This document shows, in pieces, positions 1-64,000 of a stretch of DNA of 64,000 nucleotides; the stretch's first letter is position 1, and every line of letters begins with the position of its first letter. The stretch comes from Shinella pollutisoli (GTDB lineage: Bacteria > Pseudomonadota > Alphaproteobacteria > Rhizobiales > Rhizobiaceae), in the NCBI RefSeq assembly GCF_024609765.1, contig NZ_JANFDG010000001.1, forward strand, positions 186,001 to 250,000. The letters run 5' to 3'. The position numbers and the translations under genes are program-made. The notes below the pieces were generated by a model. That model did not search any database and had not been told where the DNA came from. It saw only the letters and a list, made by a program, of their open reading frames with translations.

Positions 1-2
1 CG

Positions 3-821
3 CTCCTCACCCTGTTCTTCATCGGCCCGATCCTGCTGACGCTGCTCCTGACCTTCCAGGAGATGCGCTCCTACCAGCTGCAATGGGTCTGGTCGCTGCG
101 CGTCTGGTCGGAGGTCTTCAGCAAGTACAGCTACTGGGTGGTGATCGGCCGCACCGTCTCGATGGCCTTCCTCAGCACCTTTCTCTGCATCCTGATCGCC
201 TATCCGGCGGCCTATGCGCTGGCGACGCGGCTGAAGAACTATGCAAGCCACATCCAGATCCTGATCATCTTCTCCTTCCTGACCGACGCGGTGCTGAAGA
301 CCTTCGGCTGGGTGCTGGTGCTCGACCGCAACGGCATCGGCAACTGGCTACTCCAGCATCTCGGGCTCGGCGACGAGGCGCTCAACTTTCTCTTCACGCC
401 GCGCGCCACGCTGCTCGGCGTCGTCTACAATCTCTCGGTCTATCCGCTCTTCACCATCTATCTCTCGTTGAAGCGCATCGACCGCGACCTGATCCTCGCC
501 GCCTACGACGCAGGTGCCAGCAAGTGGCAGACCTTCCGCGAGGTGACGTTGCCGCTGTCGCGGCCCGGCCTCTATGCGGGTGCCGTGCTCGTCTTCGTGC
601 TGACGCTCGGCACCTTCCTCGAATCGAAGGTGCTCGGCGGCGGCAAGTCGCCGCTCGCACCGGAGCTGATCCGCCAGACCTTCGAGACCCGCGTCAACTG
701 GCCGCTCGGCGCCGCGCTGACGGTGGTCCTCGTGGCGATCGCGACGATCGTGCTCGCCGTCGCCGTCCGGCTCGTGCAGCGGACGCGGCAGGAACAGGCC
801 GCGAAGGGAGCCGAGGCATGA
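3..821 (+). CDS. ABC transporter permease, PotB-like (5' partial)
   Basis: Inner-membrane permease of a polyamine/opine/thiamine-type ABC importer, cut by the left edge; the reading frame is open from base 3, so the true start lies outside. Hydrophobic segments alternate with a cytoplasmic EAA loop near bases 505-570 (residues AAYDAGASKWQTF followed by TLPLSRPG), which docks on the ATPase. Its stop overlaps the start of the next permease (ATGA), so the two are translationally coupled and probably form a heterodimer. The ATPase and binding-protein genes are expected to the left. The substrate is not shown by the sequence; the downstream gamma-glutamyl-type catabolic genes suggest an amine or amino alcohol (inference). 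Confidence 0.85.
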   Translation, partial: LLTLFFIGPILLTLLLTFQEMRSYQLQWVWSLRVWSEVFSKYSYWVVIGRTVSMAFLSTFLCILIAYPAAYALATRLKNYASHIQILIIFSFLTDAVLKTFGWVLVLDRNGIGNWLLQHLGLGDEALNFLFTPRATLLGVVYNLSVYPLFTIYLSLKRIDRDLILAAYDAGASKWQTFREVTLPLSRPGLYAGAVLVFVLTLGTFLESKVLGGGKSPLAPELIRQTFETRVNWPLGAALTVVLVAIATIVLAVAVRLVQRTRQEQAAKGAEA

Positions 822-1654
822 GGAACCCGCTTACGAACAGGCTCCTCGACATCGGGCTTTCCGGCTGGATGATCGCGCTGCTGGTCTTCCTCTACATCCC
901 GATCGTCACGCTCGCCTTCTTCTCCTTCGCCGACAGCCGGGTCCTCACCTTCCCCGTCCAGGGCTTCACCCTCAACTGGTACCGGGAGCTGTTCGAGCGG
1001 CCGGACTTCCTGCCGGCCTTGCGCACCTCGGCGCTGGTCGCCGTCGCGACGATGCTCGTCAGCACGGTGCTCGGCACCTGCGGCGCCATCCTGTGGATGC
1101 GCTACCGCTTCCGCTTCAAGCAGGCGCTCCAGGCGCTCACCTTCCTGCCGGTCCTCTTCCCGCAGCTCCTGCTCGGCGTCATGCTGCTCCTGTGGTTCTC
1201 GGTGCTCGGTACGGTGTTCGACTTCCGCCTCGGTATCCCGACGCTGATCATCGGCCACGTCATCTACGTGACGCCCTTCGTCATGATCATCGTCGCGGTG
1301 CAGCTCTACGGCTTCGACGACACGGTGGAGGACGCCGCGCGGGACGCCGGCGCCTCGGACTGGCGGGTGCTGGTCGAGATCACCCTGCCGATGATCTGGC
1401 CGGGCATCTCCGCCGCCATGATCATGGCCTTCCTGCTCTCCTGGGGGAATTTCTACCTCTCCTATTCGCTGAACGGCTCGATGCGCACCTTGCCGATCTT
1501 CATCTATTCGGGCATCACGGTCGGCTCGTCGCCGATCTATCCGGCGCTGGCGACGCTGAACTTCATCCCGGCGATGGGCCTCGTCGTCCTCGCCGATTTC
1601 CTGCGCCGGCGTGCGCTGCGCCGCGACACGGGCGCGGCAAAGGAGGAGAGCTGA
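818..1654 (+). CDS. ABC transporter permease, PotC-like
   Basis: Second permease subunit (278 aa) of the same importer. The start is ATG at 818, overlapping the previous stop by 4 bases. The N-terminal hydrophobic helix (WMIALLVFLYIPIVTLAFFSF) and a later EAA loop (EDAARDAGASDWRVL, then TLPMIWPG) are typical of PotC/PotI-type permeases, which have about six membrane helices. The length is normal for the family. The stop at 1652-1654 abuts the ATG of the glutamine amidotransferase, so transport and catabolic genes form one operon. Confidence 0.88.
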   Translation: MRNPLTNRLLDIGLSGWMIALLVFLYIPIVTLAFFSFADSRVLTFPVQGFTLNWYRELFERPDFLPALRTSALVAVATMLVSTVLGTCGAILWMRYRFRFKQALQALTFLPVLFPQLLLGVMLLLWFSVLGTVFDFRLGIPTLIIGHVIYVTPFVMIIVAVQLYGFDDTVEDAARDAGASDWRVLVEITLPMIWPGISAAMIMAFLLSWGNFYLSYSLNGSMRTLPIFIYSGITVGSSPIYPALATLNFIPAMGLVVLADFLRRRALRRDTGAAKEES

Positions 1655-2353
1655 ATGCAGGTGGGCATATTGGAGGTGGGCCGTCCGCCCGAGGAACTGG
1701 GCGGGCGTTTCGCCTCCTATCCCGAAATGGCGGCCGAATGGCTCGGCTGCGCCCCTGGGACCGCGACCGTCTATCCGCTCATCGACGGCGTCCCGCCGCC
1801 CGCGACGGAGGACAACGACCTGTGGGTCATCACCGGCTCGCGCCACGGCGTCTACGAGGATCATGCCTTCATCCCACCGCTCAAGGATTTCATCCGCGCC
1901 GCCTTCGCCAACGGCCGCCGGCTGGTCGGCATCTGCTTCGGCCATCAGGCGATCGCCAGCGCGCTCGGCGGCGAGGTGATCCGCTCGCCGATGGGATGGG
2001 GCCTCGGGCCGCATGCCTACGACGTCGATCCGGCCGGGGCGCCGGAGGGCTTTCCCTTGCAGGCGCTGCACATGCACGCCTTCCATCAGGACCAGGTGAC
2101 CCGGCCGCCGGAGGGCGCGGTGCTGCTCGCCTCGTCGGACTTCTGCCGCAACGCCGCCTTCTGGTATCCGGGCCGGGCGATCAGCTTCCAGGGGCACCCG
2201 GAGTTCCGCGACGACTACATGCGCGCCCTCCTCGAAACGCGGCGCGGCCGCGTCCTGCCCGAGGCGCTCGCCGACCGGACGCTCGCGCGGCTCGGCGCGC
2301 CGGACAATTGCGCCGCACTCGCCGCCTTCGTCCGGCGGACGGAGGCGTGGTGA
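1655..2353 (+). CDS. class I glutamine amidotransferase (GATase1) family protein
   Basis: 232-aa cytoplasmic free-standing GATase. The nucleophile elbow ICFGHQ carries the catalytic Cys, and the FQGHPEF segment supplies the His and Glu of the Cys-His-Glu triad; a TGSRHGVY strand precedes the elbow. Domains of this kind release ammonia from glutamine or hydrolyse gamma-glutamyl amides. No synthetase partner domain is attached. It starts directly after the permease stop and sits among aldehyde/alcohol dehydrogenases and a GS-like ligase, so its likely job is cleavage of a gamma-glutamyl intermediate to free glutamate (inference, by analogy with PuuD and with gamma-glutamylglycine hydrolase in Streptomyces). 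It is not a PuuD peptidase C26 by motif (ICFGHQ resembles GuaA). Confidence 0.82.
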   Translation: MQVGILEVGRPPEELGGRFASYPEMAAEWLGCAPGTATVYPLIDGVPPPATEDNDLWVITGSRHGVYEDHAFIPPLKDFIRAAFANGRRLVGICFGHQAIASALGGEVIRSPMGWGLGPHAYDVDPAGAPEGFPLQALHMHAFHQDQVTRPPEGAVLLASSDFCRNAAFWYPGRAISFQGHPEFRDDYMRALLETRRGRVLPEALADRTLARLGAPDNCAALAAFVRRTEAW

Positions 2354-2451
2354 CGCGGTAGCCCATCCCTTCCTTGAGGGATATGGCGCCGCCGATGCTC
2401 TCCCGACAATCTGCAGGCCGACGCGCACAGCAGGACGAACGGGAGCCCTTC

Positions 2452-3927
2452 ATGAAGACCTACGACAATTACATCGACGGCGCCCGCGTGCCGCCGCAGG
2501 ACGGCCGCTTCCTTCCGAGCGAGAACCCCTATCTCGGCGAAGTCTGGGCGGAAATCCCGCGCTCGAATGAAAAGGACGTCGACGCCGCCGTCCGCGCCGC
2601 CCATGCGGCCTTCAACGGCGAATGGCGGACGCTGACGGCCACGGCGCGCGGCAAGCTCCTCAACCGGCTCGCCGCCTTGATCGAGCGCGACAGCGCCCGG
2701 CTCGCGGAGATCGAGACGCGCGACAACGGCAAGCTCCATGCCGAAATGTCCGCGCAGACGCGCTACATGGCCGAATGGTACCGCTATTACGGCGGGCTTG
2801 CCGACAAGGTAGAGGGCGCGGTCATCCCCTCCGACAAGGCCGGCATCTTCAACTTCACCCGCTACGAGCCGCTCGGCGTGGTCGGCATGATCACGCCCTG
2901 GAATTCGCCGCTGCTGCTGCTCGCCTGGAAGCTCGCGGCAGCGCTCGCCGCCGGCAACACGGCGGTGATCAAGCCCTCCGAGTTCACCTCCGCCTCGACG
3001 CTGGAATTCGCCGCCCTGTTCGAGGAAGCGGGCTTCCCGAAGGGCGTGGTGAACGTCGTCACCGGCCTCGGCGCCGAGGCGGGGGCGGCCCTCGTCGAGC
3101 ATCCGCTGGTGAGCAAGATCGCCTTCACCGGCTCCGATATCGGCGGCCGGCGGATCTATGCGAAGGCGGCCGAGCAGATCAAGCATGTGAGCCTCGAGCT
3201 TGGCGGCAAGTCGCCGAACATCGTCTTCGAAGACGCCGATCTCGACGCCGCGGTGATGGGCGCCATCTCCGGCATCTTCGCCGCGACCGGCCAGACCTGC
3301 ATCGCCGGCTCGCGCCTGCTGCTGCAGCGCTCGATCCACGACGCCTTCATGGAAAAGCTCGTGACGATCGCCGGCAAGGCGCGGATCGGCGACCCGATGG
3401 ACCCCGAGACCAATGTCGGCCCCGTGACGACGCAGGCGCAGTTCGAGAAGGTTATGAGCTACATCGACATCGCCCGCGCCGAGGGGGCGACCTGCGTGCT
3501 CGGCGGCAAGGCCTTCGCCGGGCCGGGCGCGAAGGGCCGGCAGTTCGTCGAGCCGACCATCTTCACGGACGTCCGCAACGACATGCGCATCGCCCAGGAG
3601 GAAATCTTCGGCCCCGTCCTCGCCGTCATCCCCTTCGAAACGGAGGCCGACGCGGTCAGGATCGCCAACGACGTCGATTTCGGCCTCGCCGCCGGCGTTT
3701 GGACGCGCGACATCGGCCGCGCGCTACGCCTTTCCGCGACGCTCGACGTCGGCACGGTCTGGATCAACACCTACCGCGCCGTCAGCTTCACCAGTCCCTT
3801 CGGCGGCTACAAGGCGAGCGGCATCGGCCGCGAGAGCGGGCTCGACGGCATCAAGGAATACCTGCAGGTCAAGTCGGTCTGGATCGCCCAGGAACCGTCG
3901 ACGGCCAATCCCTTCCTCCTGCGCTGA
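2452..3927 (+). CDS. NAD(P)-dependent aldehyde dehydrogenase
   Basis: 491-aa ALDH superfamily enzyme that oxidises an aldehyde to the acid. Visible marks are the Rossmann segment TPWNSPLLLLAWKLAAALAA, FTGSDIGG (cofactor loop), ELGGKSPNIVF (general-base Glu) and GQTCIAGSRLL (catalytic Cys), followed by EEIFGPVLAVIPF. An upstream in-frame ATG exists at 2374, but the start at 2452 (MKTYDNYIDG) follows GGGAG and gives a standard N-terminus. It is the first of two ALDHs flanking an alcohol dehydrogenase; the substrate is unknown. Confidence 0.9.
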   Translation: MKTYDNYIDGARVPPQDGRFLPSENPYLGEVWAEIPRSNEKDVDAAVRAAHAAFNGEWRTLTATARGKLLNRLAALIERDSARLAEIETRDNGKLHAEMSAQTRYMAEWYRYYGGLADKVEGAVIPSDKAGIFNFTRYEPLGVVGMITPWNSPLLLLAWKLAAALAAGNTAVIKPSEFTSASTLEFAALFEEAGFPKGVVNVVTGLGAEAGAALVEHPLVSKIAFTGSDIGGRRIYAKAAEQIKHVSLELGGKSPNIVFEDADLDAAVMGAISGIFAATGQTCIAGSRLLLQRSIHDAFMEKLVTIAGKARIGDPMDPETNVGPVTTQAQFEKVMSYIDIARAEGATCVLGGKAFAGPGAKGRQFVEPTIFTDVRNDMRIAQEEIFGPVLAVIPFETEADAVRIANDVDFGLAAGVWTRDIGRALRLSATLDVGTVWINTYRAVSFTSPFGGYKASGIGRESGLDGIKEYLQVKSVWIAQEPSTANPFLLR

Positions 3928-3950
3928 CCCTTTTCGAAAGGACGACGACG

Positions 3951-5093
3951 ATGTTTTCCGCCGACTGGAGCTATCCGACCCAGGTCAAGTTCGGCCCCGG
4001 GCGCCTGAAGGAGCTCGGCGATGCCTGCCGGGCGCTCGGCCTGAAGAATCCGCTCCTCATCACCGACCCGGCCATCGCCGCGCTGGAGATGACGGCCCGC
4101 GCGCAGCAATCGCTGGAGGAAGCGGGCTATCCGGCCCGCCTCTTCGCCGAGGTCCGCCCCGACCCCGACGACCGCAACCTGGAGGCCGGCCTTGCCGCCT
4201 TCCGCGCCGGCGGCCACGACGGCGTGGTGGCGCTCGGCGGCGGCTCGGCGCTCGACCTCGGCAAGACGGTCGCCTTCATGGCCCGCCAGACACGGCCTGT
4301 CTTCGACTTCGAGGATATCGGCGACTGGTGGAAACGGGCCGACGCCGCCGCCATCCTGCCGACCATCGCCATCCCGACCACGGCCGGGACGGGCTCGGAG
4401 GTGAGCCGCGCGACGGTGATCACCAATTCCGGAACCGAGACCAAGAAGATCATCTACCATCCGAAGCTGCTGCCCGCCGTCGCCATCCTCGACCCGGAGC
4501 TGACGCTCGGCCTGCCCGCCGGGCTGACGGCGGCGACCGGCATGGACGCGCTCACCCACAACATCGAGGCGCTGTGCGGGAAATATCCGCATCCGATGGC
4601 CGACGGCATCGCCCTGGAGGGTGCGCGCCTCATCAAGGAGAGCCTGCCGCGGGTCTTCGCCGACGGCTCCGACGTTTCGGCGCGCGGCAACATGCTGATC
4701 GGCTCGATGATGGGCGCGGTCGCCTTCCAGCGCGGCCTCGGCGCGGTCCACGCACTCTCCCATCCGATCGGCACGCTCTACCATGTCCACCACGGGTTGA
4801 TAAATGGCGTGCTGATGCCCTTCGTCTTCGCCTGGAACCGCCCGGAGATCGAAGACAAGATCGGACGGCTCGCGCACCATCTCGGTATTATCGGCGGTTT
4901 CGACGGCTTCCAGGCCTGGCTCCTCGACCTGCGCGTCGAACTCGGCATCCCGCCGACGCTTTCCGCCCTCGGCATCGGCCGGGCCGACTTCCGCCGCATC
5001 GCCGAGATGTCGCTTTCCGACCCGACCGCCGCCGTCAATCCGCGCCCCTATACCCTGGACGGCGCGATCGCCATTCTCGACGCGGCCGCCTGA
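3951..5093 (+). CDS. iron-containing alcohol dehydrogenase
   Basis: 380-aa group III (Fe-ADH) dehydrogenase. It shows the nucleotide-binding GGGSALDLGK turn, the TTAGTGSEVSRATVI strand, and metal-site His residues in ATGMDALTHNIEA, VHALSHPIGTLYHVHHG and nearby. An AAAGG-like ribosome site lies about 10 bases before the ATG. The enzyme interconverts an alcohol and an aldehyde with NAD(P). Lying between two ALDH genes, it probably feeds its aldehyde to one of them. In a gamma-glutamyl pathway this implies a substrate with a hydroxyl, such as an amino alcohol, rather than a diamine (inference). Confidence 0.9.
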   Translation: MFSADWSYPTQVKFGPGRLKELGDACRALGLKNPLLITDPAIAALEMTARAQQSLEEAGYPARLFAEVRPDPDDRNLEAGLAAFRAGGHDGVVALGGGSALDLGKTVAFMARQTRPVFDFEDIGDWWKRADAAAILPTIAIPTTAGTGSEVSRATVITNSGTETKKIIYHPKLLPAVAILDPELTLGLPAGLTAATGMDALTHNIEALCGKYPHPMADGIALEGARLIKESLPRVFADGSDVSARGNMLIGSMMGAVAFQRGLGAVHALSHPIGTLYHVHHGLINGVLMPFVFAWNRPEIEDKIGRLAHHLGIIGGFDGFQAWLLDLRVELGIPPTLSALGIGRADFRRIAEMSLSDPTAAVNPRPYTLDGAIAILDAAA

Positions 5094-5106
5094 GGAGACC
5101 CGACCG

Positions 5107-6588
5107 ATGAAGACCCGCGCCGACTGGCAGAAGCACCGCGCCACCCTCACGCTGCAGACCCGCGCCTATATCGACGGCGCCTTCGTGGACGCCGAGGGCG
5201 GCGCCACCTTCGACAGCATCAACCCGGCGACCGAAGCGCTGAACGCGAAGATCGCCCGCTGCGGCCCGGCCGATGTCGACAAGGCCGTGGCGGCCGCGCG
5301 CCGCGCCTTCCGCGCCCGCAGCCTCGCCGGCCTGGAGCCTTCGGCGCGCAAGGCGCTGCTGCTTCGCGTCGCCGACCTGATGGAGGCGCGCAGGCACGAC
5401 TTCGTGCTGGCCGACGCGATCGACATCGGCAAGCCGGTGCGCTTCGCCGCGATGGAGTTCGACAACGCGGTCAAGACCTTCCGCTGGTATGCGGAGGCGA
5501 TCGACAAGGTCTATGGCGAGACCGGCCCTGTCGGCGACGGCGATCTCTCGCTCGTCGTGCGCGAGCCGCTCGGCGTGGTGGCCGCCGTCGTGCCCTGGAA
5601 CTTCCCGATGCTGATGGCCGCCTGGAAGGTGGCGCCGGCGCTGGCGGCCGGCAACTCGGTGATCCTGAAGCCCGCCGAGCAGAGCCCGCTCTCGGCCCTG
5701 CTGCTCGCCGAGGTGATGCACGCGGCGGGCATGCCGGCGGGCACCTTCAACGTCCTGCCGGGAGAAGGCCCGGAGGTCGGCATGCCGCTTGGCCTGCACA
5801 TGGACGTCGACATGGTCACCTTCACCGGCTCCACCGAGGTCGGCAAGCTGTTCCTGCAATATTCCGGCCGGTCGAACATGAAGCGGATCAGCACGGAATG
5901 CGGCGGCAAGTCGCCCAACATCGTTATGGCCGACAGCGACGATCTGGAGGCGATCGCCGAGACCGCCGCCGCGGCGATCTTCTACAACCAGGGCGAGGTC
6001 TGCACGGCGGGCTCGCGCCTCTTCGTGCAGCGGCCGATCTACGAGCGCTTCCTCGCGCTGCTGGTGGAGAAGGCAAAGGCCTGGCGGCCGGGCGACCCGC
6101 TCGACCCGGACACGCTGTTCGGCCCGATGGTCGACGCGGCGCAGTTGCGCACCGCGCTCGACTATGCCGAGATCGGCCGCCGCGAGGGCCGCATCCTTTG
6201 CGGCGGAGAGCGCTGGGCGGAGGCGCCCGCCGGCTACTACATGACGCCGACCATCGTCGCCGACATCCCCAACGAGGGGCGCCTAGCGCAGGAGGAGGTC
6301 TTCGGCCCGGTGCTCGCCGTCATCCCCTTCGACACCGCGGAGGATGCGCTCGCCATGGCCAACGACAGCCGCTTCGGCCTCGCCTCGGCGATCTGGACCC
6401 GCGACGTCTCGACGGCGCTCCGGACCGCCAGGCGGCTGGAGGCCGGCATGGTCTGGGTCAATGCCTGGGACCCCTGCAACATCACGGTGCCCTTCGGCGG
6501 CTACAAGCAGTCCGGCATCGGCCGCGACCGCGCGCTCCACGCGCTCGAGAAATACACCGAGACGAAGATGATCTGGATCAGGCTTTGA
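5107..6588 (+). CDS. PuuC-like aldehyde dehydrogenase
   Basis: 493-aa ALDH. The catalytic region reads ECGGKSPNIVM and FYNQGEVCTAGSRLF. Several stretches resemble gamma-glutamyl-gamma-aminobutyraldehyde dehydrogenase PuuC (WYAEAIDKVYGE near residue 136, and the C-terminus ALEKYTETKMIWIRL). It follows the Fe-ADH gene by 13 bases with GAGGAG as ribosome site. It is likely to oxidise the gamma-glutamylated aldehyde made by the neighbouring dehydrogenase. Its 3' end overlaps the convergent regulator gene by 11 bases. Confidence 0.9.
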   Translation: MKTRADWQKHRATLTLQTRAYIDGAFVDAEGGATFDSINPATEALNAKIARCGPADVDKAVAAARRAFRARSLAGLEPSARKALLLRVADLMEARRHDFVLADAIDIGKPVRFAAMEFDNAVKTFRWYAEAIDKVYGETGPVGDGDLSLVVREPLGVVAAVVPWNFPMLMAAWKVAPALAAGNSVILKPAEQSPLSALLLAEVMHAAGMPAGTFNVLPGEGPEVGMPLGLHMDVDMVTFTGSTEVGKLFLQYSGRSNMKRISTECGGKSPNIVMADSDDLEAIAETAAAAIFYNQGEVCTAGSRLFVQRPIYERFLALLVEKAKAWRPGDPLDPDTLFGPMVDAAQLRTALDYAEIGRREGRILCGGERWAEAPAGYYMTPTIVADIPNEGRLAQEEVFGPVLAVIPFDTAEDALAMANDSRFGLASAIWTRDVSTALRTARRLEAGMVWVNAWDPCNITVPFGGYKQSGIGRDRALHALEKYTETKMIWIRL

Positions 6589-7381
6589 CGTCCGTCTCCA
6601 GCATGTGGGCGACGAAGAGCGAGAAGAGCTCCGCCTGGCTGGAGATGTTGAGCTTCTTGTAGATGTTCTTGCGGTGGATCTTCACCGTGCCCTCGACGAT
6701 GTCGAGGCTGCAGGCGATCGACAGCGAGGAATGGCCGCGCAGGATCATCATGGCGATCTCCAGCTCGCGCGGCGTGAGCTGGGCCGAAAGCTTTGTCGAG
6801 ATCTGGCCGAGCGCCTCGCGCAGCTGCACGGTCCGCTGGTTGGTGGTGCCCGCGCTCTGCACGACATGCTGCTCGACCAGCGCGCCGAGCAGCGCCTCGT
6901 GCTCGCGCACGCGCTCGATCTCGCGCCGGCCGAAGAGGCGGAGCTCGGCCGAGCGGATCATGCTCACCACCGCGCAGAAATCCCGGTAGGGGCGCGTGAC
7001 CAGCGCGAGCTCGTCACGGATGCCGGTGCGCGAATAGTGGAGCTGGAAATAGCGGCTGGAGGTGAACTTGTCGGGCGCGACGGAGCGCACGCTGTGCACG
7101 CCCGTCATGTCGGTCTGCACGGCGACCGAATAGAACGGATCGAGCAGGAAGGGACCGGCGAGATAGTCGTCGATCAGCACCTTGCGCCGCTCCGGCGTCA
7201 GCGAATCGGACGGACAGTCGGGCTTGCTGTCCGGCCGGTAGGTGAGCACGACGAAATCGTCATAGGCGAGAAGATTACCCGTAACCGCTTCAAATTCCTT
7301 CCAGAAATCCGGGCTGCCGAGCGCGCGCACCAGCGGCACGAAGATTCCCGAGCCTGCCTTCAGCGCTTTGTCGTCGCTCAT
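6578..7381 (-). CDS. LuxR-family transcriptional regulator
   Basis: 267-aa DNA-binding regulator. The C-terminal LuxR/GerE helix-turn-helix is clear: LTPRELEIAMMILRGHSS, then GTVKIHRKNIYKKLNISSQAELFSLF. The N-terminal roughly 190 residues look like a ligand or sensor domain without recognisable motifs. The start at 7381 (MSDDKAL) is chosen over an in-frame ATG at 7465, because the longer form would run into the divergent GS-like gene start. It is transcribed away from the ligase gene across 76 bp and converges on the ALDH operon, so it is probably the local regulator of this amine pathway. Confidence 0.85.
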   Translation of the reverse strand: MSDDKALKAGSGIFVPLVRALGSPDFWKEFEAVTGNLLAYDDFVVLTYRPDSKPDCPSDSLTPERRKVLIDDYLAGPFLLDPFYSVAVQTDMTGVHSVRSVAPDKFTSSRYFQLHYSRTGIRDELALVTRPYRDFCAVVSMIRSAELRLFGRREIERVREHEALLGALVEQHVVQSAGTTNQRTVQLREALGQISTKLSAQLTPRELEIAMMILRGHSSLSIACSLDIVEGTVKIHRKNIYKKLNISSQAELFSLFVAHMLETDVKA

Positions 7382-7457
7382 CCGAGTATTCTCTTGGGGA
7401 TATGGGGCCGGCCGGGAAGGAGGGTTAAGTTCTTCAAAACATAACAGGAAATCTACC

Positions 7458-8810
7458 GTGATCAAAGAGAAACAGTCAGCGGACGACTTCAGGGCCGCAC
7501 TCGAGACGATCGGCGCGGAGACTGTTCACATCGGCCTGCCGGACGTGGAGGCGGAGCTGCGCCACAAGTCGGTGAGCGCCGACAAGGCCGTGAAGCTCGC
7601 CCAGAGCGGCTATGCCTTCTGCGAGGTGGTCCACTACTGGACGATCGACGAGAAGCAGTTCGTCGAGACGGCCTTTCCCGACCGGCCGGCGCAGCTCCAC
7701 GCGGACACGCTGCGCAAATATCCGTTCGAGGACAGGGCCGCCTTCTGCATCGCCGACTTCACCGGCGCCTTCGGCGCCAAGTCGCCGCGCAACCTCCTGC
7801 TCACGCAACTGGCCGAGGCAGGGCGCCTCGGCTTCACGGTCCAGTCCGCCTTCGAGTTCGAGTTCAACCTGTTCGACGAGACGCGCGCCGAGATGAAGGC
7901 CAACGGCTACCGCAATCCCCGGCATTTCGCCCCGGAGAACCGGACCTATTCGCTGCAGACCGCCGCCGTCCACGCCGAGCTGATCGACGGCCTGAGGAAG
8001 ACCATGGCGGCGCTGGACGTACCGCTCGACGCCATCCATTCGGAGATGGGGCCGGGCTTCTTCGAGGCGCCGCTGACCTATACGACCGGCGTGCGCGCCG
8101 CCGACAATGCCGTGCTGTTCAAGAACTTCGCCCGCGCCTATTTCGCCCGCAAGGGCCTCGTCGCCGGCTTCATGGCCAAGGTCTCGCAGGCGCTGCCGGG
8201 CAATTCCGGCCACATGCACCTGTCGCTGCGCGACCGCGACGGCCGGCCCGCCTTCGCCGATCCGGACGATCCGCAGGGCATCAGCGAGACCTGCCGGCAC
8301 TTCATCGGCGGCGTCAACCGATTGATGCCGGAACTGCTCCTGATGTGCTCACACACGGTCAATGCCTACAAGCGCCTCGTGCCCGGCACCTGGGCGCCGG
8401 TGATGCCGAGCTGGGGCGTGCAGAACCGCACGGCCGCGCTGCGCGTCATCAACGACAGTCCGGAGGCGACGCGCGTCGAGTTCCGCGTGCCGTCCGCGGA
8501 CTCGAACCCCTACACGACGCTCGCCATGTGCCTCGCCGCCGGCCTCCACGGCATCCGCGAGAGGATCGACCCCGGCCCTGCCGCCGAGGGCAGCGTCTAC
8601 GACCTGCCCTATGTGGCGGAAAAGGCCCTGCCACGCGATCTCGGCGAGGCGGTGGAGCGCTTCGCGGCAAGCGAAGCCGCACATTTCCTGTTCGGTTCGG
8701 ATTTCGTCGAGATGTACGCGGCGATCCGGCGCAAGGAGTTCCAGGACTATTGCGGCTATCTCAGGGAAATCTCTCCCTGGGAGATCGAGCGCTATCTCGG
8801 CATCGTCTAG
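7458..8810 (+). CDS. glutamine synthetase family ligase, PuuA-like (gamma-glutamyl-amine synthetase)
   Basis: 450-aa GS-fold ATP-dependent ligase. GS catalytic landmarks include FEFEFNLFDE (metal Glu), MGPGFFEAPL, GNSGHMHLSLRD and the RVEFRVPSADSNPYTTLAM segment. The likely start is GTG at 7458, after AACAGGAAAT, giving a normal length; an in-frame ATG at 7368 would overlap the divergent regulator. The lineage resembles PuuA, IpuC and GlnT enzymes, which join glutamate to amines or alkanolamines rather than ammonia. Location beside the PuuC-like ALDH, Fe-ADH and GATase supports a gamma-glutamylation route. The exact amine cannot be read from the sequence. Confidence 0.85.
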   Translation: MIKEKQSADDFRAALETIGAETVHIGLPDVEAELRHKSVSADKAVKLAQSGYAFCEVVHYWTIDEKQFVETAFPDRPAQLHADTLRKYPFEDRAAFCIADFTGAFGAKSPRNLLLTQLAEAGRLGFTVQSAFEFEFNLFDETRAEMKANGYRNPRHFAPENRTYSLQTAAVHAELIDGLRKTMAALDVPLDAIHSEMGPGFFEAPLTYTTGVRAADNAVLFKNFARAYFARKGLVAGFMAKVSQALPGNSGHMHLSLRDRDGRPAFADPDDPQGISETCRHFIGGVNRLMPELLLMCSHTVNAYKRLVPGTWAPVMPSWGVQNRTAALRVINDSPEATRVEFRVPSADSNPYTTLAMCLAAGLHGIRERIDPGPAAEGSVYDLPYVAEKALPRDLGEAVERFAASEAAHFLFGSDFVEMYAAIRRKEFQDYCGYLREISPWEIERYLGIV

Positions 8811-8844
8811 CTCCCGCGCGTCCTCCCGTCATCGCGGTTTGATC

Positions 8845-8898
8845 GATGGCAATGCAATCGCGCGCCGCCCGCCTTAAGCGCGAATTCGGATTGCCATC
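8845..8898. promoter_or_regulatory. inverted repeat upstream of the P-type ATPase
   Basis: Perfect 9-bp inverted repeat GATGGCAAT (8845-8853) and ATTGCCATC (8890-8898), ending 44 bases before the ATPase ATG. It could be an operator or a hairpin in the leader; no regulator family is implied. The rest of the 132-bp gap holds nothing else I recognise. Confidence 0.35.
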
Positions 8899-8942
8899 CG
8901 CCGCCGGTCGAAACATGCTCTGCCGGCGCGAAAGGAGCACGC

Positions 8943-11618
<2,676 letters not shown>

Positions 11619-11620
11619 CC

Positions 11621-11830
11621 TCAGGGACGGAGCGACATCGAACGCGCGTCACGCGGCCGCACCCGCTTTCCCGGATCGTCGTTCTCGTCGGGGTTCGGAT
11701 TGGGCTCCTCGTCCGGCAGCCGATCGGGTTCCGGCTCCCTGATCGGCGGCGTCGGATTGTCGATCGGCGGCAGGTCCGGAACGGGGTTCGGGCCGGGATT
11801 GGGGTTCGGATCGTTGGGGATGATGGCCAT
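11621..11830 (-). CDS. small Pro/Asn-rich repetitive protein
   Basis: 69-aa acidic, proline- and asparagine-rich protein with PNPNPGPNPVP and EEPNPNPDEND repeats; no helix-forming core and no signal peptide. It is probably intrinsically disordered. Function unknown. It is credible as a gene because GAGAGGAG lies just upstream of the ATG and a stress-type promoter match (11852-11876) lies about 20 bases before it. Its 3' end lies 2 bases from the convergent ATPase stop. Confidence 0.65.
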   Translation of the reverse strand: MAIIPNDPNPNPGPNPVPDLPPIDNPTPPIREPEPDRLPDEEPNPNPDENDDPGKRVRPRDARSMSLRP

Positions 11831-11851
11831 GACGGTCTCCTCTCCCGTTCC

Positions 11852-11876
11852 AACCCGCCCGGCTGGCGATTGTTCC
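11852..11876 (-). promoter_or_regulatory. EcfG-type promoter for the Pro/Asn-rich protein gene
   Basis: On the minus strand GGAAC (plus 11872-11876), 16 bases, then GGTT (plus 11852-11855). This fits the alphaproteobacterial general-stress sigma consensus GGAAC-N16/17-cGTT. It lies 21 bases before the start codon. Confidence 0.65.
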
Positions 11877-11890
11877 GGAGCGTCCCGCCC

Positions 11891-12121
11891 TCAGCCGTCG
11901 TCCCTGGCGTAGAACATGCGGGCCGAGGCCTCGACGATCGAGCGGTGCTTGACCGGATCGAAGGTGACGGCGGGAAAGGTCTCGAACAGATATCGGGCGA
12001 AACTCTCCCGCGCCTCATCCGACGGGTCGAACCACGGCTGTGCGGTCAGTTCGTCGAAGATGAGCTTCAAGGCACCGAGCTCTTCAGGCTCGAACGTCCC
12101 CTTGGAAGAGTAGCTGCCCAC
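11891..12121 (-). CDS. conserved hypothetical small protein
   Basis: 76-aa soluble protein beginning with a GTG start preceded by GAGGGGGG. It is mostly helical-looking (LGALKLIFDELTA, DEARESFARYLFETFPA, HRSIVEASARMFYA). No domain is recognised. It sits among stress genes but has no clear GGAAC-type promoter within 200 bases upstream. Confidence 0.65.
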   Translation of the reverse strand: MGSYSSKGTFEPEELGALKLIFDELTAQPWFDPSDEARESFARYLFETFPAVTFDPVKHRSIVEASARMFYARDDG

Positions 12122-12187
12122 GCCGGACCCCCCTCACGATCAATGCCCGGATTCTACGGAACCGCCCCCTCTATTCAAGCATGAACT

Positions 12188-12205
12188 CCGTACGAAACCG
12201 TACCG
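12188..12205. promoter_or_regulatory. CGTACG-type palindrome (variant copy)
   Basis: CCGTACG-AAAC-CGTACCG, one base short of the perfect dyad found upstream of the sigma factor gene at 14059-14076. It lies between the divergent small genes at 12121 (minus) and 12287 (plus). Possible operator; the binding protein is unknown. Confidence 0.35.
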
Positions 12206-12223
12206 AGACGGCGGCCTCCGGCG

Positions 12224-12248
12224 GGAACTTTTCGCAACGCCCGCGGTT
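12224..12248 (+). promoter_or_regulatory. EcfG-type promoter for two small stress genes
   Basis: GGAAC at 12224-12228, 16 bases, GGTT at 12245-12248, ending 38 bases before the ATG at 12287. Same spacing and -10 core as the other copies in this region. Confidence 0.7.
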
Positions 12249-12286
12249 CGGCCTGCATGACGTCCACCACCGAGGAGGAAACCGCC

Positions 12287-12499
12287 ATGGCCCATGCCGA
12301 CCGCAAGCACATCGGAAAGGGCGCCCAGGGAAAGGGCGACGGAAGCGGCGCGATGAGCGAGCTGAAAGAGGGAACCCTGCATCCCGGCAGCGTGCTGAAG
12401 AACCGCGACAAGCAGCAGCATACCAAGGAAAGGGGCCAGGACGGCAAGGCCCTGCAGACCGAGCAATACGAGGATCACGCCGCCAATCGCCGGCCTTGA
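12287..12499 (+). CDS. small hydrophilic protein, likely stress-induced
   Basis: 70-aa very hydrophilic, Lys/Gln/Gly-rich protein without hydrophobic core or membrane segment (HIGKGAQGKGDGSGAM near the N-terminus, KNRDKQQHTKERGQDGK in the middle). The start at 12287 follows GAGGAGG; an in-frame ATG at 12257 lacks such a site. It lies behind an EcfG-type promoter and is followed by a second small gene after 17 bases. Function unknown; composition recalls desiccation or stress proteins (inference). Confidence 0.68.
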   Translation: MAHADRKHIGKGAQGKGDGSGAMSELKEGTLHPGSVLKNRDKQQHTKERGQDGKALQTEQYEDHAANRRP

Positions 12500-12516
12500 G
12501 CCCGGGATCGAGAACC

Positions 12517-12780
12517 ATGACGATCACCTATCATGTCGTGCCGCACGAGGACGGGTGGGCCTATCGCCTGGACGACGTCTTCTCCGAAACCTTCCCGAGC
12601 CACGCGGCGGCCCTTGCGGCGGCGCATTCGGCGGCAGCGCGCCACGAGGCGTCCGGCGAGGACCGGTTCATCGCCTACCAGACGCCGGACGGACGCTGGC
12701 GCCACGAGGTGGCCGCCGGCCGGGACCGGCCGGACACCGAGGTTGCGGATTCGGCCGGGACGGCCGGCGACGAGGGCTGA
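12517..12780 (+). CDS. DUF2188-like small protein
   Basis: 87-aa protein. The first 65 residues match the pattern of DUF2188 domains: a two-strand start (TYHVVPHEDGWAYRLDD), a helix rich in Ala (HAAALAAAHSAAARHEA) and a closing strand pair (FIAYQTPDGRWRHE). The acidic tail is probably disordered. It is probably co-transcribed with the preceding small gene from the 12224-12248 promoter. DUF2188 proteins have no established role. The 3' end lies 7 bases from the convergent udgX gene. Confidence 0.7.
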   Translation: MTITYHVVPHEDGWAYRLDDVFSETFPSHAAALAAAHSAAARHEASGEDRFIAYQTPDGRWRHEVAAGRDRPDTEVADSAGTAGDEG

Positions 12781-12787
12781 ACGCCGC

Positions 12788-13423
12788 TCACTCGTCGAGG
12801 AAGCGCTTCACCTTGCCGAGCTCCGCCACGAAGCGCGCCCGTTCCTGCATGGCCTCCGGCCGGTCACGGGTGCGCAGGAGCGAGGACGGGTGCACGGTGA
12901 TCAGCACCGGAAGGCCGGCCTCGCTGTCGACGATCCGCCCGCGGTCCGCCGTCACGGCATAGCGGTTGCCGACCAGCGCGAAGGTCGCGGTCGCGCCGAG
13001 GGCGACGAGCAGCTTCGGCCGCAGCCGCTCGATCTCGCCGCCGATCCACCAGGCGCAGCGGCGAACCTCGCCGGTGTTGGGCTTCTGGTGGATGCGCCGC
13101 TTGCCGAGCGTCTTGAACTTGAAGTGCTTGACCGCGTTGGTGAGGTAGCAGGCCTTGCGGTCGATCCCCGCCTCCTCCAGGCAGGCGTCGAGAAAACGGC
13201 CCGCCGGCCCGACGAACGGCCGGCCGAGCATATCCTCGCGGTCGCCCGGCTGCTCGCCGACCAGGAGGACCCTGGCGTCCTCGGACCCCTCGCCGAACAC
13301 GACCTGCGTCGCATCCCGATAGAGGTCGCAGCGCCGGCATTCCGCGGCCTCGGCGCGCATCTGCTCCAGCCCGCCATGGGCGTGCTCCTGGAAGGCAGGG
13401 GCGGCGTTCGGTTTCTGCGGCAT
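12788..13423 (-). CDS. udgX: UdgX family uracil-DNA glycosylase
   Basis: 211-aa DNA repair enzyme of the UDG superfamily. Motif A is GEQPGD (56-61). The R-loop KRRIHQKP begins at residue 108, placing the UdgX-specific His at 112; in studied UdgX proteins this His attaches covalently to the abasic site after uracil release. Motif B is TVHPSSLLR near the C-terminus. Cys29 and Cys32 (CRRC) and Cys123 fit iron-sulfur ligands. The start at 13423 (MPQKPN) follows GGAAGGA; longer in-frame starts would overlap the sigma factor gene. An EcfG-type promoter match lies 34 bases upstream, suggesting stress induction. Confidence 0.92.
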   Translation of the reverse strand: MPQKPNAAPAFQEHAHGGLEQMRAEAAECRRCDLYRDATQVVFGEGSEDARVLLVGEQPGDREDMLGRPFVGPAGRFLDACLEEAGIDRKACYLTNAVKHFKFKTLGKRRIHQKPNTGEVRRCAWWIGGEIERLRPKLLVALGATATFALVGNRYAVTADRGRIVDSEAGLPVLITVHPSSLLRTRDRPEAMQERARFVAELGKVKRFLDE

Positions 13424-13456
13424 GCGTCCTTCCCGGTCCGGCGACTGTCGGTATCC

Positions 13457-13481
13457 AACCCATCCGCGCGGCTTCTGTTCC
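13457..13481 (-). promoter_or_regulatory. EcfG-type promoter for udgX
   Basis: Minus-strand GGAAC (plus 13477-13481), 16 bases, GGTT (plus 13457-13460), in the 74-bp gap between the sigma factor stop and the udgX ATG. Confidence 0.68.
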
Positions 13482-13497
13482 GGCGCGGCCGCCGCCG

Positions 13498-14013
13498 TCA
13501 GAGCGCACCGGGACGGCCGATCTCGTCGGCCAGCATCTTGCGGGCCCGGTTGACGCGGCTCTTCACCGTGCCGATCTCGCAGTCGCAGAGCCTCGCGGCG
13601 TCGATGTAGCTCACGCCCATGGCGACGAGCAGCAACGTGCGCCGCGAGCACGCCGGGAGGCGGCGCAACGCCATGCGCAGCTCGCTGCGGCGGACGGCCC
13701 ATTCCTGCGGCGCGGCGATGCCCGCGCGCTCGGCGAAGCCGTCGTCCAGCCCGACGGTCTCGCGGCTGCGCCGCCGGTATTCCGTGTTGAACGTGTTGCG
13801 CATGATGGTGAAGAGCCAGGATCGCAGCGCCGTCTCGGGGCGGAACTGATGGGCGGACCTGAGCGCGCGCATCACCGTCTCCTGGATCAGATCCTCGCGG
13901 TCGCTCGCCGACCGCGTCAGCCGCTGCGCGAAGCGGCGCAGCGCCGGAAGCTGCGCCTCGATGGCGCCGTGCACCGATGCGGTTCCGTCTTGGGAAACTC
14001 GGGATATGTCCAT
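13498..14013 (-). CDS. ECF sigma factor, EcfG-like
   Basis: 171-aa ECF sigma factor that directs RNA polymerase to alternative promoters. Region 2: LPALRRFAQRLTRSASDREDLIQETVMRAL, then FRPETALRSWLFTIMRNTF. Region 4: LPACSRRTLLLVAMGVSYIDAARLCDCEIGTVKSRVNRAR; the wording of region 4 (GVSY-DAA-LC-C-GTVKSRVNRAR) is close to the EcfG (ECF15) general-stress group. No NepR anti-sigma or PhyR gene is adjacent. The cluster of GGAAC-N16/17-GGTT promoters around it fits a sigma factor of this group, whether this one or a chromosomal EcfG. It could be an EcfG paralogue. Its own upstream region has a perfect CGTACG dyad but no GGAAC box. Confidence 0.88.
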   Translation of the reverse strand: MDISRVSQDGTASVHGAIEAQLPALRRFAQRLTRSASDREDLIQETVMRALRSAHQFRPETALRSWLFTIMRNTFNTEYRRRSRETVGLDDGFAERAGIAAPQEWAVRRSELRMALRRLPACSRRTLLLVAMGVSYIDAARLCDCEIGTVKSRVNRARKMLADEIGRPGAL

Positions 14014-14058
14014 GCGTCCCTCCTTTTCCGGCAGAACGGAAGGAGAGCGCAGAGGTTG

Positions 14059-14076
14059 CGGTACGCTATCGTACCG
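14059..14076. promoter_or_regulatory. perfect palindrome upstream of the ECF sigma gene
   Basis: CGGTACG-CTAT-CGTACCG, 7-bp arms and a 4-bp centre, located 46 bases before the sigma factor start. A near copy is at 12188-12205, and further CGTACG hexamers occur at 14114-14119. Likely protein-binding site; regulator unknown. Confidence 0.4.
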
Positions 14077-14190
14077 AGGGCGGCGAAAAAATGGAACAGC
14101 CGGGGCTTTCGCTCGTACGTGCTGCCGGGCGCAGCGACACCGGGGCGACGATGCCGCGGCCGGCGGCCCGCCTCCCCATCGGCGACGCCC

Positions 14191-14901
14191 TCAGCCGGCC
14201 GTCCCGTCGCGATCCGCGATCGGACCGATGAGGCGCTCGTATTCCTTCTCGCACTCGCCGTAGGCGTCGCGCGCGAACGCTTCGAGGCCGGCTCGGTCGC
14301 GCACGATGACGAGGCCCCGCTCGGAATAGATCAGCTTCTTGCCCTCCAGCACGTGGAGCGCCGTCGTCACGCTGGGACGGCGCACGGCGAGCATGATCGA
14401 CAGGAACTCGTGCGTCAGGCTGATTTCCGCGCCGTCCGTCCGGTCGTGGCACATCAGGATCCAGCGGGCGAGGCGCTCGTCGATATGGTGGACGGCGTTC
14501 GACAGCGCGGTATAGGCATGCTGGACGGCGAGCGCCTGGGCATAGCGGGCGAAGAGGCCCTGCGCCTCCCGATCCTCGGAAAGCGCCGCCTTCAGCTCGG
14601 AGATCGGGACGCGGTGCGCCTCGCCCTGCACCTGCATGAACACCGAGAAGGGGTCGGTGTCGGCATCGAGGAGCGCCGAGGCCGGGCACATGCCGTCCCG
14701 GCCGATGATGGCGATTTCCGTGTGCTGGCCCTCCGGCGAGCGGACGACGACCGAGGCGATGCCGCTCTCGAAGAAATAGGCATGGTCCATCGGCTGGTGC
14801 GGTGAGGAAAGCTGGAAGGAACGGGAAAGCGTCACCGGCTCCAGCCGAAGCCCCGCCAGGAATCCATCCGGCAGCCTCCGAAGCAGGTTGTTTCGAAGCA
14901 T
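14191..14901 (-). CDS. Crp/Fnr-family transcriptional regulator (copy 1)
   Basis: 236-aa regulator: N-terminal cyclic-nucleotide-binding-like beta roll (YFFESGIASVVVRSPEGQHTE, IGRDGMCPASALL) and C-terminal HTH_Crp segment (LTHEFLSIMLAVRRPSVTTAL). It lacks the N-terminal Cys cluster of FNR, so an iron-sulfur oxygen sensor is unlikely. The start MLRNN at 14901 aligns with its neighbour; an in-frame ATG at 14922 is the alternative. It is a close paralogue of the next gene, in the same orientation 175 bp away. The ligand is unknown. Confidence 0.87.
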   Translation of the reverse strand: MLRNNLLRRLPDGFLAGLRLEPVTLSRSFQLSSPHQPMDHAYFFESGIASVVVRSPEGQHTEIAIIGRDGMCPASALLDADTDPFSVFMQVQGEAHRVPISELKAALSEDREAQGLFARYAQALAVQHAYTALSNAVHHIDERLARWILMCHDRTDGAEISLTHEFLSIMLAVRRPSVTTALHVLEGKKLIYSERGLVIVRDRAGLEAFARDAYGECEKEYERLIGPIADRDGTAG

Positions 14902-15076
14902 GGTCTGCCGAACATCCTCCATCGACCAATCCCAAGCGGTTCAGCGACCGCATCTCTGCCCGAGGTTTCGGTCTTTCCAGTATCAATGACCGTCCATCTA
15001 TGACCATAAAATCCACGAGACAACCCGGATGCCGGTGTCGGTACGGTAGCAGACAGACAGGAGGACGCGGGCGCGC

Positions 15077-15778
15077 CTATGCCGCCGGGGCAGAAAAGAG
15101 GCGCGCATATTCCCGCTCGCTTCCGCCGTAGGAATCGGCGGCGAACGCCTCGAGCGCGGCGCGGTCGCGGATGATGATGGTGCCGCGCAGCGAATGGATG
15201 AACCCGTTGCCCTCGAGGATGTGAAGGGCGTTCGTGACGCTCGGCCGGCGCACCGCGAGCATGATCGACAGGAACTCGTGGGTGAGCGCCAGCCGGTCGC
15301 CGTCCACCCGGTCGTGGCACATCAGGATCCAGCGGGCGAGCCGCTCGTCGACGGTGTGGACCGAGTGCGAAAGGGCGGTATAGGCGATCTGGGAGGAGAA
15401 GGCCTGAGCCCAGTGCAGCATGATCCGCCGCACCGGCGGCCGCTCCTCGATGAAGCGGGCGAGCGCTTCCCGCCTTATGCGCCAGCCGTGGCCGTCGACC
15501 TGGATGACGGTGCGAAAGGGATTCTGGTCCGATCCAAGGATGACCGAGGAGGGCGACATGCCCTCGCGGCCGATCACGCCGATCTCGGTCTGGTTGCCCT
15601 CCGGCGAGACGACGACGGTCGATATGATGCCGGCGCCGGGAAAATAGCAGTATTCCGCGATCGTGCGCGGCAGGGACAGTTCCAGCCCGCGCGGGAGGTC
15701 CACCCCCTCCATCAGCGCCGACAGGAAATCGCGATCGTCCGCTGCCAGAGCCGCCAGAAGCCGGTTCTGCCTGATCAT
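15077..15778 (-). CDS. Crp/Fnr-family transcriptional regulator (copy 2)
   Basis: 233-aa regulator with the same plan as copy 1: beta roll (YCYFPGAGIISTVVVSPEGN, IGREGMSPSSVIL) and C-terminal HTH (LTHEFLSIMLAVRRPSVTNAL), the HTH being nearly identical between the two. The start at 15778 (MIRQNRLLAAL) follows AAGGAG. The effector domains differ more than the HTH, suggesting the pair bind similar sites but answer to different signals (inference). No FNR-type cysteines. Confidence 0.88.
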   Translation of the reverse strand: MIRQNRLLAALAADDRDFLSALMEGVDLPRGLELSLPRTIAEYCYFPGAGIISTVVVSPEGNQTEIGVIGREGMSPSSVILGSDQNPFRTVIQVDGHGWRIRREALARFIEERPPVRRIMLHWAQAFSSQIAYTALSHSVHTVDERLARWILMCHDRVDGDRLALTHEFLSIMLAVRRPSVTNALHILEGNGFIHSLRGTIIIRDRAALEAFAADSYGGSEREYARLFSAPAA

Positions 15779-15970
15779 GGTTCGGCTCCTTGTGCCGTGT
15801 GTGAGGTCCCGTCTGGCAGAATAGCACAGTGTCGGCCGGCCGCGACGCCAAACCGGCGGACCGCCGCTCGCGGGCCTGCGAATCTTTCGACGGGCACGCG
15901 TTCTCCGAACGAGCAGCGCGGATCTCATTGTGGAACGCGTGGAATCCCCTGAAGACGCGGCACCGCCGGC

Positions 15971-17431
15971 TCACACGCCGTCGACGCTCTTCTTCCACGC
16001 CGCGTGCAGGGCCTCGAAAAGCTGGGCGTACTGGGAGGCGCTGCGATCCCAGGAGAAGTCGGCCTTCATCGCCTGCCGCTGCAGGCTCGCCCAGGCCTCG
16101 TGATCCGCGAAGGCCTCGCAGGCCCTGCGCACCGCCTCGCGGAAGCTGTGCGCATCGACCGGATGGAACTGGAAGCCGGTCGCCACCCCGCGCGCCGTCG
16201 CCGCATCGTTGGCATCGATGATGGTCTCCGACAGGCCGCCCGTCCGCCCGACCAGCGGAATGGCGCCGTAACGCATCGCGTAGAGCTGCGTGAGGCCGCA
16301 GGGCTCGAAGCGCGAGGGCTGGATCAGCACGTCGCAGCCCGAGACGATGAGGTGCGCCAGGTCCTCGGTGAAGCCGATATGCACGCTCACGCGGTCGGGA
16401 TGGCGTGCCGCGCATTGCCTGAGCGCCGCCTCGATCTCCGCATCCCCCTGCCCGCAGATCACGAGCTGCCCGCCGTGGAGCATGATCTCCTCGGCCGCCT
16501 CCGGGAACAGGTCCGCGCCCTTCTGCCATGTGAGCCGCGTCAGCGCCGCGAAGAGCGGGCCGTTCGCGTCCGTCAGGCCGAACCGCTCCAGAACGGCGGC
16601 CCGGTTGTCCTGCCTGCGTGCGAGCGACCGCGCGTCGTACTGCTTCGGGATGACGGGATCGCTCGCGGGATTCCAGATGTCGGAATCGATGCCGTTGACG
16701 ATGCCGTAGAGCGCCGAGCGGCGCTCCTGCAGCACGCCGTCGAGGCCCATGCCGAGATCGGGGGACAGGATTTCGCGCGCGTAGGTCGGGCTCACCGTCG
16801 TCACCACGTCGGAGCAGAGGATGCCGCCCTTCAGATAGCCGACGGCGCCGTAATATTCGAGGCAGTCGAAGCCGAGCGCGGCGGGCGGCAATTGCAGCAG
16901 GCCGGCGATGTCGAAGGAGAACTGCCCCTGGAAGGCGAGGTTGTGGATCGTGCAGACCACGGGAAGCGCGCTGCGGAACGCATAGCGCAGATAGACCGGC
17001 GTCAGCGCCGACTGCCAGTCGTGGACATGGACGATGTCCGCCCCGCCGATCGGCAGCGCGCCGAGCGCGATCCTCGCGCCCGCCAGCGACAGGACGGCAA
17101 AGCGCAGCCAGTTGTCGGGATGGTCGCGCCCGTGATGGTCGAGATAGGGGCCGCCCGCCCGCTGGTAGAGTTCGGGAACGTCGAGGACGAGCAGATCCAG
17201 CCCGTCCGCCTCCGCGCGGAAGACGACGGCGCGATGGCCGAGCAGGTCATCGATGTGGCCGATTTCCGCCCTGCCCGGAAGACGCTCCAGCACCTGCGGA
17301 TAGCCCGGCACCAGAGTCAGGACGGAAATTCCGTGGGGACGCAGGGCCTTGGGAAGAGCGCCCGCGACGTCCGCCAATCCCCCGGTCTTGATGAGAGGAA
17401 AAACCTCCGAAACGATCGACAGAACGTTCAT
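15971..17431 (-). CDS. glgA: glycogen synthase GlgA (ADP-glucose type)
   Basis: 486-aa GT5 glycosyltransferase that extends alpha-1,4-glucan from ADP-glucose. The N-terminal KTGGLADV motif (15-22) binds the sugar nucleotide. The C-terminal domain carries LTRLTWQKGADL and PSRFEPCGLTQLYAMRYG with the conserved Glu. Full family length. It is an orphan here: no glgB, glgC, glgP or pgm is adjacent. It lies inside the stress-gene region, but I see no GGAAC-type promoter in front of it. Confidence 0.95.
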   Translation of the reverse strand: MNVLSIVSEVFPLIKTGGLADVAGALPKALRPHGISVLTLVPGYPQVLERLPGRAEIGHIDDLLGHRAVVFRAEADGLDLLVLDVPELYQRAGGPYLDHHGRDHPDNWLRFAVLSLAGARIALGALPIGGADIVHVHDWQSALTPVYLRYAFRSALPVVCTIHNLAFQGQFSFDIAGLLQLPPAALGFDCLEYYGAVGYLKGGILCSDVVTTVSPTYAREILSPDLGMGLDGVLQERRSALYGIVNGIDSDIWNPASDPVIPKQYDARSLARRQDNRAAVLERFGLTDANGPLFAALTRLTWQKGADLFPEAAEEIMLHGGQLVICGQGDAEIEAALRQCAARHPDRVSVHIGFTEDLAHLIVSGCDVLIQPSRFEPCGLTQLYAMRYGAIPLVGRTGGLSETIIDANDAATARGVATGFQFHPVDAHSFREAVRRACEAFADHEAWASLQRQAMKADFSWDRSASQYAQLFEALHAAWKKSVDGV

Positions 17432-17470
17432 GGCCTGTCAGGTGAAACTCCGCTGCACGGATCAGGGAAT

Positions 17471-17492
17471 CTTCCCGCCGGACGGCGGGAAG
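17471..17492. terminator. stem-loop between glgA and the DUF2934 gene
   Basis: Perfect 10-bp arms CTTCCCGCCG and CGGCGGGAAG around 2 bases. It lies 26 bases past the stop of the 17518-17751 gene. No T-run follows on either strand, so it could be a rho-independent-like pause or only an mRNA end hairpin. Confidence 0.4.
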
Positions 17493-17517
17493 AATGCGAC
17501 GAAAAGGATGGCGCGGA

Positions 17518-17751
17518 TCAGGCGGATGCGCGCAGCGGCGCAGCCGCCTGCGGCCTGCGTCTCGCGCGCGCCGAAAGCACCACGCGTTTCAGGGGAAGCG
17601 GGATGACCGGGGCTCCGGCCTTCGGTGCCGTCCTCTCGCGGACCCGTTCGAGCGCCGCCAGCCAGTGGCGGTCGTGCTGCCCGTCGGGGCGTCCTTCGGC
17701 TTCCCAGATGAGATAGGCTTCGGTGCGAACCATATCGTAGAAATCGGCCAT
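17518..17751 (-). CDS. DUF2934-like small protein
   Basis: 77-aa protein. The N-terminal motif AYLIWEAEGRPDGQHDRHWLAAL matches the DUF2934 signature (aromatic, LWE, EGRP, HW). The rest is basic and probably disordered. The start at 17751 (MADFYD) follows AGGAAGGG; a longer in-frame ATG at 17778 is less likely. An EcfG-type promoter lies 85 bases upstream. DUF2934 proteins are common in rhizobia and have no assigned function. Confidence 0.75.
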   Translation of the reverse strand: MADFYDMVRTEAYLIWEAEGRPDGQHDRHWLAALERVRERTAPKAGAPVIPLPLKRVVLSARARRRPQAAAPLRASA

Positions 17752-17836
17752 GTGAACGTCCCTTCCTGAACAGATCATTCTATTGCGTCATCGTCCTTTC
17801 CGTCGGGACGAGCGCGATCTTGCTGCAGCAGGATCA

Positions 17837-17861
17837 AACCGTACGGGGGGTGATTTGTTCC
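17837..17861 (-). promoter_or_regulatory. EcfG-type promoter for the DUF2934 gene
   Basis: Minus-strand GGAAC (plus 17857-17861), 16 bases, GGTT (plus 17837-17840). It lies in the 124-bp gap after the 3-methyladenine glycosylase stop. Confidence 0.65.
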
Positions 17862-17875
17862 ATGGAAAACGCAGA

Positions 17876-18418
17876 TCAGATCGGCTTGCTCAGGTAGGCG
17901 GATCCTTCCACGGCGAAGCGCCACGGCCGGTCGGCCGCCTTGCTGATGCCGATGCGGCATCCGCTGACCGACGCCGGCGCCTGCGCGGGACGTTCCAGTA
18001 AGAAGGGCGGCCGCAGCACGGGAAGGCCGTTCATGCCGCCGGTCACGCCCAGCGCCTTGCAGAGGTTCCCCGGACCCGCGCAAAGCCTGCGCGGCGGCGC
18101 GGCCGGACGGCGCGCCGCCATCGCCTCCAGGCCGTCCGTCGGCTCCAGGGCGCGGATCAGCACCGCGCTGCCCGGCTCGCAGACGAAATTGAGGCACCAG
18201 TGCATGCCGTAGGAGCGGTAGACATAGGCGCGGGCGGGGTCGCCGAACATCGCCGCGTTCGCCGCCGTCGGCCCGCGGTAGCTGTGCGAGGCCTCGTCGT
18301 CCTTGCGATAGGCCTCGGTCTCGACGATGACGCCGCCGACGCCGTCGACGAGAAGGCGCACGCCCAGGAGATCGACGGCGACCGCAACCACGTCCCGCCT
18401 GAAGAAATCCGCGTCCAT
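17876..18418 (-). CDS. DNA-3-methyladenine glycosylase (AAG/MPG family)
   Basis: 180-aa base-excision repair enzyme that removes alkylated purines. Family marks: FFRRDVVAVAVDLLG at the start, IVETEAYRKDDEASHSYRG (catalytic Glu in ETEAY), AYVYRSYGMHWCLNFV, AVLIRALEP and GPGNLCKALGV. The length is slightly below the usual 190-200 aa. The start at 18418 lies 2 bases from the stop of the response regulator gene, so both are transcribed together, probably from the promoter at 18847-18872. That would place alkylation repair under stress control. Confidence 0.93.
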   Translation of the reverse strand: MDADFFRRDVVAVAVDLLGVRLLVDGVGGVIVETEAYRKDDEASHSYRGPTAANAAMFGDPARAYVYRSYGMHWCLNFVCEPGSAVLIRALEPTDGLEAMAARRPAAPPRRLCAGPGNLCKALGVTGGMNGLPVLRPPFLLERPAQAPASVSGCRIGISKAADRPWRFAVEGSAYLSKPI

Positions 18419-18420
18419 CG

Positions 18421-18825
18421 CTATTCCGCCCGTTCCTCGTCCCTCGGCTCGCCGGACGGCAGCGCGGCGAGAAACGCGAGCAGCTCGCGGTCGCGGCAGG
18501 GCTTGGTGAAGCAAGGCACGCCCCCGAACCTCGAAGGGATCGACCGGCAGTCGTAGCCCGTCAGGAAGGCGAAGGGCAAGCCCAGTTCCACGAGCCTGTC
18601 GGCGACGGCATAGCTCATCGCACCGTGCAGGTTGACGTCGACGAGCGCCGCATCGAGGTCGCCCGCGCCCTCCTCGAGAAGCCGCAGCGCATCGTCGATG
18701 CCGGATACCGGTCCGACGACGCGGGCGCCGGCATCCTCGATTTCCCTGCACAGATGCAGGGCCACCAGGTACTCGTCCTCGACGACCAGAAAGGCGCGTC
18801 CTGTCAGCAATGGTTCGCGAAACAT
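18421..18825 (-). CDS. single-domain response regulator
   Basis: 134-aa receiver domain without output domain. The acidic pocket is VVEDEYLV, the phospho-acceptor Asp is in DAALVDVNLHG, the Thr is in FLTGYD and the Lys in FTKPC. It probably relays phosphate or binds a partner protein. No histidine kinase is adjacent; single receivers of this type work in rhizobial stress phosphorelays (family knowledge, not shown here). It heads a two-gene unit with the 3-methyladenine glycosylase. Confidence 0.88.
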   Translation of the reverse strand: MFREPLLTGRAFLVVEDEYLVALHLCREIEDAGARVVGPVSGIDDALRLLEEGAGDLDAALVDVNLHGAMSYAVADRLVELGLPFAFLTGYDCRSIPSRFGGVPCFTKPCRDRELLAFLAALPSGEPRDEERAE

Positions 18826-18846
18826 GATCCGGTCCTCCGATTGGAG

Positions 18847-18872
18847 AACCGCAGGGAAGGGACGTTTGTTCC
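18847..18872 (-). promoter_or_regulatory. EcfG-type promoter for the response regulator unit
   Basis: Minus-strand GGAAC (plus 18868-18872), 17 bases, GGTT (plus 18847-18850), ending 21 bases before the ATG at 18825. Confidence 0.65.
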
Positions 18873-18882
18873 GGGGAAGACG

Positions 18883-18909
18883 GCGAAGGAGGCGACCAGC
18901 CTCCTTCGC
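18883..18909 (-). terminator. stem-loop after the KGG gene
   Basis: Perfect 11-bp arms GCGAAGGAGGC (18883-18893) and GCCTCCTTCGC (18899-18909) with a 5-base loop. It starts 22 bases past the stop of the stress protein gene. It lacks a long T-run. Confidence 0.55.
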
Positions 18910-18931
18910 TCCGGTTCATGGCAGGCCCGTG

Positions 18932-19117
18932 TCAGTGCTGGCCGCCCTTGCGGCCGGCCTCGGAGGCCTTTTCCGGGTCGTTCTTGAAGTTGCCGCCGGA
19001 TTCCCGGCCGCCCTTCGCAGCGATCTCGCGCTGCTTGTCCTGGTCCATCGACGCGAATCCGCGCTTCGAGGTGTCACCGGAATCGCGGCCGCGGTTGTCC
19101 TGCTGTTGGTTGGGCAT
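18932..19117 (-). CDS. KGG-type general stress protein
   Basis: 61-aa hydrophilic protein with two KGG-type repeats: RGFASMDQDKQREIAAKGG and FKNDPEKASEAGRKGG. This is the YciG/GsiB-like stress motif. The start at 19117 (MPNQQQ) is preceded by AAAAAGGAG at ideal spacing; the ATG 6 bases earlier is too close to that site. It has the clearest stress promoter in the window (19166-19190). Confidence 0.88.
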   Translation of the reverse strand: MPNQQQDNRGRDSGDTSKRGFASMDQDKQREIAAKGGRESGGNFKNDPEKASEAGRKGGQH

Positions 19118-19165
19118 TTTCATTCTCCTTTTTCTGGATTGCTCCTCTCCGTGGAGCGTCCCTCT

Positions 19166-19190
19166 AACCGCAAGCTTCCGGAGGTGTTCC
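19166..19190 (-). promoter_or_regulatory. EcfG-type promoter for the KGG stress gene
   Basis: Minus-strand GGAAC (plus 19186-19190), 16 bases, GGTT (plus 19166-19169), 48 bases before the start codon. Confidence 0.72.
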
Positions 19191-19260
19191 GGAAAAACGG
19201 GCCGGAGAAGCGAATTTGTCCGGCAGCCGGCTGCGGACACCGGACGGGACGCCCGGGAAA

Positions 19261-20421
19261 TCAGGCGCCCGCCGACGACGGCAGGGCCTGCTTGAGATCG
19301 GCGATCAGGTCCGCCTCCGCCTCCAGCCCCACCGAAAGCCGGAGCAGGCCGTCGCCGATGCCGGCGGCGCGGCGGGCCTCCGCGCCCATGCCGGCATGGG
19401 TCATCGTCGCGGGGTGGGCGACGAGGCTTTCGACGCCGCCGAGCGACTCCGCGAGCGTGAACACCCGGACCCTCTCGACGAAGGACCGCACCGCCGGCAC
19501 GCCGCCCGAAAGCTCGAAGCTCAGCATCGCGCCGAAGCCCGCCTGCTGACGCTTCGCCAGCGCGTGGCCGGGGTGGCTTGCGAGCCCCGGATAGTGGACT
19601 GCCGAGACGGCGGGATGGGCGGCGAGAAATTCGGCGACCGCGAGTGCATTGGCCTGCTGCCGCTCGACACGGGGAAACAGCGTGCGGATGCCGCGCAGCG
19701 TCAGGTAGGCGTCGAAGGGCGAGCCGGTGACGCCGGTGATGTTGGCCCAGAAGCGGAGCTTTTCCGCATCCGCATCCGCAGCACAGGCGACCGCCCCGCC
19801 CACGACGTCGGAATGGCCGTTCAGGTATTTCGTGGTGGAATGGATGACGAAATCGGCGCCGAGCGCGATCGGCCGCTGCAATGCCGGGGAGAGGAAGGTG
19901 TTGTCGACGGCGACCTTCGCGCCCGCCGCCTTCGCCGCGGCGGCGATCGCGGCGATGTCGACCACGCGCATCAGCGGGTTGGAGGGCGTCTCCACCAGCA
20001 CCAGCGCCGGCTTGCGGGCGAGGGCCGCGGCGAGTGCCGCCGCATCCGACTGGTCGACGAAGGCGAGGTCGAAATGGCCCTTGTCGCGCCGGCTCGTCAG
20101 CAGCCGGTAGGTGCCGCCGTAGCAGTCGTGCGGGGCGACGACGAGGTCGCCGGGGCTGGCGACCGACAGCACGAGGTCGACCGCCGCCATGCCGGAGGCG
20201 ATGACGATCGCCCCCGCCGCCCCTTCGAGCCGTGCGATGGTCTCGCCGAGCAGGTCGCGGCCCGGGTTGGCGGTGCGGCTGTACTCGTAGCCGCGATGGG
20301 TCTCGTAGCCGGTGAAGGCGAAGGTGCTGCTGAGATAGATCGGCGGCGTCACCGCGCCGTGGTTCTCGTCGATGGCGACGCCGTGGGCGGCCGCCACGGT
20401 CCTTGGGTCGCGCTCTTCCAT
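19261..20421 (-). CDS. cystathionine gamma-synthase family PLP enzyme
   Basis: 386-aa Cys/Met metabolism PLP enzyme (MetB/MetC/MetZ fold). The PLP lysine is in HSTTKYLNGHSD; the YEYSRTANPGRD and SGMAAVDLVLS segments form the active site. The start at 20421 (MEERDP) follows AAGGAGAGG. It probably makes cystathionine or homocysteine from an activated homoserine; synthase versus lyase cannot be decided by eye. It lies 82 bases after the rhodanese gene in the same direction, behind a stem-loop, so it may be partly uncoupled from the cysJI-rhodanese operon. Confidence 0.88.
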   Translation of the reverse strand: MEERDPRTVAAAHGVAIDENHGAVTPPIYLSSTFAFTGYETHRGYEYSRTANPGRDLLGETIARLEGAAGAIVIASGMAAVDLVLSVASPGDLVVAPHDCYGGTYRLLTSRRDKGHFDLAFVDQSDAAALAAALARKPALVLVETPSNPLMRVVDIAAIAAAAKAAGAKVAVDNTFLSPALQRPIALGADFVIHSTTKYLNGHSDVVGGAVACAADADAEKLRFWANITGVTGSPFDAYLTLRGIRTLFPRVERQQANALAVAEFLAAHPAVSAVHYPGLASHPGHALAKRQQAGFGAMLSFELSGGVPAVRSFVERVRVFTLAESLGGVESLVAHPATMTHAGMGAEARRAAGIGDGLLRLSVGLEAEADLIADLKQALPSSAGA

Positions 20422-20443
20422 GATGGTCCTCTCCTTGCCGAAA

Positions 20444-20477
20444 GCCCGCCCGGCGCCGGTGAGGGCGCGGGGCGGGC
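20444..20477 (-). terminator. stem-loop between rhodanese and the PLP enzyme gene
   Basis: Arms GCCCGCCC (20444-20451) and GGGCGGGC (20470-20477) with GC-rich inner pairing; read on the minus strand the stem is followed by TTT. It could end the rhodanese transcript or attenuate read-through. No SAM-II or other riboswitch core was found in this gap. Confidence 0.45.
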
Positions 20478-20503
20478 GTCGATGCGTTCCGATATCTTCC
20501 GGC

Positions 20504-21370
20504 TTATTTGCCGAGCCAGACGGTGCCGCTCCTGTTGACCACCGGCACGCCGACCGCATTGCCGTATTCGGTCCAGGAGCCGTCGTAGTTGCGGGCATCA
20601 TAGCCGAGAAGCCGCTTCAGCGCGAACCAGGTATGGCTGGAGCGCTCGCCGATGCGGCAATAGGTGATGACCGGCTTGGTGCCATCGATGCCCTTTTCCG
20701 CATAGATGCGGCGGATCTCCTCCAGCGGCTTGTAGGTGCCGTCCTCGTTGACGATGGTCGCCCACGGCACGTTCTCGGCGCCGGGGATGTGGCCGGCGCG
20801 GATCGACAGTTCCTTGACGCCCTCCGGCGCGAAGACCTTGCCGAGATATTCGTCGGGCGAGCGGATGTCGACCAGCTTGCCGTCGACGCGGCCCTCGGCG
20901 AAGTCGAGCGCCTGGGCAAGGCGGGCGCGCAGGCTGTTGTCGCGCTCGGGCAGGGTGAGCGTGCTCGGCGCATGGGCGGGGACCTCGGCCGTCAGCGGCA
21001 GGCCGCGCGCCTCCCACAGCTTACGGCCGCCGTCGAGCAGCTTCGCCCGCTCGCCGAAGCCGTAGACATCGAGCACCCAGACGCCCCAGGCGGCAAACCA
21101 GTTGTTGTTGTCGCCGTAGACGATGACCGTCGTGTCCTTGTCGACGCCCGCGCGGCGAAGCTGCTCCTCGAGCTTCTCGCGCGAGGCGATGTCGCGGTTG
21201 ACGGTGTCGACGAGGTCGGTGTGCCAGTTGAGCTCGACGGCGCCGGGGATATGGCCCTTCGCGTAGACGCCGGTGTCGACGCTCACCTCGAAGAGGCGCA
21301 CCTTCGGATCGTCGAGGTGATCCTTCAGCCAGTCCACCGTCACGAGGGAATCGGTTGCCGCTTTCGTCAT
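20504..21370 (-). CDS. sulfurtransferase (tandem rhodanese)
   Basis: 288-aa two-domain rhodanese. The N-terminal inactive domain ends with DNNNWFAAWGVWVLDVYG. The C-terminal domain has DIRSPDEYLGKVF and the active-site loop YCRIGERSSH with the catalytic Cys. It moves sulfane sulfur from thiosulfate or 3-mercaptopyruvate to a thiol acceptor such as cyanide. The CRIGERS loop resembles thiosulfate-type enzymes rather than SseA (CGSGVTA). It starts 18 bases after cysI, in the same operon, linking sulfite reduction to sulfur transfer. Confidence 0.93.
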   Translation of the reverse strand: MTKAATDSLVTVDWLKDHLDDPKVRLFEVSVDTGVYAKGHIPGAVELNWHTDLVDTVNRDIASREKLEEQLRRAGVDKDTTVIVYGDNNNWFAAWGVWVLDVYGFGERAKLLDGGRKLWEARGLPLTAEVPAHAPSTLTLPERDNSLRARLAQALDFAEGRVDGKLVDIRSPDEYLGKVFAPEGVKELSIRAGHIPGAENVPWATIVNEDGTYKPLEEIRRIYAEKGIDGTKPVITYCRIGERSSHTWFALKRLLGYDARNYDGSWTEYGNAVGVPVVNRSGTVWLGK

Positions 21371-21388
21371 GATGTCTTCCTTTCCTGA

Positions 21389-23119
21389 TCAGTCGTTGAA
21401 ATGCCGGCCTTCCGTCACCGCGGCGACGTAGCCGGCGCGGATGGCGAAGTCGCCGAAATGCTCGCCTTCAAGGCGCTCGCGCGCGAAATGGCCGATGACC
21501 CTGCCGAGAAGGTCGAGGATCGCCGGCTCCGCGACGTTCTCCAGCACCATCTTGTTGAGGCGCTCTCCGGCGAAGCCGCCGCCGAGATAGAGGTTGTATT
21601 TGCCGGGCGCCCGGCCGGTCAGCGCGATCTCGGCGATATAGGGCCGGGCGCAGCCGTTCGGACAGCCGGTCATGCGGATGGTGATCGGCTCGTCGGTGAG
21701 GCCGTGCTCGGCGAGGATCGTTTCGATCTTCGAAACCAGCGACGGCAGGTAGCGTTCGCTCTCGGCCATCGCGAGGCCACAGGTCGGCAGCGCCACGCAG
21801 GCCATGGAATTGCGGCTGAGGCCGCTGCCGCCGTTCAGCCGGTCGAGGCCGTGCGCATTCAGCAGCGCCTCGATCCGCGGCCGGTCGGCGGGTCGGATAT
21901 CGGCGATGATGAGGTTCTGGTTCGGCGTCACCCGGAACGTGCCCTTGTGCGCCTCGGCGACGGCGCGGATGCCGTCGAAGAGCGCGATCGTCTCGAAATT
22001 CTTCACCCGGCCGTTCTGGATGCGCAGCGTGAAGTGCTCGCGCCCGTCCTCGCCGCGCCGCCAGCCGAGCACGTCGCCGTTCGAGGTGAAGGCGTAAGGC
22101 CGCGCAGCAGCGAAGGGGAAGCCCAGCCGGTCCTCGATCGCCGCGGTGATCCAGTCGAGCCCCTTGTCGTCCACCGTGTACTTGAAGCGGGCACGGCTGC
22201 GGTCGGCACGGTCGCCGTAGTCGCGCTGGACGGACATCACGGCATCGCAGGTGTCGATCACCTTGTCCTTGGGGATGAAGCCGATGACGCTCGCCAGCCG
22301 CGGATAGGTCTTCGGCGCCTGGTCGGTGCGGCCCATGCCGCCGCCGATGGCGACGTTGAAGCCGAGGAGCCTGCCCGCCTCGACGATGGCGATGAAGCCC
22401 AGGTCCTGCGCATGGACGTCGATGTCGTTGACCGGCGGGATGACGAAGCCGATCTTGAACTTGCGCGGCATGTAGGTGCGCCCGTACATCGGCTCCTCCG
22501 GCCCGTCGCCCCGCGTCTGGCGCTCCTCGCCGTACCAGATCTCCGGATAGGCGCCGGTCTTCGGCGTGGCGTGGTCGCTTGCCTGCTTGGCGAGCGCGTA
22601 GACCTCGGCGTGCAGCGCCGAAAGCTCGGGATTGATCGAGGCCATGACGCCGCGGGCGTCGTCGCCGCAGGCGGCCTTGGTATCGAGCGCCACGTCGCGC
22701 AGGCCTTGCATGACCGCGCGCAGGTTCTTCTTGTGGAGATAGTGGAACTGGAAGGTCTGACGCGTCGTCAGCCGCAGCGTGTCGTTCGCATAGGCGCGGG
22801 CGAGCGCATCGAGCTTCAGCCATTGCGACGGCGACAGCACGCCGCCGGGAAGGCGCACGCGCGCCATGAAGCGATAGGCCGGCTCCAGCTTCTGGCGCCG
22901 CCGCTCGTCGCGGATGTCGCGGTCGTCCTGCTGGTAGATGCCGTGGAACTTCATCAGCTTGATGTCGTCGCCGGGAACGGCGGCCGTCAGCTCCGCCGCG
23001 AGGCCCTCGGCGATGGTGCCGCGCAGCTGGTCGCTCCGCGCCTTCATCGTCTCGTCGGGGCTGAGCCTCTCGAGCGGCTGGGAAATGTCGCGGCTGCGGT
23101 CGGTTTCGAGAAGGGTCAT
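21389..23119 (-). CDS. cysI: NADPH-sulfite reductase hemoprotein subunit CysI
   Basis: 576-aa siroheme/4Fe-4S enzyme that reduces sulfite to sulfide with electrons from CysJ. The cluster ligands are Cys441, Cys447, Cys486 and Cys490 (CVALPTC and GCPNGC), with the same spacing as E. coli CysI. The half-domain strand RLTTRQTFQFHYLHKKNL and NQNLIIADI sit where expected. The start at 23119 lies 10 bases after cysJ; a weak ribosome site suggests coupling. Many rhizobia use a ferredoxin-type sulfite reductase, so a full CysJI pair is worth noting. Confidence 0.95.
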   Translation of the reverse strand: MTLLETDRSRDISQPLERLSPDETMKARSDQLRGTIAEGLAAELTAAVPGDDIKLMKFHGIYQQDDRDIRDERRRQKLEPAYRFMARVRLPGGVLSPSQWLKLDALARAYANDTLRLTTRQTFQFHYLHKKNLRAVMQGLRDVALDTKAACGDDARGVMASINPELSALHAEVYALAKQASDHATPKTGAYPEIWYGEERQTRGDGPEEPMYGRTYMPRKFKIGFVIPPVNDIDVHAQDLGFIAIVEAGRLLGFNVAIGGGMGRTDQAPKTYPRLASVIGFIPKDKVIDTCDAVMSVQRDYGDRADRSRARFKYTVDDKGLDWITAAIEDRLGFPFAAARPYAFTSNGDVLGWRRGEDGREHFTLRIQNGRVKNFETIALFDGIRAVAEAHKGTFRVTPNQNLIIADIRPADRPRIEALLNAHGLDRLNGGSGLSRNSMACVALPTCGLAMAESERYLPSLVSKIETILAEHGLTDEPITIRMTGCPNGCARPYIAEIALTGRAPGKYNLYLGGGFAGERLNKMVLENVAEPAILDLLGRVIGHFARERLEGEHFGDFAIRAGYVAAVTEGRHFND

Positions 23120-23129
23120 CGGCGGAGCC

Positions 23130-24917
23130 TCAATAGACATCGATCTGGTAGCGGCGGCTTTCCTGCAGCGCGGCGAGATAGTCGGCAGCAGCCGCCTTGC
23201 CGAGCCCGCCCTCATCCGCGACGATGGCAAGCAGCGCGCGGTGGACGTCGGGCGCGAGCTTCGCGCCGTCGCCGCAGACGTAGAGATGCGCGCCCTCCTC
23301 CAGCCAGGCATGGACGTCGCGGGCGTGCTCCATCAGCCGGTGCTGGACATAGGTCTTCTCAGCGCCGTCGCGGGAAAAGGCGACGTTCATGCGCGACAGG
23401 ACGCCGTCTTTCAGGAAACCCTGCCATTCGGTCTGGTAGAGGAAGTCGCTGTCGAAGTTGCGCTCGCCGAAGAACAACCAGGACCGGCCGGAAGACCCGC
23501 GCGCCTCGCGCTCCTGCAGGAAGGCGCGGAAGGGCGCTACCCCGGTGCCGGCACCGATCATGATGATCGGCGCGTCGTCGTCGGGCAGGCGGAAGCGCGG
23601 GTTCTCCTGCACGTAGACCGGCAGCACCGTCTCCGGCCCGGCATGGCGCGAGAACTGGCCGGAGGCGACGCCGAAGCGCTCCTCGCCGTTCAGGTCGTAG
23701 CGCACGGTGGAGACCGTCAGGTGCACCTCGTCGGGGATGGCGGTCGAGGACGAGGCGATGGAGTAGAGCCGCGGCTGCAGCGGGCGCAGGCCGGCGGCGA
23801 AACTTTCGGCATCGATGCCGGCGACGGGGAAGCGGCGGACGATGTCGATGACGTGGTTCTCGCGCAGGAAGGCCGAGCGGGCGTCGCCCTGCAGGTCCTT
23901 CAGCGCGGCGGTCCCGCTCAGCTGCGCCCAGTGATCGAGGAAGCGCGGCGTGGCGGCGGTGATCTCCAGCGCCTCGGAAAGCGCCTTGCCGAGCGTGGTC
24001 GTGGCCCCCTTGAGCGTGAAATCCTCGCCGCCGGAGAGGCCGAGCGCCGACAGCAGGGTCTCGACCAGCGCGGGATCGTTGCGCGGCAGCACGCCGAGCG
24101 CGTCGCCCGGCGCGAAGGCGAGGCCGGAGCCTTCCAGCGACAATTCGATATGGCGCGTCTCCTTGGTGGAGGAACGGCCGGTCAGCGGCAGGTTGTCGAT
24201 GACGATGGCGGAGAAGGGATTGCGCTTGTCATAGGCGGCCGCGGACGGCGCGACAGCCGCCGGGGCGGCGGGCACGGCGGCGACGGCCGGCGGCGCGAGC
24301 GCGGCAATGGCCGCCTCGATCCAGGCCGCGGCCGCATCGTCGTAGTCGACGTCGCAATCGACCCGTTCCCGCAGCCGCTCGGCGCCGAGCTCGGCGAGCC
24401 GCGCGTCGATCCGCCGGCCGGCGCCGCAGAAGAACTCGTAGGTGGAATCGCCGAGCGCCAGCACGGCATAGCGCAGGCCTTCCAGCCTCGGCGCCTTGCG
24501 GCCCTCGACGAACTCGAAGAAGCTGGCCGCCGAGGTGGGCGGCTCGCCCTCGCCGTGGGTGGAGGCGACGATCAGCAGGTCCTGCTCCTCCTTCAGCCGG
24601 CGCGGCTTGTATTCGGCCATGTCGGTCAGCACCGGCGCGAAGCCGGCGGCGCGCGCCCGCTCGGCGAGCTGTTTCGCCACGCCCGCGCCGTTGCCGGTCT
24701 CGCTGCCGTAGAGGATGGTGAGCGTGCGCGAGGCGGCCTGCGGGGCAAGGCCGGCGAGCACGAGATGGGCGGCGTCCGCACGCGTCGCATCGGCGAGGCC
24801 GGCGAAATAGCCGCTCAGCCACAGCGCCTGCTGCGGCTTGAGCGCGGTGGCGACGGCGCGCACCGTCTTCCATTGCTCCTCGCTCAGGCCCGGTCCGTTG
24901 AATTCCAAGAGAGTCAT
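23130..24917 (-). CDS. cysJ: NADPH-sulfite reductase flavoprotein subunit CysJ
   Basis: 595-aa diflavin reductase. N-terminal FMN flavodoxin domain ([51 protein letters not shown]). FAD domain with LKPLQ-type [19 protein letters not shown] domain with [34 protein letters not shown] and the C-terminal [10 protein letters not shown]. It passes electrons NADPH-FAD-FMN to CysI. It is first in the cysJ-cysI-rhodanese operon. An A/T-rich dyad at 25024-25040, matching one in the LysR promoter, lies 107 bases upstream. Confidence 0.95.
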
Positions 24918-25023
24918 GCGCCCGCTCGCCTCCTGCGGCCGGAAAATCCGGCATTCCGATGGCTTTCGGCGGGACTATTGACGGCGCGTCACGGCGCAGA
25001 CAAACGAATGATATTGCTGGCAG

Positions 25024-25040
25024 AGTGCAAAAAAATTGCA
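25024..25040. promoter_or_regulatory. candidate LysR operator upstream of cysJ
   Basis: AGTGCAAAAAAATTGCA; its reverse complement TGCAATTTTTTTGCACT differs by one base from the 26014-26030 site in front of the LysR gene. The rest of the 245-bp gap between cysJ and the LysR stop holds no gene. Confidence 0.5.
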
Positions 25041-25162
25041 GTCAACCGATCCTGAGGCGCCTGTTCCAAGGGCATGCGGGGAGGCGTTCCACGCATTCTG
25101 CCACCGCCGGATTTCTTGGGACAACGTACCCTTCCGGGACACGCGATTTTTTTGCCGAGAAC

Positions 25163-25996
25163 TCAGTGCGCGACCTGCTTCAGGCCGCCCAGCGCGTCCA
25201 GCACGTCGCTGCGGCCTTCCGCCGAGTCCGGATAGACGGCATAGGCCGGATAGGTGAATTCGGGCGCGCCCTCCACCCGTTCGAGTTCGCCGGCGGCCAG
25301 ATGCGGCGCGACCGTCCCCTTGCGGAAATAGCCCATGCCGCCCGCCCTGAGGATATAGTTGAGGCCGAGCGGACCGAAGCCGACCTGCAGCGCCGGCTCG
25401 GAAAAGCCCGCGAGGGCGAAGCCGCCCTGCACGGAGAATTGCGGCCCCCAGTCGACATGGACATAGTCCGGCGTCCCGCCCTCGCCCGCCTTGCGCACCA
25501 GCACCAGCTCCTCCTCCTCGATCAGCTCCACCTTGAAGCCGGGCATGAGCTTCGGCGCATAGAGCACCGCGATGTCGAGCACGCCGGTGCGCAGCTGTTC
25601 GAGGAGCTGGTCGGGAATGCCGACCTGCGCATGGATGGCGATCTGCGGCCGCGCCGCCTTCATCCAGACCAGCCAGTCGAGGAGCAACGGGTTCCAGAGG
25701 CTGAGCTCCCCGCCCACCGCGACGACGCTGGTGCGGCCGGGCGGCACGGTCAGCTGCTGGCGTGCCCGCTCCCAGACCTGCACGAAGGATTGCGCGAAGC
25801 GCTCGAATTCGCGGCCCGCCGCCGTCAGCGCCGCGCCGTTGCGGGTGCGCACAAAGAGCTGCCGGCCCAGCGCCTCCTCCAGCGTGCGGATGCGCGCGCT
25901 CACCGTCGTCTGGGTGACGTGCAGCCGTTCGGCGGCCTTGAGGAAGCTGCCGGTATGGACGATTTCGAGGAAGGTGCGCGCCCGGTCGATATCCAT
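25163..25996 (-). CDS. LysR-family transcriptional regulator
   Basis: 277-aa LysR regulator. N-terminal winged HTH: DIDRARTFLEIVHTGSFLKAA, RLHVTQTTVSARIRTLE, RQLFVRTRNGAALTAAG. C-terminal substrate-binding domain follows. The start at 25996 (MDIDRART) is the family-typical N-terminus; ATG at 26029 would add 11 residues. It is divergent from the cyclo-ligase gene and upstream of cysJ. Near-identical dyads on both sides of the gene suggest control of itself, the cyclo-ligase and cysJI (inference). The effector is unknown. Confidence 0.9.
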   Translation of the reverse strand: MDIDRARTFLEIVHTGSFLKAAERLHVTQTTVSARIRTLEEALGRQLFVRTRNGAALTAAGREFERFAQSFVQVWERARQQLTVPPGRTSVVAVGGELSLWNPLLLDWLVWMKAARPQIAIHAQVGIPDQLLEQLRTGVLDIAVLYAPKLMPGFKVELIEEEELVLVRKAGEGGTPDYVHVDWGPQFSVQGGFALAGFSEPALQVGFGPLGLNYILRAGGMGYFRKGTVAPHLAAGELERVEGAPEFTYPAYAVYPDSAEGRSDVLDALGGLKQVAH

Positions 25997-26013
25997 CTCG
26001 CCGCCCCGTTCAA

Positions 26014-26030
26014 TGCAAATTTTTTGCACT
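26014..26030. promoter_or_regulatory. candidate LysR operator, LysR/cyclo-ligase promoter
   Basis: TGCAAATTTTTTGCACT, containing the perfect dyad TGCAAA-TTT-TTTGCA. It lies 18 bases before the LysR start and 80 bases before the divergent cyclo-ligase start. Confidence 0.5.
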
Positions 26031-26109
26031 TATACAGCATTTAATTCCGTTTGCCTTCCTCTTTCCGCCTGCGCACACTCGCCTGTGACACGCAACGGGA
26101 CCCCTGCCC

Positions 26110-26751
26110 ATGCCGGACAACGCCGACATCGCCGACTATGCCTCGCCGCCGTGCTTCATGCACGAGCTGACGCCGGATTTCCGCGCGCCCGCGGCAGACG
26201 TCCCGGTCGACGTCGTGCGCTGGCGCAAGGCGGAGCGTGCGCGGCTGATCGAGGCGCGGCTTGCGCTTTCCGCCGACGAGCGGCAGGTCCGCTCGGAACG
26301 CATCGCCGGCCTGCTCGACCTCGTCATCGGCAAGTTCTCCGGCCGCATCCTCGGCGCCTACTGGCCGTTCCGCGGCGAGCCGGATCTCCGCAACTGGGCG
26401 ATCCGGGCGATGGAGCGCGGCGGGCGCATCGCACTGCCGGTGGTGGTGGAGAAGGGCCGCCCGCTCGAATACCGTCTCTGGGCGCCCGGCGACCCGCTGG
26501 AGCGCGGCGTGTGGAACATCCTCGTGCCCGTGCGCGGCGAGGTCGTCCGGCCGGACGTGACGATCGCCCCGGTCGTCGGCTTCGACGCCGGGCACTACCG
26601 TCTCGGCTACGGCGGCGGCTTCTTCGACCGCACGCTCGCCGTCCTGCCGGCGAGCACGCTGAAGATCGGCGTCGGCTATGCCGAGAGCCGCATCCCGACG
26701 ATCTACCCCCAGTCCCACGACATCCCCATGGACGTGATCGTCACGGACTGA
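26110..26751 (+). CDS. 5-formyltetrahydrofolate cyclo-ligase family protein
   Basis: 213-aa enzyme of the MTHFS fold, expected to convert 5-formyl-THF to 5,10-methenyl-THF with ATP. Marks: WRKAERARLIEAR near residue 38, GAYWPFRGEPDL, and the C-terminal substrate loop RLGYGGGFFDRTL. A 30-residue N-terminal extension precedes the usual start. It is divergent from the LysR gene with a shared control region. A second copy, ygfA-like, is probably present elsewhere in the genome; why this one pairs with a LysR regulator is not clear. Confidence 0.88.
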   Translation: MPDNADIADYASPPCFMHELTPDFRAPAADVPVDVVRWRKAERARLIEARLALSADERQVRSERIAGLLDLVIGKFSGRILGAYWPFRGEPDLRNWAIRAMERGGRIALPVVVEKGRPLEYRLWAPGDPLERGVWNILVPVRGEVVRPDVTIAPVVGFDAGHYRLGYGGGFFDRTLAVLPASTLKIGVGYAESRIPTIYPQSHDIPMDVIVTD

Positions 26752-26838
26752 CGCAGGAGGCAGGACAGGCAGTTGCAGCCGCGGCATCGCCGATGCCGCG
26801 GGCCGACTTCGCCTGTCGCACAAGGAAAGGCGAAAACG

Positions 26839-28434
26839 ATGTCGCAAACCACGCTCACCGAAGGCGACCACAGGCCGGGCTTTGCCGCCCGCTGGCTGTT
26901 TTCCACCAACCACAAGGACATCGGCACGCTCTATCTCCTGCTCTCCATGCTGTCGGGCATCCTCGGCACCGGACTGTCGGTGGCCCTGCGCATGGAGCTG
27001 CAGGAGCCGGGCCTGCAATTCTTCTCCGATCCCGGCGTCTACAACGTCGTCGTCAGCGCGCACGGGCTGGTGATGATCTTCTTCGTCATCATGCCGGCGC
27101 TGATCGGCGGCTTCGGCAACTGGTTCATCCCGATCATGATCGGCGCGCCGGACATGGCCTTCCCGCGCATGAACAACGTCTCGCTCTGGCTGCTCGTCGC
27201 CTCGCTCCTGCTCTTCGTGCTGTCGATGTTCGTGCCGGGGGCGGCGAACGTCGACGGCCACGGCGGCGGCTGGACGCTCTATCCGCCCTATTCCGGCGAG
27301 GGCCAGCCGGGGCCGGCGGTCGATTTCGTCATCCTTTCGATCCACCTTTCCGGCGCCTCCTCGATCCTCGGCGCGATCAACTTCATCACGACGATCCTCA
27401 ACATGCGCGCGCCGGGCATGACGCTGCACAAGATGCCGCTCTTCGCCTGGTCGATGCTGGTCACCGCCTTCATGCTGCTGATCTCGCTGCCGGTGCTCGC
27501 CGGCGCCGTCACCATGCTGCTCACCGACCGCAACTTCGGCACGACCTTCTTCCAGCCCGCCGGCGGCGGCGACCCGATCCTCTACCAGCATCTCTTCTGG
27601 TTCTTCGGCCATCCGGAGGTCTACATCATGATCCTGCCGGCCTTCGGCATCATCAGCCACGTGGTCTCGACCTTCGCCCGCAAGCCGATCTTCGGCTATC
27701 TGGGCATGGCCTATGCGATGGTGGCGATCGGCGTCATCGGCTTCGTCGTCTGGGCGCACCACATGTTCACGGTCGGCATGTCGCTCGACTCGCAGCGCTA
27801 CTTCGCCTTCGCCTCCATGGTCATCGCCGTGCCGACCGGCATCAAGGTCTTCTCCTGGATCGCGACGATGTGGGGCGGCTCGATCCGGTTCGCGACGCCG
27901 ATGCTCTGGGCGACGGGCTTCGTGCTGCTCTTCACCATCGGCGGCGTCACCGGCGTCGTGCTCGCCAATCCCGGCGTCGACCGGGTGCTGCACGACACCT
28001 ACTACGTCATCGCCCATTTCCACTACGTGCTGTCGCTCGGCGCCGCCTTCGCGATCTTCGCCGCGTGGTACTACTGGTTCCCGAAGATGAGCGGCTACAT
28101 GATGAGCGAGACGCTCGGAAAACTGCACTTCTGGCTGACCTTCATCGGCGTCAACCTCGTCTTCTTCCCGCAGCACTTCCTGGGGCTCGCCGGCATGCCG
28201 CGCCGCTATGCCGACTATCCGGACGCCTATGCCGGCTGGAACCTCGTCTCCTCGGTCGGCTCCTACATCTCGGCGGCGGGCCTGCTCGTGTTCTTCGTCG
28301 CAGTGGCCGAGGCCTTCGCGCGCAAGCGCCGCGCGGAGGACAATCCCTGGGGCGTCGGCGCGACGACGCTCGAATGGACGCTGCCCTCGCCCGTGCCGTT
28401 CCACCAGTTCAGCGCCCTGCCGCTGATCCGCTGA
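26839..28434 (+). CDS. ctaD: cytochrome c oxidase subunit I (orphan)
   Basis: 531-aa heme-copper oxidase subunit I, about 12 membrane helices. It has the heme a His in [10 protein letters not shown], the CuB His-Pro-Glu-Val-Tyr group at 258-262 (A-type cross-linked Tyr), HHMFTVGM, and the heme ligands in [15 protein letters not shown]-channel residues in [21 protein letters not shown] are kept. The start at 26839 follows AAGGAAAGG. No subunit II, III or assembly gene is adjacent, so it must share subunits with another operon or be an alternative subunit I. It converges with the ScfR gene 16 bases away. Confidence 0.93.
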
Positions 28435-28450
28435 GGCATGGCGTCCGCCG

Positions 28451-29890
28451 TCAGTCCTGGCCGTCCATCCCGCCGGGCGCGCGGATCGCATAGGGCAGCG
28501 TCCTGCGGACGTCGTGCTCGATGGTGAGGCGGCCCTTCAGCGGCGGCAGCGCGCGGCTTGCGCATTGCGCCCGCTCGCAGATGCGGCAGGAGATGCCGAT
28601 CGGATCGTAGGCGGCGGCGTTGTTGAGGTCCATGTCGTCGGCATAGACGAAATTGGCGGCGTAGGAGATCTCGCAGCCGAGCGCCAGCGCGTAGTGCTGC
28701 TGCGGCTGGCGGAAACCGCGCCCGCCGCGCGAGACCTGCATGGAAAGACAGAGGTAGCACACGCCGTCCGGCGTCTCGGCGAGCTGCCGGTTGATGCGCC
28801 CGGGGCTCTCGAAGGCCTGGTGGGCGTTCCACAGCGGACAGGCCGCGCCGAAGCGGGCGAACTGCAGCCGGGTGGCGCTGTGGCGCTTGGTGATGTTGCC
28901 GGCCCGGTCGATGCGGGCGAAGAAGATGGGGATGCCCTTCTGGCCCGGCCGCTGCAGCGTCGACAGCCGATGGCAGACCTGCTCCAGGCTGGTGCCGAAG
29001 CGCGCGGCGAGCAGGTCGAGGTCGTGGCGGACCTCGCGGGCCGCCTCCATGAACCTGCGGTAGGGCAGGAGAAGCGCCCCGGCGAAATAGTTGTGCAGGC
29101 CGATGCGACAGATCTCGTAGGCCTCGGCCGTGCGAAAGCCCGCGGCGGCGGCAACACCGTCGACGACGTCGCCCGCGTGCAGCTGCGCGATCTGCAGCGC
29201 GATCTGGAAATTGCGCGTGGAGGCCGGAAGGTAGGAGTTGAGCGTCAGCACCCGGGCCTCGCGGTCATAGGCGCGGATGAGGTCCGGATCGTGCGCCGCG
29301 CGCGCGATGCGCACGCCGTAGTGCCGCTCGAGATAGACGGCAAGCATCGCGCCCGGGTCGACGTCGCCGATGCCGATATGGGCGGCAAGCCGCTCGGCGA
29401 GCGGATCGAGCTCGCCGATGTAGTTGTCGACGAAGTGGAAGAAGTCGCGCACCTCCTCGTAGGTCGTCGCCTCGACGGCGGCCGGCCCGCGCCCGAGCGT
29501 GTCGTTGATGCTGGCGAGTTGCTCGGAATTGTGGCGATAGGCCCGGTGCGCCGTGATCAGCGCATGAGCGAGGCCGGGCGCGTTCTGGGCGACGAGCTTC
29601 AGCTCCTGCAGGCTCGGCGTGTAGCCGTCGAAGAGCGAGTCCGTCAGCGTCTCCGACAGCGCCGAGATCAGCCTGTCGTCCTCGCCGCCGGAAAGGTCGG
29701 AAAGGTCGATGCGGAACTTCTCCGCCAGCGCCAGCAGCACGCCGGCCGAGACGGGACGCTGGTTGTTCTCGATCTGGTTGAGGTAGGAGACGGAAATGCC
29801 GAGGCGCTCGGCGAACTGCGCCTGCGTGGTGCGGTTCGCCTGGCGGAGATCGCGCACCCTGCGCCCGATATAGAGCTTGCCCGTGGCCAT
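28451..29890 (-). CDS. ScfR-family regulator of propionyl-CoA metabolism, PccR-like
   Basis: 479-aa regulator: N-terminal XRE helix-turn-helix (RDLRQANRTTQAQFAERLGISVSYLNQIENNQRPVSAG), middle peptidase-like domain (DUF955/IrrE type), and C-terminal Cys-rich DUF2083 part (CPLWNAHQAF, CYLCLSMQV, GISCRICERAQCASR). This is the short-chain fatty acyl-CoA regulator plan, as in RamB and PccR. It is divergent from pccB with TTTGCAA repeats touching its start codon, fitting PccR-like control of propionyl-CoA carboxylase and of itself. Confidence 0.9.
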   Translation of the reverse strand: MATGKLYIGRRVRDLRQANRTTQAQFAERLGISVSYLNQIENNQRPVSAGVLLALAEKFRIDLSDLSGGEDDRLISALSETLTDSLFDGYTPSLQELKLVAQNAPGLAHALITAHRAYRHNSEQLASINDTLGRGPAAVEATTYEEVRDFFHFVDNYIGELDPLAERLAAHIGIGDVDPGAMLAVYLERHYGVRIARAAHDPDLIRAYDREARVLTLNSYLPASTRNFQIALQIAQLHAGDVVDGVAAAAGFRTAEAYEICRIGLHNYFAGALLLPYRRFMEAAREVRHDLDLLAARFGTSLEQVCHRLSTLQRPGQKGIPIFFARIDRAGNITKRHSATRLQFARFGAACPLWNAHQAFESPGRINRQLAETPDGVCYLCLSMQVSRGGRGFRQPQQHYALALGCEISYAANFVYADDMDLNNAAAYDPIGISCRICERAQCASRALPPLKGRLTIEHDVRRTLPYAIRAPGGMDGQD

Positions 29891-29891
29891 G

Positions 29892-29920
29892 TTTGCAACT
29901 TTGCAATATTGATTTGCAAA
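29892..29920. promoter_or_regulatory. ScfR/PccR operator: three TTTGCAA repeats
   Basis: TTTGCAA at 29892-29898 and 29900-29906, and TTTGCAAA at 29913-29920, starting one base beyond the regulator's ATG complement. ScfR proteins are known to bind TTTGCAAA-type half sites. The site can block the regulator's own promoter and control pccB, 117 bases away. Confidence 0.75.
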
Positions 29921-30036
29921 TTGTGTAATGCCTGCATATCCACCCGATCAAGCGTTCTTTTTTGTCGCGGCGGATTCTAAGCAGGATCGATCCCGGTTGC
30001 GGCACCGCCCGGGCAGGCAGCAACGGACGGACACCC

Positions 30037-31569
30037 ATGCGCGCAATCCTCGACCAACTCGAAGCCCGCCGGCAGGCGGCCCGGCTCGGCGGCGGCGAAG
30101 GCCGCATCGCCGCCCAGCATGCCAAGGGCAAGCTCACCGCCCGCGAGCGCATCGACGTGCTCCTCGACGAAGGCTCCTTCGAGGAGTACGACATGTACGT
30201 CACCCACCGCGCCGTCGACTTCGGCATGGCGGGGCAGACGGTCGCCGGCGACGGCGTCGTCACCGGCTGGGGCACGATCAACGGCCGGCAGGTCTACGTC
30301 TTCTCGCAGGACTTCACCGTCTTCGGCGGCTCGCTGTCGGAAACCCATGCCCAGAAGATCTGCAAGATCATGGACATGGCGGTCCGCAACGGCGCTCCGG
30401 TCATCGGCCTCAACGATTCCGGCGGCGCGCGCATCCAGGAGGGCGTCGCCTCGCTCGCCGGTTATGCGGAGGTGTTCCGGCGCAACGTGGAGGCCTCCGG
30501 CGTCATCCCGCAGATCTCCGTCATCATGGGCCCGTGCGCGGGCGGCGCCGTCTATTCGCCGGCGATGACCGACTTCATCTTCATGGTGCGCGACACGTCC
30601 TACATGTTCGTGACGGGTCCGGACGTGGTGAAGACCGTGACGAACGAGATCGTCACCGCCGAGGAACTGGGGGGTGCCGGCACCCACACGAAGAAATCCT
30701 CCGTCGCCGACGCTGCCTTCGAGAACGACGTCGAGACGCTGGAGCAGGTCCGCCTGCTGTTCGACTTCCTGCCGCTCAACAACCGTGAGAAGCCGCCCGT
30801 CCGCCCCTTCTTCGACGATCCGGCACGCCTGGAGATGCGGCTCGACACGCTGGTGCCGGAGAGTTCGACCAAGCCCTACGACATGAAGGAGCTGATCCTC
30901 GCGCTGGCCGACGAGGGCGATTTCTTCGAGATCCAGGAGGCCTTCGCGCGGAACATCGTCACCGGCTTCATCCGGCTGGAGGGCCAGACCGTCGGGGTGG
31001 TCGCCAACCAGCCGATGGTCCTTGCCGGCTGCCTCGACATCGATTCCTCGCGCAAGGCGGCCCGCTTCGTGCGCTTCTGCGACGCCTTCAACATCCCGAT
31101 CCTGACGCTGGTCGACGTGCCGGGCTTCCTGCCGGGCACGGCGCAGGAATACGGCGGCGTCATCAAGCACGGCGCGAAGCTGCTCTTCGCCTATTCGGAG
31201 GCGACCGTGCCGATGGTGACGCTGATCACCCGCAAGGCCTATGGCGGCGCCTACGACGTCATGGCCTCCAAGCATATCGGCGCGGACGTCAACTATGCCT
31301 GGCCGACGGCCGAGATCGCCGTGATGGGCGCGAAGGGGGCGGCGGAAATCCTCTACCGGTCCGACCTGTCCGACCCGCAGAAGATCGCCGCGCGGCAGCA
31401 CGAATACGAGGAGCGCTTCGCCAACCCCTTCGTCGCCGCCGAACGCGGCTTCATCGACGAGGTGATCATGCCGCATTCCTCGCGCCGCCGCATCGCCCGC
31501 GCCTTCGCCGCGCTGCGCAACAAGCAGGCGACGACGCACTGGAAGAAGCACGACACCATCCCGCTGTAG
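30037..31569 (+). CDS. pccB: propionyl-CoA carboxylase beta subunit
   Basis: 510-aa carboxyltransferase that moves CO2 from biotin to propionyl-CoA, giving methylmalonyl-CoA. Crotonase-type repeats with [20 protein letters not shown], the oxyanion segment [16 protein letters not shown], and the C-terminal half [17 protein letters not shown] and [14 protein letters not shown]. Length is standard. The start at 30037 ([12 protein letters not shown]) is chosen over ATG 29962. It heads pccB-orf-pccA-mutase and is divergent from its regulator. Confidence 0.96.
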
Positions 31570-31578
31570 GGGCCGACG

Positions 31579-31860
31579 ATGGAGAAGCCGGAACTGACGC
31601 CCGAGGAGGCGCGCAAGGACCACTGGCGCATGCTGCGCTTCATGGCGCTGAACGCGGCGCTCGGCAGCCTGGTCGGCGCGGCGACCGCCGCGGCCGTGAT
31701 CCTGCTCGACGTCGGCGGCATCGGCACGCGCATCGCGCACGCCGCGAACCCGGTCATGCCGGTGCTGCTGCTCGTCGTGCCCTTCGCCTCGCTCTTCGGC
31801 GGGGCGGCGACGGCCTCGGCCATCCTCATGATGCCTTACGAAAAGAAATACAGAGATTGA
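31579..31860 (+). CDS. small membrane protein between pccB and pccA
   Basis: 93-aa protein with a charged N-terminus (EARKDHWRML) and two membrane segments (FMALNAALGSLVGAATAAAVILL and VMPVLLLVVPFASLFGGAATASAIL). It lies 9 bases after pccB and 25 before pccA, so it is part of the operon. No domain or function is recognised. Confidence 0.82.
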   Translation: MEKPELTPEEARKDHWRMLRFMALNAALGSLVGAATAAAVILLDVGGIGTRIAHAANPVMPVLLLVVPFASLFGGAATASAILMMPYEKKYRD

Positions 31861-31885
31861 CGATACGGGGACTGGAAAACACCGG

Positions 31886-33885
<2,000 letters not shown>

Positions 33886-33889
<4 letters not shown>

Positions 33890-36015
33890 TGGCCGACAAG
33901 ACGCTGGATGACTGGGCCGGGCTGGCCGAGAAGGAGCTCCGGGCCTCGCCGGAGGACCTGCGGTGGCGGACGCCGGAGGGGATTTGCGTGAAGCCGGTCT
34001 ACACGGCGGAGGACCTTGCCGGCGTTGAGCATCTGGGGTCGCTGCCGGGCTTCCCGCCCTTCGTGCGCGGCCCGCGCGCGACGATGTATGCCGGCCGGCC
34101 GTGGACGATCCGGCAATATGCCGGCTTCTCGACGGCCGAGGCCTCCAACACCTTCTACCGCAAGGCGCTCGCCGCCGGCCAGCAGGGCGTCTCCGTCGCC
34201 TTCGACCTCGCCACCCACCGCGGCTACGACAGCGACCATCCGCGCGTCGAGGGCGACGTCGGCAAGGCGGGGGTCGCCATCGACTCGGTCGAGGACATGA
34301 AGATCCTGTTCTCCGGCATCCCGCTCGAAAAGATCTCCGTCTCGATGACCATGAACGGCGCGGTGATCCCGATCCTCGCGAGTTTCATCGTCGCCGGCGA
34401 GGAACAGGGCGTGCCGCGCGCGGCGCTCTCGGGCACGATCCAGAACGACATCCTCAAGGAGTTCATGGTCCGCAACACCTATATCTACCCGCCCGAGCCG
34501 TCGATGCGCATCGTCGCCGACATCATCGACTACACGGCGCACGAGATGCCGAAGTTCAACTCCATCTCGATCTCCGGCTACCACATGCAGGAGGCGGGCG
34601 CGACGCTGCTGCAGGAGCTCGCCTTCACCATCGCCGACGGGCGCGAATACGTCCGCGCGGCCATCGCCAAGGGGCTCGACGTCGACGACTTCGCGGGCAG
34701 GCTCTCGTTCTTCTTCGCCATCGGCATGAACTTCTTCATGGAGGCGGCGAAGCTGCGCGCGGCACGGCTCCTGTGGGACCGGGTGATGGACGAGTTCCAG
34801 CCGAAGAAGGCCTCCTCGCGCATGCTGCGCACCCATTGCCAGACCTCGGGCGTGTCGCTGCAGGAGCAGGACCCCTACAACAACATCGTGCGCACCGCCT
34901 TCGAGGCGATGTCGGCCGTGCTCGGCGGCACGCAGTCGCTGCACACCAATTCCTTCGACGAGGCGATCGCGCTGCCGACGGAGTTCTCCGCCCGCATCGC
35001 CCGCAACACGCAGCTCATCCTGCAGCACGAGACGGGCGTGACCAGGGTGGTCGACCCGCTCGCCGGCTCCTACTACGTCGAGAGCCTCACCCACGAGCTC
35101 GCCGAGAAGGCCTGGGCGCTGATCGGCGAGGTCGAGGCGCTGGGCGGCATGACCAAGGCGGTGATCGAGGGCCTGCCGAAGCGGATGATCGAGGAGGCGG
35201 CGACGCGGCGGCAGGCGGCGGTGGACCGCGGCGACGAGGTGATCGTCGGCGTCAACCGCTACCGGCTGGAGGACGAGCAGCCGATCGACATCCTGGAGAT
35301 CGACAATTCCGCGGTCAGAGCCGCGCAGATCCGCCGGCTGGAGGACATCCGCCGGCGGCGCGACAGCGCCGCGGTGGCGGAAACGCTCGCCGCATTGGAG
35401 ACGGTCGCGGCGACCGGCGAGGGCAACCTGCTGGAGGCGGCCGTGGCGGCGGCGCGCGCGCGGGCGACCGTCGGGGAGATATCGGATGCCATGCGCCGGG
35501 CCTTCGGCGACCACGCGGCGGTGCCGGAGGTGGTGGGCGACATCTACGGCGCCTCCTACGGCGAGGACCCGGAATACCGCACGCTGGTCTCGCGCGTTGC
35601 GGCGCGCGGGCGCAAGCCGCGGATCATGGTCGCCAAGCTGGGGCAGGACGGCCACGACCGCGGGGCGAAGGTGATCGCGTCGGCCTTCGGTGACCTCGGC
35701 TTCGAGGTGGTGGTGGGCCCGCTGTTCCAGACGCCGGAGGAAGCCGCCGAGCTCGCCGCGCGCGAGAAGGTGGAGGTGGTCGGCATGTCGTCGCTCGCCG
35801 CCGGCCACAAGACGCTCGCCCCGCAGCTCGTCGAGGCGCTGCGCGCCCGCGGGGCGGACAACGTGGTGGTCGTCGTCGGCGGCGTCATCCCGCGGCAGGA
35901 CTACGACTTCCTGCTCGGCCACGGCGTCGCCGCCGTGTTCGGGCCGGGCACGAACGTGCTCGACGCCGCCAACGCGGTCCTCGACATCGTCGACGGCAGG
36001 AACAGGAACATGTGA
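33886..36015 (+). CDS. bhbA: methylmalonyl-CoA mutase
   Basis: 709-aa B12-dependent mutase, single-chain type, converting methylmalonyl-CoA to succinyl-CoA. The N-terminal TIM barrel has [36 protein letters not shown] and [16 protein letters not shown]. The C-terminal cobalamin domain has DGHDRG (Asp588, base-off His590). The start ATG at 33886 overlaps the pccA stop; a second ATG follows at once. This completes propionyl-CoA to succinyl-CoA apart from the epimerase, which is not in the window. The symbol follows rhizobial usage; scpA or mcmA are alternatives. Confidence 0.95.
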
Positions 36016-36034
36016 CGGCGGCGCGCGGCCGCCG
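36016..36034. terminator. stem-loop between convergent mutase and GS-like genes
   Basis: CGGCGGC (36016-36022) and GCCGCCG (36028-36034) with a 5-base loop in the 28-bp gap between two convergent stops. There is no T-run; a bidirectional end signal is plausible. Confidence 0.4.
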
Positions 36035-36043
36035 CCGGATGGC

Positions 36044-37357
36044 TCAGTAGACGCTCTCGTAGGCCGCGCAGATCTCGGCCTGCGTCTTGCCGGCGAGCCA
36101 GGCGATCTCGCCTTCCTTGTGCTTGACGTAGACGTCGGCGAAGCCCTCCGGGAACCAGCCGCAGACCGTGGCATTGCCCCGGAAGCGCCGGAGCGCCGCC
36201 TCCAGCGTCTGCGGCAGGCGCACGTAGCCGCGTGCGGCGAGCCCTTCGACGCTCAGCAGCGACAGGTCCTCCTGCGTCGCCTCCGGCACGGCAAGCCCCT
36301 CCTCGATCCCCTGCACGCCGGCGTGGACGATGGCCGCCAGCGTCAGGTGCGGGTTGGCGGCCGCGTCGGCGGCGCGGAACTCGAAGTTGAACTGGGCGGC
36401 GCGGGCGATGTCGCTGATGTCGGAGACCGGGCAGATGCGCACCGACGCCTCGCGGTCGCGGAAGCCGAGATTGTTGAAGGCGGCACTCCAGCGGTGCGGC
36501 GTCAGCCGCAGGTAGGAGACGACGCTCGGCGCGGTGATGGCGATGATCGAGTCGAGATATTTCAGGATGCCGGCGACGAACTTTCCCGCGACATCCGAGA
36601 GCTCGTGCTTGCCGTCCGGGTCGTAGGTGACGGGATTGCCGGCCTCGTCCAGCATGCTCATGTGCACGTGCACGCCGTTGCCGACGCCGGCCGGGTCGCG
36701 GATCGGCGTGAAGGTCGGCTCGTAGCCGAGCTCGCGGGCGACGAGGCCGACGAGCTCGCGGGTGATCAGCGAATGATCGGCGATGGTGACGCCCTTCTGC
36801 GGCCCCATCGTCACCTCGAACTGGCCGGCGCCGAATTCCTTGAGGATCGTGTCCGGCGTGACGCCCGCCTCGCGCATCGCCGCGACGATCGCCTCGCAGA
36901 AATGCCGCTCCTCCTGGAAGCCGCCGAGCGTGAAGGCCTTGCCGATATCGGAAACGAGGTGCTTGATCTGGAACTCGTGCTCGAAGGCGCCGTAGAGCGT
37001 GACGCCCGCCGCCCGCTGCAGGCGCTGCAGCGCGGCCTCGAGGATCGAGCGCGTGCAGAACTCCCACGGCCGGCCGTCGGTATAGCGGATGTTGCCGAGG
37101 ACGAAGTTCTCGTTCGGCGCGCCCTCCTCGCTCTCGATGCTGACGCGCGTCGAGGGATCGGGGATCAGCACGAGATCGCCGAGCGAGCCGAAGGGGCTCT
37201 CGCCGATATTGTCGAAGCAGGTGATCTGCACGTTGGTCGGCGTCCAGCCGACGCCGCGCTTCAGGCGCTTGTCCATCTGGGCGAGCGGAAAGGCCTTGCC
37301 GCGCACCTTGCCCGAAAGGTCGCCACAGCAGGCGACCATCATTTCCTCACGTTTCAT
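36044..37357 (-). CDS. glutamine synthetase family ligase (second, unassigned)
   Basis: 437-aa GS-fold enzyme. It has the N-terminal beta-grasp part (GDLSGKVRGKAFP), catalytic Glu segment YGAFEHEFQIKHL, EFGAGQFEVTMGPQ, GNGVHVHMSMLDE, and RICPVSDIS with FNFEFRAADAAANPHLTLAA. It is distinct from classical GlnA in length and motifs and probably joins glutamate to an amine other than ammonia. It overlaps the RpiR gene by 11 bases, so the two are co-transcribed. The neighbours are amidohydrolases and a Liv-type importer. Substrate unknown. Confidence 0.83.
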   Translation of the reverse strand: MKREEMMVACCGDLSGKVRGKAFPLAQMDKRLKRGVGWTPTNVQITCFDNIGESPFGSLGDLVLIPDPSTRVSIESEEGAPNENFVLGNIRYTDGRPWEFCTRSILEAALQRLQRAAGVTLYGAFEHEFQIKHLVSDIGKAFTLGGFQEERHFCEAIVAAMREAGVTPDTILKEFGAGQFEVTMGPQKGVTIADHSLITRELVGLVARELGYEPTFTPIRDPAGVGNGVHVHMSMLDEAGNPVTYDPDGKHELSDVAGKFVAGILKYLDSIIAITAPSVVSYLRLTPHRWSAAFNNLGFRDREASVRICPVSDISDIARAAQFNFEFRAADAAANPHLTLAAIVHAGVQGIEEGLAVPEATQEDLSLLSVEGLAARGYVRLPQTLEAALRRFRGNATVCGWFPEGFADVYVKHKEGEIAWLAGKTQAEICAAYESVY

Positions 37358-38246
37358 CGGCGTCCCCGTTGATCCTGTCCTGGTCGTAGCCCGGCATCGC
37401 GAAGCGGATGCCGTCCCAATCCCTGATGCGTTTCTGCGTGGCTTCCCAATCGGCTTCCGAGACGCGCACGATCAGCGCCTCGACGAGCGCGATCGCCGCC
37501 GCCACCGTGTCCCAAGCCGTGCCGGCGTCGATCGGCAGCGTGACGATATGGTCGGCGCTGCGGGCGGAGGGCGACATCCACTTGTCGGTGACGACGACGA
37601 TGGTGGCGCCGCGCTTCTCCGCGATCGTCTCGGCGAGCCGCGCGAGGCTCAGTTGGTAGCGCCGGAAGTCGAAGAGGACCACGACGTCCTTGCGGCGCAT
37701 GCGCAGCACGTGCTCCGGCCAGAATTCCGGATTGTCGGCCATGTGGTAGATGCCGCTGCGGATCTGCCGGAGATGGATGGAGAGGAAGGAGGCGATGCTG
37801 TCGCTGACGCGCCCGCCGAGCAGGAAGACGTTGCGCGACGGATCGGCGATGAGGTCGGCGAGGATGTCGAACTGCGCCTGCGAGACCGTCGCCGTCATGT
37901 CGCGCATGACGGCGGAGATGCGCGTGACGTATTCCGACAGGAATTCCGAATGGCCGACCGGCTTCTGGCTGGATTTCAGGTCGAGCGGCGAGCGCTGCCC
38001 CTCCTTCAGCTCGGCGATGAGCTGGCGCTGCAGGTCTTGGAAGCCGCCGCAGCCGATCTTGCTGACGAAGCGGGTGATGGACGGCGCGCTGACGCCCGTC
38101 TTCGCCGCCAGCTCCTGGATGCTTTCAAGTCCGGTGAAGGGGTAATCGGCGAGGATCGCATTGGCGATCTTGCGCTCGCTCGCGGTGAGCTGTGCCGCGG
38201 CGTCGCGTATTCTCGTGCGGATCGTCGACGACTTCGCATCGTTCAT
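37347..38246 (-). CDS. MurR/RpiR-family transcriptional regulator
   Basis: 299-aa regulator: N-terminal RpiR HTH (LTASERKIANAILADYPFTG, ELAAKTGVSAPSITRFVSKIG) and C-terminal SIS domain (NVFLLGGRVSDSIASFLSIHL, KDVVVLFDFRRYQLSLARLAE, TIVVVTDKWMSPSARSAD). SIS domains usually bind phosphosugars, but rhizobial members also sit with amino-acid and amine genes. It is upstream of, and overlapping, the GS-like gene and divergent from the formylglutamate hydrolase-like gene across 151 bp. Likely local regulator of both units. Confidence 0.9.
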   Translation of the reverse strand: MNDAKSSTIRTRIRDAAAQLTASERKIANAILADYPFTGLESIQELAAKTGVSAPSITRFVSKIGCGGFQDLQRQLIAELKEGQRSPLDLKSSQKPVGHSEFLSEYVTRISAVMRDMTATVSQAQFDILADLIADPSRNVFLLGGRVSDSIASFLSIHLRQIRSGIYHMADNPEFWPEHVLRMRRKDVVVLFDFRRYQLSLARLAETIAEKRGATIVVVTDKWMSPSARSADHIVTLPIDAGTAWDTVAAAIALVEALIVRVSEADWEATQKRIRDWDGIRFAMPGYDQDRINGDADET

Positions 38247-38272
38247 CGGCAGCGTTTTCCCCGTTGTTGAAA

Positions 38273-38337
38273 CGAATATTCGCGCTCTGAAAAAAATTAG
38301 TCAAACGGAAAAATCGGATTGACTATGATCGAAAAAT
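38273..38337. promoter_or_regulatory. candidate operators in the RpiR divergent promoter
   Basis: The palindrome CGAATATTCG (38273-38282) is followed by three GAAAAA tracts starting at 38289, 38308 and 38331. They occupy the A/T-rich centre of the divergent control region, the natural place for RpiR binding. Which element is bound is not known. Confidence 0.4.
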
Positions 38338-38397
38338 TTCCTTGACTGCTCGCCATACGGGCCGCGCTCCGCAAGGGCGCATGACGGGTCATTGTCC

Positions 38398-39213
38398 ATG
38401 CTGAGCTTCGCAGATCGCGAGACGACGAGATTGCTGCAGGCGGGTGATCCGGCCCCGGTGGAATGGATCAATCCCGCGGGCGCATCGCCCTTCTTCCTGA
38501 CCTGCGAACATGCCGGCCGCGCCGTTCCGGCGGCTCTCGGCGATCTCGGCGTCGCGGCGGCGGAGATGGACCGGCACATCGCCTACGACGTCGGGGCGGA
38601 GGGCGTGGCCCGCGCGCTTTCGGCGCGCCTCGACGCCGCCCTCGTCCTGCAGCGCTACAGCCGGCTCGTCATCGACTGCAACCGCCCGCTGGAGGCTCGG
38701 GACTGCGTCGTCGCGCTCAGCGACGGCACCGCCGTCCCCGTCAATGCCGACATATCCGACCGGGAGCGGCGCCGCCGCTACGTCGAGATCCACCAGCCGC
38801 TGCACGAGGCGGTCGCCGTGGCGCTCACCCAGCGCCAGGCGGCCGGCCGGCCGACGCTGCTCGTCTCGGTGCACAGCTTCACGCCCGTCATGCGCGCGAC
38901 CGGCGCCGTGCGGGATTTCGAGCTGGGCCTCCTCTACAACCGCGACGCCCGCCTTGCCGAGCGGCTGGCGGAAACCTTCCGCGCCGCCAATCCGGACGTC
39001 GCCGTCAGGCTCAACGAGCCCTATGCGGTCGACGACGTCTCCGACTACACGATCCCCGTGCACGGCGAGCGGCGCGGCATCCCGCACGTGCTCCTCGAAG
39101 TGCGCAACGACCTCATCGCCGACGCAGGCGGGCAGGAGGAATGGGCCGAGCGCCTCGCCGCCCCCCTCCGCCTCGCCGCAGACATCCTGAAGGAAACGCC
39201 CGATGGCCGCTGA
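38398..39213 (+). CDS. N-formylglutamate amidohydrolase family protein
   Basis: 271-aa zinc amidohydrolase of the HutG/FGase fold. FLTCEHAGRAVPAAL (metal Glu/His), RYSRLVIDCNRPLE, SVHSFTPVMR (metal His), and the C-terminal GIPHVLLEVRNDLI are visible. Canonical members release formate from N-formylglutamate in histidine breakdown, but no hut genes are near. In this context it may hydrolyse another N-substituted glutamate (inference). The start at 38398 lacks a strong ribosome site; TTG at 38392 is possible. Its end overlaps the next gene by 11 bases. Confidence 0.87.
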   Translation: MLSFADRETTRLLQAGDPAPVEWINPAGASPFFLTCEHAGRAVPAALGDLGVAAAEMDRHIAYDVGAEGVARALSARLDAALVLQRYSRLVIDCNRPLEARDCVVALSDGTAVPVNADISDRERRRRYVEIHQPLHEAVAVALTQRQAAGRPTLLVSVHSFTPVMRATGAVRDFELGLLYNRDARLAERLAETFRAANPDVAVRLNEPYAVDDVSDYTIPVHGERRGIPHVLLEVRNDLIADAGGQEEWAERLAAPLRLAADILKETPDGR

Positions 39214-39853
39214 CCATCCGACCACCCGCGACCTGCCGCTCGATCCGGCCGCCTCGGCCATCCTCTTCATCGACGTGCAGAACTTCTCCGTGCGCCGCGA
39301 GGGCGGGGAGTTCAAGGACGTCTCCGACGCCGACATCGCCGGCAAGTACGGCTACTATTTCAAGCGCATCCACGAGGTGGCGATCCCGAACATGCAGCGG
39401 CTCCTGCACGGCTTCCGCAGGGCCGGCATCGAGGTGCTGCACACGACGATCGAGAGCCTGACGAAGGACGGCCGCGACCGCGGCCTCGACTACAAGATCA
39501 CCGGCTTCAACGTGCCGAAGGGCTCCTGGGACGGCAAGGTCATCGACGAGCTCGCGCCGCTGGAGGACGAGATCGTCTTCCCGAAGAGCTCCTCCAGCGT
39601 CTTCGTCTCGACCCATATCGACTACGTGCTGCGCAATCTCGGCGTGAGACAACTTGTGCTTTGTGGCCTTTTGACCGACCAGTGCGTGGAATCGGCCATC
39701 CGCGACGCCTGCGACCTCAACTACCTGGTGACGCTGGTGCCGGACGCCTGCGGCACCTACTCGCAGGAGCGCCACGACACGTCGCTCCGCGCGATCAAGG
39801 GCTATTGCCGGCAGGTCTCGACGGATGCGCTGTTGAAGGAGATCGGGCAGTAG
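39203..39853 (+). CDS. cysteine hydrolase (isochorismatase-like), copy 1
   Basis: 216-aa isochorismatase-fold amidase. The catalytic triad is visible: Asp in ILFIDVQNF, Lys in EIVFPKSSSS, Cys in LCGLLTDQCVESAI. Such enzymes cleave C-N amide bonds in nicotinamide, ureidoacrylate, carbamoylsarcosine or biuret. It overlaps the upstream amidohydrolase gene. A second family member lies 4.8 kb downstream in the same operon-like run. Confidence 0.88.
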   Translation: MAADHPTTRDLPLDPAASAILFIDVQNFSVRREGGEFKDVSDADIAGKYGYYFKRIHEVAIPNMQRLLHGFRRAGIEVLHTTIESLTKDGRDRGLDYKITGFNVPKGSWDGKVIDELAPLEDEIVFPKSSSSVFVSTHIDYVLRNLGVRQLVLCGLLTDQCVESAIRDACDLNYLVTLVPDACGTYSQERHDTSLRAIKGYCRQVSTDALLKEIGQ

Positions 39854-39960
39854 GACGCCCGAAACGAGGAAACACAGGCAAGCGGACCGAGAACAAGACC
39901 GAAAAGGCCCGGCCGCTTGAGAGTTCACTGCCGAAAGGCATCGCAAAAAGGGGAACGACC

Positions 39961-41133
39961 ATGATGAAGACTTCCAAACTGCTTCTGGCGGCGGCGAGCC
40001 TCGCGCTTGCCGGTTCAGCGGCTTTCGCCGACGACGACAAGATCGTCATCGGCGGCGCGCTGTCGATGACGGGCATCCAGGCCCCGCTCGACACGCCCGG
40101 CTACAACGGCGCGCTCGTCGCCGTGAAATATCTCAACGACAACGGCGGCGTGCTCGGCAAGCAGGTCGAGTTCATCAACATCGACGGCAAGTCCGATCCG
40201 GTGACGGTCGGCAACGTCGCCGTCGAGCTGATCGACAAGGGCGCCCAGGTCATCGTCGCACCCTGCGACTTCGACTTCGGCTCGCCGGCGAGCCGCGAGG
40301 CGCAGTCGGCCGGCCTCGTCGGCATCTCGACCTGCGCCTCCGACCCGCTCTATTCGTCCTGGTCGCTCGGCGACAAGCAGTTCACGCTCTCCATGTGGAA
40401 CACCACGATGGGCGCGACGGCCGCCGACTTCGCGGTGAAGGAGAAGGGCTGGAAGACGGCCTATGTCGTCACCGACCAGTTCATCGCCTATACCAAGTCG
40501 CTGTCGAAATATTTCGTCGAGCAGTTCAAGGCCGACGGCGGCGAGATCCTGCTGGAAGACACCTACACGAACGGCGACAACAACTTCTCCGCCCAGCTCG
40601 CGCGCCTGCAGGCGCTCGGCAAGAAGCCGGACGTGATCTTCGTCTCCTCCTACGGCACGGATATCGGCGTGATCATCCGCGCGCTGCGCGAGGTCGGCTA
40701 CGATGCGCCGGTGCTCGGCGGCGACGCCTATGACGACCCGGCGATGCACGAGGCGCTCGGCGAGAAATTCGGCAACGACGTCTATTTCGTCACGCATACC
40801 TGGATGGGGCCGGAAGCGCATCCGGACATGCCGAAGTTCATCGAGCTCTACACCGCCATGCACGGCAAGGCGCCGGACACGTCCTTCGTCTCCACCGGCT
40901 GGGATACGATCATGATGATCGCCGAGGCGATCAAGGCGGCCGGCTCGACCGACGGCGCGGCGCTTGCCAAGGCGCTCGAGGACGGCCAGTTCAAGCTGCT
41001 CACCGGCGACCTCGACTACGGCACGGCGGAGGAAGGCCACGTGCCGAACAAGGCCGCGGCGGTGATCGAGCTCAAGGGCGGCAAGCCGAGCTTCGTCGGA
41101 TGGCGCAAGCCCGAGTCCCTGCCGAAGCCCTGA
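39961..41133 (+). CDS. Liv-type ABC transporter substrate-binding protein
   Basis: 390-aa periplasmic binding protein of the branched-chain amino acid/amide family (Peripla_BP_6). The signal peptide is clear: MMKTSKLLLAAASLALAG, cleaved near SAAFA. The mature start DDKIVIGGALSMTG and GYNGALVAVKYLNDNGGVLG are typical. Substrates of this family include amides, urea and amino acids. It is probably co-transcribed with the hydrolases upstream and the ATPases downstream. The start is ATG 39961; 39964 is also possible. Confidence 0.92.
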   Translation: MMKTSKLLLAAASLALAGSAAFADDDKIVIGGALSMTGIQAPLDTPGYNGALVAVKYLNDNGGVLGKQVEFINIDGKSDPVTVGNVAVELIDKGAQVIVAPCDFDFGSPASREAQSAGLVGISTCASDPLYSSWSLGDKQFTLSMWNTTMGATAADFAVKEKGWKTAYVVTDQFIAYTKSLSKYFVEQFKADGGEILLEDTYTNGDNNFSAQLARLQALGKKPDVIFVSSYGTDIGVIIRALREVGYDAPVLGGDAYDDPAMHEALGEKFGNDVYFVTHTWMGPEAHPDMPKFIELYTAMHGKAPDTSFVSTGWDTIMMIAEAIKAAGSTDGAALAKALEDGQFKLLTGDLDYGTAEEGHVPNKAAAVIELKGGKPSFVGWRKPESLPKP

Positions 41134-41274
41134 CCGGACATTCCGGGCCGGCCATGCGCACGCCCCTTCCAATCGGGATCGATTTCGGGGAAGGTCTATG
41201 CGCGAACTGAACGTGCTACGGCGTCGCGCAATGCGCGGCGCCGCAGAGACCTGCACACGACTTCCGGAAAAGCC

Positions 41275-42009
41275 ATGACTGAAATGCGTCTTGCGGTAAA
41301 CGACGTGTCGGTGGAATTCACCGGCCTTCGCGCACTCGACCATGTAACGCTCACGGTCGCGACCGGCGAGGTGGTCGGCCTCATCGGGCCGAACGGCTCC
41401 GGCAAGACGACCCTGATCAACGCCATCACCGGCCAGGTGAAGCTCGCGGGCGGCACGATCACCGCCGGCGACGTCACCCTTTCCGGGCTTTCGCCGCGCG
41501 AGATCGCGCTCGCCGGCGTCAGCCGCTCCTTCCAGATCGTCCGGCTGTTCAACACGATGACGGTGCTGGAGAATGTCGAGGCCGCGGCACTCGCGAAAGG
41601 CGCCTCCCGCGCCGTCGCAACCGAGCGCGCAAACGGCCTGCTCGCCGAGCTCGGCCTGACGGCGAAGGCCGACGAGCTCGGCGACAGCCTGAGCTACGGC
41701 GACAAGCGCCGCGTCGAGATCGCCCGCGCGCTCGCCGCCGAGCCGCGCTTCCTGCTGCTCGACGAGCCCGCCGCCGGCATGAACGACGCGGAGACCGACA
41801 CGCTGCTGCACACGCTCGCCGAGCTGCCGAAGACGCGCGGCCTCGGCCTTCTCATCATCGACCACGACATGGGGCTGATCATGCGCCTCTGCCACCGGCT
41901 GCACGTGCTCGCCTCCGGCCGCACCATCGCCGAAGGGGATGCCGCCCATGTCCGCAGCCACCCGGCCGTCATCGAGGCCTATCTCGGCAAGGGGGCGGCC
42001 CATGCTTGA
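41275..42009 (+). CDS. Liv-type ABC transporter ATPase (LivG-like)
   Basis: 244-aa ATPase. Walker A GPNGSGKTT, signature LSYGDKRRVEIARAL, Walker B FLLLDEPAAGM, switch His in IIDHDMGLIM. The signature LSYG is the usual LivG form. It overlaps the second ATPase by 8 bases. The 141-bp gap before it, after the binding-protein gene, may hold a processing or attenuating site; I see no strong hairpin. Confidence 0.93.
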   Translation: MTEMRLAVNDVSVEFTGLRALDHVTLTVATGEVVGLIGPNGSGKTTLINAITGQVKLAGGTITAGDVTLSGLSPREIALAGVSRSFQIVRLFNTMTVLENVEAAALAKGASRAVATERANGLLAELGLTAKADELGDSLSYGDKRRVEIARALAAEPRFLLLDEPAAGMNDAETDTLLHTLAELPKTRGLGLLIIDHDMGLIMRLCHRLHVLASGRTIAEGDAAHVRSHPAVIEAYLGKGAAHA

Positions 42010-42709
42010 CGTCCGCGACCTCTCCGTCAGCTACGGCACGATCCGCGCCGTGCGCGGCATCAGCTTCACGGTCGGCAAGGGCGAGCTGGTGAGCCTGCTC
42101 GGCGCCAACGGCGCCGGCAAATCCTCGACCATCAAGTGCATCGCCGGCGCGCTGAAGGCCTCCGGCGGCACGATCACGCTCGACGGCCGCGACATCACCG
42201 CGGCGAGCCCCGAGCAGGTCGTGCGCGCGGGGCTCGCCACCGTGCCGGAGACCCGCGACGTCTTCCCGGACCTGACGGTTTCGGAAAACCTCATGCTCGG
42301 CGCCTACATCCACCGCCGCGATCCGGCCGGCAACCGCGAGAACCTCGACCGGCTGCACACGCTCTTTCCCCGCCTTGCCGAGCGCGCGCACCAGCCGGCC
42401 GGCACGCTTTCCGGCGGCGAGCAGCAGATGCTCGTCATCGCCCGCGCGCTGATGTCGCGGCCGGGCGTGCTGCTGCTGGACGAACCCTCGCTCGGCCTCG
42501 CGCCGGCGATCGTCGAGCGCATCTTCGAGATGATCGAGACGCTGAAGAAGTCCGGCCTGACCATCCTGCTCGTCGAGCAGAACGTGAACCAGGCGCTCGC
42601 CGTCGCCGACCGCGCCTATGTGATGCGGCTCGGCGCCATCGTCGCTGCCGGCACGGCCGACGAGATCCGTTCCACCAGCGATCTCAGCGCGCATTACCTG
42701 GGAGGCTGA
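42002..42709 (+). CDS. Liv-type ABC transporter ATPase (LivF-like)
   Basis: 235-aa ATPase. Walker A GANGAGKSS, signature LSGGEQQMLVIARAL, Walker B VLLLDEPSLGL, then EQNVNQALAVADRAYVM, typical of LivF. The start ATG is at 42002; an in-frame ATG at 41939 would only overlap the upstream gene further. It pairs with the LivG-like protein to power the importer. Confidence 0.93.
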   Translation: MLDVRDLSVSYGTIRAVRGISFTVGKGELVSLLGANGAGKSSTIKCIAGALKASGGTITLDGRDITAASPEQVVRAGLATVPETRDVFPDLTVSENLMLGAYIHRRDPAGNRENLDRLHTLFPRLAERAHQPAGTLSGGEQQMLVIARALMSRPGVLLLDEPSLGLAPAIVERIFEMIETLKKSGLTILLVEQNVNQALAVADRAYVMRLGAIVAAGTADEIRSTSDLSAHYLGG

Positions 42710-42713
42710 GGCC

Positions 42714-43604
42714 ATGGCTTTCACGATCCAGTTCGTCATCGACGTGCTCAGCCTCGGCGGCGCCTATGCGCTGATGGCGCTCGGCCTCGTCATCATCTAC
42801 GGCATCCTGCGGCTGGTGAACTTCGCCTATGGCGAGCTCATCATGGTCGCCGGCTACACGATGTTCCTCGCCAGCGGCTCCGGCCTGCCCTGGATCGTCA
42901 TGGCCGTGCTCGCCGTCGCCATGGCCATCCTCTTCGGCATCCTCACCGACTACATCGCCTTCCGCCCGGTGCGGGCGAAGTCGGTGACGGCGGTGCTGAT
43001 CACCTCCTTCGCCTTCTCGAACCTGCTGCAGAACGCGGCCCTCCTCTTCATCTCGCCGCGCCCGCGCAACGTGCCGCTGCCGGCGGTCTTCTCGCAGACG
43101 GTCTCGATCGGCGGGGCGATCACGCCGGTGAGGAACCTCATCACCATCGCCGCCTCGATCGTGCTGCTCGCCGCCGTCGCCTTCCTGATGCGGCGGACGA
43201 CGCTCGGCATCGCCATGCGGGCTGCGGCGACCAACTTCACCATGGCGCGCATGCTCGGCGTGCCGGCGAACCTCATCATCTCGTCGGCCTTCGCGCTCTC
43301 CGGCTTCCTCGCCGGGGTCGTCGGCATCCTGTGGATCGGCCGTATCGGCACCGTCGTGCCGGGCATCGGCCTGGAACCCCTGCTCGTCGCCTTCATCGCC
43401 ACCGTCATCGGCGGCATGCGCAGCCTGCCCGGCGCCGTGGTCGGCGGCTTCCTGCTGGCGCTGATCGACACGACGCTCAACTACACCCTGTCGCAGGACC
43501 TCCTGAAATTCCGCGACGCCTTCACCTTCAGCCTCGTCATCCTGATCCTGCTCTGGCGCCCGGAAGGGCTGATCAAGGGTCCGGCGAGCGGGCAGCGGAC
43601 CTGA
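42714..43604 (+). CDS. Liv-type ABC transporter permease (LivH-like)
   Basis: 296-aa inner-membrane permease with about eight hydrophobic segments. LivH marks: YALMALGLVIIYGILRLVNFA-type start, AFRPVRAKSVTAVLITSFAF, and GIAMRAAATNFTMARMLGV. It follows the LivF-like gene by 4 bases and precedes the LivM-like gene by 13. Confidence 0.92.
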   Translation: MAFTIQFVIDVLSLGGAYALMALGLVIIYGILRLVNFAYGELIMVAGYTMFLASGSGLPWIVMAVLAVAMAILFGILTDYIAFRPVRAKSVTAVLITSFAFSNLLQNAALLFISPRPRNVPLPAVFSQTVSIGGAITPVRNLITIAASIVLLAAVAFLMRRTTLGIAMRAAATNFTMARMLGVPANLIISSAFALSGFLAGVVGILWIGRIGTVVPGIGLEPLLVAFIATVIGGMRSLPGAVVGGFLLALIDTTLNYTLSQDLLKFRDAFTFSLVILILLWRPEGLIKGPASGQRT

Positions 43605-43617
43605 GGAGCGCGCAGCC

Positions 43618-44646
43618 ATGAAACATTCCTACCTCACCGCCCTCCTCCTCATCGCCGTCATCGCGCTGATCGCCGTCGGCAGCCAGCTGCTCGGCATCCG
43701 CCTCTACGACCGCATCGCCACCAACCTGCTGATCTCGGTGGTGCTGGTCGTCGGCCTCCAGACCTTCATGGGCAATTCGGGCCTCCTCTCCTTCTCCCAT
43801 ATCGGCTTCATGGGACTCGGTGCCTATACGTCCGCCGTGCTCACCATTCCCGCGCAGATGAAGGGCATGGCGCTGCCGGATCTCTACGCGTTCATGACGG
43901 TGGTCGAGGTCTCGCCGCTCGTCGCCATGGTCGCCGCCGGCCTCGTCGCGGCGGTCGTCGCGGCCGTCGTCTCCTATCCGCTGATGCGGCTTTCGGATGC
44001 GGCGGCGGTCATCACCTCCTTCGCGCTGCTCGTCGTGCTCTACACGGTGATGAACAACTGGAGCGCCTTCACCAACGGGCCGCGCACGCTGTTCGGCCTG
44101 CCGAAGACCACGGACATGCCGATCGCCGCGATCGTCGCGGCGGTGGTCGTCGTCGTCGCCCTCCTGTTTAAGGAATCGCGTACCGGCAAGCTGCTGCGCG
44201 CCTCGCGCGAGGACGAGGTGGCGGCCGCCGCCCTCGGCGCCAACATCCCGCGCCTGCGCTGGCGCGCCTTCATCCTCGCCGCCTTCATCGCCGGCGTCGG
44301 CGGTGCGCTCTGGGGGCACTTCATCACCTCCTTCGCGCCGAAGGCGTTCTATCTCAAGGAAACCTTCCTGATCATCACCATGCTGGTGATCGGCGGCGCC
44401 AACACCGTGACGGGTGCGGTCGCCGGCACGATCCTCGTCACCTTCGCCTATGAGGGCCTGCGCGGCACGGAGGGTGCGCTCAACGCCACCTCCTTCGGCG
44501 CCGGACAGGTCGTCGGGCTGACCGAGATCGTGCTCGCGCTCGCCATGATCGCCGTGATGATCCTCAAGCCCGGCGGCATCTTCCCGAACCGCGAGATCGG
44601 CCACATCCTCATCCGCGCCCGCCGCAAGAAGGAGACCGCCCCATGA
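43618..44646 (+). CDS. Liv-type ABC transporter permease (LivM-like)
   Basis: 342-aa permease. It shows the family GNSGLLSFSHIGFMGLGAYT segment, LLRASREDEVAAAALGANIP (cytoplasmic loop that contacts the ATPase), and IIGGANTVTGAV-like VIGGANTVTGAVAGTI. It completes a full importer with the five-gene order binding protein, LivG, LivF, LivH, LivM. It overlaps the next cysteine hydrolase by 4 bases (ATGA). Confidence 0.92.
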   Translation: MKHSYLTALLLIAVIALIAVGSQLLGIRLYDRIATNLLISVVLVVGLQTFMGNSGLLSFSHIGFMGLGAYTSAVLTIPAQMKGMALPDLYAFMTVVEVSPLVAMVAAGLVAAVVAAVVSYPLMRLSDAAAVITSFALLVVLYTVMNNWSAFTNGPRTLFGLPKTTDMPIAAIVAAVVVVVALLFKESRTGKLLRASREDEVAAAALGANIPRLRWRAFILAAFIAGVGGALWGHFITSFAPKAFYLKETFLIITMLVIGGANTVTGAVAGTILVTFAYEGLRGTEGALNATSFGAGQVVGLTEIVLALAMIAVMILKPGGIFPNREIGHILIRARRKKETAP

Positions 44647-45311
44647 GCTGGAAGACCGCCTACCGTTCCTTCTACTACGCCAATGCCGAGGCGCCGGACG
44701 ACATCGTGCTCGATCCGGAGACGACGGCACTGCTCGTCATCGACATCCAGAACACCTATCTCGAGCCGAAGGACACGCCGGAGGAAACCGCCCGCTGGCA
44801 GCCCTTCTACGAGCGCATGCGCAGGACGGTGATCCCCAACACCGCGCGTCTCATCGACGAATGCCGCAAGCGCAAGGTGGAGGTGATCTTCGCCCGCATC
44901 GCCTGCCTGAAGCCGGACGGCCGCGACCGGTCGCTCAGCCAGAAGAAGCCCGGCTTCAACTACCTGCTGCTGCCGAAGGACCTGCCCGAGGGCCAGGTCG
45001 TACCGGAACTCGCGCCGCGCCCCGACGAGATCGTCATCACCAAGACGACCGACAGCGCGCTCACCGGCACCAACCTGCGCCTCGTCCTGCACAACATGGG
45101 CATCAAAAACGTCATCTGCTGCGGCATCTTCACCGACCAGTGCGTCTCCTCGACCGTGCGCAGCCTCGCCGACGAGAGCTTCGGCGTGGTCGTCGTCGAC
45201 GACTGCGGTGCCGCGGCGACGGACGAGCTGCACCGGCGGGAGCTGGAGATCATCAACATGATCTACTGCCACGTCATCTCGCTCGACGAGGTCCTGACCT
45301 TCTTCAAGTAG
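44643..45311 (+). CDS. cysteine hydrolase (isochorismatase-like), copy 2
   Basis: 222-aa isochorismatase-fold amidase. Triad: Asp in LLVIDIQNTY, Lys in IVITKTTDSA, Cys in CGIFTDQCVSSTV. It shares the fold with copy 1 but differs widely in sequence, so the two probably act on successive or different amides. Translationally coupled to the LivM-like permease, which ties its substrate to the importer. Confidence 0.9.
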   Translation: MSWKTAYRSFYYANAEAPDDIVLDPETTALLVIDIQNTYLEPKDTPEETARWQPFYERMRRTVIPNTARLIDECRKRKVEVIFARIACLKPDGRDRSLSQKKPGFNYLLLPKDLPEGQVVPELAPRPDEIVITKTTDSALTGTNLRLVLHNMGIKNVICCGIFTDQCVSSTVRSLADESFGVVVVDDCGAAATDELHRRELEIINMIYCHVISLDEVLTFFK

Positions 45312-45326
45312 ACAGGGAGACGCCGC

Positions 45327-46631
45327 ATGACCGGTCTCTATGCCCGCGAGCGCCGTTCGGTCTCCACCATGGCGCACCTGCGCTTCTATCCGCTGGCGGC
45401 GGTCGGCGGCAGCGGCGCGTATCTGACCGGCGACGACGGGCGGCAGCTTCTCGACTTCGCCGCCTCCTGGGGTGCCGCGAGCCTCGGCCACGCGCATCCG
45501 GCCGTGCGCGAGGCGGTCGACCGCGCACTCTCCGATCAGGCGGGCGCGAGCTATCTCTCCTCGGCCAACGAGCCCTGCGTGCTGCTCGCCGAGAAGCTCC
45601 TGTCGCTGGTGCCGGAGCGTGCCCGCGGCCGCGTCTGGTTCGGTCATTCCGGTTCGGACGCCAACGAGACGGTCGCCCGCATGGTGGTGGCGGCCACCGG
45701 CCGGCCGCGCATCCTTGCCTTCGAGGGCGCCTATCACGGCGGCACGGTCGGCTCGATGGCCGTCTCCGGCCATCCGGCGCAGCAGGGCGCGCGCGCTGAG
45801 GGCCTGACGCTCGTGCCCTATCCGAACAGCTACGCCGCCGGAAGCCCGCAGGCCGCGAAGGAGGCCGTCCTCGCCCATCTCGAAAAGCTGTTCGCGACGG
45901 AGGTGCCGCCGGAGGAGGTCGCCGCCTTCCTCATCGAGCCGATCCAGTCGGACGGCGGCATGCTGGTGCCGCCGGACGGGTTCTTCCCGGCGGTGGAGGC
46001 GCTCTGCCGCCGGCACGGCATCCTACTCGTCTCGGACGAAGTAAAGGTCGGGCTCGGCCGCAGCGGCCGCTTCAACGCTTTCGAGCACTCCGGCATCGAG
46101 CCGGATATCGTCGTCTTCGGCAAGGGGCTCGGCGGCGGGCTGCCGATCTCGGCCGTCGTCGGCCCGGAGGCGATCATGAACCACGCCGTCGCCTTCTCGC
46201 TGCAGACCGTGCACGGCAATCCCGTCTGCGCCGCCGCGGCACTCGCCGTGCTGCAAACGATCGAGCGCGACCGCCTCGTCGCCAACGCGGAGAGAAGCGG
46301 CAAGGCGCTGCGCGCCGCGCTGGACGAGCTCGCCGCCCGCCATTCCCTGATCGGCGACGTGCGCGGGCGCGGCCTTGCCCTCGGCGTCGAACTCGTCGCC
46401 GACGGGAAGCCTGCCGCGCGGCAGACGGCGCTCGCCGTCTACCGCGCCTTCCAGCTCGGCCTCGTGCTCTATTACGTCGGCGTCAATTCCAACGTGCTGG
46501 AATTCACCCCACCGCTGACATTGACGGAAAGCGAGGCCCGGCAGGGCGTCGCCATCCTCGACCAGGCCCTCGCCGACGTCGCCGCAGGGCGGGTCGACGA
46601 GGGCCTGCTCGCGGATTTCGCCGGCTGGTAG
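45327..46631 (+). CDS. class III aminotransferase family protein
   Basis: 434-aa PLP aminotransferase. Features: DFAASWGAASLGHAHPAV, FGHSGSDANETVARM, AFEGAYHGGTVGSMAVSGH, the PLP Asp in LVSDEVKVGLGR, and the PLP Lys in VFGKGLGGGLPIS. The class covers omega-amino acid, ornithine and diaminobutyrate aminotransferases. It follows copy 2 of the cysteine hydrolase by 15 bases with a GGGAG site, so it is the last gene of the Liv cluster. It converges with eutE but is not the ectoine aminotransferase, which is at 58778. Confidence 0.9.
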   Translation: MTGLYARERRSVSTMAHLRFYPLAAVGGSGAYLTGDDGRQLLDFAASWGAASLGHAHPAVREAVDRALSDQAGASYLSSANEPCVLLAEKLLSLVPERARGRVWFGHSGSDANETVARMVVAATGRPRILAFEGAYHGGTVGSMAVSGHPAQQGARAEGLTLVPYPNSYAAGSPQAAKEAVLAHLEKLFATEVPPEEVAAFLIEPIQSDGGMLVPPDGFFPAVEALCRRHGILLVSDEVKVGLGRSGRFNAFEHSGIEPDIVVFGKGLGGGLPISAVVGPEAIMNHAVAFSLQTVHGNPVCAAAALAVLQTIERDRLVANAERSGKALRAALDELAARHSLIGDVRGRGLALGVELVADGKPAARQTALAVYRAFQLGLVLYYVGVNSNVLEFTPPLTLTESEARQGVAILDQALADVAAGRVDEGLLADFAGW

Positions 46632-46693
46632 GCGTCAGGCCTTTTCACGCATTTCCGAATGCAGGACCGCTTCACGCTCCCGCCGGAAACGCG

Positions 46694-47701
46694 TCACGCC
46701 ACCACGGCCGCCAGCACGCTGACGCAGTCGCCGGGCTTGACGAGGCCGGGGAAGTGGCGTGCGGCAAGGATGCCGTCCATCTTCGCCCTGACCTCCAGCG
46801 GCGCCGCACCGGTGCGGCCGACCGGATAGATGCGGGCGACGACGTCGCCGTCCTTCACCGCGTCGCCGAGATCGCAGAGCGGCTCGATCAGCCCGCCGTC
46901 CTCGGCGAAGGAGAAGCAGTTGCCGTCCGGCATGTCGAGCCAGGTCGTCTCCGCGGCCTCGACGGAACCCTTGAGGATGCCGGCCGCCTTCAGCACGTTG
47001 GCGACACCTTTCTTGGCGATGCCGGCGCTTCTCGCCGTCGCCGTGCCGCCGCCGCCGAGCTCTGTGGTGACGAAGATCTTGCCCATCTCCTCGGCCGCCG
47101 TGTCGTACATGCCGACGGCGTCGATCTCCAGCATCTTCATCGACCAGGGCGCACCGAAGGCCCTGACCAGCTCGAACGCCCTCGCCTCCTGCCGCTTGTC
47201 GGGCAGGATATGCGCGGCGCAGAAGGGCAGGAAGTCGAGCGTCCTGCCGCCGGAGTGGAAGTCGAGGACGATATCGGCGAGCGGCAGCAGCGTGCGCTGG
47301 AAATAGTCGGCGATCTTCTGCGTGACCGTCCCGTCCGGCGCGCCGGGGAAGCTGCGGTTCATGTTGCCCTTGTCGATCGGCGAGGTGCGCGTGCCGGCGA
47401 GGAAGGCCGGGTAGTTCATCGCCGGGACGATGATCACCCGGCCCGTCACGTCCTCCGCCTTCAGCGTGCGGGCGAGATCGAAGAGCGCGATCGGCCCCTC
47501 GTATTCGTCGCCGTGGTTGGCGCCGGTGAGAAGGGCCGTCGGCCTCTCCCCGTTCCTGACGACCGTGACCGGGATCATCACCGAGCCCCAGGCGGAATCG
47601 TCCCGGCTGTAGGGCAGGCGCAGGAAACCGTGCTGCACGCCGTCCGCCGAGAAATCGACCGTGGGGCTGATGGGCGACGGCCGGAGCGAGCGTTCCAGCA
47701 T
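46694..47701 (-). CDS. eutE: N-alpha-acetyl-L-2,4-diaminobutyrate deacetylase EutE/DoeB
   Basis: 335-aa zinc deacylase of the succinylglutamate desuccinylase/aspartoacylase family. Zinc ligands are in TGANHGDEYEGP (His, Glu) and DFHSGG (His). It removes acetate from N-alpha-acetyl-diaminobutyrate, the product of ectoine ring opening. It is the last gene of eutABCDE, 3 bases after eutD, and ends convergent with the class III aminotransferase gene. Confidence 0.92.
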   Translation of the reverse strand: MLERSLRPSPISPTVDFSADGVQHGFLRLPYSRDDSAWGSVMIPVTVVRNGERPTALLTGANHGDEYEGPIALFDLARTLKAEDVTGRVIIVPAMNYPAFLAGTRTSPIDKGNMNRSFPGAPDGTVTQKIADYFQRTLLPLADIVLDFHSGGRTLDFLPFCAAHILPDKRQEARAFELVRAFGAPWSMKMLEIDAVGMYDTAAEEMGKIFVTTELGGGGTATARSAGIAKKGVANVLKAAGILKGSVEAAETTWLDMPDGNCFSFAEDGGLIEPLCDLGDAVKDGDVVARIYPVGRTGAAPLEVRAKMDGILAARHFPGLVKPGDCVSVLAAVVA

Positions 47702-47704
47702 GGC

Positions 47705-48886
47705 TCAGTCCTTCACGAGAAGCTTGCGCGGCACGTCCGCGAGGCATTCGACGCCGGTCTCGGTGATGAGGATGCTCTCCGTCGTCTCGAAGCCCATGTC
47801 CTCCAGCCAGAGGCCGGTCATGAAATGGAAGGTCATGCCGGGCCTGAGCTCGGTCCTGTCGCCGGGACGCAGGCTCATGGTGCGCTCGCCCCAGTCCGGC
47901 GGATAGGAGACGCCGATCGGGTAGCCCGTGCGGTTGTCCTTGACGATGCCGTATTTCTTCAGCACGCCGAAGAAGGCATTGGCGATGTCCTCGCAGGTGT
48001 TGCCGGGTTTCGCCACGGCGAGGCCCGCCTCCATGCCTTCCAGCGTCGCCTTCTCCGCATCGAGGAAGGCCTGCGTCGGCTTACCGAGGAAGACGGTGCG
48101 CGAAAGCGGCAGGTGATAGCGATGATAGCAGCCAGCGATCTCGAAGAAGGTGCCCTCGCCGGATTTCATCGGCCGGTCGTCCCAGGTCAGATGCGGCGCG
48201 GAGGCCTCGACGCCGGACGGGAGCAGCGGCACGATCGCCGGATAGTCGCCGCCGATGCCCTCCGTGCCGCGGATGCCGGCATCGTAGATCTCGGCGACGA
48301 GGTCGCACTTGCGCATGCCGACCTCGATCCTGTCGAAGATGCGCTCGTGCATCTTCTCGACGATGCGCGCGGCGTTGCGCATGTACTTTATCTCCGTCTC
48401 GCTTTTCACCGCGCGCTGCCAGTTGACGAGCGCGGTCGCGTCGACGAAGCGGGCGTTCGGCAGGTGCTTTTGCAGCGAGGCGAAGGCGGCGGCCGAGAAC
48501 CAGTAATTATCCATCTCGACGCCGATCGTCCCCTTGTCGAGGCCGCGCTCGGCGAGCTTGGCGGAGAGATAGTCCATCGGGTGGCGCTCGGTGGACTGCA
48601 CGTAGTGGTCCGGATAGCCGACGATGTTCTCGTGCTTCAGATAGGCGGTGAACTTGGCGCCGTTGGCGTCCTGCCCGCGGCCGTACCAGATCGGCTCGCC
48701 CGCGGGCGGCACGATCACGCACTGATGGACGTAGAAGGACCAGCCGTCATAGCCCGTCAGCCAGTTCATGTTCGACGGATCGCTGCAGATCAGCACGTCG
48801 ATGCCCCTGGCCTCCATGGCATGCCGCGTCTTGTCGAGCCGCGCCTGGTACTCCGCGCGGGAGAATTTGAGATTGACTTCGCTCAT
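47705..48886 (-). CDS. eutD: ectoine hydrolase EutD/DoeA
   Basis: 393-aa creatinase/M24 fold hydrolase that opens the ectoine ring to N-alpha-acetyl-diaminobutyrate. N-terminal segment SDPSNMNWLTGYDGWSFYVHQ and C-terminal pita-bread domain with EGTFFEIAGCYHRYHLPLSR are visible. Metal residues of true aminopeptidases are partly replaced, as in DoeA and creatinase. The start at 48886 fits the family N-terminus. It lies between eutC and eutE. Confidence 0.93.
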   Translation of the reverse strand: MSEVNLKFSRAEYQARLDKTRHAMEARGIDVLICSDPSNMNWLTGYDGWSFYVHQCVIVPPAGEPIWYGRGQDANGAKFTAYLKHENIVGYPDHYVQSTERHPMDYLSAKLAERGLDKGTIGVEMDNYWFSAAAFASLQKHLPNARFVDATALVNWQRAVKSETEIKYMRNAARIVEKMHERIFDRIEVGMRKCDLVAEIYDAGIRGTEGIGGDYPAIVPLLPSGVEASAPHLTWDDRPMKSGEGTFFEIAGCYHRYHLPLSRTVFLGKPTQAFLDAEKATLEGMEAGLAVAKPGNTCEDIANAFFGVLKKYGIVKDNRTGYPIGVSYPPDWGERTMSLRPGDRTELRPGMTFHFMTGLWLEDMGFETTESILITETGVECLADVPRKLLVKD

Positions 48887-48919
48887 GGTCTTTCCTCGTT
48901 TCCCGGCGAACGGCCGGTA

Positions 48920-49903
48920 TCAGCTTTCGAATGTCGTGCCGGCACCGGCCGCGCCGGCGCGCGCGAGGGCGAGCGCGGCGATGGCGGTATCCTGGATGCC
49001 CGTGCCGGTGAGATCGGCCACCGTGATCTGGTCGCGGCCCGTGCGGCCTTCCTTCTTCCCGGCGACGATCTCGCCGAGCTCGGGGAACGGGTCGTCGGCG
49101 CCGATTACGCCGGCCGCGATCGCATGATGCAGCTCGCCGAGACGACGCGTCTGCTTCAGGCTGTCGGCGACGTAGAGGTCCGCGCCGGTGATGACCGCGG
49201 GCTCGATCTCGTTCTTGTGCTCCGCGTCCGAGCCCATGGCGGTGACGTGCTGGCCCGGCCGGAGCCATTCCGCCTTGAGGATCGGCGTCTCGGAGGGCGT
49301 GGTGGTGACGATCACGTCGGCGCCCCCGACCGCCGCCTTTCCGTCCGTCTCGGCGCGGACCTCGAAGCCGAGCTTCACCGTCAGTTCCGCCGCCGTCGCC
49401 TCGGCCTTGCCGGCATCGCGTGCCCAGATGCGGGCCTCGCGGATCGGGCGGACGAGTCTCAGCGCCTCGAGCTGCAGCTTCGCCTGCATGCCGGCGCCGA
49501 AGATGGCCGCGACCGAAGCGTCGGGGCGCGAGAGGTGCCGCGCCGCGACGGCGCCTGCGGCGGCGGTGCGCACGTCGGTCAGGTAGCCGTTGTCGAGGAG
49601 AACCGCCTGCACGAGGCCGGTCTTCGTCGAGAACAGCACCATCAGGCCGTTGGTGCTCGGCAGGCCGATCTTCGGATTGTCGAAGAAGCCGGGGCTGATC
49701 TTGATGGCGAAGCCGTCGAGGCCCGGCACATAGGCGGTCTTGACGTCCACCTCGCCGCGATGCTCGGGAATGTCGAGCCGCAGGATCGGCGGCATGGCCA
49801 CCGCCCTGCTGGCGAGCGCATGGAAGGCCTCCTCCACGCAGGCGATCGCCTCCAGGTCGAGCGGCACGATGCGCCGCAGCTCCGCTTCGGTCAGGATCTT
49901 CAT
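48920..49903 (-). CDS. eutC: EutC, ornithine cyclodeaminase-like protein
   Basis: 327-aa NAD(P)-binding protein of the ornithine cyclodeaminase/mu-crystallin family. The Rossmann turn is IFGAGMQAKLQLEAL; KTAYVPGLDGFAIKISPG and LDNGYLTDVRTAAAGAVAA precede it. In ectoine clusters it acts with EutA and EutB in handling hydroxyectoine-derived intermediates; the exact reaction is not settled. The start at 49903 (MKILTEAEL) lies 5 bases past the eutB stop; GTG at 49912 would overlap eutB. Confidence 0.92.
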   Translation of the reverse strand: MKILTEAELRRIVPLDLEAIACVEEAFHALASRAVAMPPILRLDIPEHRGEVDVKTAYVPGLDGFAIKISPGFFDNPKIGLPSTNGLMVLFSTKTGLVQAVLLDNGYLTDVRTAAAGAVAARHLSRPDASVAAIFGAGMQAKLQLEALRLVRPIREARIWARDAGKAEATAAELTVKLGFEVRAETDGKAAVGGADVIVTTTPSETPILKAEWLRPGQHVTAMGSDAEHKNEIEPAVITGADLYVADSLKQTRRLGELHHAIAAGVIGADDPFPELGEIVAGKKEGRTGRDQITVADLTGTGIQDTAIAALALARAGAAGAGTTFES

Positions 49904-49908
49904 CGTCG

Positions 49909-50910
49909 TCACGCCGCGCCCTCCCGGAACGGATCGGTTTCCCCGTTGATGACCCGCCGGTGCAGGCCCATGTCCACGTTGCGGCCGGAGAGGATCACGG
50001 CCACCGGCCCGTCCAGCCGGCCGAGCCTGCCGGCCAGCAGCGCCGCGATGCCGACCGCGCCCGCGCCCTCGACCACCTCGCGCTCCTCCTCGTAGGCGTG
50101 GCGCATGCCGGCGGCGATCTCGGCCTCGGTGAGCAGGATCACGTCGTCGAGCAGCGCCCGGCACATCGCGAAGGTCACGGCATTGGCAAGCCCGATGCCG
50201 CCGCCGAGCGAATCGGCAAGGCTCGCCACCTCCTCGACCTGCACCGGATGACCGGCATCGAGGCTCGCCTTCATCGCCGCGCCGCGCTCCATGGTGAGGC
50301 CGATGACGCGCGTTCTCGGCGAGCGGCCCTTGACCGCCGCCGCGACACCGGCCGCAAGCCCGCCGCCCGAGAGCGGCACGAGCACGGTCGCCACGTCCGG
50401 CATGGCCTCGACGATCTCCAGCCCGAGCGTACCCTGACCCGCGACGATGGCGGGATGATCGAAGGGCGGCAGCATGACGAGCCCGTCCTCGGCGACCAGC
50501 CGGTCGACCTCGACCTGCGCCTCGTCCTGCGAGCGGCCGACGATGCGGACGTTCGCGCCGAGCCGGCGGATCTCGGAAACCTTGTTCTGCGGCACCAGAC
50601 GCGACATGCAGATCGTCGCGACCGAGCCTTCCGCCTTCGCGGCATGGGAAAGCGCCCGGCCGTGATTGCCCGTCGAGGCGGCGACGACGCCCCGCGCGCG
50701 CTCCTGCGCCGAGAGCGACAGGACGGCATTCGTCGCCCCGCGCAGCTTGAAGCTGCCGGTCGTCTGGTGATGCTCCAGCTTGAGGCCGACCGGCACGCCG
50801 CAGCGCTCGGAAAGTGCGGCCGAGAGCACGAAGGGCGTGCGGAGCACACGGCCCTCGATGCGGCGCGCAGCCTGCTCGATATCCGTCAATGTCACGGGAA
50901 GCGTCTTCAT
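49909..50910 (-). CDS. eutB: EutB, threonine dehydratase-like PLP enzyme
   Basis: 333-aa fold-type II PLP enzyme. PLP Lys55 lies in TGSFKLRGATNA and the phosphate loop is SGGGLAAGVAA. It resembles threonine/serine dehydratases and hydroxyectoine utilisation dehydratase EutB. It probably acts on a hydroxylated intermediate to remove the hydroxyl. Same operon as eutA (3 bases apart) and eutC. Confidence 0.92.
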   Translation of the reverse strand: MKTLPVTLTDIEQAARRIEGRVLRTPFVLSAALSERCGVPVGLKLEHHQTTGSFKLRGATNAVLSLSAQERARGVVAASTGNHGRALSHAAKAEGSVATICMSRLVPQNKVSEIRRLGANVRIVGRSQDEAQVEVDRLVAEDGLVMLPPFDHPAIVAGQGTLGLEIVEAMPDVATVLVPLSGGGLAAGVAAAVKGRSPRTRVIGLTMERGAAMKASLDAGHPVQVEEVASLADSLGGGIGLANAVTFAMCRALLDDVILLTEAEIAAGMRHAYEEEREVVEGAGAVGIAALLAGRLGRLDGPVAVILSGRNVDMGLHRRVINGETDPFREGAA

Positions 50911-50913
50911 GGT

Positions 50914-51690
50914 TCAGCGACCCGGATAGGCGAGCGTCATCAGCCGGCCGAGCGCCGGCCGCACCCTGTCGTCGCCGCAGAGCCGCAGGCACGCCCAGGC
51001 GGTGGCGAGATTGCTGGTGACGACCGGCTTGCCGATGGCGGCCTCGATCCCGGCCGCCACACCCGCGGCCCTCACCGCGGTGCAGGAGACGAAGAGCGCA
51101 TCCGAATCCGGCGCCGTCGCCTCCTTCGCGAAGGCGACGAGCTCGGACGGAGCGATGCGCGCCATCTCCCGGTCGTCGGTGAGGCCGAGGCAGGTGAAGC
51201 GGGCGATGTCGAAGCCGAGGCCGAGGAAATAGTCCGCCATCGGCCGGCTCGTCGCGAGCGTATAGGGCGTCAGCACGGAGATGCGCTTGGCGCCGAACGC
51301 CCTGAGGCCGGAGACGGCGGCGGCGGTGGGCGTCACGACGGCAGCCGTCGGCTTGGCGGCCTTGACGGCGGCCTCCACCGCCGCATCGCCGATGACGACG
51401 GAGGCGGAGGTGCAGGAATACATGACGACGTCGAGCGGCTCATCCGGCAGGATCAGCGCCGCACCCGCCGTCAGCGACGGCTGCATGGCGCGGAGGTTTT
51501 CCGGCGTCACCGGATTGGCATAGGGGATGCGGGTCGCATAGACGCCGATCCGCTCGCTCGCCACCATGCGCTGGAAGTCCACTTCCGTCGTATGGTCGGT
51601 GGCGAGGATGATCAGGCCGACGCGCTTTGCCAGCGGCCGGTCGTCCAGCTTCGGCGCGCGGGAGGCGAGCGCGAGGTCGAGGGTCTGCAT
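50914..51690 (-). CDS. eutA: EutA, Asp/Glu racemase-type isomerase
   Basis: 258-aa protein of the aspartate/glutamate racemase and maleate isomerase fold. The two active-site Cys are in VVMYSCTSASVVIG and DALFVSCTAVRAAGV. It begins at 51690 with ATG overlapping the ehuD stop by one base (TGATG), coupling uptake and breakdown. In hydroxyectoine clusters it is thought to change stereochemistry of an intermediate (family knowledge). Confidence 0.9.
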   Translation of the reverse strand: MQTLDLALASRAPKLDDRPLAKRVGLIILATDHTTEVDFQRMVASERIGVYATRIPYANPVTPENLRAMQPSLTAGAALILPDEPLDVVMYSCTSASVVIGDAAVEAAVKAAKPTAAVVTPTAAAVSGLRAFGAKRISVLTPYTLATSRPMADYFLGLGFDIARFTCLGLTDDREMARIAPSELVAFAKEATAPDSDALFVSCTAVRAAGVAAGIEAAIGKPVVTSNLATAWACLRLCGDDRVRPALGRLMTLAYPGR

Positions 51691-52352
51691 CAGCGTTCCT
51701 CCACGCGGGCGTAGCGTTCTTCCAGGAAGCGCAGGAAGACGACGGATATCAGGCTCATGATCAGGAAGAACACGCCGACCAGCGTCATCGGCTCGATGTA
51801 GCGGTAGCTGCTGTTGGCGACGCTCTTCGCCTGGTTCATCAGCTCCAGCACGGTGATGGCGGAAAGCAGCGGCGTCTCCTTGAACATGGCGATGAGATAG
51901 TTGGCGAGCGCCGGGATCATCGGCGGCAGCGCCTGCGGCAGGATGACGTGGATCCAGGTCTGACGGCCGGTGAGGTTGGTCGCCTTCGCCGCCTCCCACT
52001 GGCCGCGCGGCACGTTCTCGATGCCGGCGCGGTAGACCTCCGCGGCATAGGTGCCGTAGTGCAGGCCGAGCCCGATCACGCCGGCGAGCAGCGCCGGGAG
52101 GCGGATGCCGATATCCGGCAGCACGTAGAAGATGAAGTAGAGTTGCACGAGCAGCGGCGTGCCGCGGATGAACTCGACGACGAAGCTCGTGGCACGCGCG
52201 AGCGGCTTCGGTGCCGTCATGCGCAGGATGGCGAAGACGAGGCCGATCACGGCGGCGAGCGCCGCACCGAGCGCGGTGGCGAGGATGGTGATCTTCAGGC
52301 CCTCGAGGAGGGTCGGCATGATCTGCCAGACGAAATTCCAGTCCCATTCCAT
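51690..52352 (-). CDS. ehuD: ectoine/hydroxyectoine ABC transporter permease EhuD
   Basis: 220-aa polar amino acid-type permease (HisM fold). The EAA loop is WEAAKATNLTGRQTWIHVILPQALPPMIPA (partly typical of amino acid permeases). Five hydrophobic segments. Two bases separate it from ehuC. It forms the channel with EhuC. Confidence 0.92.
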   Translation of the reverse strand: MEWDWNFVWQIMPTLLEGLKITILATALGAALAAVIGLVFAILRMTAPKPLARATSFVVEFIRGTPLLVQLYFIFYVLPDIGIRLPALLAGVIGLGLHYGTYAAEVYRAGIENVPRGQWEAAKATNLTGRQTWIHVILPQALPPMIPALANYLIAMFKETPLLSAITVLELMNQAKSVANSSYRYIEPMTLVGVFFLIMSLISVVFLRFLEERYARVEER

Positions 52353-52354
52353 CG

Positions 52355-53014
52355 TCAGGTCCTCACGCCGTCGAGGCCGCGGGTGACGCGCCGTTCCAGC
52401 CAGCGCATGCCCCAGGAGATGGCGAGCGCCATCAGGAAGTAGAGCACGAGGATCGTCGCGAAGGGGATCAGCGTGTTGCCGGTCTGGGCGCGCACCACCT
52501 GCGCCTGGAAGGTCATGTCGGTGAGCGAGATCAGCGAGACGACCGCCGTGCCCTTCAAAAGCTCGATCGCGTTGTTGCCGAAGGTCGGCAGCATCAGGGA
52601 CAGCGCCTGCGGCAGGATGACGTGGCGCATCGCCTGTCCGCGGGTGAGGTTGAGGGCGATGCAGGCCTCGCGCTGCTCGCGGCCGATCGCCTTGACGGCG
52701 CCGCGCACGACCTCCGCCCCGTAGGCGCCGACATTGAGGCCGAGCGCCAGCACGCCGGTCTGCAGCGGCGTCAGCGTGATGCCGGCGAAGGGCAGCACGA
52801 AATAGGCCCAGAAGAGCTGGACGAAGATGGAGGTGCCGCGGAAGAATTCGATATAGGCGGTGGCGAGCGCCCGGACCGCCATGAAACGGCTGACCCGGCC
52901 GAGGCCCGCGGCAAAGGCCACGACGACGGCGAGCGCCGAGCCCATGATGGTGAGTTCGACCGTCACGAGCGCCCCCTGCAGGATCAGTCCGATATAGCCG
53001 GGCCAGTCGGTCAT
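52355..53014 (-). CDS. ehuC: ectoine/hydroxyectoine ABC transporter permease EhuC
   Basis: 219-aa permease of the HisQ/M type. The cytoplasmic loop CIALNLTRGQAMRHVILPQ identifies it; YIEFFRGTSIFVQLFW is the usual N-terminal half motif. It is the first gene after the RIME-like repeat, which separates it from ehuB by 165 bp. Confidence 0.92.
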   Translation of the reverse strand: MTDWPGYIGLILQGALVTVELTIMGSALAVVVAFAAGLGRVSRFMAVRALATAYIEFFRGTSIFVQLFWAYFVLPFAGITLTPLQTGVLALGLNVGAYGAEVVRGAVKAIGREQREACIALNLTRGQAMRHVILPQALSLMLPTFGNNAIELLKGTAVVSLISLTDMTFQAQVVRAQTGNTLIPFATILVLYFLMALAISWGMRWLERRVTRGLDGVRT

Positions 53015-53044
53015 CGTCTCAGTGTTCCGTTCATCGAGGAAAAC

Positions 53045-53159
53045 GCCCCCTCATCCGGCCCTTCGGGCCTCCTTCTCCCCGAGAGGAGAAGGAGGGAAAG
53101 CCGCGCCGCAATCCCTTCTCCCCAGCGGGGAGAAGGTGCCGCCAGGCGGATGAGGGGGC
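53045..53159. repeat. RIME-like intergenic repeat inside the ehu operon
   Basis: 115-bp element with perfect 13-bp ends GCCCCCTCATCCG and CGGATGAGGGGGC. Two inner hairpins (CCTTCTCC...GGAGAAGG and CCTTCTCCCC...GGGGAGAAGG) are present. This is the layout of the Rhizobium intergenic mosaic elements. It lies between ehuB and ehuC, so it is transcribed within the operon. Confidence 0.8.
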
Positions 53160-53179
53160 CTATTTTTACCACCTCGCGC

Positions 53180-54028
53180 TTACTGCGCCGCGCAGAGCTT
53201 CTCGCGCGTCGTCGACATGGCGGCGGCGGCGGAGAAGCCGTAGGGCTCGATGATCTTGGCGAAGTCGCCCGATTCCTTCAGCTTGGCGAGCTCGACGTCG
53301 AAGGCGTCGCGCAGCGCCTCGTCGCCCTTGCGGAAGGCGGCGCCGTCGCAATAGACCGGCGCACCCTCGACCGGGGCCACCACCTCGACGTTCGGGTCGT
53401 TGGCTTTGGAGACGAGGTCGTTGATGGAGAGCACCGGCAGCGAATAGACGTCGATGCGGCCGTCCTGCAGCATCTTCAGGCCGCTCTGACCGTCCGGCAC
53501 GACGATGACGCGGTCGCGCGGCACGCCGGCTTCGAGCGCCAGCTTTTCTTCCGTGCCGCCGCCCGGCGCGCCGATCCTGGCATCCGGATTGTCGGCGATG
53601 TCCTTGTAGCTCTTGAGGCCCAGCGGGTTGCCCTTCTTCAGCGCGAAGGCCTCGGCGTCGCAGAGCACCGGCTCGGAATAGGCGACGGCCGCGCAACGCT
53701 CCGGCTTCATGAACAGGCCGGCGGTGATGACGTCGTGGCGGCCGGCCTGCAGGCCGGGGATCATCGCGCCGTATTCCGAGATCGAGGCGACGATGTCCTC
53801 GACGCCGAGCCGCTTGAAGATCTCGCGGGCGACGTCGGGGGCCGCACCCGAAACCTTGCCGTCGGCGGCGACGGCCGTGAACGGCGGCTCGTTGGCGATG
53901 GCGACGCGGGCGAAGCCCTGCGCCTTCAGCTCCTCCAGCCGGCTGTCGTCGGCGGCTGCGGGCATGACGGCAAGCGCCGTCAGGGCGCTGGCGGCGGCGG
54001 CCATGGTCATGAAATGCCTGATCTTCAT
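53180..54028 (-). CDS. ehuB: ectoine/hydroxyectoine-binding protein EhuB
   Basis: 282-aa periplasmic binding protein (SBP_bac_3). The signal peptide MKIRHFMTMAAAASALTALA is cleaved near MPAAA-DD. The mature part begins LEELKAQGFARVAIANEPPF and includes GQSGLKMLQDGRIDVYSLP. Length and context match EhuB of Sinorhizobium. It is followed by the RIME element, which may protect its mRNA end. Confidence 0.92.
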   Translation of the reverse strand: MKIRHFMTMAAAASALTALAVMPAAADDSRLEELKAQGFARVAIANEPPFTAVAADGKVSGAAPDVAREIFKRLGVEDIVASISEYGAMIPGLQAGRHDVITAGLFMKPERCAAVAYSEPVLCDAEAFALKKGNPLGLKSYKDIADNPDARIGAPGGGTEEKLALEAGVPRDRVIVVPDGQSGLKMLQDGRIDVYSLPVLSINDLVSKANDPNVEVVAPVEGAPVYCDGAAFRKGDEALRDAFDVELAKLKESGDFAKIIEPYGFSAAAAMSTTREKLCAAQ

Positions 54029-54089
54029 CGTGTAGTCTCCTCTGGCTGTTCCTGGTTGTTGCTTGGAGCATTTCCCGAGGGCGGAACCC

Positions 54090-54875
54090 TCAGAGGCGGT
54101 GCCCGGCCGCGAGTATCTTGCGCAGGAAGGTCTGCGTGCGCTCCTGCCTGGGATGGCGGAAAATGTCGTCCGGCTTGCCTTCCTCGACGATCTTGCCGCG
54201 GTCGAAGAAGAGCACGCGGTCGGCGAAGTCGTGGGCGAAGCCCATCTCGTGGGTGACGAGAAGCATGGTCATGTCGGTCTCGGCGGCGAGCTTGCGCATG
54301 ACGTTCAGCACCTCCTCGACCAATTCCGGGTCGAGCGCGGAGGTGACCTCGTCGAAGAGCATGATCTTCGGCGAGAGCGCGAGAGCACGGGCGATGGCGA
54401 CGCGCTGCTTCTGTCCGCCGGACAATTGCGCGGGCATGCTTTTGGCCTTGTCGGCCATGCCCACCATGTCGAGAAGCTCCATCGCCCGCTTCTCGGCCTC
54501 CGCCTTCGCCACGCCCTTCGTCAGCATCGGCGCGAGCGTGACGTTGTCGAGCACGCATTTGTGCGGGAAGAGGTTGAAGTGCTGGAAGACCATGCCGATC
54601 TTCTCGCGCATCCTGTGCAGGTAGCGCTCGTCCGCCGGCACCAGGCCGCCATTCCTCGGCATGTGGTAGAGCTGCTCGCCGTCGACCTCGATATGGCCGC
54701 CGCTGATCGTCTCCAGCGTCATCAGGATGCGCAGGATCGTCGTCTTGCCGGAGCCGGACGGGCCGATGAGGGCGAGCTTCTCGCCCGGCAGCACCTCCAT
54801 CGACAACCCGTCGAGCACGGTCAAGGGACCGTAGCGCTTCGTGATGCTGTCGATGCGGATGATCGGTGCGGCCAT
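54090..54875 (-). CDS. ehuA: ectoine/hydroxyectoine ABC transporter ATPase EhuA
   Basis: 261-aa polar amino acid-type ATPase. Walker [11 protein letters not shown]-loop [11 protein letters not shown], signature [15 protein letters not shown], Walker [15 protein letters not shown], switch [12 protein letters not shown]. First gene of the transport and breakdown operon ehuABCD-eutABCDE. Candidate EnuR sites lie 55-88 bases before its start. Confidence 0.94.
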
Positions 54876-54929
54876 GCATGTCTCTCCCTGCCGAGACGCT
54901 GATGGGCCTAACGATGCGCGCCGTTCTAA

Positions 54930-54963
54930 ATCATGTCAATTGGAATAATAATATCATGACAAT
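54930..54963. promoter_or_regulatory. candidate EnuR operators upstream of ehuA
   Basis: Direct repeats ATCATGTCAAT (54930-54940) and ATCATGACAAT (54953-54963), starts 23 bases apart, in the 122-bp gap between enuR and ehuA. The same ATCATGWCAA word occurs at both ends of the enuR-asnC region. Confidence 0.6.
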
Positions 54964-54997
54964 TATTGTCCCGGCGCCCGTTTGGCGGGCATAGTCC

Positions 54998-56383
54998 TCA
55001 AATCGCGAGCAGCAGCGCCTCGGGGCTGCCGCTGGCGAGCGCGGCGAGGATGCCGAGCCCAGTGCGCAGCTCCCGCTCGGTGGTCGAGCCGAGCGAGATG
55101 CGCACCGCCGGGTGCCAGCTCTGCTCCGACGTGCGGAAGGAGGAGCCGGGCGCGATCGCCACGCCGCGCAGGCGCGCCTGGGAGACGAAGCCCTCCTCCG
55201 TGTGGCCTTCCGGCAGCGGCAGCCAGACGTGCAGGCTCTGCGGATGGGCTCGGTAAGGCAGGCCCGCGAAGGTCTCCTCGGCGATGGCGTGGCGCGCGGC
55301 GAGCGCCCGGCGCTGCCACTCGACCAGCGCCATCGCCGTTCCGTCCGTCACCCAGCGCGTGGCGATCTCGGCGATCGACGGCGTCGCCATCCAGTTCGAG
55401 ACGAGGTGCCGGTTGGCGACGGCCGCGACGTAGCGGTCGGGTGCCGCGAGATAGCCGATGCGCAGGCCCGGCACCGTGATCTTGGTGAAGCTCGTCACGT
55501 AGAGCGTGCGCTCCGGCGCATAGGCCGCGATCGGCGGCGCGCGATCCTCCACGAGCGGGCCGAGGATGTCGTTCTCGATGATGGCGATGTCGTGGCGGCG
55601 GGCGACCTCCGCCAATGCCTGCCGGCGCCCGGCGCTCATCAGCGTCGCGGTCGGGTTGATGACGGAGGGCTGCAGGAAGACGGCGCGGATCACGCCCTTG
55701 CGGCAGGCCTCGTCGAGCGCATCGGGGATCATGCCGTCGCGATCGATCGGCAGACCCTCCAGATGCAGACCGAGATAGGTCGAGAGCGGCACCAGCGTGT
55801 GGTGGCTGATCGCCTCCGTCGCGACGGTGGCGCCGGGCGGGGCGACGCTCATCAGCGCCACGGTCATGCCCGAGGTCGCGCCGTTGGTGAGGTTGATGTT
55901 GAGCGGGGAAATCTCCAGCCCGCAGCGCGCCAGCCATTCGGCCGCCACCGCGCGGTGGCGCGGGAACACCATGTTCGGCCGGAAGGAGAGCGCCGAGCTC
56001 GACGGCAGGTTCTCCGCGAGCCAGCCGAAGGCCGCGCGCATGTGCTCGAGGTGGATCTGCTCGCAGACCGGCTTGAGGATCGAGAGGTCGACCAGCTCGC
56101 CGAGGCGCTCCGGCAGGTAGGGCGGCTCCGGCTCCTTCGGCCGGGTCTGCACGAAGGAGCCGCGGCCGATCTCGCCGGAGATGAGGCCGCGGCGGATCAG
56201 CTCGTCATAGGCGCGGCTCACCGTCTGCACGGAGAGCTTCAGCTCGTCGGCGAGCTTGCGGTGCGGGGACAGGCGTGTACCGTGCGGCAGCAACCCGTCC
56301 TGGATGGCGCGGGCGATCTGCTCCGCGAGCGAAAGGTAGGCGGGCCGGCGCAATTGGGATATATCGGGTCGCCAATTTGTCAT
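54998..56383 (-). CDS. enuR: EnuR, MocR-type regulator of ectoine use
   Basis: 461-aa GntR/MocR regulator: N-terminal winged HTH (YLSLAEQIARAIQDGLLPHG, RKLADELKLSVQTVSRAYDE) fused to a fold-type I aminotransferase-like domain. The PLP lysine falls at residue 301 in YVTSFTKITVP, in line with Lys302 reported for EnuR. In studied EnuR proteins PLP plus N-alpha-acetyl-diaminobutyrate relieve repression. The start at 56383 (MTNWRP) gives this match; an ATG at 56425 is less likely. It lies directly upstream of ehuA in the same direction. Confidence 0.92.
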   Translation of the reverse strand: MTNWRPDISQLRRPAYLSLAEQIARAIQDGLLPHGTRLSPHRKLADELKLSVQTVSRAYDELIRRGLISGEIGRGSFVQTRPKEPEPPYLPERLGELVDLSILKPVCEQIHLEHMRAAFGWLAENLPSSSALSFRPNMVFPRHRAVAAEWLARCGLEISPLNINLTNGATSGMTVALMSVAPPGATVATEAISHHTLVPLSTYLGLHLEGLPIDRDGMIPDALDEACRKGVIRAVFLQPSVINPTATLMSAGRRQALAEVARRHDIAIIENDILGPLVEDRAPPIAAYAPERTLYVTSFTKITVPGLRIGYLAAPDRYVAAVANRHLVSNWMATPSIAEIATRWVTDGTAMALVEWQRRALAARHAIAEETFAGLPYRAHPQSLHVWLPLPEGHTEEGFVSQARLRGVAIAPGSSFRTSEQSWHPAVRISLGSTTERELRTGLGILAALASGSPEALLLAI

Positions 56384-56463
56384 GATTTCAACACTGCGCA
56401 AATTCAGGTCAATTGACAACGCCAAAATGGCTTTCCATTGTCTTTTTCCGAATTTGACATGAT
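56377..56463. promoter_or_regulatory. candidate EnuR operators in the enuR-asnC control region
   Basis: On the minus strand ATCATGACAA (plus 56377-56386, over the enuR start codon) and ATCATGTCAAA (plus 56453-56463), with a central palindrome GTCAATTGAC (56408-56417). The region separates divergent enuR and asnC. Confidence 0.58.
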
Positions 56464-56484
56464 CCCCGCCCGGAGGGCGCCCCG

Positions 56485-56967
56485 ATGAAACTCGACGCCA
56501 TCGACCTGCGCATCCTGGAGGCGATCCAGGAGAACGGGCGCATCACCAAGCTGGCGCTGGCGGAGAAGGCGGGCCTTTCCCCCACCCCCTGCTGGCTGCG
56601 GCTGCGCAAGCTGGAGAAGGCGGGCATCGTCACCGGCTATCACGCCCGCGTCGCCGTCCGGCGCGTGGCGCCGGTCGCGAGCGTGCTGATGGAGGTGACC
56701 CTTTCCAACCATCGGCAGGCGGATTTCGACCGCTTCGAGCGGGCCGTTACAGCGACGCCGGAGATCGTCGCCTGCTGGTCCGTCGGCGGCGGCGTCGACT
56801 ACGTGCTGAAGATCATGGCGCCCGACATCGACGCCTACCAGCGGCTTGTCGACGGCCTGCTCGACCGCGAGCTCGGCATCGACCGCTACTTCACCTACAT
56901 CGTCACCAAGACGGTGAAGGAGGAGACGGTGCTGCCGCTTGCGACGTTGTTGCCGCCGGCCGGATAG
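56485..56967 (+). CDS. asnC: AsnC/Lrp-family regulator of the ectoine cluster
   Basis: 160-aa Lrp/AsnC regulator. N-terminal HTH: LDAIDLRILEAIQENGRIT, LALAEKAGLSPTPCWLRLRKLEKAGI. C-terminal RAM domain: VLMEVTLSNHRQADFDRFERAV and CWSVGGGVDYVLKIMAPD. In rhizobial and roseobacter ectoine clusters an asnC gene of this kind acts with enuR, and DoeX of Halomonas is related. Divergent from enuR and followed by ssd and atf. Confidence 0.92.
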   Translation: MKLDAIDLRILEAIQENGRITKLALAEKAGLSPTPCWLRLRKLEKAGIVTGYHARVAVRRVAPVASVLMEVTLSNHRQADFDRFERAVTATPEIVACWSVGGGVDYVLKIMAPDIDAYQRLVDGLLDRELGIDRYFTYIVTKTVKEETVLPLATLLPPAG

Positions 56968-56989
56968 CAGGGTTGTCGCCTGTGGTTTT

Positions 56990-57103
56990 GCCCCTCACCC
57001 TGACCCTTTCCCCGAGAAGGGGTGATGTCCCGGGAAAACGACGCGGCACATCTCCTCCTCCCCGCTTGCGGGGAGAAGGTGGCCGGCAGGCCGGATGAGG
57101 GGC
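56990..57103. repeat. RIME-like intergenic repeat between asnC and ssd
   Basis: 114-bp element with ends GCCCCTCACCC and GGATGAGGGGC (one mismatch) and inner hairpins CCCTTTCCCCGAGAAGGGG and CTCCCCGCTTGCGGGGAG. Same family as the copy at 53045-53159. Confidence 0.78.
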
Positions 57104-57131
57104 TCGTTCCTATGCGAGAGCCCGAATAGAG

Positions 57132-57199
57132 AGATTGTCTACGCCCGGCCGTGCCTTTGGCCCAAGTCTCCGCCGACGCCCCGCGCAAATAGACAATCT
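57132..57199. promoter_or_regulatory. 10-bp inverted repeat upstream of ssd
   Basis: AGATTGTCTA (57132-57141) and TAGACAATCT (57190-57199), 48 bases apart, ending 49 bases before the ssd ATG and just after the RIME-like element. It may be an operator for AsnC or EnuR and implies a promoter for ssd-atf. Confidence 0.45.
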
Positions 57200-57248
57200 G
57201 TCGCCCCGCCTCTGCCAGACTCGGCCGCACACAGCCGGAGGAGGCACC

Positions 57249-58745
57249 ATGACCGCCCTATTCGCCCGCACCGTCTTCCACGACGCCCTTGCCCGCCTGA
57301 GCGACCCGCATCTCCTGCGCGGGCTCGCCTATGTCGGCGGGCGCTGGGTCGCGGGCCGCGACGGCGCGAGCTTCAAGGTCACGGACCCCGCCTCCTTCGC
57401 CACCCTCGCCTGGGTCGCAGCGCTCGACGCCGGGCAGACGGCGGATGCGATCTCGGCCGCATCGGCGGCCTTCCCCTGCTGGCGCGACCGCCTGCCGCAG
57501 GAGAGCACGAGAATCCTGCGCGAATGGCACCGGTTGATCCTCGACGCCAGGGAAGACCTCGCGCTCATCATGACGCTCGAACAGGGCAAGCCGCTTACCG
57601 AATCCCGCGGCGAGATCGACTATGCCGCCTCCTTCGTCGAATGGTATGCGGAGGAAGGCAAGCGGCTCAACGCCGAGAGCGTGACGAGCCACCTGCCCGG
57701 TGCCGAGATGATCGTGCGCCGCGAGGCGCTCGGCGTCGTCGGCATCGTCACGCCGTGGAACTTCCCCTCGGCCATGATCACCCGCAAGGCGGCCGCGGCG
57801 CTCGCCGCCGGCTGCACTGTCGTCGCCCATCCGTCCAGCGAGACGCCGCTCTCGGCGCTGGCGCTCGCCGAACTCGGCGAGCGGGCCGGCCTCCCCGCCG
57901 GCGTCTTCAACGTCGTCACGGGCGATGCCGCAACCATCGTCGGCCGCATGAGCGCGGACTCGCGCGTGCGGGCCATGAGCTTCACCGGCTCGACGGAGAT
58001 CGGCCGGCTGATCGCCGGCCAGTGCGCGCCGACCATGAAGCGGCTCGTCATGGAGCTCGGCGGCCATGCGCCGCTGATCGTCTTCGCCGACGCCGATATC
58101 GACAAGGCCGCCGACATCGCGGTCGCCGCCAAGTTCGCCACCTCCGGCCAGGATTGCCTCGCCGCCAACCGCATCTATGTCGAGCGCCCGGCGCTCGCCG
58201 CCTTCACGGAAGCCTTCAAGGCGCGCATCGCCGCGCTCAAGGTCGGCGCGGGGCTGGAGGCCGGCGTCGAGATCGGCCCGCTGATGCACGAGCGCGCCGT
58301 CGCCAAGGTCGAGGAGCAGGTCGCCGACGCATTGAAGCGCGGCGCCACGCTCGCGACCGGCGGCCGGCGCCACAAGGCCGGCCCGCTCTTCTACGAGCCG
58401 ACGCTGCTGACGGACGTGCCGGACGACGCGCTGATCATGCGCGAGGAGACCTTCGGCCCGGTCGCCGCCGTCACCGCCTTCGACGGCGAGGCGGAGGTCG
58501 TCGCCCGCGCCAACGACACCGAATACGGCCTCGTCGCCTATGTCGTCACCGGGAACGGCGCGCGGCAGATGCGGCTTGCCCGCGCGCTGGAATACGGCAT
58601 GGTGGCGGTGAACCGCGTGAAGATCACCGGCGGGCCCGTCCCCTTCGGCGGCTGGAAGCAGTCCGGCCTCGGCCGCGAGGGCTCGCGCCACGGCCTGGAG
58701 GCCTTCACGGAACTGAAATATCTCTGCATCGACACGGCCGCCTGA
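57249..58745 (+). CDS. ssd: aldehyde dehydrogenase Ssd/DoeC (aspartate-semialdehyde step)
   Basis: 498-aa ALDH of the succinate-semialdehyde dehydrogenase branch. TPWNFPSAMITRKAAAALAA, FTGSTEIGRLIAGQ, ELGGHAPLIVF (Glu) and SGQDCLAANR (Cys) are visible. In ectoine breakdown it oxidises aspartate semialdehyde to aspartate. The start at 57249 follows GGAGGAGG; longer in-frame starts at 57135 would enter the inverted-repeat region. Confidence 0.9.
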   Translation: MTALFARTVFHDALARLSDPHLLRGLAYVGGRWVAGRDGASFKVTDPASFATLAWVAALDAGQTADAISAASAAFPCWRDRLPQESTRILREWHRLILDAREDLALIMTLEQGKPLTESRGEIDYAASFVEWYAEEGKRLNAESVTSHLPGAEMIVRREALGVVGIVTPWNFPSAMITRKAAAALAAGCTVVAHPSSETPLSALALAELGERAGLPAGVFNVVTGDAATIVGRMSADSRVRAMSFTGSTEIGRLIAGQCAPTMKRLVMELGGHAPLIVFADADIDKAADIAVAAKFATSGQDCLAANRIYVERPALAAFTEAFKARIAALKVGAGLEAGVEIGPLMHERAVAKVEEQVADALKRGATLATGGRRHKAGPLFYEPTLLTDVPDDALIMREETFGPVAAVTAFDGEAEVVARANDTEYGLVAYVVTGNGARQMRLARALEYGMVAVNRVKITGGPVPFGGWKQSGLGREGSRHGLEAFTELKYLCIDTAA

Positions 58746-58777
58746 TCCCGGGCGCCGGAACACTGAAAGGAAAGATC

Positions 58778-60151
58778 ATGCTCGACCGCCGCAACGAACT
58801 CGCCGCCTGGGACCGCGACCACTTCTTCCATCCGTCCACGCACATGGGCATGCACGCCCGCGGCGAGACGCCGACCCGCGTCATCGGCGGCGGCGAGGGC
58901 GTCTACATCACCGACGTGAACGGCAAGACGAGCCTCGACGCCTTCGCCGGCCTCTACTGCGTCAACGTCGGCTACGGCCGCCAGAAGATCGCCGACGCCA
59001 TCGCCGAGCAGGCGAAGAACCTCGCCTATTACCACGCCTATGTCGGCCACGGCACGGAAGCCTCGATCACGCTTGCCAAGATGATCATCGACCGCGCGCC
59101 GGAGGGCATGAGCCGTGTCTATTTCGGCCTCTCCGGCTCGGACGCCAACGAGACCAACATCAAGCTGATCTGGTACTACAACAACATTCTCGGCCGGCCG
59201 GAGAAGAAGAAGATCATCTCGCGCTGGCGCGGCTATCACGGCTCGGGCGTCATGACAGGGTCGCTGACCGGCCTCGCCCTCTTCCACAATGCCTTCGACC
59301 TGCCGCGCGCGCCGATCCTGCACACGGAAGCGCCCTATTTCTTCCGTCGCCCCGACCGCTCGATGGACGAGGAGCAGTTCTCGCAATATTGCGCCGACAA
59401 GCTGGAGGAGACGATCCTCGCCGAGGGGCCGGAGACGGTCGCCGCCTTCATCGGCGAGCCGATCCTCGGCACCGGCGGCATCGTGCCGCCGCCTGCGGGC
59501 TACTGGCAGAAGATCCAGGCCGTGCTCGACAAGTACGACATCCTGCTCGTCGCCGACGAGGTCGTCACCGGCTTCGGCCGCCTCGGCACGATGTTCGGCT
59601 CCGACCACTACGGCATGAAACCGGCGCTGATCACCATCGCCAAGGGCCTCACCTCCGCCTATGCGCCGCTCTCCGGCACGATCGTCTCCGACAAGGTCTG
59701 GGAGGTGCTGGTGAAGGGCTCCGACGAGCTCGGCGCCATCGGCCACGGCTGGACCTATTCCTCGCACCCGATCTGCGCGGCCGCCGGCGTCGCCAACCTC
59801 GAACTGATCGACGAGCTCGGCCTCGTGGAAAATGCCGGCTCCACCGGCGCCTATTTCCGCGCCGAGCTGGCGAAGGCGGTCGGCGATCACCGGCATGTCG
59901 GCGAGGTGCGCGGCGACGGCCTGATGGCGGCGATCGAATTCGTCGAGGACCGCGACGACCGCGCCTTCTTCGACCCCTCGAAGAAGATCGGCCCGCAGGT
60001 GGCGACCGCCCTCCTCGAGCGCGGCGTGATCGGCCGCGCCATGCCGCAGGGCGACATCCTCGGCTTCGCCCCGCCGCTCTGCCTGACGAAGGAGGAGGCC
60101 GACATCGTCGTCAAGGCGACCGCCGAGGCGGTAAAGGCGGTCCTCGGCTGA
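58778..60151 (+). CDS. atf: aminotransferase Atf/DoeD (diaminobutyrate step)
   Basis: 457-aa class III aminotransferase. HPSTHMGMHARGE at the N-terminus, FAGLYCVNVGYGR, FGLSGSDANETNIKLIWYYN, PLP Asp in LVADEVVTGFGR, and PLP Lys in ITIAKGLTSAY. It fits the DoeD role: moving the amino group of diaminobutyrate to give aspartate semialdehyde for Ssd. It follows ssd by 32 bases with GAAAGGAAAG as ribosome site. Confidence 0.9.
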   Translation: MLDRRNELAAWDRDHFFHPSTHMGMHARGETPTRVIGGGEGVYITDVNGKTSLDAFAGLYCVNVGYGRQKIADAIAEQAKNLAYYHAYVGHGTEASITLAKMIIDRAPEGMSRVYFGLSGSDANETNIKLIWYYNNILGRPEKKKIISRWRGYHGSGVMTGSLTGLALFHNAFDLPRAPILHTEAPYFFRRPDRSMDEEQFSQYCADKLEETILAEGPETVAAFIGEPILGTGGIVPPPAGYWQKIQAVLDKYDILLVADEVVTGFGRLGTMFGSDHYGMKPALITIAKGLTSAYAPLSGTIVSDKVWEVLVKGSDELGAIGHGWTYSSHPICAAAGVANLELIDELGLVENAGSTGAYFRAELAKAVGDHRHVGEVRGDGLMAAIEFVEDRDDRAFFDPSKKIGPQVATALLERGVIGRAMPQGDILGFAPPLCLTKEEADIVVKATAEAVKAVLG

Positions 60152-60311
60152 GCCCGACCGGAACGGCGGGCGGCGGGGCGACGCCCCTGCCGCCTGCGGC
60201 GTTGCGTACCCCCCGCGCCGGGTTGCAATTCGGATGCGTCCCTATACGATCCGCTCGCCATTCCGGGAATCGCGATGACCTCCGGTCGAGCGGCGAGGCG
60301 AGAGGGTCTGC

Positions 60312-61394
60312 ATGTATCAACGGCTGAAGGCGCTGCTCACGGGCAATTGGGTCTGGCTCCTCATCGTCGCGGTGGCCGTCGGCGGCTGGTACCTGTCGCG
60401 AACGTTCCAGCCGGACGCGCTGCCACCCGGCATCGCCTCCGGAAACGGCCGCATCGAGGCGGTGTCGATCGACATATCGACGCGCACCGGCGGGCGGATC
60501 ATCGACATCCTCGTCGAGGAGGGCGACAACGTCTCCGCCGGCCAGGTCCTCGCCCGGATGGACATCCAGCAGCTCGAGGCGCAGATGCGCGAGGCGCGCG
60601 CGCAGCTGCAGCGCGGCGAGATCGCCAAGACAGTTGCCGAAAGCGGCGTGTCGCAGCGCGAATCCGAACATGCCGCAGCCCTCGCCGTCGCCGCCCAGCG
60701 CAAGACGGAGCTGGAGGCCGCCGAGCGCCGGCTGCGGCGCTCGCAGCAGCTCGCCGACCGCAACGCCGTCGCCCAGCAGACGCTCGACGACGACCGGGCC
60801 CGCACGGACGGCGCGCGCGCCGCGCTGGATGCGGCCCATGCGCAGGTCGCCGCCGCCGAGGCGGGCATCGCCACGGCCCGGGCGCAGATCGTCGACGCGG
60901 AAGCCGCCGTCGACGCGGCGGGCGCCACGATCGAGCGCATCCAGGCCGAGATCGACGACAGCACGCTGCGCGCACCGCGCGCCGGGCGGGTGCAGTACCG
61001 GGTCGCGCAGCCGGGCGAGGTCGTGGCCGGCGGCGGGCGCATCCTCAACCTGGTCGATCTCGACGACGTCTACATGACCTTCTTCCTGCCGACGGTGCAG
61101 GCCGGCCGCGTCGCCCTCGGCGCCGAGGCGCGCATCGTCCTCGACACCGCGCCCGGCGTCGCGATCCCGGCGGAGGTCTCCTTCCTCTCCGACGTGGCGC
61201 AGTTCACGCCGCGCACCGTGGAGACGGCCGAGGAGCGGCAGGACATGATGTTCCGCGTGCGCGTCCGGGTCGCGCCGGAGCTGCTGCGGCGCTACGCCGA
61301 ATACGTCAAGCCCGGCCTGCCGGGCGTCGCCTATGTCCGCATCGACCCCGCCACGGAATGGCCGGAAGCATTGCGCAGCGAGCTCCTAAAATGA
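60312..61394 (+). CDS. HlyD-family membrane fusion protein (YhiI-like)
   Basis: 360-aa adaptor. One N-terminal membrane anchor ([16 protein letters not shown]), biotinyl-lipoyl half ([24 protein letters not shown]), a long Ala/Arg/Gln-rich coiled-coil hairpin (about residues 90-215), second lipoyl half and beta-barrel domain ([20 protein letters not shown]). It spans the periplasm to link an inner-membrane ABC exporter to an outer-membrane channel. It overlaps the RbbA-like gene by 4 bases. The 160-bp gap before it holds no recognised site. Confidence 0.9.
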
Positions 61395-64000
61395 CGGCGG
61401 ACGACGGCAGGCGGCATCCGGCAGGGGAAACGCTCGCCGCCCGGCTGCAATCGGTGAGCCACGTCTTCGGCAAGACCCGCGCGCTCGACGACGTCACGCT
61501 CGACTTTCCCGCCGGCGCCATGCTCGGCCTCATCGGCCCGGACGGGGTCGGCAAGTCGACGCTGCTGTCGCTGATCGCCGGCGCACGCAAGGTGCAGCAG
61601 GGCAGAGTCGAGGCGCTCGGCGCGGACATGACCGACAGCCGCCAGCGCGCCCGCGTCGGTCCCCGCATCGCCTACATGCCGCAGGGGCTAGGCAAGAACC
61701 TCTATCCGACGCTCTCGGTCGCCGAGAACATCGCCTTCTTCGGCCGTCTCTTCGGCCTCGGGCGCGAGGAGCGCGACCGGCGCATGCGCGACCTCCTCGA
61801 CGCAACCGGCCTCGCCCCCTTCCCCGACCGGCCCGCCGGCAAGCTCTCCGGCGGCATGAAGCAGAAGCTCGGCCTCTGCTGCGCGCTGATCCACGATCCC
61901 GACCTGCTGATCCTCGACGAGCCCACCACCGGCGTCGACCCGCTCGCACGGCGCCAGTTCTGGGATCTGATCGGCCAGATCCGCGAGAAGCGGAGCGAGA
62001 TGGGCGTCATCGTCGCCACCGCCTACATGGAGGAGGCGGCCGCGTTCGACTGGCTCGTCGCCATGGACGCCGGCCGCGTGCTCGCCACCGGCAGCCCCGA
62101 GGCGCTGCGGGAGCAGACCGGCACCGCCTCGCTCGACGAGGCCTTCATCGCGCTGATGCCGGAGGAGAAGCGCAGGCACCACCACAAGGTCGAGATCCCG
62201 CCGCGCCCGAACAACGGCGGGCGGGAGGCGGCGATCGAGGCGGAGGGGCTCACCATCCGCTTCGGCGATTTCACCGCCGTCGAGAATGTCAGCTTCCGCA
62301 TCCCGCGCGGCGAGATCTTCGGCTTCCTCGGCTCGAACGGCTGCGGCAAGACGACGACGATGAAGATGCTGACCGGGCTGCTGCCGGCCGACGAGGGGAC
62401 GGCGAGCCTGTTCGGCCAGACGGTCGACCCGCACGACATCGATACGCGCCGGCGCGTCGGCTACATGTCGCAGTCCTTCTCGCTCTATTCCGAGCTCACC
62501 GTGCGCCAGAACCTCGACCTGCACGCCCGGCTGTTCCACCTGCCCGCCGAGAAGATCCCGGCCCGCATCGACGAGATGGCGGCGCGCTTCCATCTGAAGG
62601 ACGTGCTCGACGCGCTTCCCGACGCGCTGCCGCTCGGCGTCACGCAGCGCCTGTCGCTCGCCGTCGCGATGATCCATTCGCCGGAGATTCTCATCCTCGA
62701 CGAGCCGACCTCGGGCGTCGACCCGATCGCCCGCGACGCGCTGTGGCAGAGCTTCGCCGACCTGTCGCGCAAGGACGGCGTCACCATCTTCATCTCCACC
62801 CATTTCATGAACGAGGCCGAGCGCTGCGACCGCATCTCGCTGATGCATGCGGGCAAGGTGCTCGTCAGCGACACGCCCGCCGCGATCGTGGAGAAGCGCG
62901 GCGCCGCAGATCTCGAGGAGGCCTTCGTCGGCTATCTCGAGGAGGCGATGGGCGGGCCGGACGACGGGAAGGCCGCGGAACCGCAGGCGGCCGGCCTCGC
63001 CTCGGCGATCGCCGAGGGCGGGCACGGCACGGCGGCGGACGGCTTCCTCAACCTCCGGCGCATCCTCAGCTATGCGCGGCGCGAGACGCTGGAGCTGCGG
63101 CGCGACCCCATCCGCGCCGCCTTCGCCTTCATCGGCAGCATCGTGCTGATGTTCGTGCTCGGCTTCGGCATCAGCATGGACGTGAAGGACCTGCCCTATG
63201 CCGTGCTCGACCACGACCAGACGAGCCTCAGCCGCGGCTACACGCTCGACATCGCCGGATCGACCTTCTTCACCGAGCGGCCGCCGATCCGCGACCGCGC
63301 CGACATGGACCGGCGCCTGCGCGACGGCGAGCTGAGTCTGGCCATCGAGATCCCGCCGGGCTTCGCACGCGACGTCGCCCGCGGCAACGGCGTCTCGATC
63401 GGCGCCTGGATTGACGGCTCCATGCCCTCGCGCGCCGAGACGGCGCGCGGCTATGTCGAGGGCCTGCACGCCCACTGGCTCGCCGAGCGGGCACGCGAGA
63501 CGCTGGGCGACCGGGCGCCGTCCGGGCTCTTCCAGCTCGAGACCCGCTTCCGCTACAATCCGAACGTCGAAAGCCTCGTCGCCATGGTGCCGGCGGTGAT
63601 CGGGCTGGTGTTGATGTTCATCCCGACCATGCTGGCGACGCTCAGCATCGTGCGCGAGAAGGACCTGGGCTCCATCGTCAACCTCTACGTCACGCCCGTC
63701 TCGCGGCTGGAGTTCCTGCTCGGCAAGCAGCTTCCCTATGTCGCGCTCGCCATGGTGAACTTCGTCACGCTCACGGTCTTCGCGACCACGGTGCAGGGCG
63801 TGCCGTTCACCGGCAGCCTGTTCGCCTTCGCGGTCGGCGGCGTTCTCTACGCGGTGGCGGCGACCGGGCTCGGGCTCTTCATCTCGAGCTTCATGAACAG
63901 CCAGATCGCGGCGATCTTCCTCACCACCATCGTCAGCATGCTGCTCGCGGTGCAATATTCCGGCATGATCGACCCGGTGGCCTCCATGGAGGGGGCGGCC
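61391..64000 (+). CDS. rbbA: RbbA-type fused ABC ATPase/permease (3' partial)
   Basis: Open to the right edge (870 codons visible; full-length RbbA is a little over 900 aa). Two ATPase domains: the first with [27 protein letters not shown] and [13 protein letters not shown]; the second with [12 protein letters not shown], a degenerate signature [15 protein letters not shown] and [14 protein letters not shown]-terminal ABC-2 permease domain starts around base 63060. The start ATG at 61391 overlaps the HlyD gene stop. With the adaptor this forms a YhiI-RbbA-type exporter; a second permease gene (YhhJ-like) is expected next. The substrate is unknown. Confidence 0.9.

Follow-up and report, generated by a model that had tools for sequence, protein, structure and literature searches.

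Does a short stretch of DNA in which sites of the EcfG type precede one small gene after another form a general stress response cluster, and which sigma factor reads it? The stretch lies in a window of 64,000 bases from a Shinella-like alphaproteobacterium. Very probably, judging from the sequence, it is a general-stress-response gene cluster in which EcfG-RNA polymerase would read GGAAC-N16/17-GGTT. Coordinates are collected in Table 1.

Table 1. Positions of genes and sites in the island, numbered within the window.
Feature	Position	Strand	Remark
Pro/Asn-rich 69-aa protein	11621..11830	-	orthologues 71-84% in Shinella
EcfG-type promoter, Pro/Asn-rich protein gene	11852..11876	-	GGAAC-N16-GGTT, 21 nt to ATG
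hyp76, conserved 76-aa protein, preceded by palindrome	11891..12121	-	
Palindrome GTACG-N4-CGTAC upstream of hyp76	12190..12203	-	
EcfG-type promoter, hydrophilic/DUF2188 pair	12224..12248	+	exact pattern match
Hydrophilic protein, 80 aa (70 aa if start 12287)	12257..12499	+	
DUF2188 protein	12517..12780	+	PF09954
UdgX-type uracil-DNA glycosylase with GKRRIH segment	12788..13423	-	
EcfG-type promoter, UdgX	13457..13481	-	exact pattern match
EcfG2-type sigma factor, non-canonical, orphan	13498..14013	-	
Variant EcfG-type promoter, sigma gene	14035..14059	-	GCAAC-N16-CGTT, 21 nt to ATG
Palindrome GTACG-ATAG-CGTAC	14061..14074	-	one base upstream of GCAAC
Crp1, Crp/Fnr-family regulator; candidate palindrome binder	14191..14922	-	
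Degenerate palindrome GTCTG-N4-CGTAC upstream of Crp1	15041..15054	-	
Crp2, second Crp/Fnr-family regulator	15077..15778	-	
glgA, glycogen synthase	15971..17431	-	86 nt after DUF2934, same strand
DUF2934 protein	17518..17751	-	PF11154
EcfG-type promoter, DUF2934-glgA	17837..17861	-	exact pattern match
3-methyladenine DNA glycosylase (MPG)	17876..18418	-	PF02245; 2 nt after response regulator
FATGUY-like single-domain response regulator	18421..18825	-	motif PFAFLTGY
EcfG-type promoter (N17), response regulator + MPG	18847..18872	-	exact pattern match
KGG-repeat protein	18932..19117	-	PF10685
EcfG-type promoter, KGG	19166..19190	-	exact pattern match

Number, spacing and clustering of the sites

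A pattern scan for GGAACN{16,17}GGTT found six matches in the window, all confined to 7.3 kb and each aimed at a gene; 100 dinucleotide shuffles gave a mean of 0.46 matches per window and a maximum of 3. These are the six copies of the original prediction, which had placed them in the correct orientation shortly before six genes or gene pairs. The spacer is 16 at five sites and 17 at one (18847-18872); the site at 12224 lies on the plus strand and the remaining five on the minus strand. From GGTT to the start codon, the gap is 21 nt for the Pro/Asn-rich protein, 33 for UdgX, 85 for DUF2934 and 21 for the response regulator, 38 or 8 for the hydrophilic protein (two possible starts), and 42 or 48 for KGG. 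When GGAAC-Nk-GGTT was scanned from k 8 to 26 between positions 11000 and 20000, it occurred five times at k=16, once at k=17, once at k=20, and at no other k in that range; the peak at 16 is seen in this island and in related islands. The looser GGAA-N16-18-GTT matched 14 times in the window against 7.94 expected, an unclear excess over chance (at least 14 in 5 of 100 shuffles); its other matches, and near-matches with a spacing of 15 at 24171 and 25044, were set aside.

A genome-wide scan against a background had been proposed together with the original prediction. It returned 74 forward matches versus 23 for the reversed pattern in the 5.22 Mb genome, and in all 21 genus genomes forward matches outnumbered reversed ones. 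Random placement of 74 sites put at least 6 within 7339 bp somewhere in 0.005% of 20,000 trials. A genome-wide test of promoter position, made with a simple gene caller, was suggestive at most (26/68 forward versus 4/23 control sites, Fisher p 0.08) and too coarse in high-GC DNA, because spurious long ORFs made 57 of the 68 forward sites seem internal; it counted 68 of the 74 forward sites, two near the end of contig C44 and four at C67:68-73 kb being dropped.

The island is not unique as a cluster of EcfG sites and is ordinary as a kind. The same genome carries 7 sites within 7 kb at C1:111493-118514 and a further group of 4 at C67:68254-72591, and two related genomes hold 12 sites in about 15 kb. 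Literature searches on EcfG with islands or palindromes and on the Shinella general stress response returned nothing similar, which does not prove absence. Clustering might also carry no regulatory meaning, if a plastic region of the replicon had gathered stress genes with their EcfG promoters already in place. We give this an even chance. Gene content varies among relatives, the sigma locus is plasmid-borne in some (HZN7 pShin-03, H4-D48 p1), and in others the UdgX/DUF2188 part sits on large contigs (3.5-4.6 Mb). Such gathering is nevertheless compatible with EcfG reading, and stretches rich in EcfG sites recur near EcfG2-type genes in four settings (L031 of this genome, G001, G020 and R. etli p42f).

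Target genes and their products

Pfam matches confirm DUF2188, the UDG superfamily, the sigma factor, DUF2934, MPG and KGG. The predicted target list is corrected in two places: the regulator is FATGUY-like, and glgA is likely a further target, co-transcribed with DUF2934. The Pfam search gave no family for the Pro/Asn-rich or the hydrophilic protein, and the receiver match of the response regulator (25 bits) falls below the Pfam cut-off of 30.2. The best PDB matches of this regulator are 2lpm, which we take to be Sma0114, and SdrG (5ieb), placing it nearest to these two among the FATGUY single-domain regulators (Sma0114, SdrG, MrrA); its PFAFLTGY differs from PFXFATG(G/Y) by one change, L for A. 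UdgX belongs to the UDG superfamily; chains annotated as Uracil DNA glycosylase X (6ail) are among its best structure matches, and its GKRRIH segment aligns with the KRRIH loop. The hallmark of UdgX is a covalent uracil-DNA adduct. A literature search for EcfG with uracil-DNA glycosylase did not find udgX as an EcfG target.

The -35 element, the spacing and the regulators encoded by this genome resemble those of PhyR-NepR-EcfG regulons (S. meliloti RpoE2, R. etli EcfG1, Sphingopyxis EcfG1/2), which also include a FATGUY-like regulator and small proteins of unknown function among their targets. The available text on S. meliloti names SMa0113/SMa0114 as RpoE2 targets (PMC6180224). Unlike these regulons, which usually use CGTT, the island sites all end in GGTT; the part available on Sphingopyxis lists GGTT among the -10 forms of general stress promoters, and GCAAC among the two commonest -35 forms (PMC7083833).

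Conservation of the sites in relatives

The site before DUF2934-glgA is kept in 5/5 relatives, at about 71-105 nt and with the same gene order; that before DUF2188 in 4/5, at 32-33 nt; and that before KGG in 3/3 (G001, G020 and G002, where a site ending in CGTT lies close to a weakly matching KGG gene). "5/5" stands for fewer independent cases because G017/G018 and G001/G020 are close kin. Where these three sites persist, the spacer sequences have diverged. Together with the peak at 16 and phyR, nepR and ecfG in the genome, this agrees with the claimed alphaproteobacterial EcfG consensus, and the same conservation, with the clustering and the regulators, backs the claim of a general-stress island with EcfG-type promoters. 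Shinella loci bearing the sigma orthologue have sites before other genes. The best relatives of the response regulator are only 42-44% identical, and the closest (44%) has no site within 150 nt; among related matches whose loci were read, 4 of 13 have a site just upstream.

Two genes behave differently. A strict-form site lies directly upstream of UdgX in 0/4 close orthologues, and a site directly upstream of the Pro/Asn gene in 0/8 relatives. Other Shinella genomes also have UdgX relatives at about 50%, which are outside this count. The live promoters might then be only those of DUF2188, DUF2934-glgA, KGG and perhaps the response regulator, with the other two sites arising by chance or as recent weak acquisitions. 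This is a rather doubtful reading: chance predicts 0.46 matches in the whole window, and related sites occur by other routes. UdgX is located after DUF2934-glgA in G011 and has GGAAC-N16-GATT instead in G017 and G018; the Pro/Asn gene follows a 164-aa gene with an EcfG site in G003, G011, G017 and G018, and its relative in G005 (38%) has GGAAC-N17-AGTT 23 nt upstream. EcfG control of both genes may be old, with only the route new.

The island sigma factor and the reader of the sites

The predicted EcfG-like sigma gene in the middle of the island is borne out. Its product has sigma regions 2 and 4_2 (Pfam), and its best PDB chain is 5uxx (5.5e-29; next 3.4e-17), which we take to be Bartonella EcfG with NepR. 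Over 144 residues it shares 54% identity with the candidate EcfG2 of R. etli. In the sigma tree, which left out many lower-scoring matches without an assigned locus, it groups with Rhizobium copies (93/79) on the non-canonical side (92/87), a moderate support with a very long outgroup. In region 2 the EcfG2-type clade has RN[ST][FY] where canonical EcfG has RNE[FL]. Contig C1 carries the sigma gene, neither NepR match and neither strong PhyR match, so the sigma is an orphan copy. Similarly, R. etli EcfG2 on p42f (PF00052, non-canonical and plasmid-borne; we infer that RHE_RS26680 is PF00052 from position and family) has no adjacent nepR or phyR, and its surroundings are also site-rich, with 15 NGTT matches in 45 kb (two forming one overlapping pair) versus 1 reversed. 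Several EcfG copies occur in about half of completed alphaproteobacterial genomes, according to the accessible part of PMC3892343.

The hint that this sigma reads the sites is not supported. The tree places it with the non-canonical EcfG2 copies, and G003, G017 and G018 keep the UdgX/DUF2188 island and its GGTT sites with no EcfG2-type match of 136 bits or more, the score used for presence; because the sites persist in some relatives that have no sigma of this type, it need not be the reader. Two genes for PhyR-type proteins and two for NepR are also present in the genome, as is a canonical ecfG linked to nepR (phyR, nepR and ecfG on C67; phyR and nepR on C10).

It is improbable that the island is a private regulon of the orphan sigma, with GGTT serving mainly the non-canonical clade and CGTT canonical EcfG. 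The islands of this genome have 13 GGTT, 2 TGTT and 0 CGTT sites, versus CGTT at 3/3 promoter-positioned sites of the phyR/nepR/ecfG loci, and a different reader could explain this. The region 2 difference points the same way, and the R. etli EcfGs each favour their own promoter in the text available from PMC3892343. The GGTT excess is larger in genomes with an intact EcfG2-type gene, with p 0.011, 0.020 or 0.055 when G009, whose copy is broken, is scored as "without", omitted or scored as "with"; the CGTT excess does not differ with the presence of the gene (p 0.92), CGTT exceeding the reversed-pattern control in only 16/21 genomes and that control being judged unreliable for CGTT. However, the GGTT association is weak, uses per-genome counts that ignore kinship, and is contradicted by genomes without the gene, the excess persisting in all 10 that lack an intact copy. 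G, A, T and C forms are mixed among the L051-L058 sites, and the promoter of the sigma gene itself ends in CGTT. In the portions available, S. meliloti RpoE5 overexpression yielded one putative target (PMC6180224), and the EcfG1 motif preceded 1 of 19 units lowered in an R. etli ecfG2 mutant (PMC3892343).

A proposed composite promoter before the sigma gene

A seventh, variant site (14035-14059) precedes the sigma gene and was absent from the original list. No GGAAC form was found there; the GCAAC form is present, and through GCAAC-N16-CGTT the sigma gene is likely an EcfG-type target itself. All the copies compared, 10 intact and 1 broken, carry the whole element, GTACG-N4-CGTAC-N-GCAAC-N16-CGTT (two of the intact orthologues being identical in this stretch), and the palindrome stands one base upstream of GCAAC in 11/11. 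It is perhaps the site of a Crp/Fnr-family activator. At class II promoters activated by Crp-family proteins the palindrome is centred near -41.5. The centre here would be -41.5 if transcription starts 9 nt after CGTT, a spacing read from one S. meliloti row, SMb20522, in the available part of PMC6180224. Crp1 is a candidate binder, in view of its co-location and of a related box before crp1, which reads GTCTG-N4-CGTAC here and GTCCG-N4-CGTAC in L051-L058 and HZN7.

The R. etli p42f locus has a Crp/Fnr gene 7 kb off and GTCCG-N4-CGTAC-N-GCAAC upstream of the EcfG2 gene; it differs in the left palindrome half, no exact GTACG-form box being found before ecfG2, and in ACTT at the -10 place. The composite promoter suggests Crp-family input to the orphan EcfG, and the mode of activation of the sigma gene may be new. 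Tentatively, and less likely than not, for the orphan EcfG of Rhizobiaceae, a Crp/Fnr protein encoded next to it would bind GT(A/C)CG-N4-CGTAC near -41.5 and activate an ECF-type holoenzyme in class II fashion at the weak GCAAC-N16-CGTT promoter, with GGTT-rich islands as the output of this branch and of canonical EcfG.

Proposed model and implications

From the observed sites, their spacing and clustering, the conservation of some of them, the regulators present and the sigma phylogeny, we infer transcription, the assignment of sigma to site, Crp1 binding and all physiology as follows. Stress would lead to phosphorylation of PhyR, which would remove NepR from canonical EcfG. EcfG-RNA polymerase would then read the sites before the Pro/Asn-rich gene, the hydrophilic/DUF2188 pair, udgX, DUF2934-glgA, the response regulator with the glycosylase, and KGG. 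Their products point to base-excision repair and glycogen storage and would include small stress proteins. The FATGUY-like regulator would be a phosphorelay hub with possible feedback on PhyR, and the orphan EcfG2-type paralogue would itself be switched on through GCAAC-N16-CGTT with the palindrome upstream.

The island places UdgX, 3-methyladenine glycosylase and glycogen synthase in a likely stress regulon. In R. etli, the available text of PMC3892343 leaves open the origin of EcfG1-independent ecfG2 expression and the EcfG2 promoter motif; the conserved composite promoter and the non-CGTT islands make both questions directly testable. If true, the Crp-family route would be an input to the general stress response that bypasses PhyR, and would explain the partial expression of R. 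etli ecfG2 without PhyR and EcfG1.

EcfG-type sites in the window and beyond

GGAAC-N16/17-GGTT occurs 6 times in the window against 0.46 expected. The six copies of the original prediction are all present at their coordinates, the window holds no others, and each is followed, 21-85 nt on and in the same orientation, by a plausible start codon. The pattern is controlled most sharply by its spacing: between positions 11000 and 20000, spacers of 16, 17 and 20 nt occur five times, once and once, and the remaining spacings from 8 to 26 give no match.

A scan of the 5.22-Mb genome for the same GGTT pattern gave 74 forward matches versus 23 for the pattern read backwards, and forward counts exceed reversed ones in 21/21 genus genomes. 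Two clusters, each in about 7.3 kb, hold seven sites (contig C1, also enclosing genes for an EcfG-like sigma and a DUF892 protein) and six sites (the window); both far exceed random placement. GGTT-site-rich stretches in G001 and G020 carry 12 sites each versus 0 and 1 reversed. In 45 kb of Rhizobium etli CFN42 p42f, 15 GGAAC-N16/17-NGTT sites (7 GGTT) surround an EcfG2-type sigma gene versus 1 reversed, so the site-rich architecture reaches Rhizobium. Motif, regulon and clustering were rightly called. Similar clusters recur among genomes of the genus and around the ecfG2 gene of R. etli; the stress-gene cluster is a known kind of system.

Features located in the window and compared loci
Feature	Locus	Coordinates
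Orphan sigma gene	window	13498..14013 (-)
crp1 (Crp/Fnr family)	window	14191..14922 (-)
hyp76 (76-aa protein)	window	11891..12121 (-)
Seven-site cluster	own C1	111493-118514
Receiver-protein gene	L031 (own C1, about 118.5 kb)	12501-13163
EcfG-type site ahead of its likely start	L031	12491-12515
Site-rich stretch	L207 (R. etli p42f)	30000-75000
Repair genes	L208 (HZN7 pShin-03)	7690-13328
Broken sigma orthologue	L220 (G009)	C3:183134-183572
Partial UdgX match	L200 (G012)	8023-9187
Palindrome outside island	L128 (own genome)	C12:135414-135427

Conservation of sites and target genes

Conservation differs from site to site. The DUF2188 site is kept 32-33 nt upstream in G003, G011, G017 and G018 (2 GGTT, 2 AGTT); no strict-form site precedes DUF2188 in G012. 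Five relatives show the DUF2934-glgA pair within the stretch read, and 5/5 (G001, G011, G017, G018, G020) carry DUF2934 sites at about 71-105 nt with differing spacer sequences, which amounts to about three independent cases because G017/G018 and G001/G020 resemble close pairs. glgA, 86 nt downstream of DUF2934, is a likely additional target, absent from the original list. The KGG site stands 46-47 nt upstream in G001 and G020 (GGTT form), and by coordinates only, a CGTT site in G002 is close to a weak KGG match.

The UdgX protein aligns with UdgX proteins of solved structure, KRRIH segment included. A strict-form site precedes 0/4 close orthologues (G003, G011, G017, G018); G017 and G018 have GGAAC-N16-GATT, G011 has udgX after DUF2934-glgA, and nothing similar was seen in G003. 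The Pro/Asn-rich gene has a site directly upstream in 0/8 loci (L051, L052, L053, L056, L198, L199, L201, L202); the last four of these have a 164-aa gene with its own EcfG site upstream of the Pro/Asn-rich gene, and in G005 an AGTT-form site stands 23 nt ahead of a 38% relative.

No orthologue of the response regulator, whose gene ends 2 nt before the MPG gene, was found among the relatives; the closest relative (44%, G001) has its nearest EcfG site about 600 nt away. Among related matches in the loci read, 4/13 have a site just upstream (L031, 1; L193, 1; L195, 2). A protein encoded in L031 has a receiver domain at its N-terminus and, at its C-terminus, a weak PhyR sigma2-like match (20.9 bits against a cut-off of 27), a domain order opposite to that of PhyR, and its gene follows an EcfG-type site directly; L193 and L195 hold comparable regulators with EcfG sites. 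The nearest structures to the window's regulator are SdrG and 2lpm, which we take to be Sma0114. The regulator's PFAFLTGY is similar to PFXFATG(G/Y), the FATGUY motif of MrrA and SdrG, two proteins that function in the general stress response (PMC5964349).

Identity and role of the orphan sigma factor

The sigma factor predicted mid-island is indeed an EcfG relative, an orphan copy; judged by this gene, the genome's named relatives are Shinella. In a tree it groups with Rhizobium EcfG2 copies (93/79), apart from canonical Shinella EcfG (92/87), and it shares 54% identity with the sigma of R. etli p42f and 38% with its own genome's canonical EcfG, which is encoded with phyR and nepR on contig C67; contig C10 carries a further phyR/nepR.

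A necessary role for it as reader of the sites is not supported. At 136 bits or more, no EcfG2-type match was found in G002, G003, G006, G008, G012, G016, G017, G018 and G019; the only copy in G009 is broken by in-frame stops. The orphan appears dispensable for reading, since the UdgX/DUF2188 island and its sites persist in G003, G017 and G018. In G012, UdgX is matched at residues 127-209 only, and the interval from UdgX to Crp1 is free of sigma matches. The simplest reading is that canonical EcfG would read the island sites. Having the orphan intact is weakly associated with GGTT excess (p 0.011, 0.020 or 0.055 depending on how G009 is handled, kinship ignored), which leaves room for a shared role.

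In Shinella sp. HZN7, Ku, LigD, Ku, DUF72 and 3-methyladenine glycosylase genes stand directly ahead of the Crp1-sigma locus, a further case of DNA repair genes next to the orphan EcfG.

A putative composite promoter upstream of the orphan sigma gene

The sigma gene is preceded by GTACG-N4-CGTAC-N-GCAAC-N16-CGTT, which stands about 21 nt ahead of its start codon. This arrangement is found in 11/11 copies (window, L051-L058, HZN7 and the broken G009 copy); HZN7 is identical to L052 in the compared stretch, and G001, G004, G005, G007, G010, G013, G014 and G015, whose sigma proteins are identical to those of the eight named strains, appear to be those strains over again and were counted once. In G009 the promoter persists although the sigma orthologue is broken.

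GTACG-N4-CGTAC occurs at 28 places in 20 loci (window, L051-L058, L193-L202, L208), many of them orthologous (sigma gene, hyp76, crp1), and spacers of 0-3 or 5-11 nt give none in the same loci. In the own genome GTACGNTNNCGTAC is present at three places, two inside the island; the third lies away from the island, about 170 nt upstream of an open reading frame that spans 442 aa or more. For the variant GTCCG-N4-CGTAC, 23 loci yield 15 copies versus 0-3 for other spacings. This variant stands upstream of crp1 in L051-L058 and HZN7, and three Rhizobium plasmids have it, then GCAAC, before an EcfG2-type gene.

The palindrome would be centred near -41.5, the position of class II Crp-family activators, and Crp1 would be the obvious candidate binder. 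In Sphingopyxis, GCAAC ranks first or second by frequency among the -35 elements of general stress response promoters (PMC7083833). A precedent for one EcfG controlling another is S. meliloti rpoE5, the second ECF15 sigma there and an RpoE2 target (PMC6180224); to such control the palindrome would add an input. What may be new in this system, and worth a bench test, is the composite promoter in front of the orphan gene.
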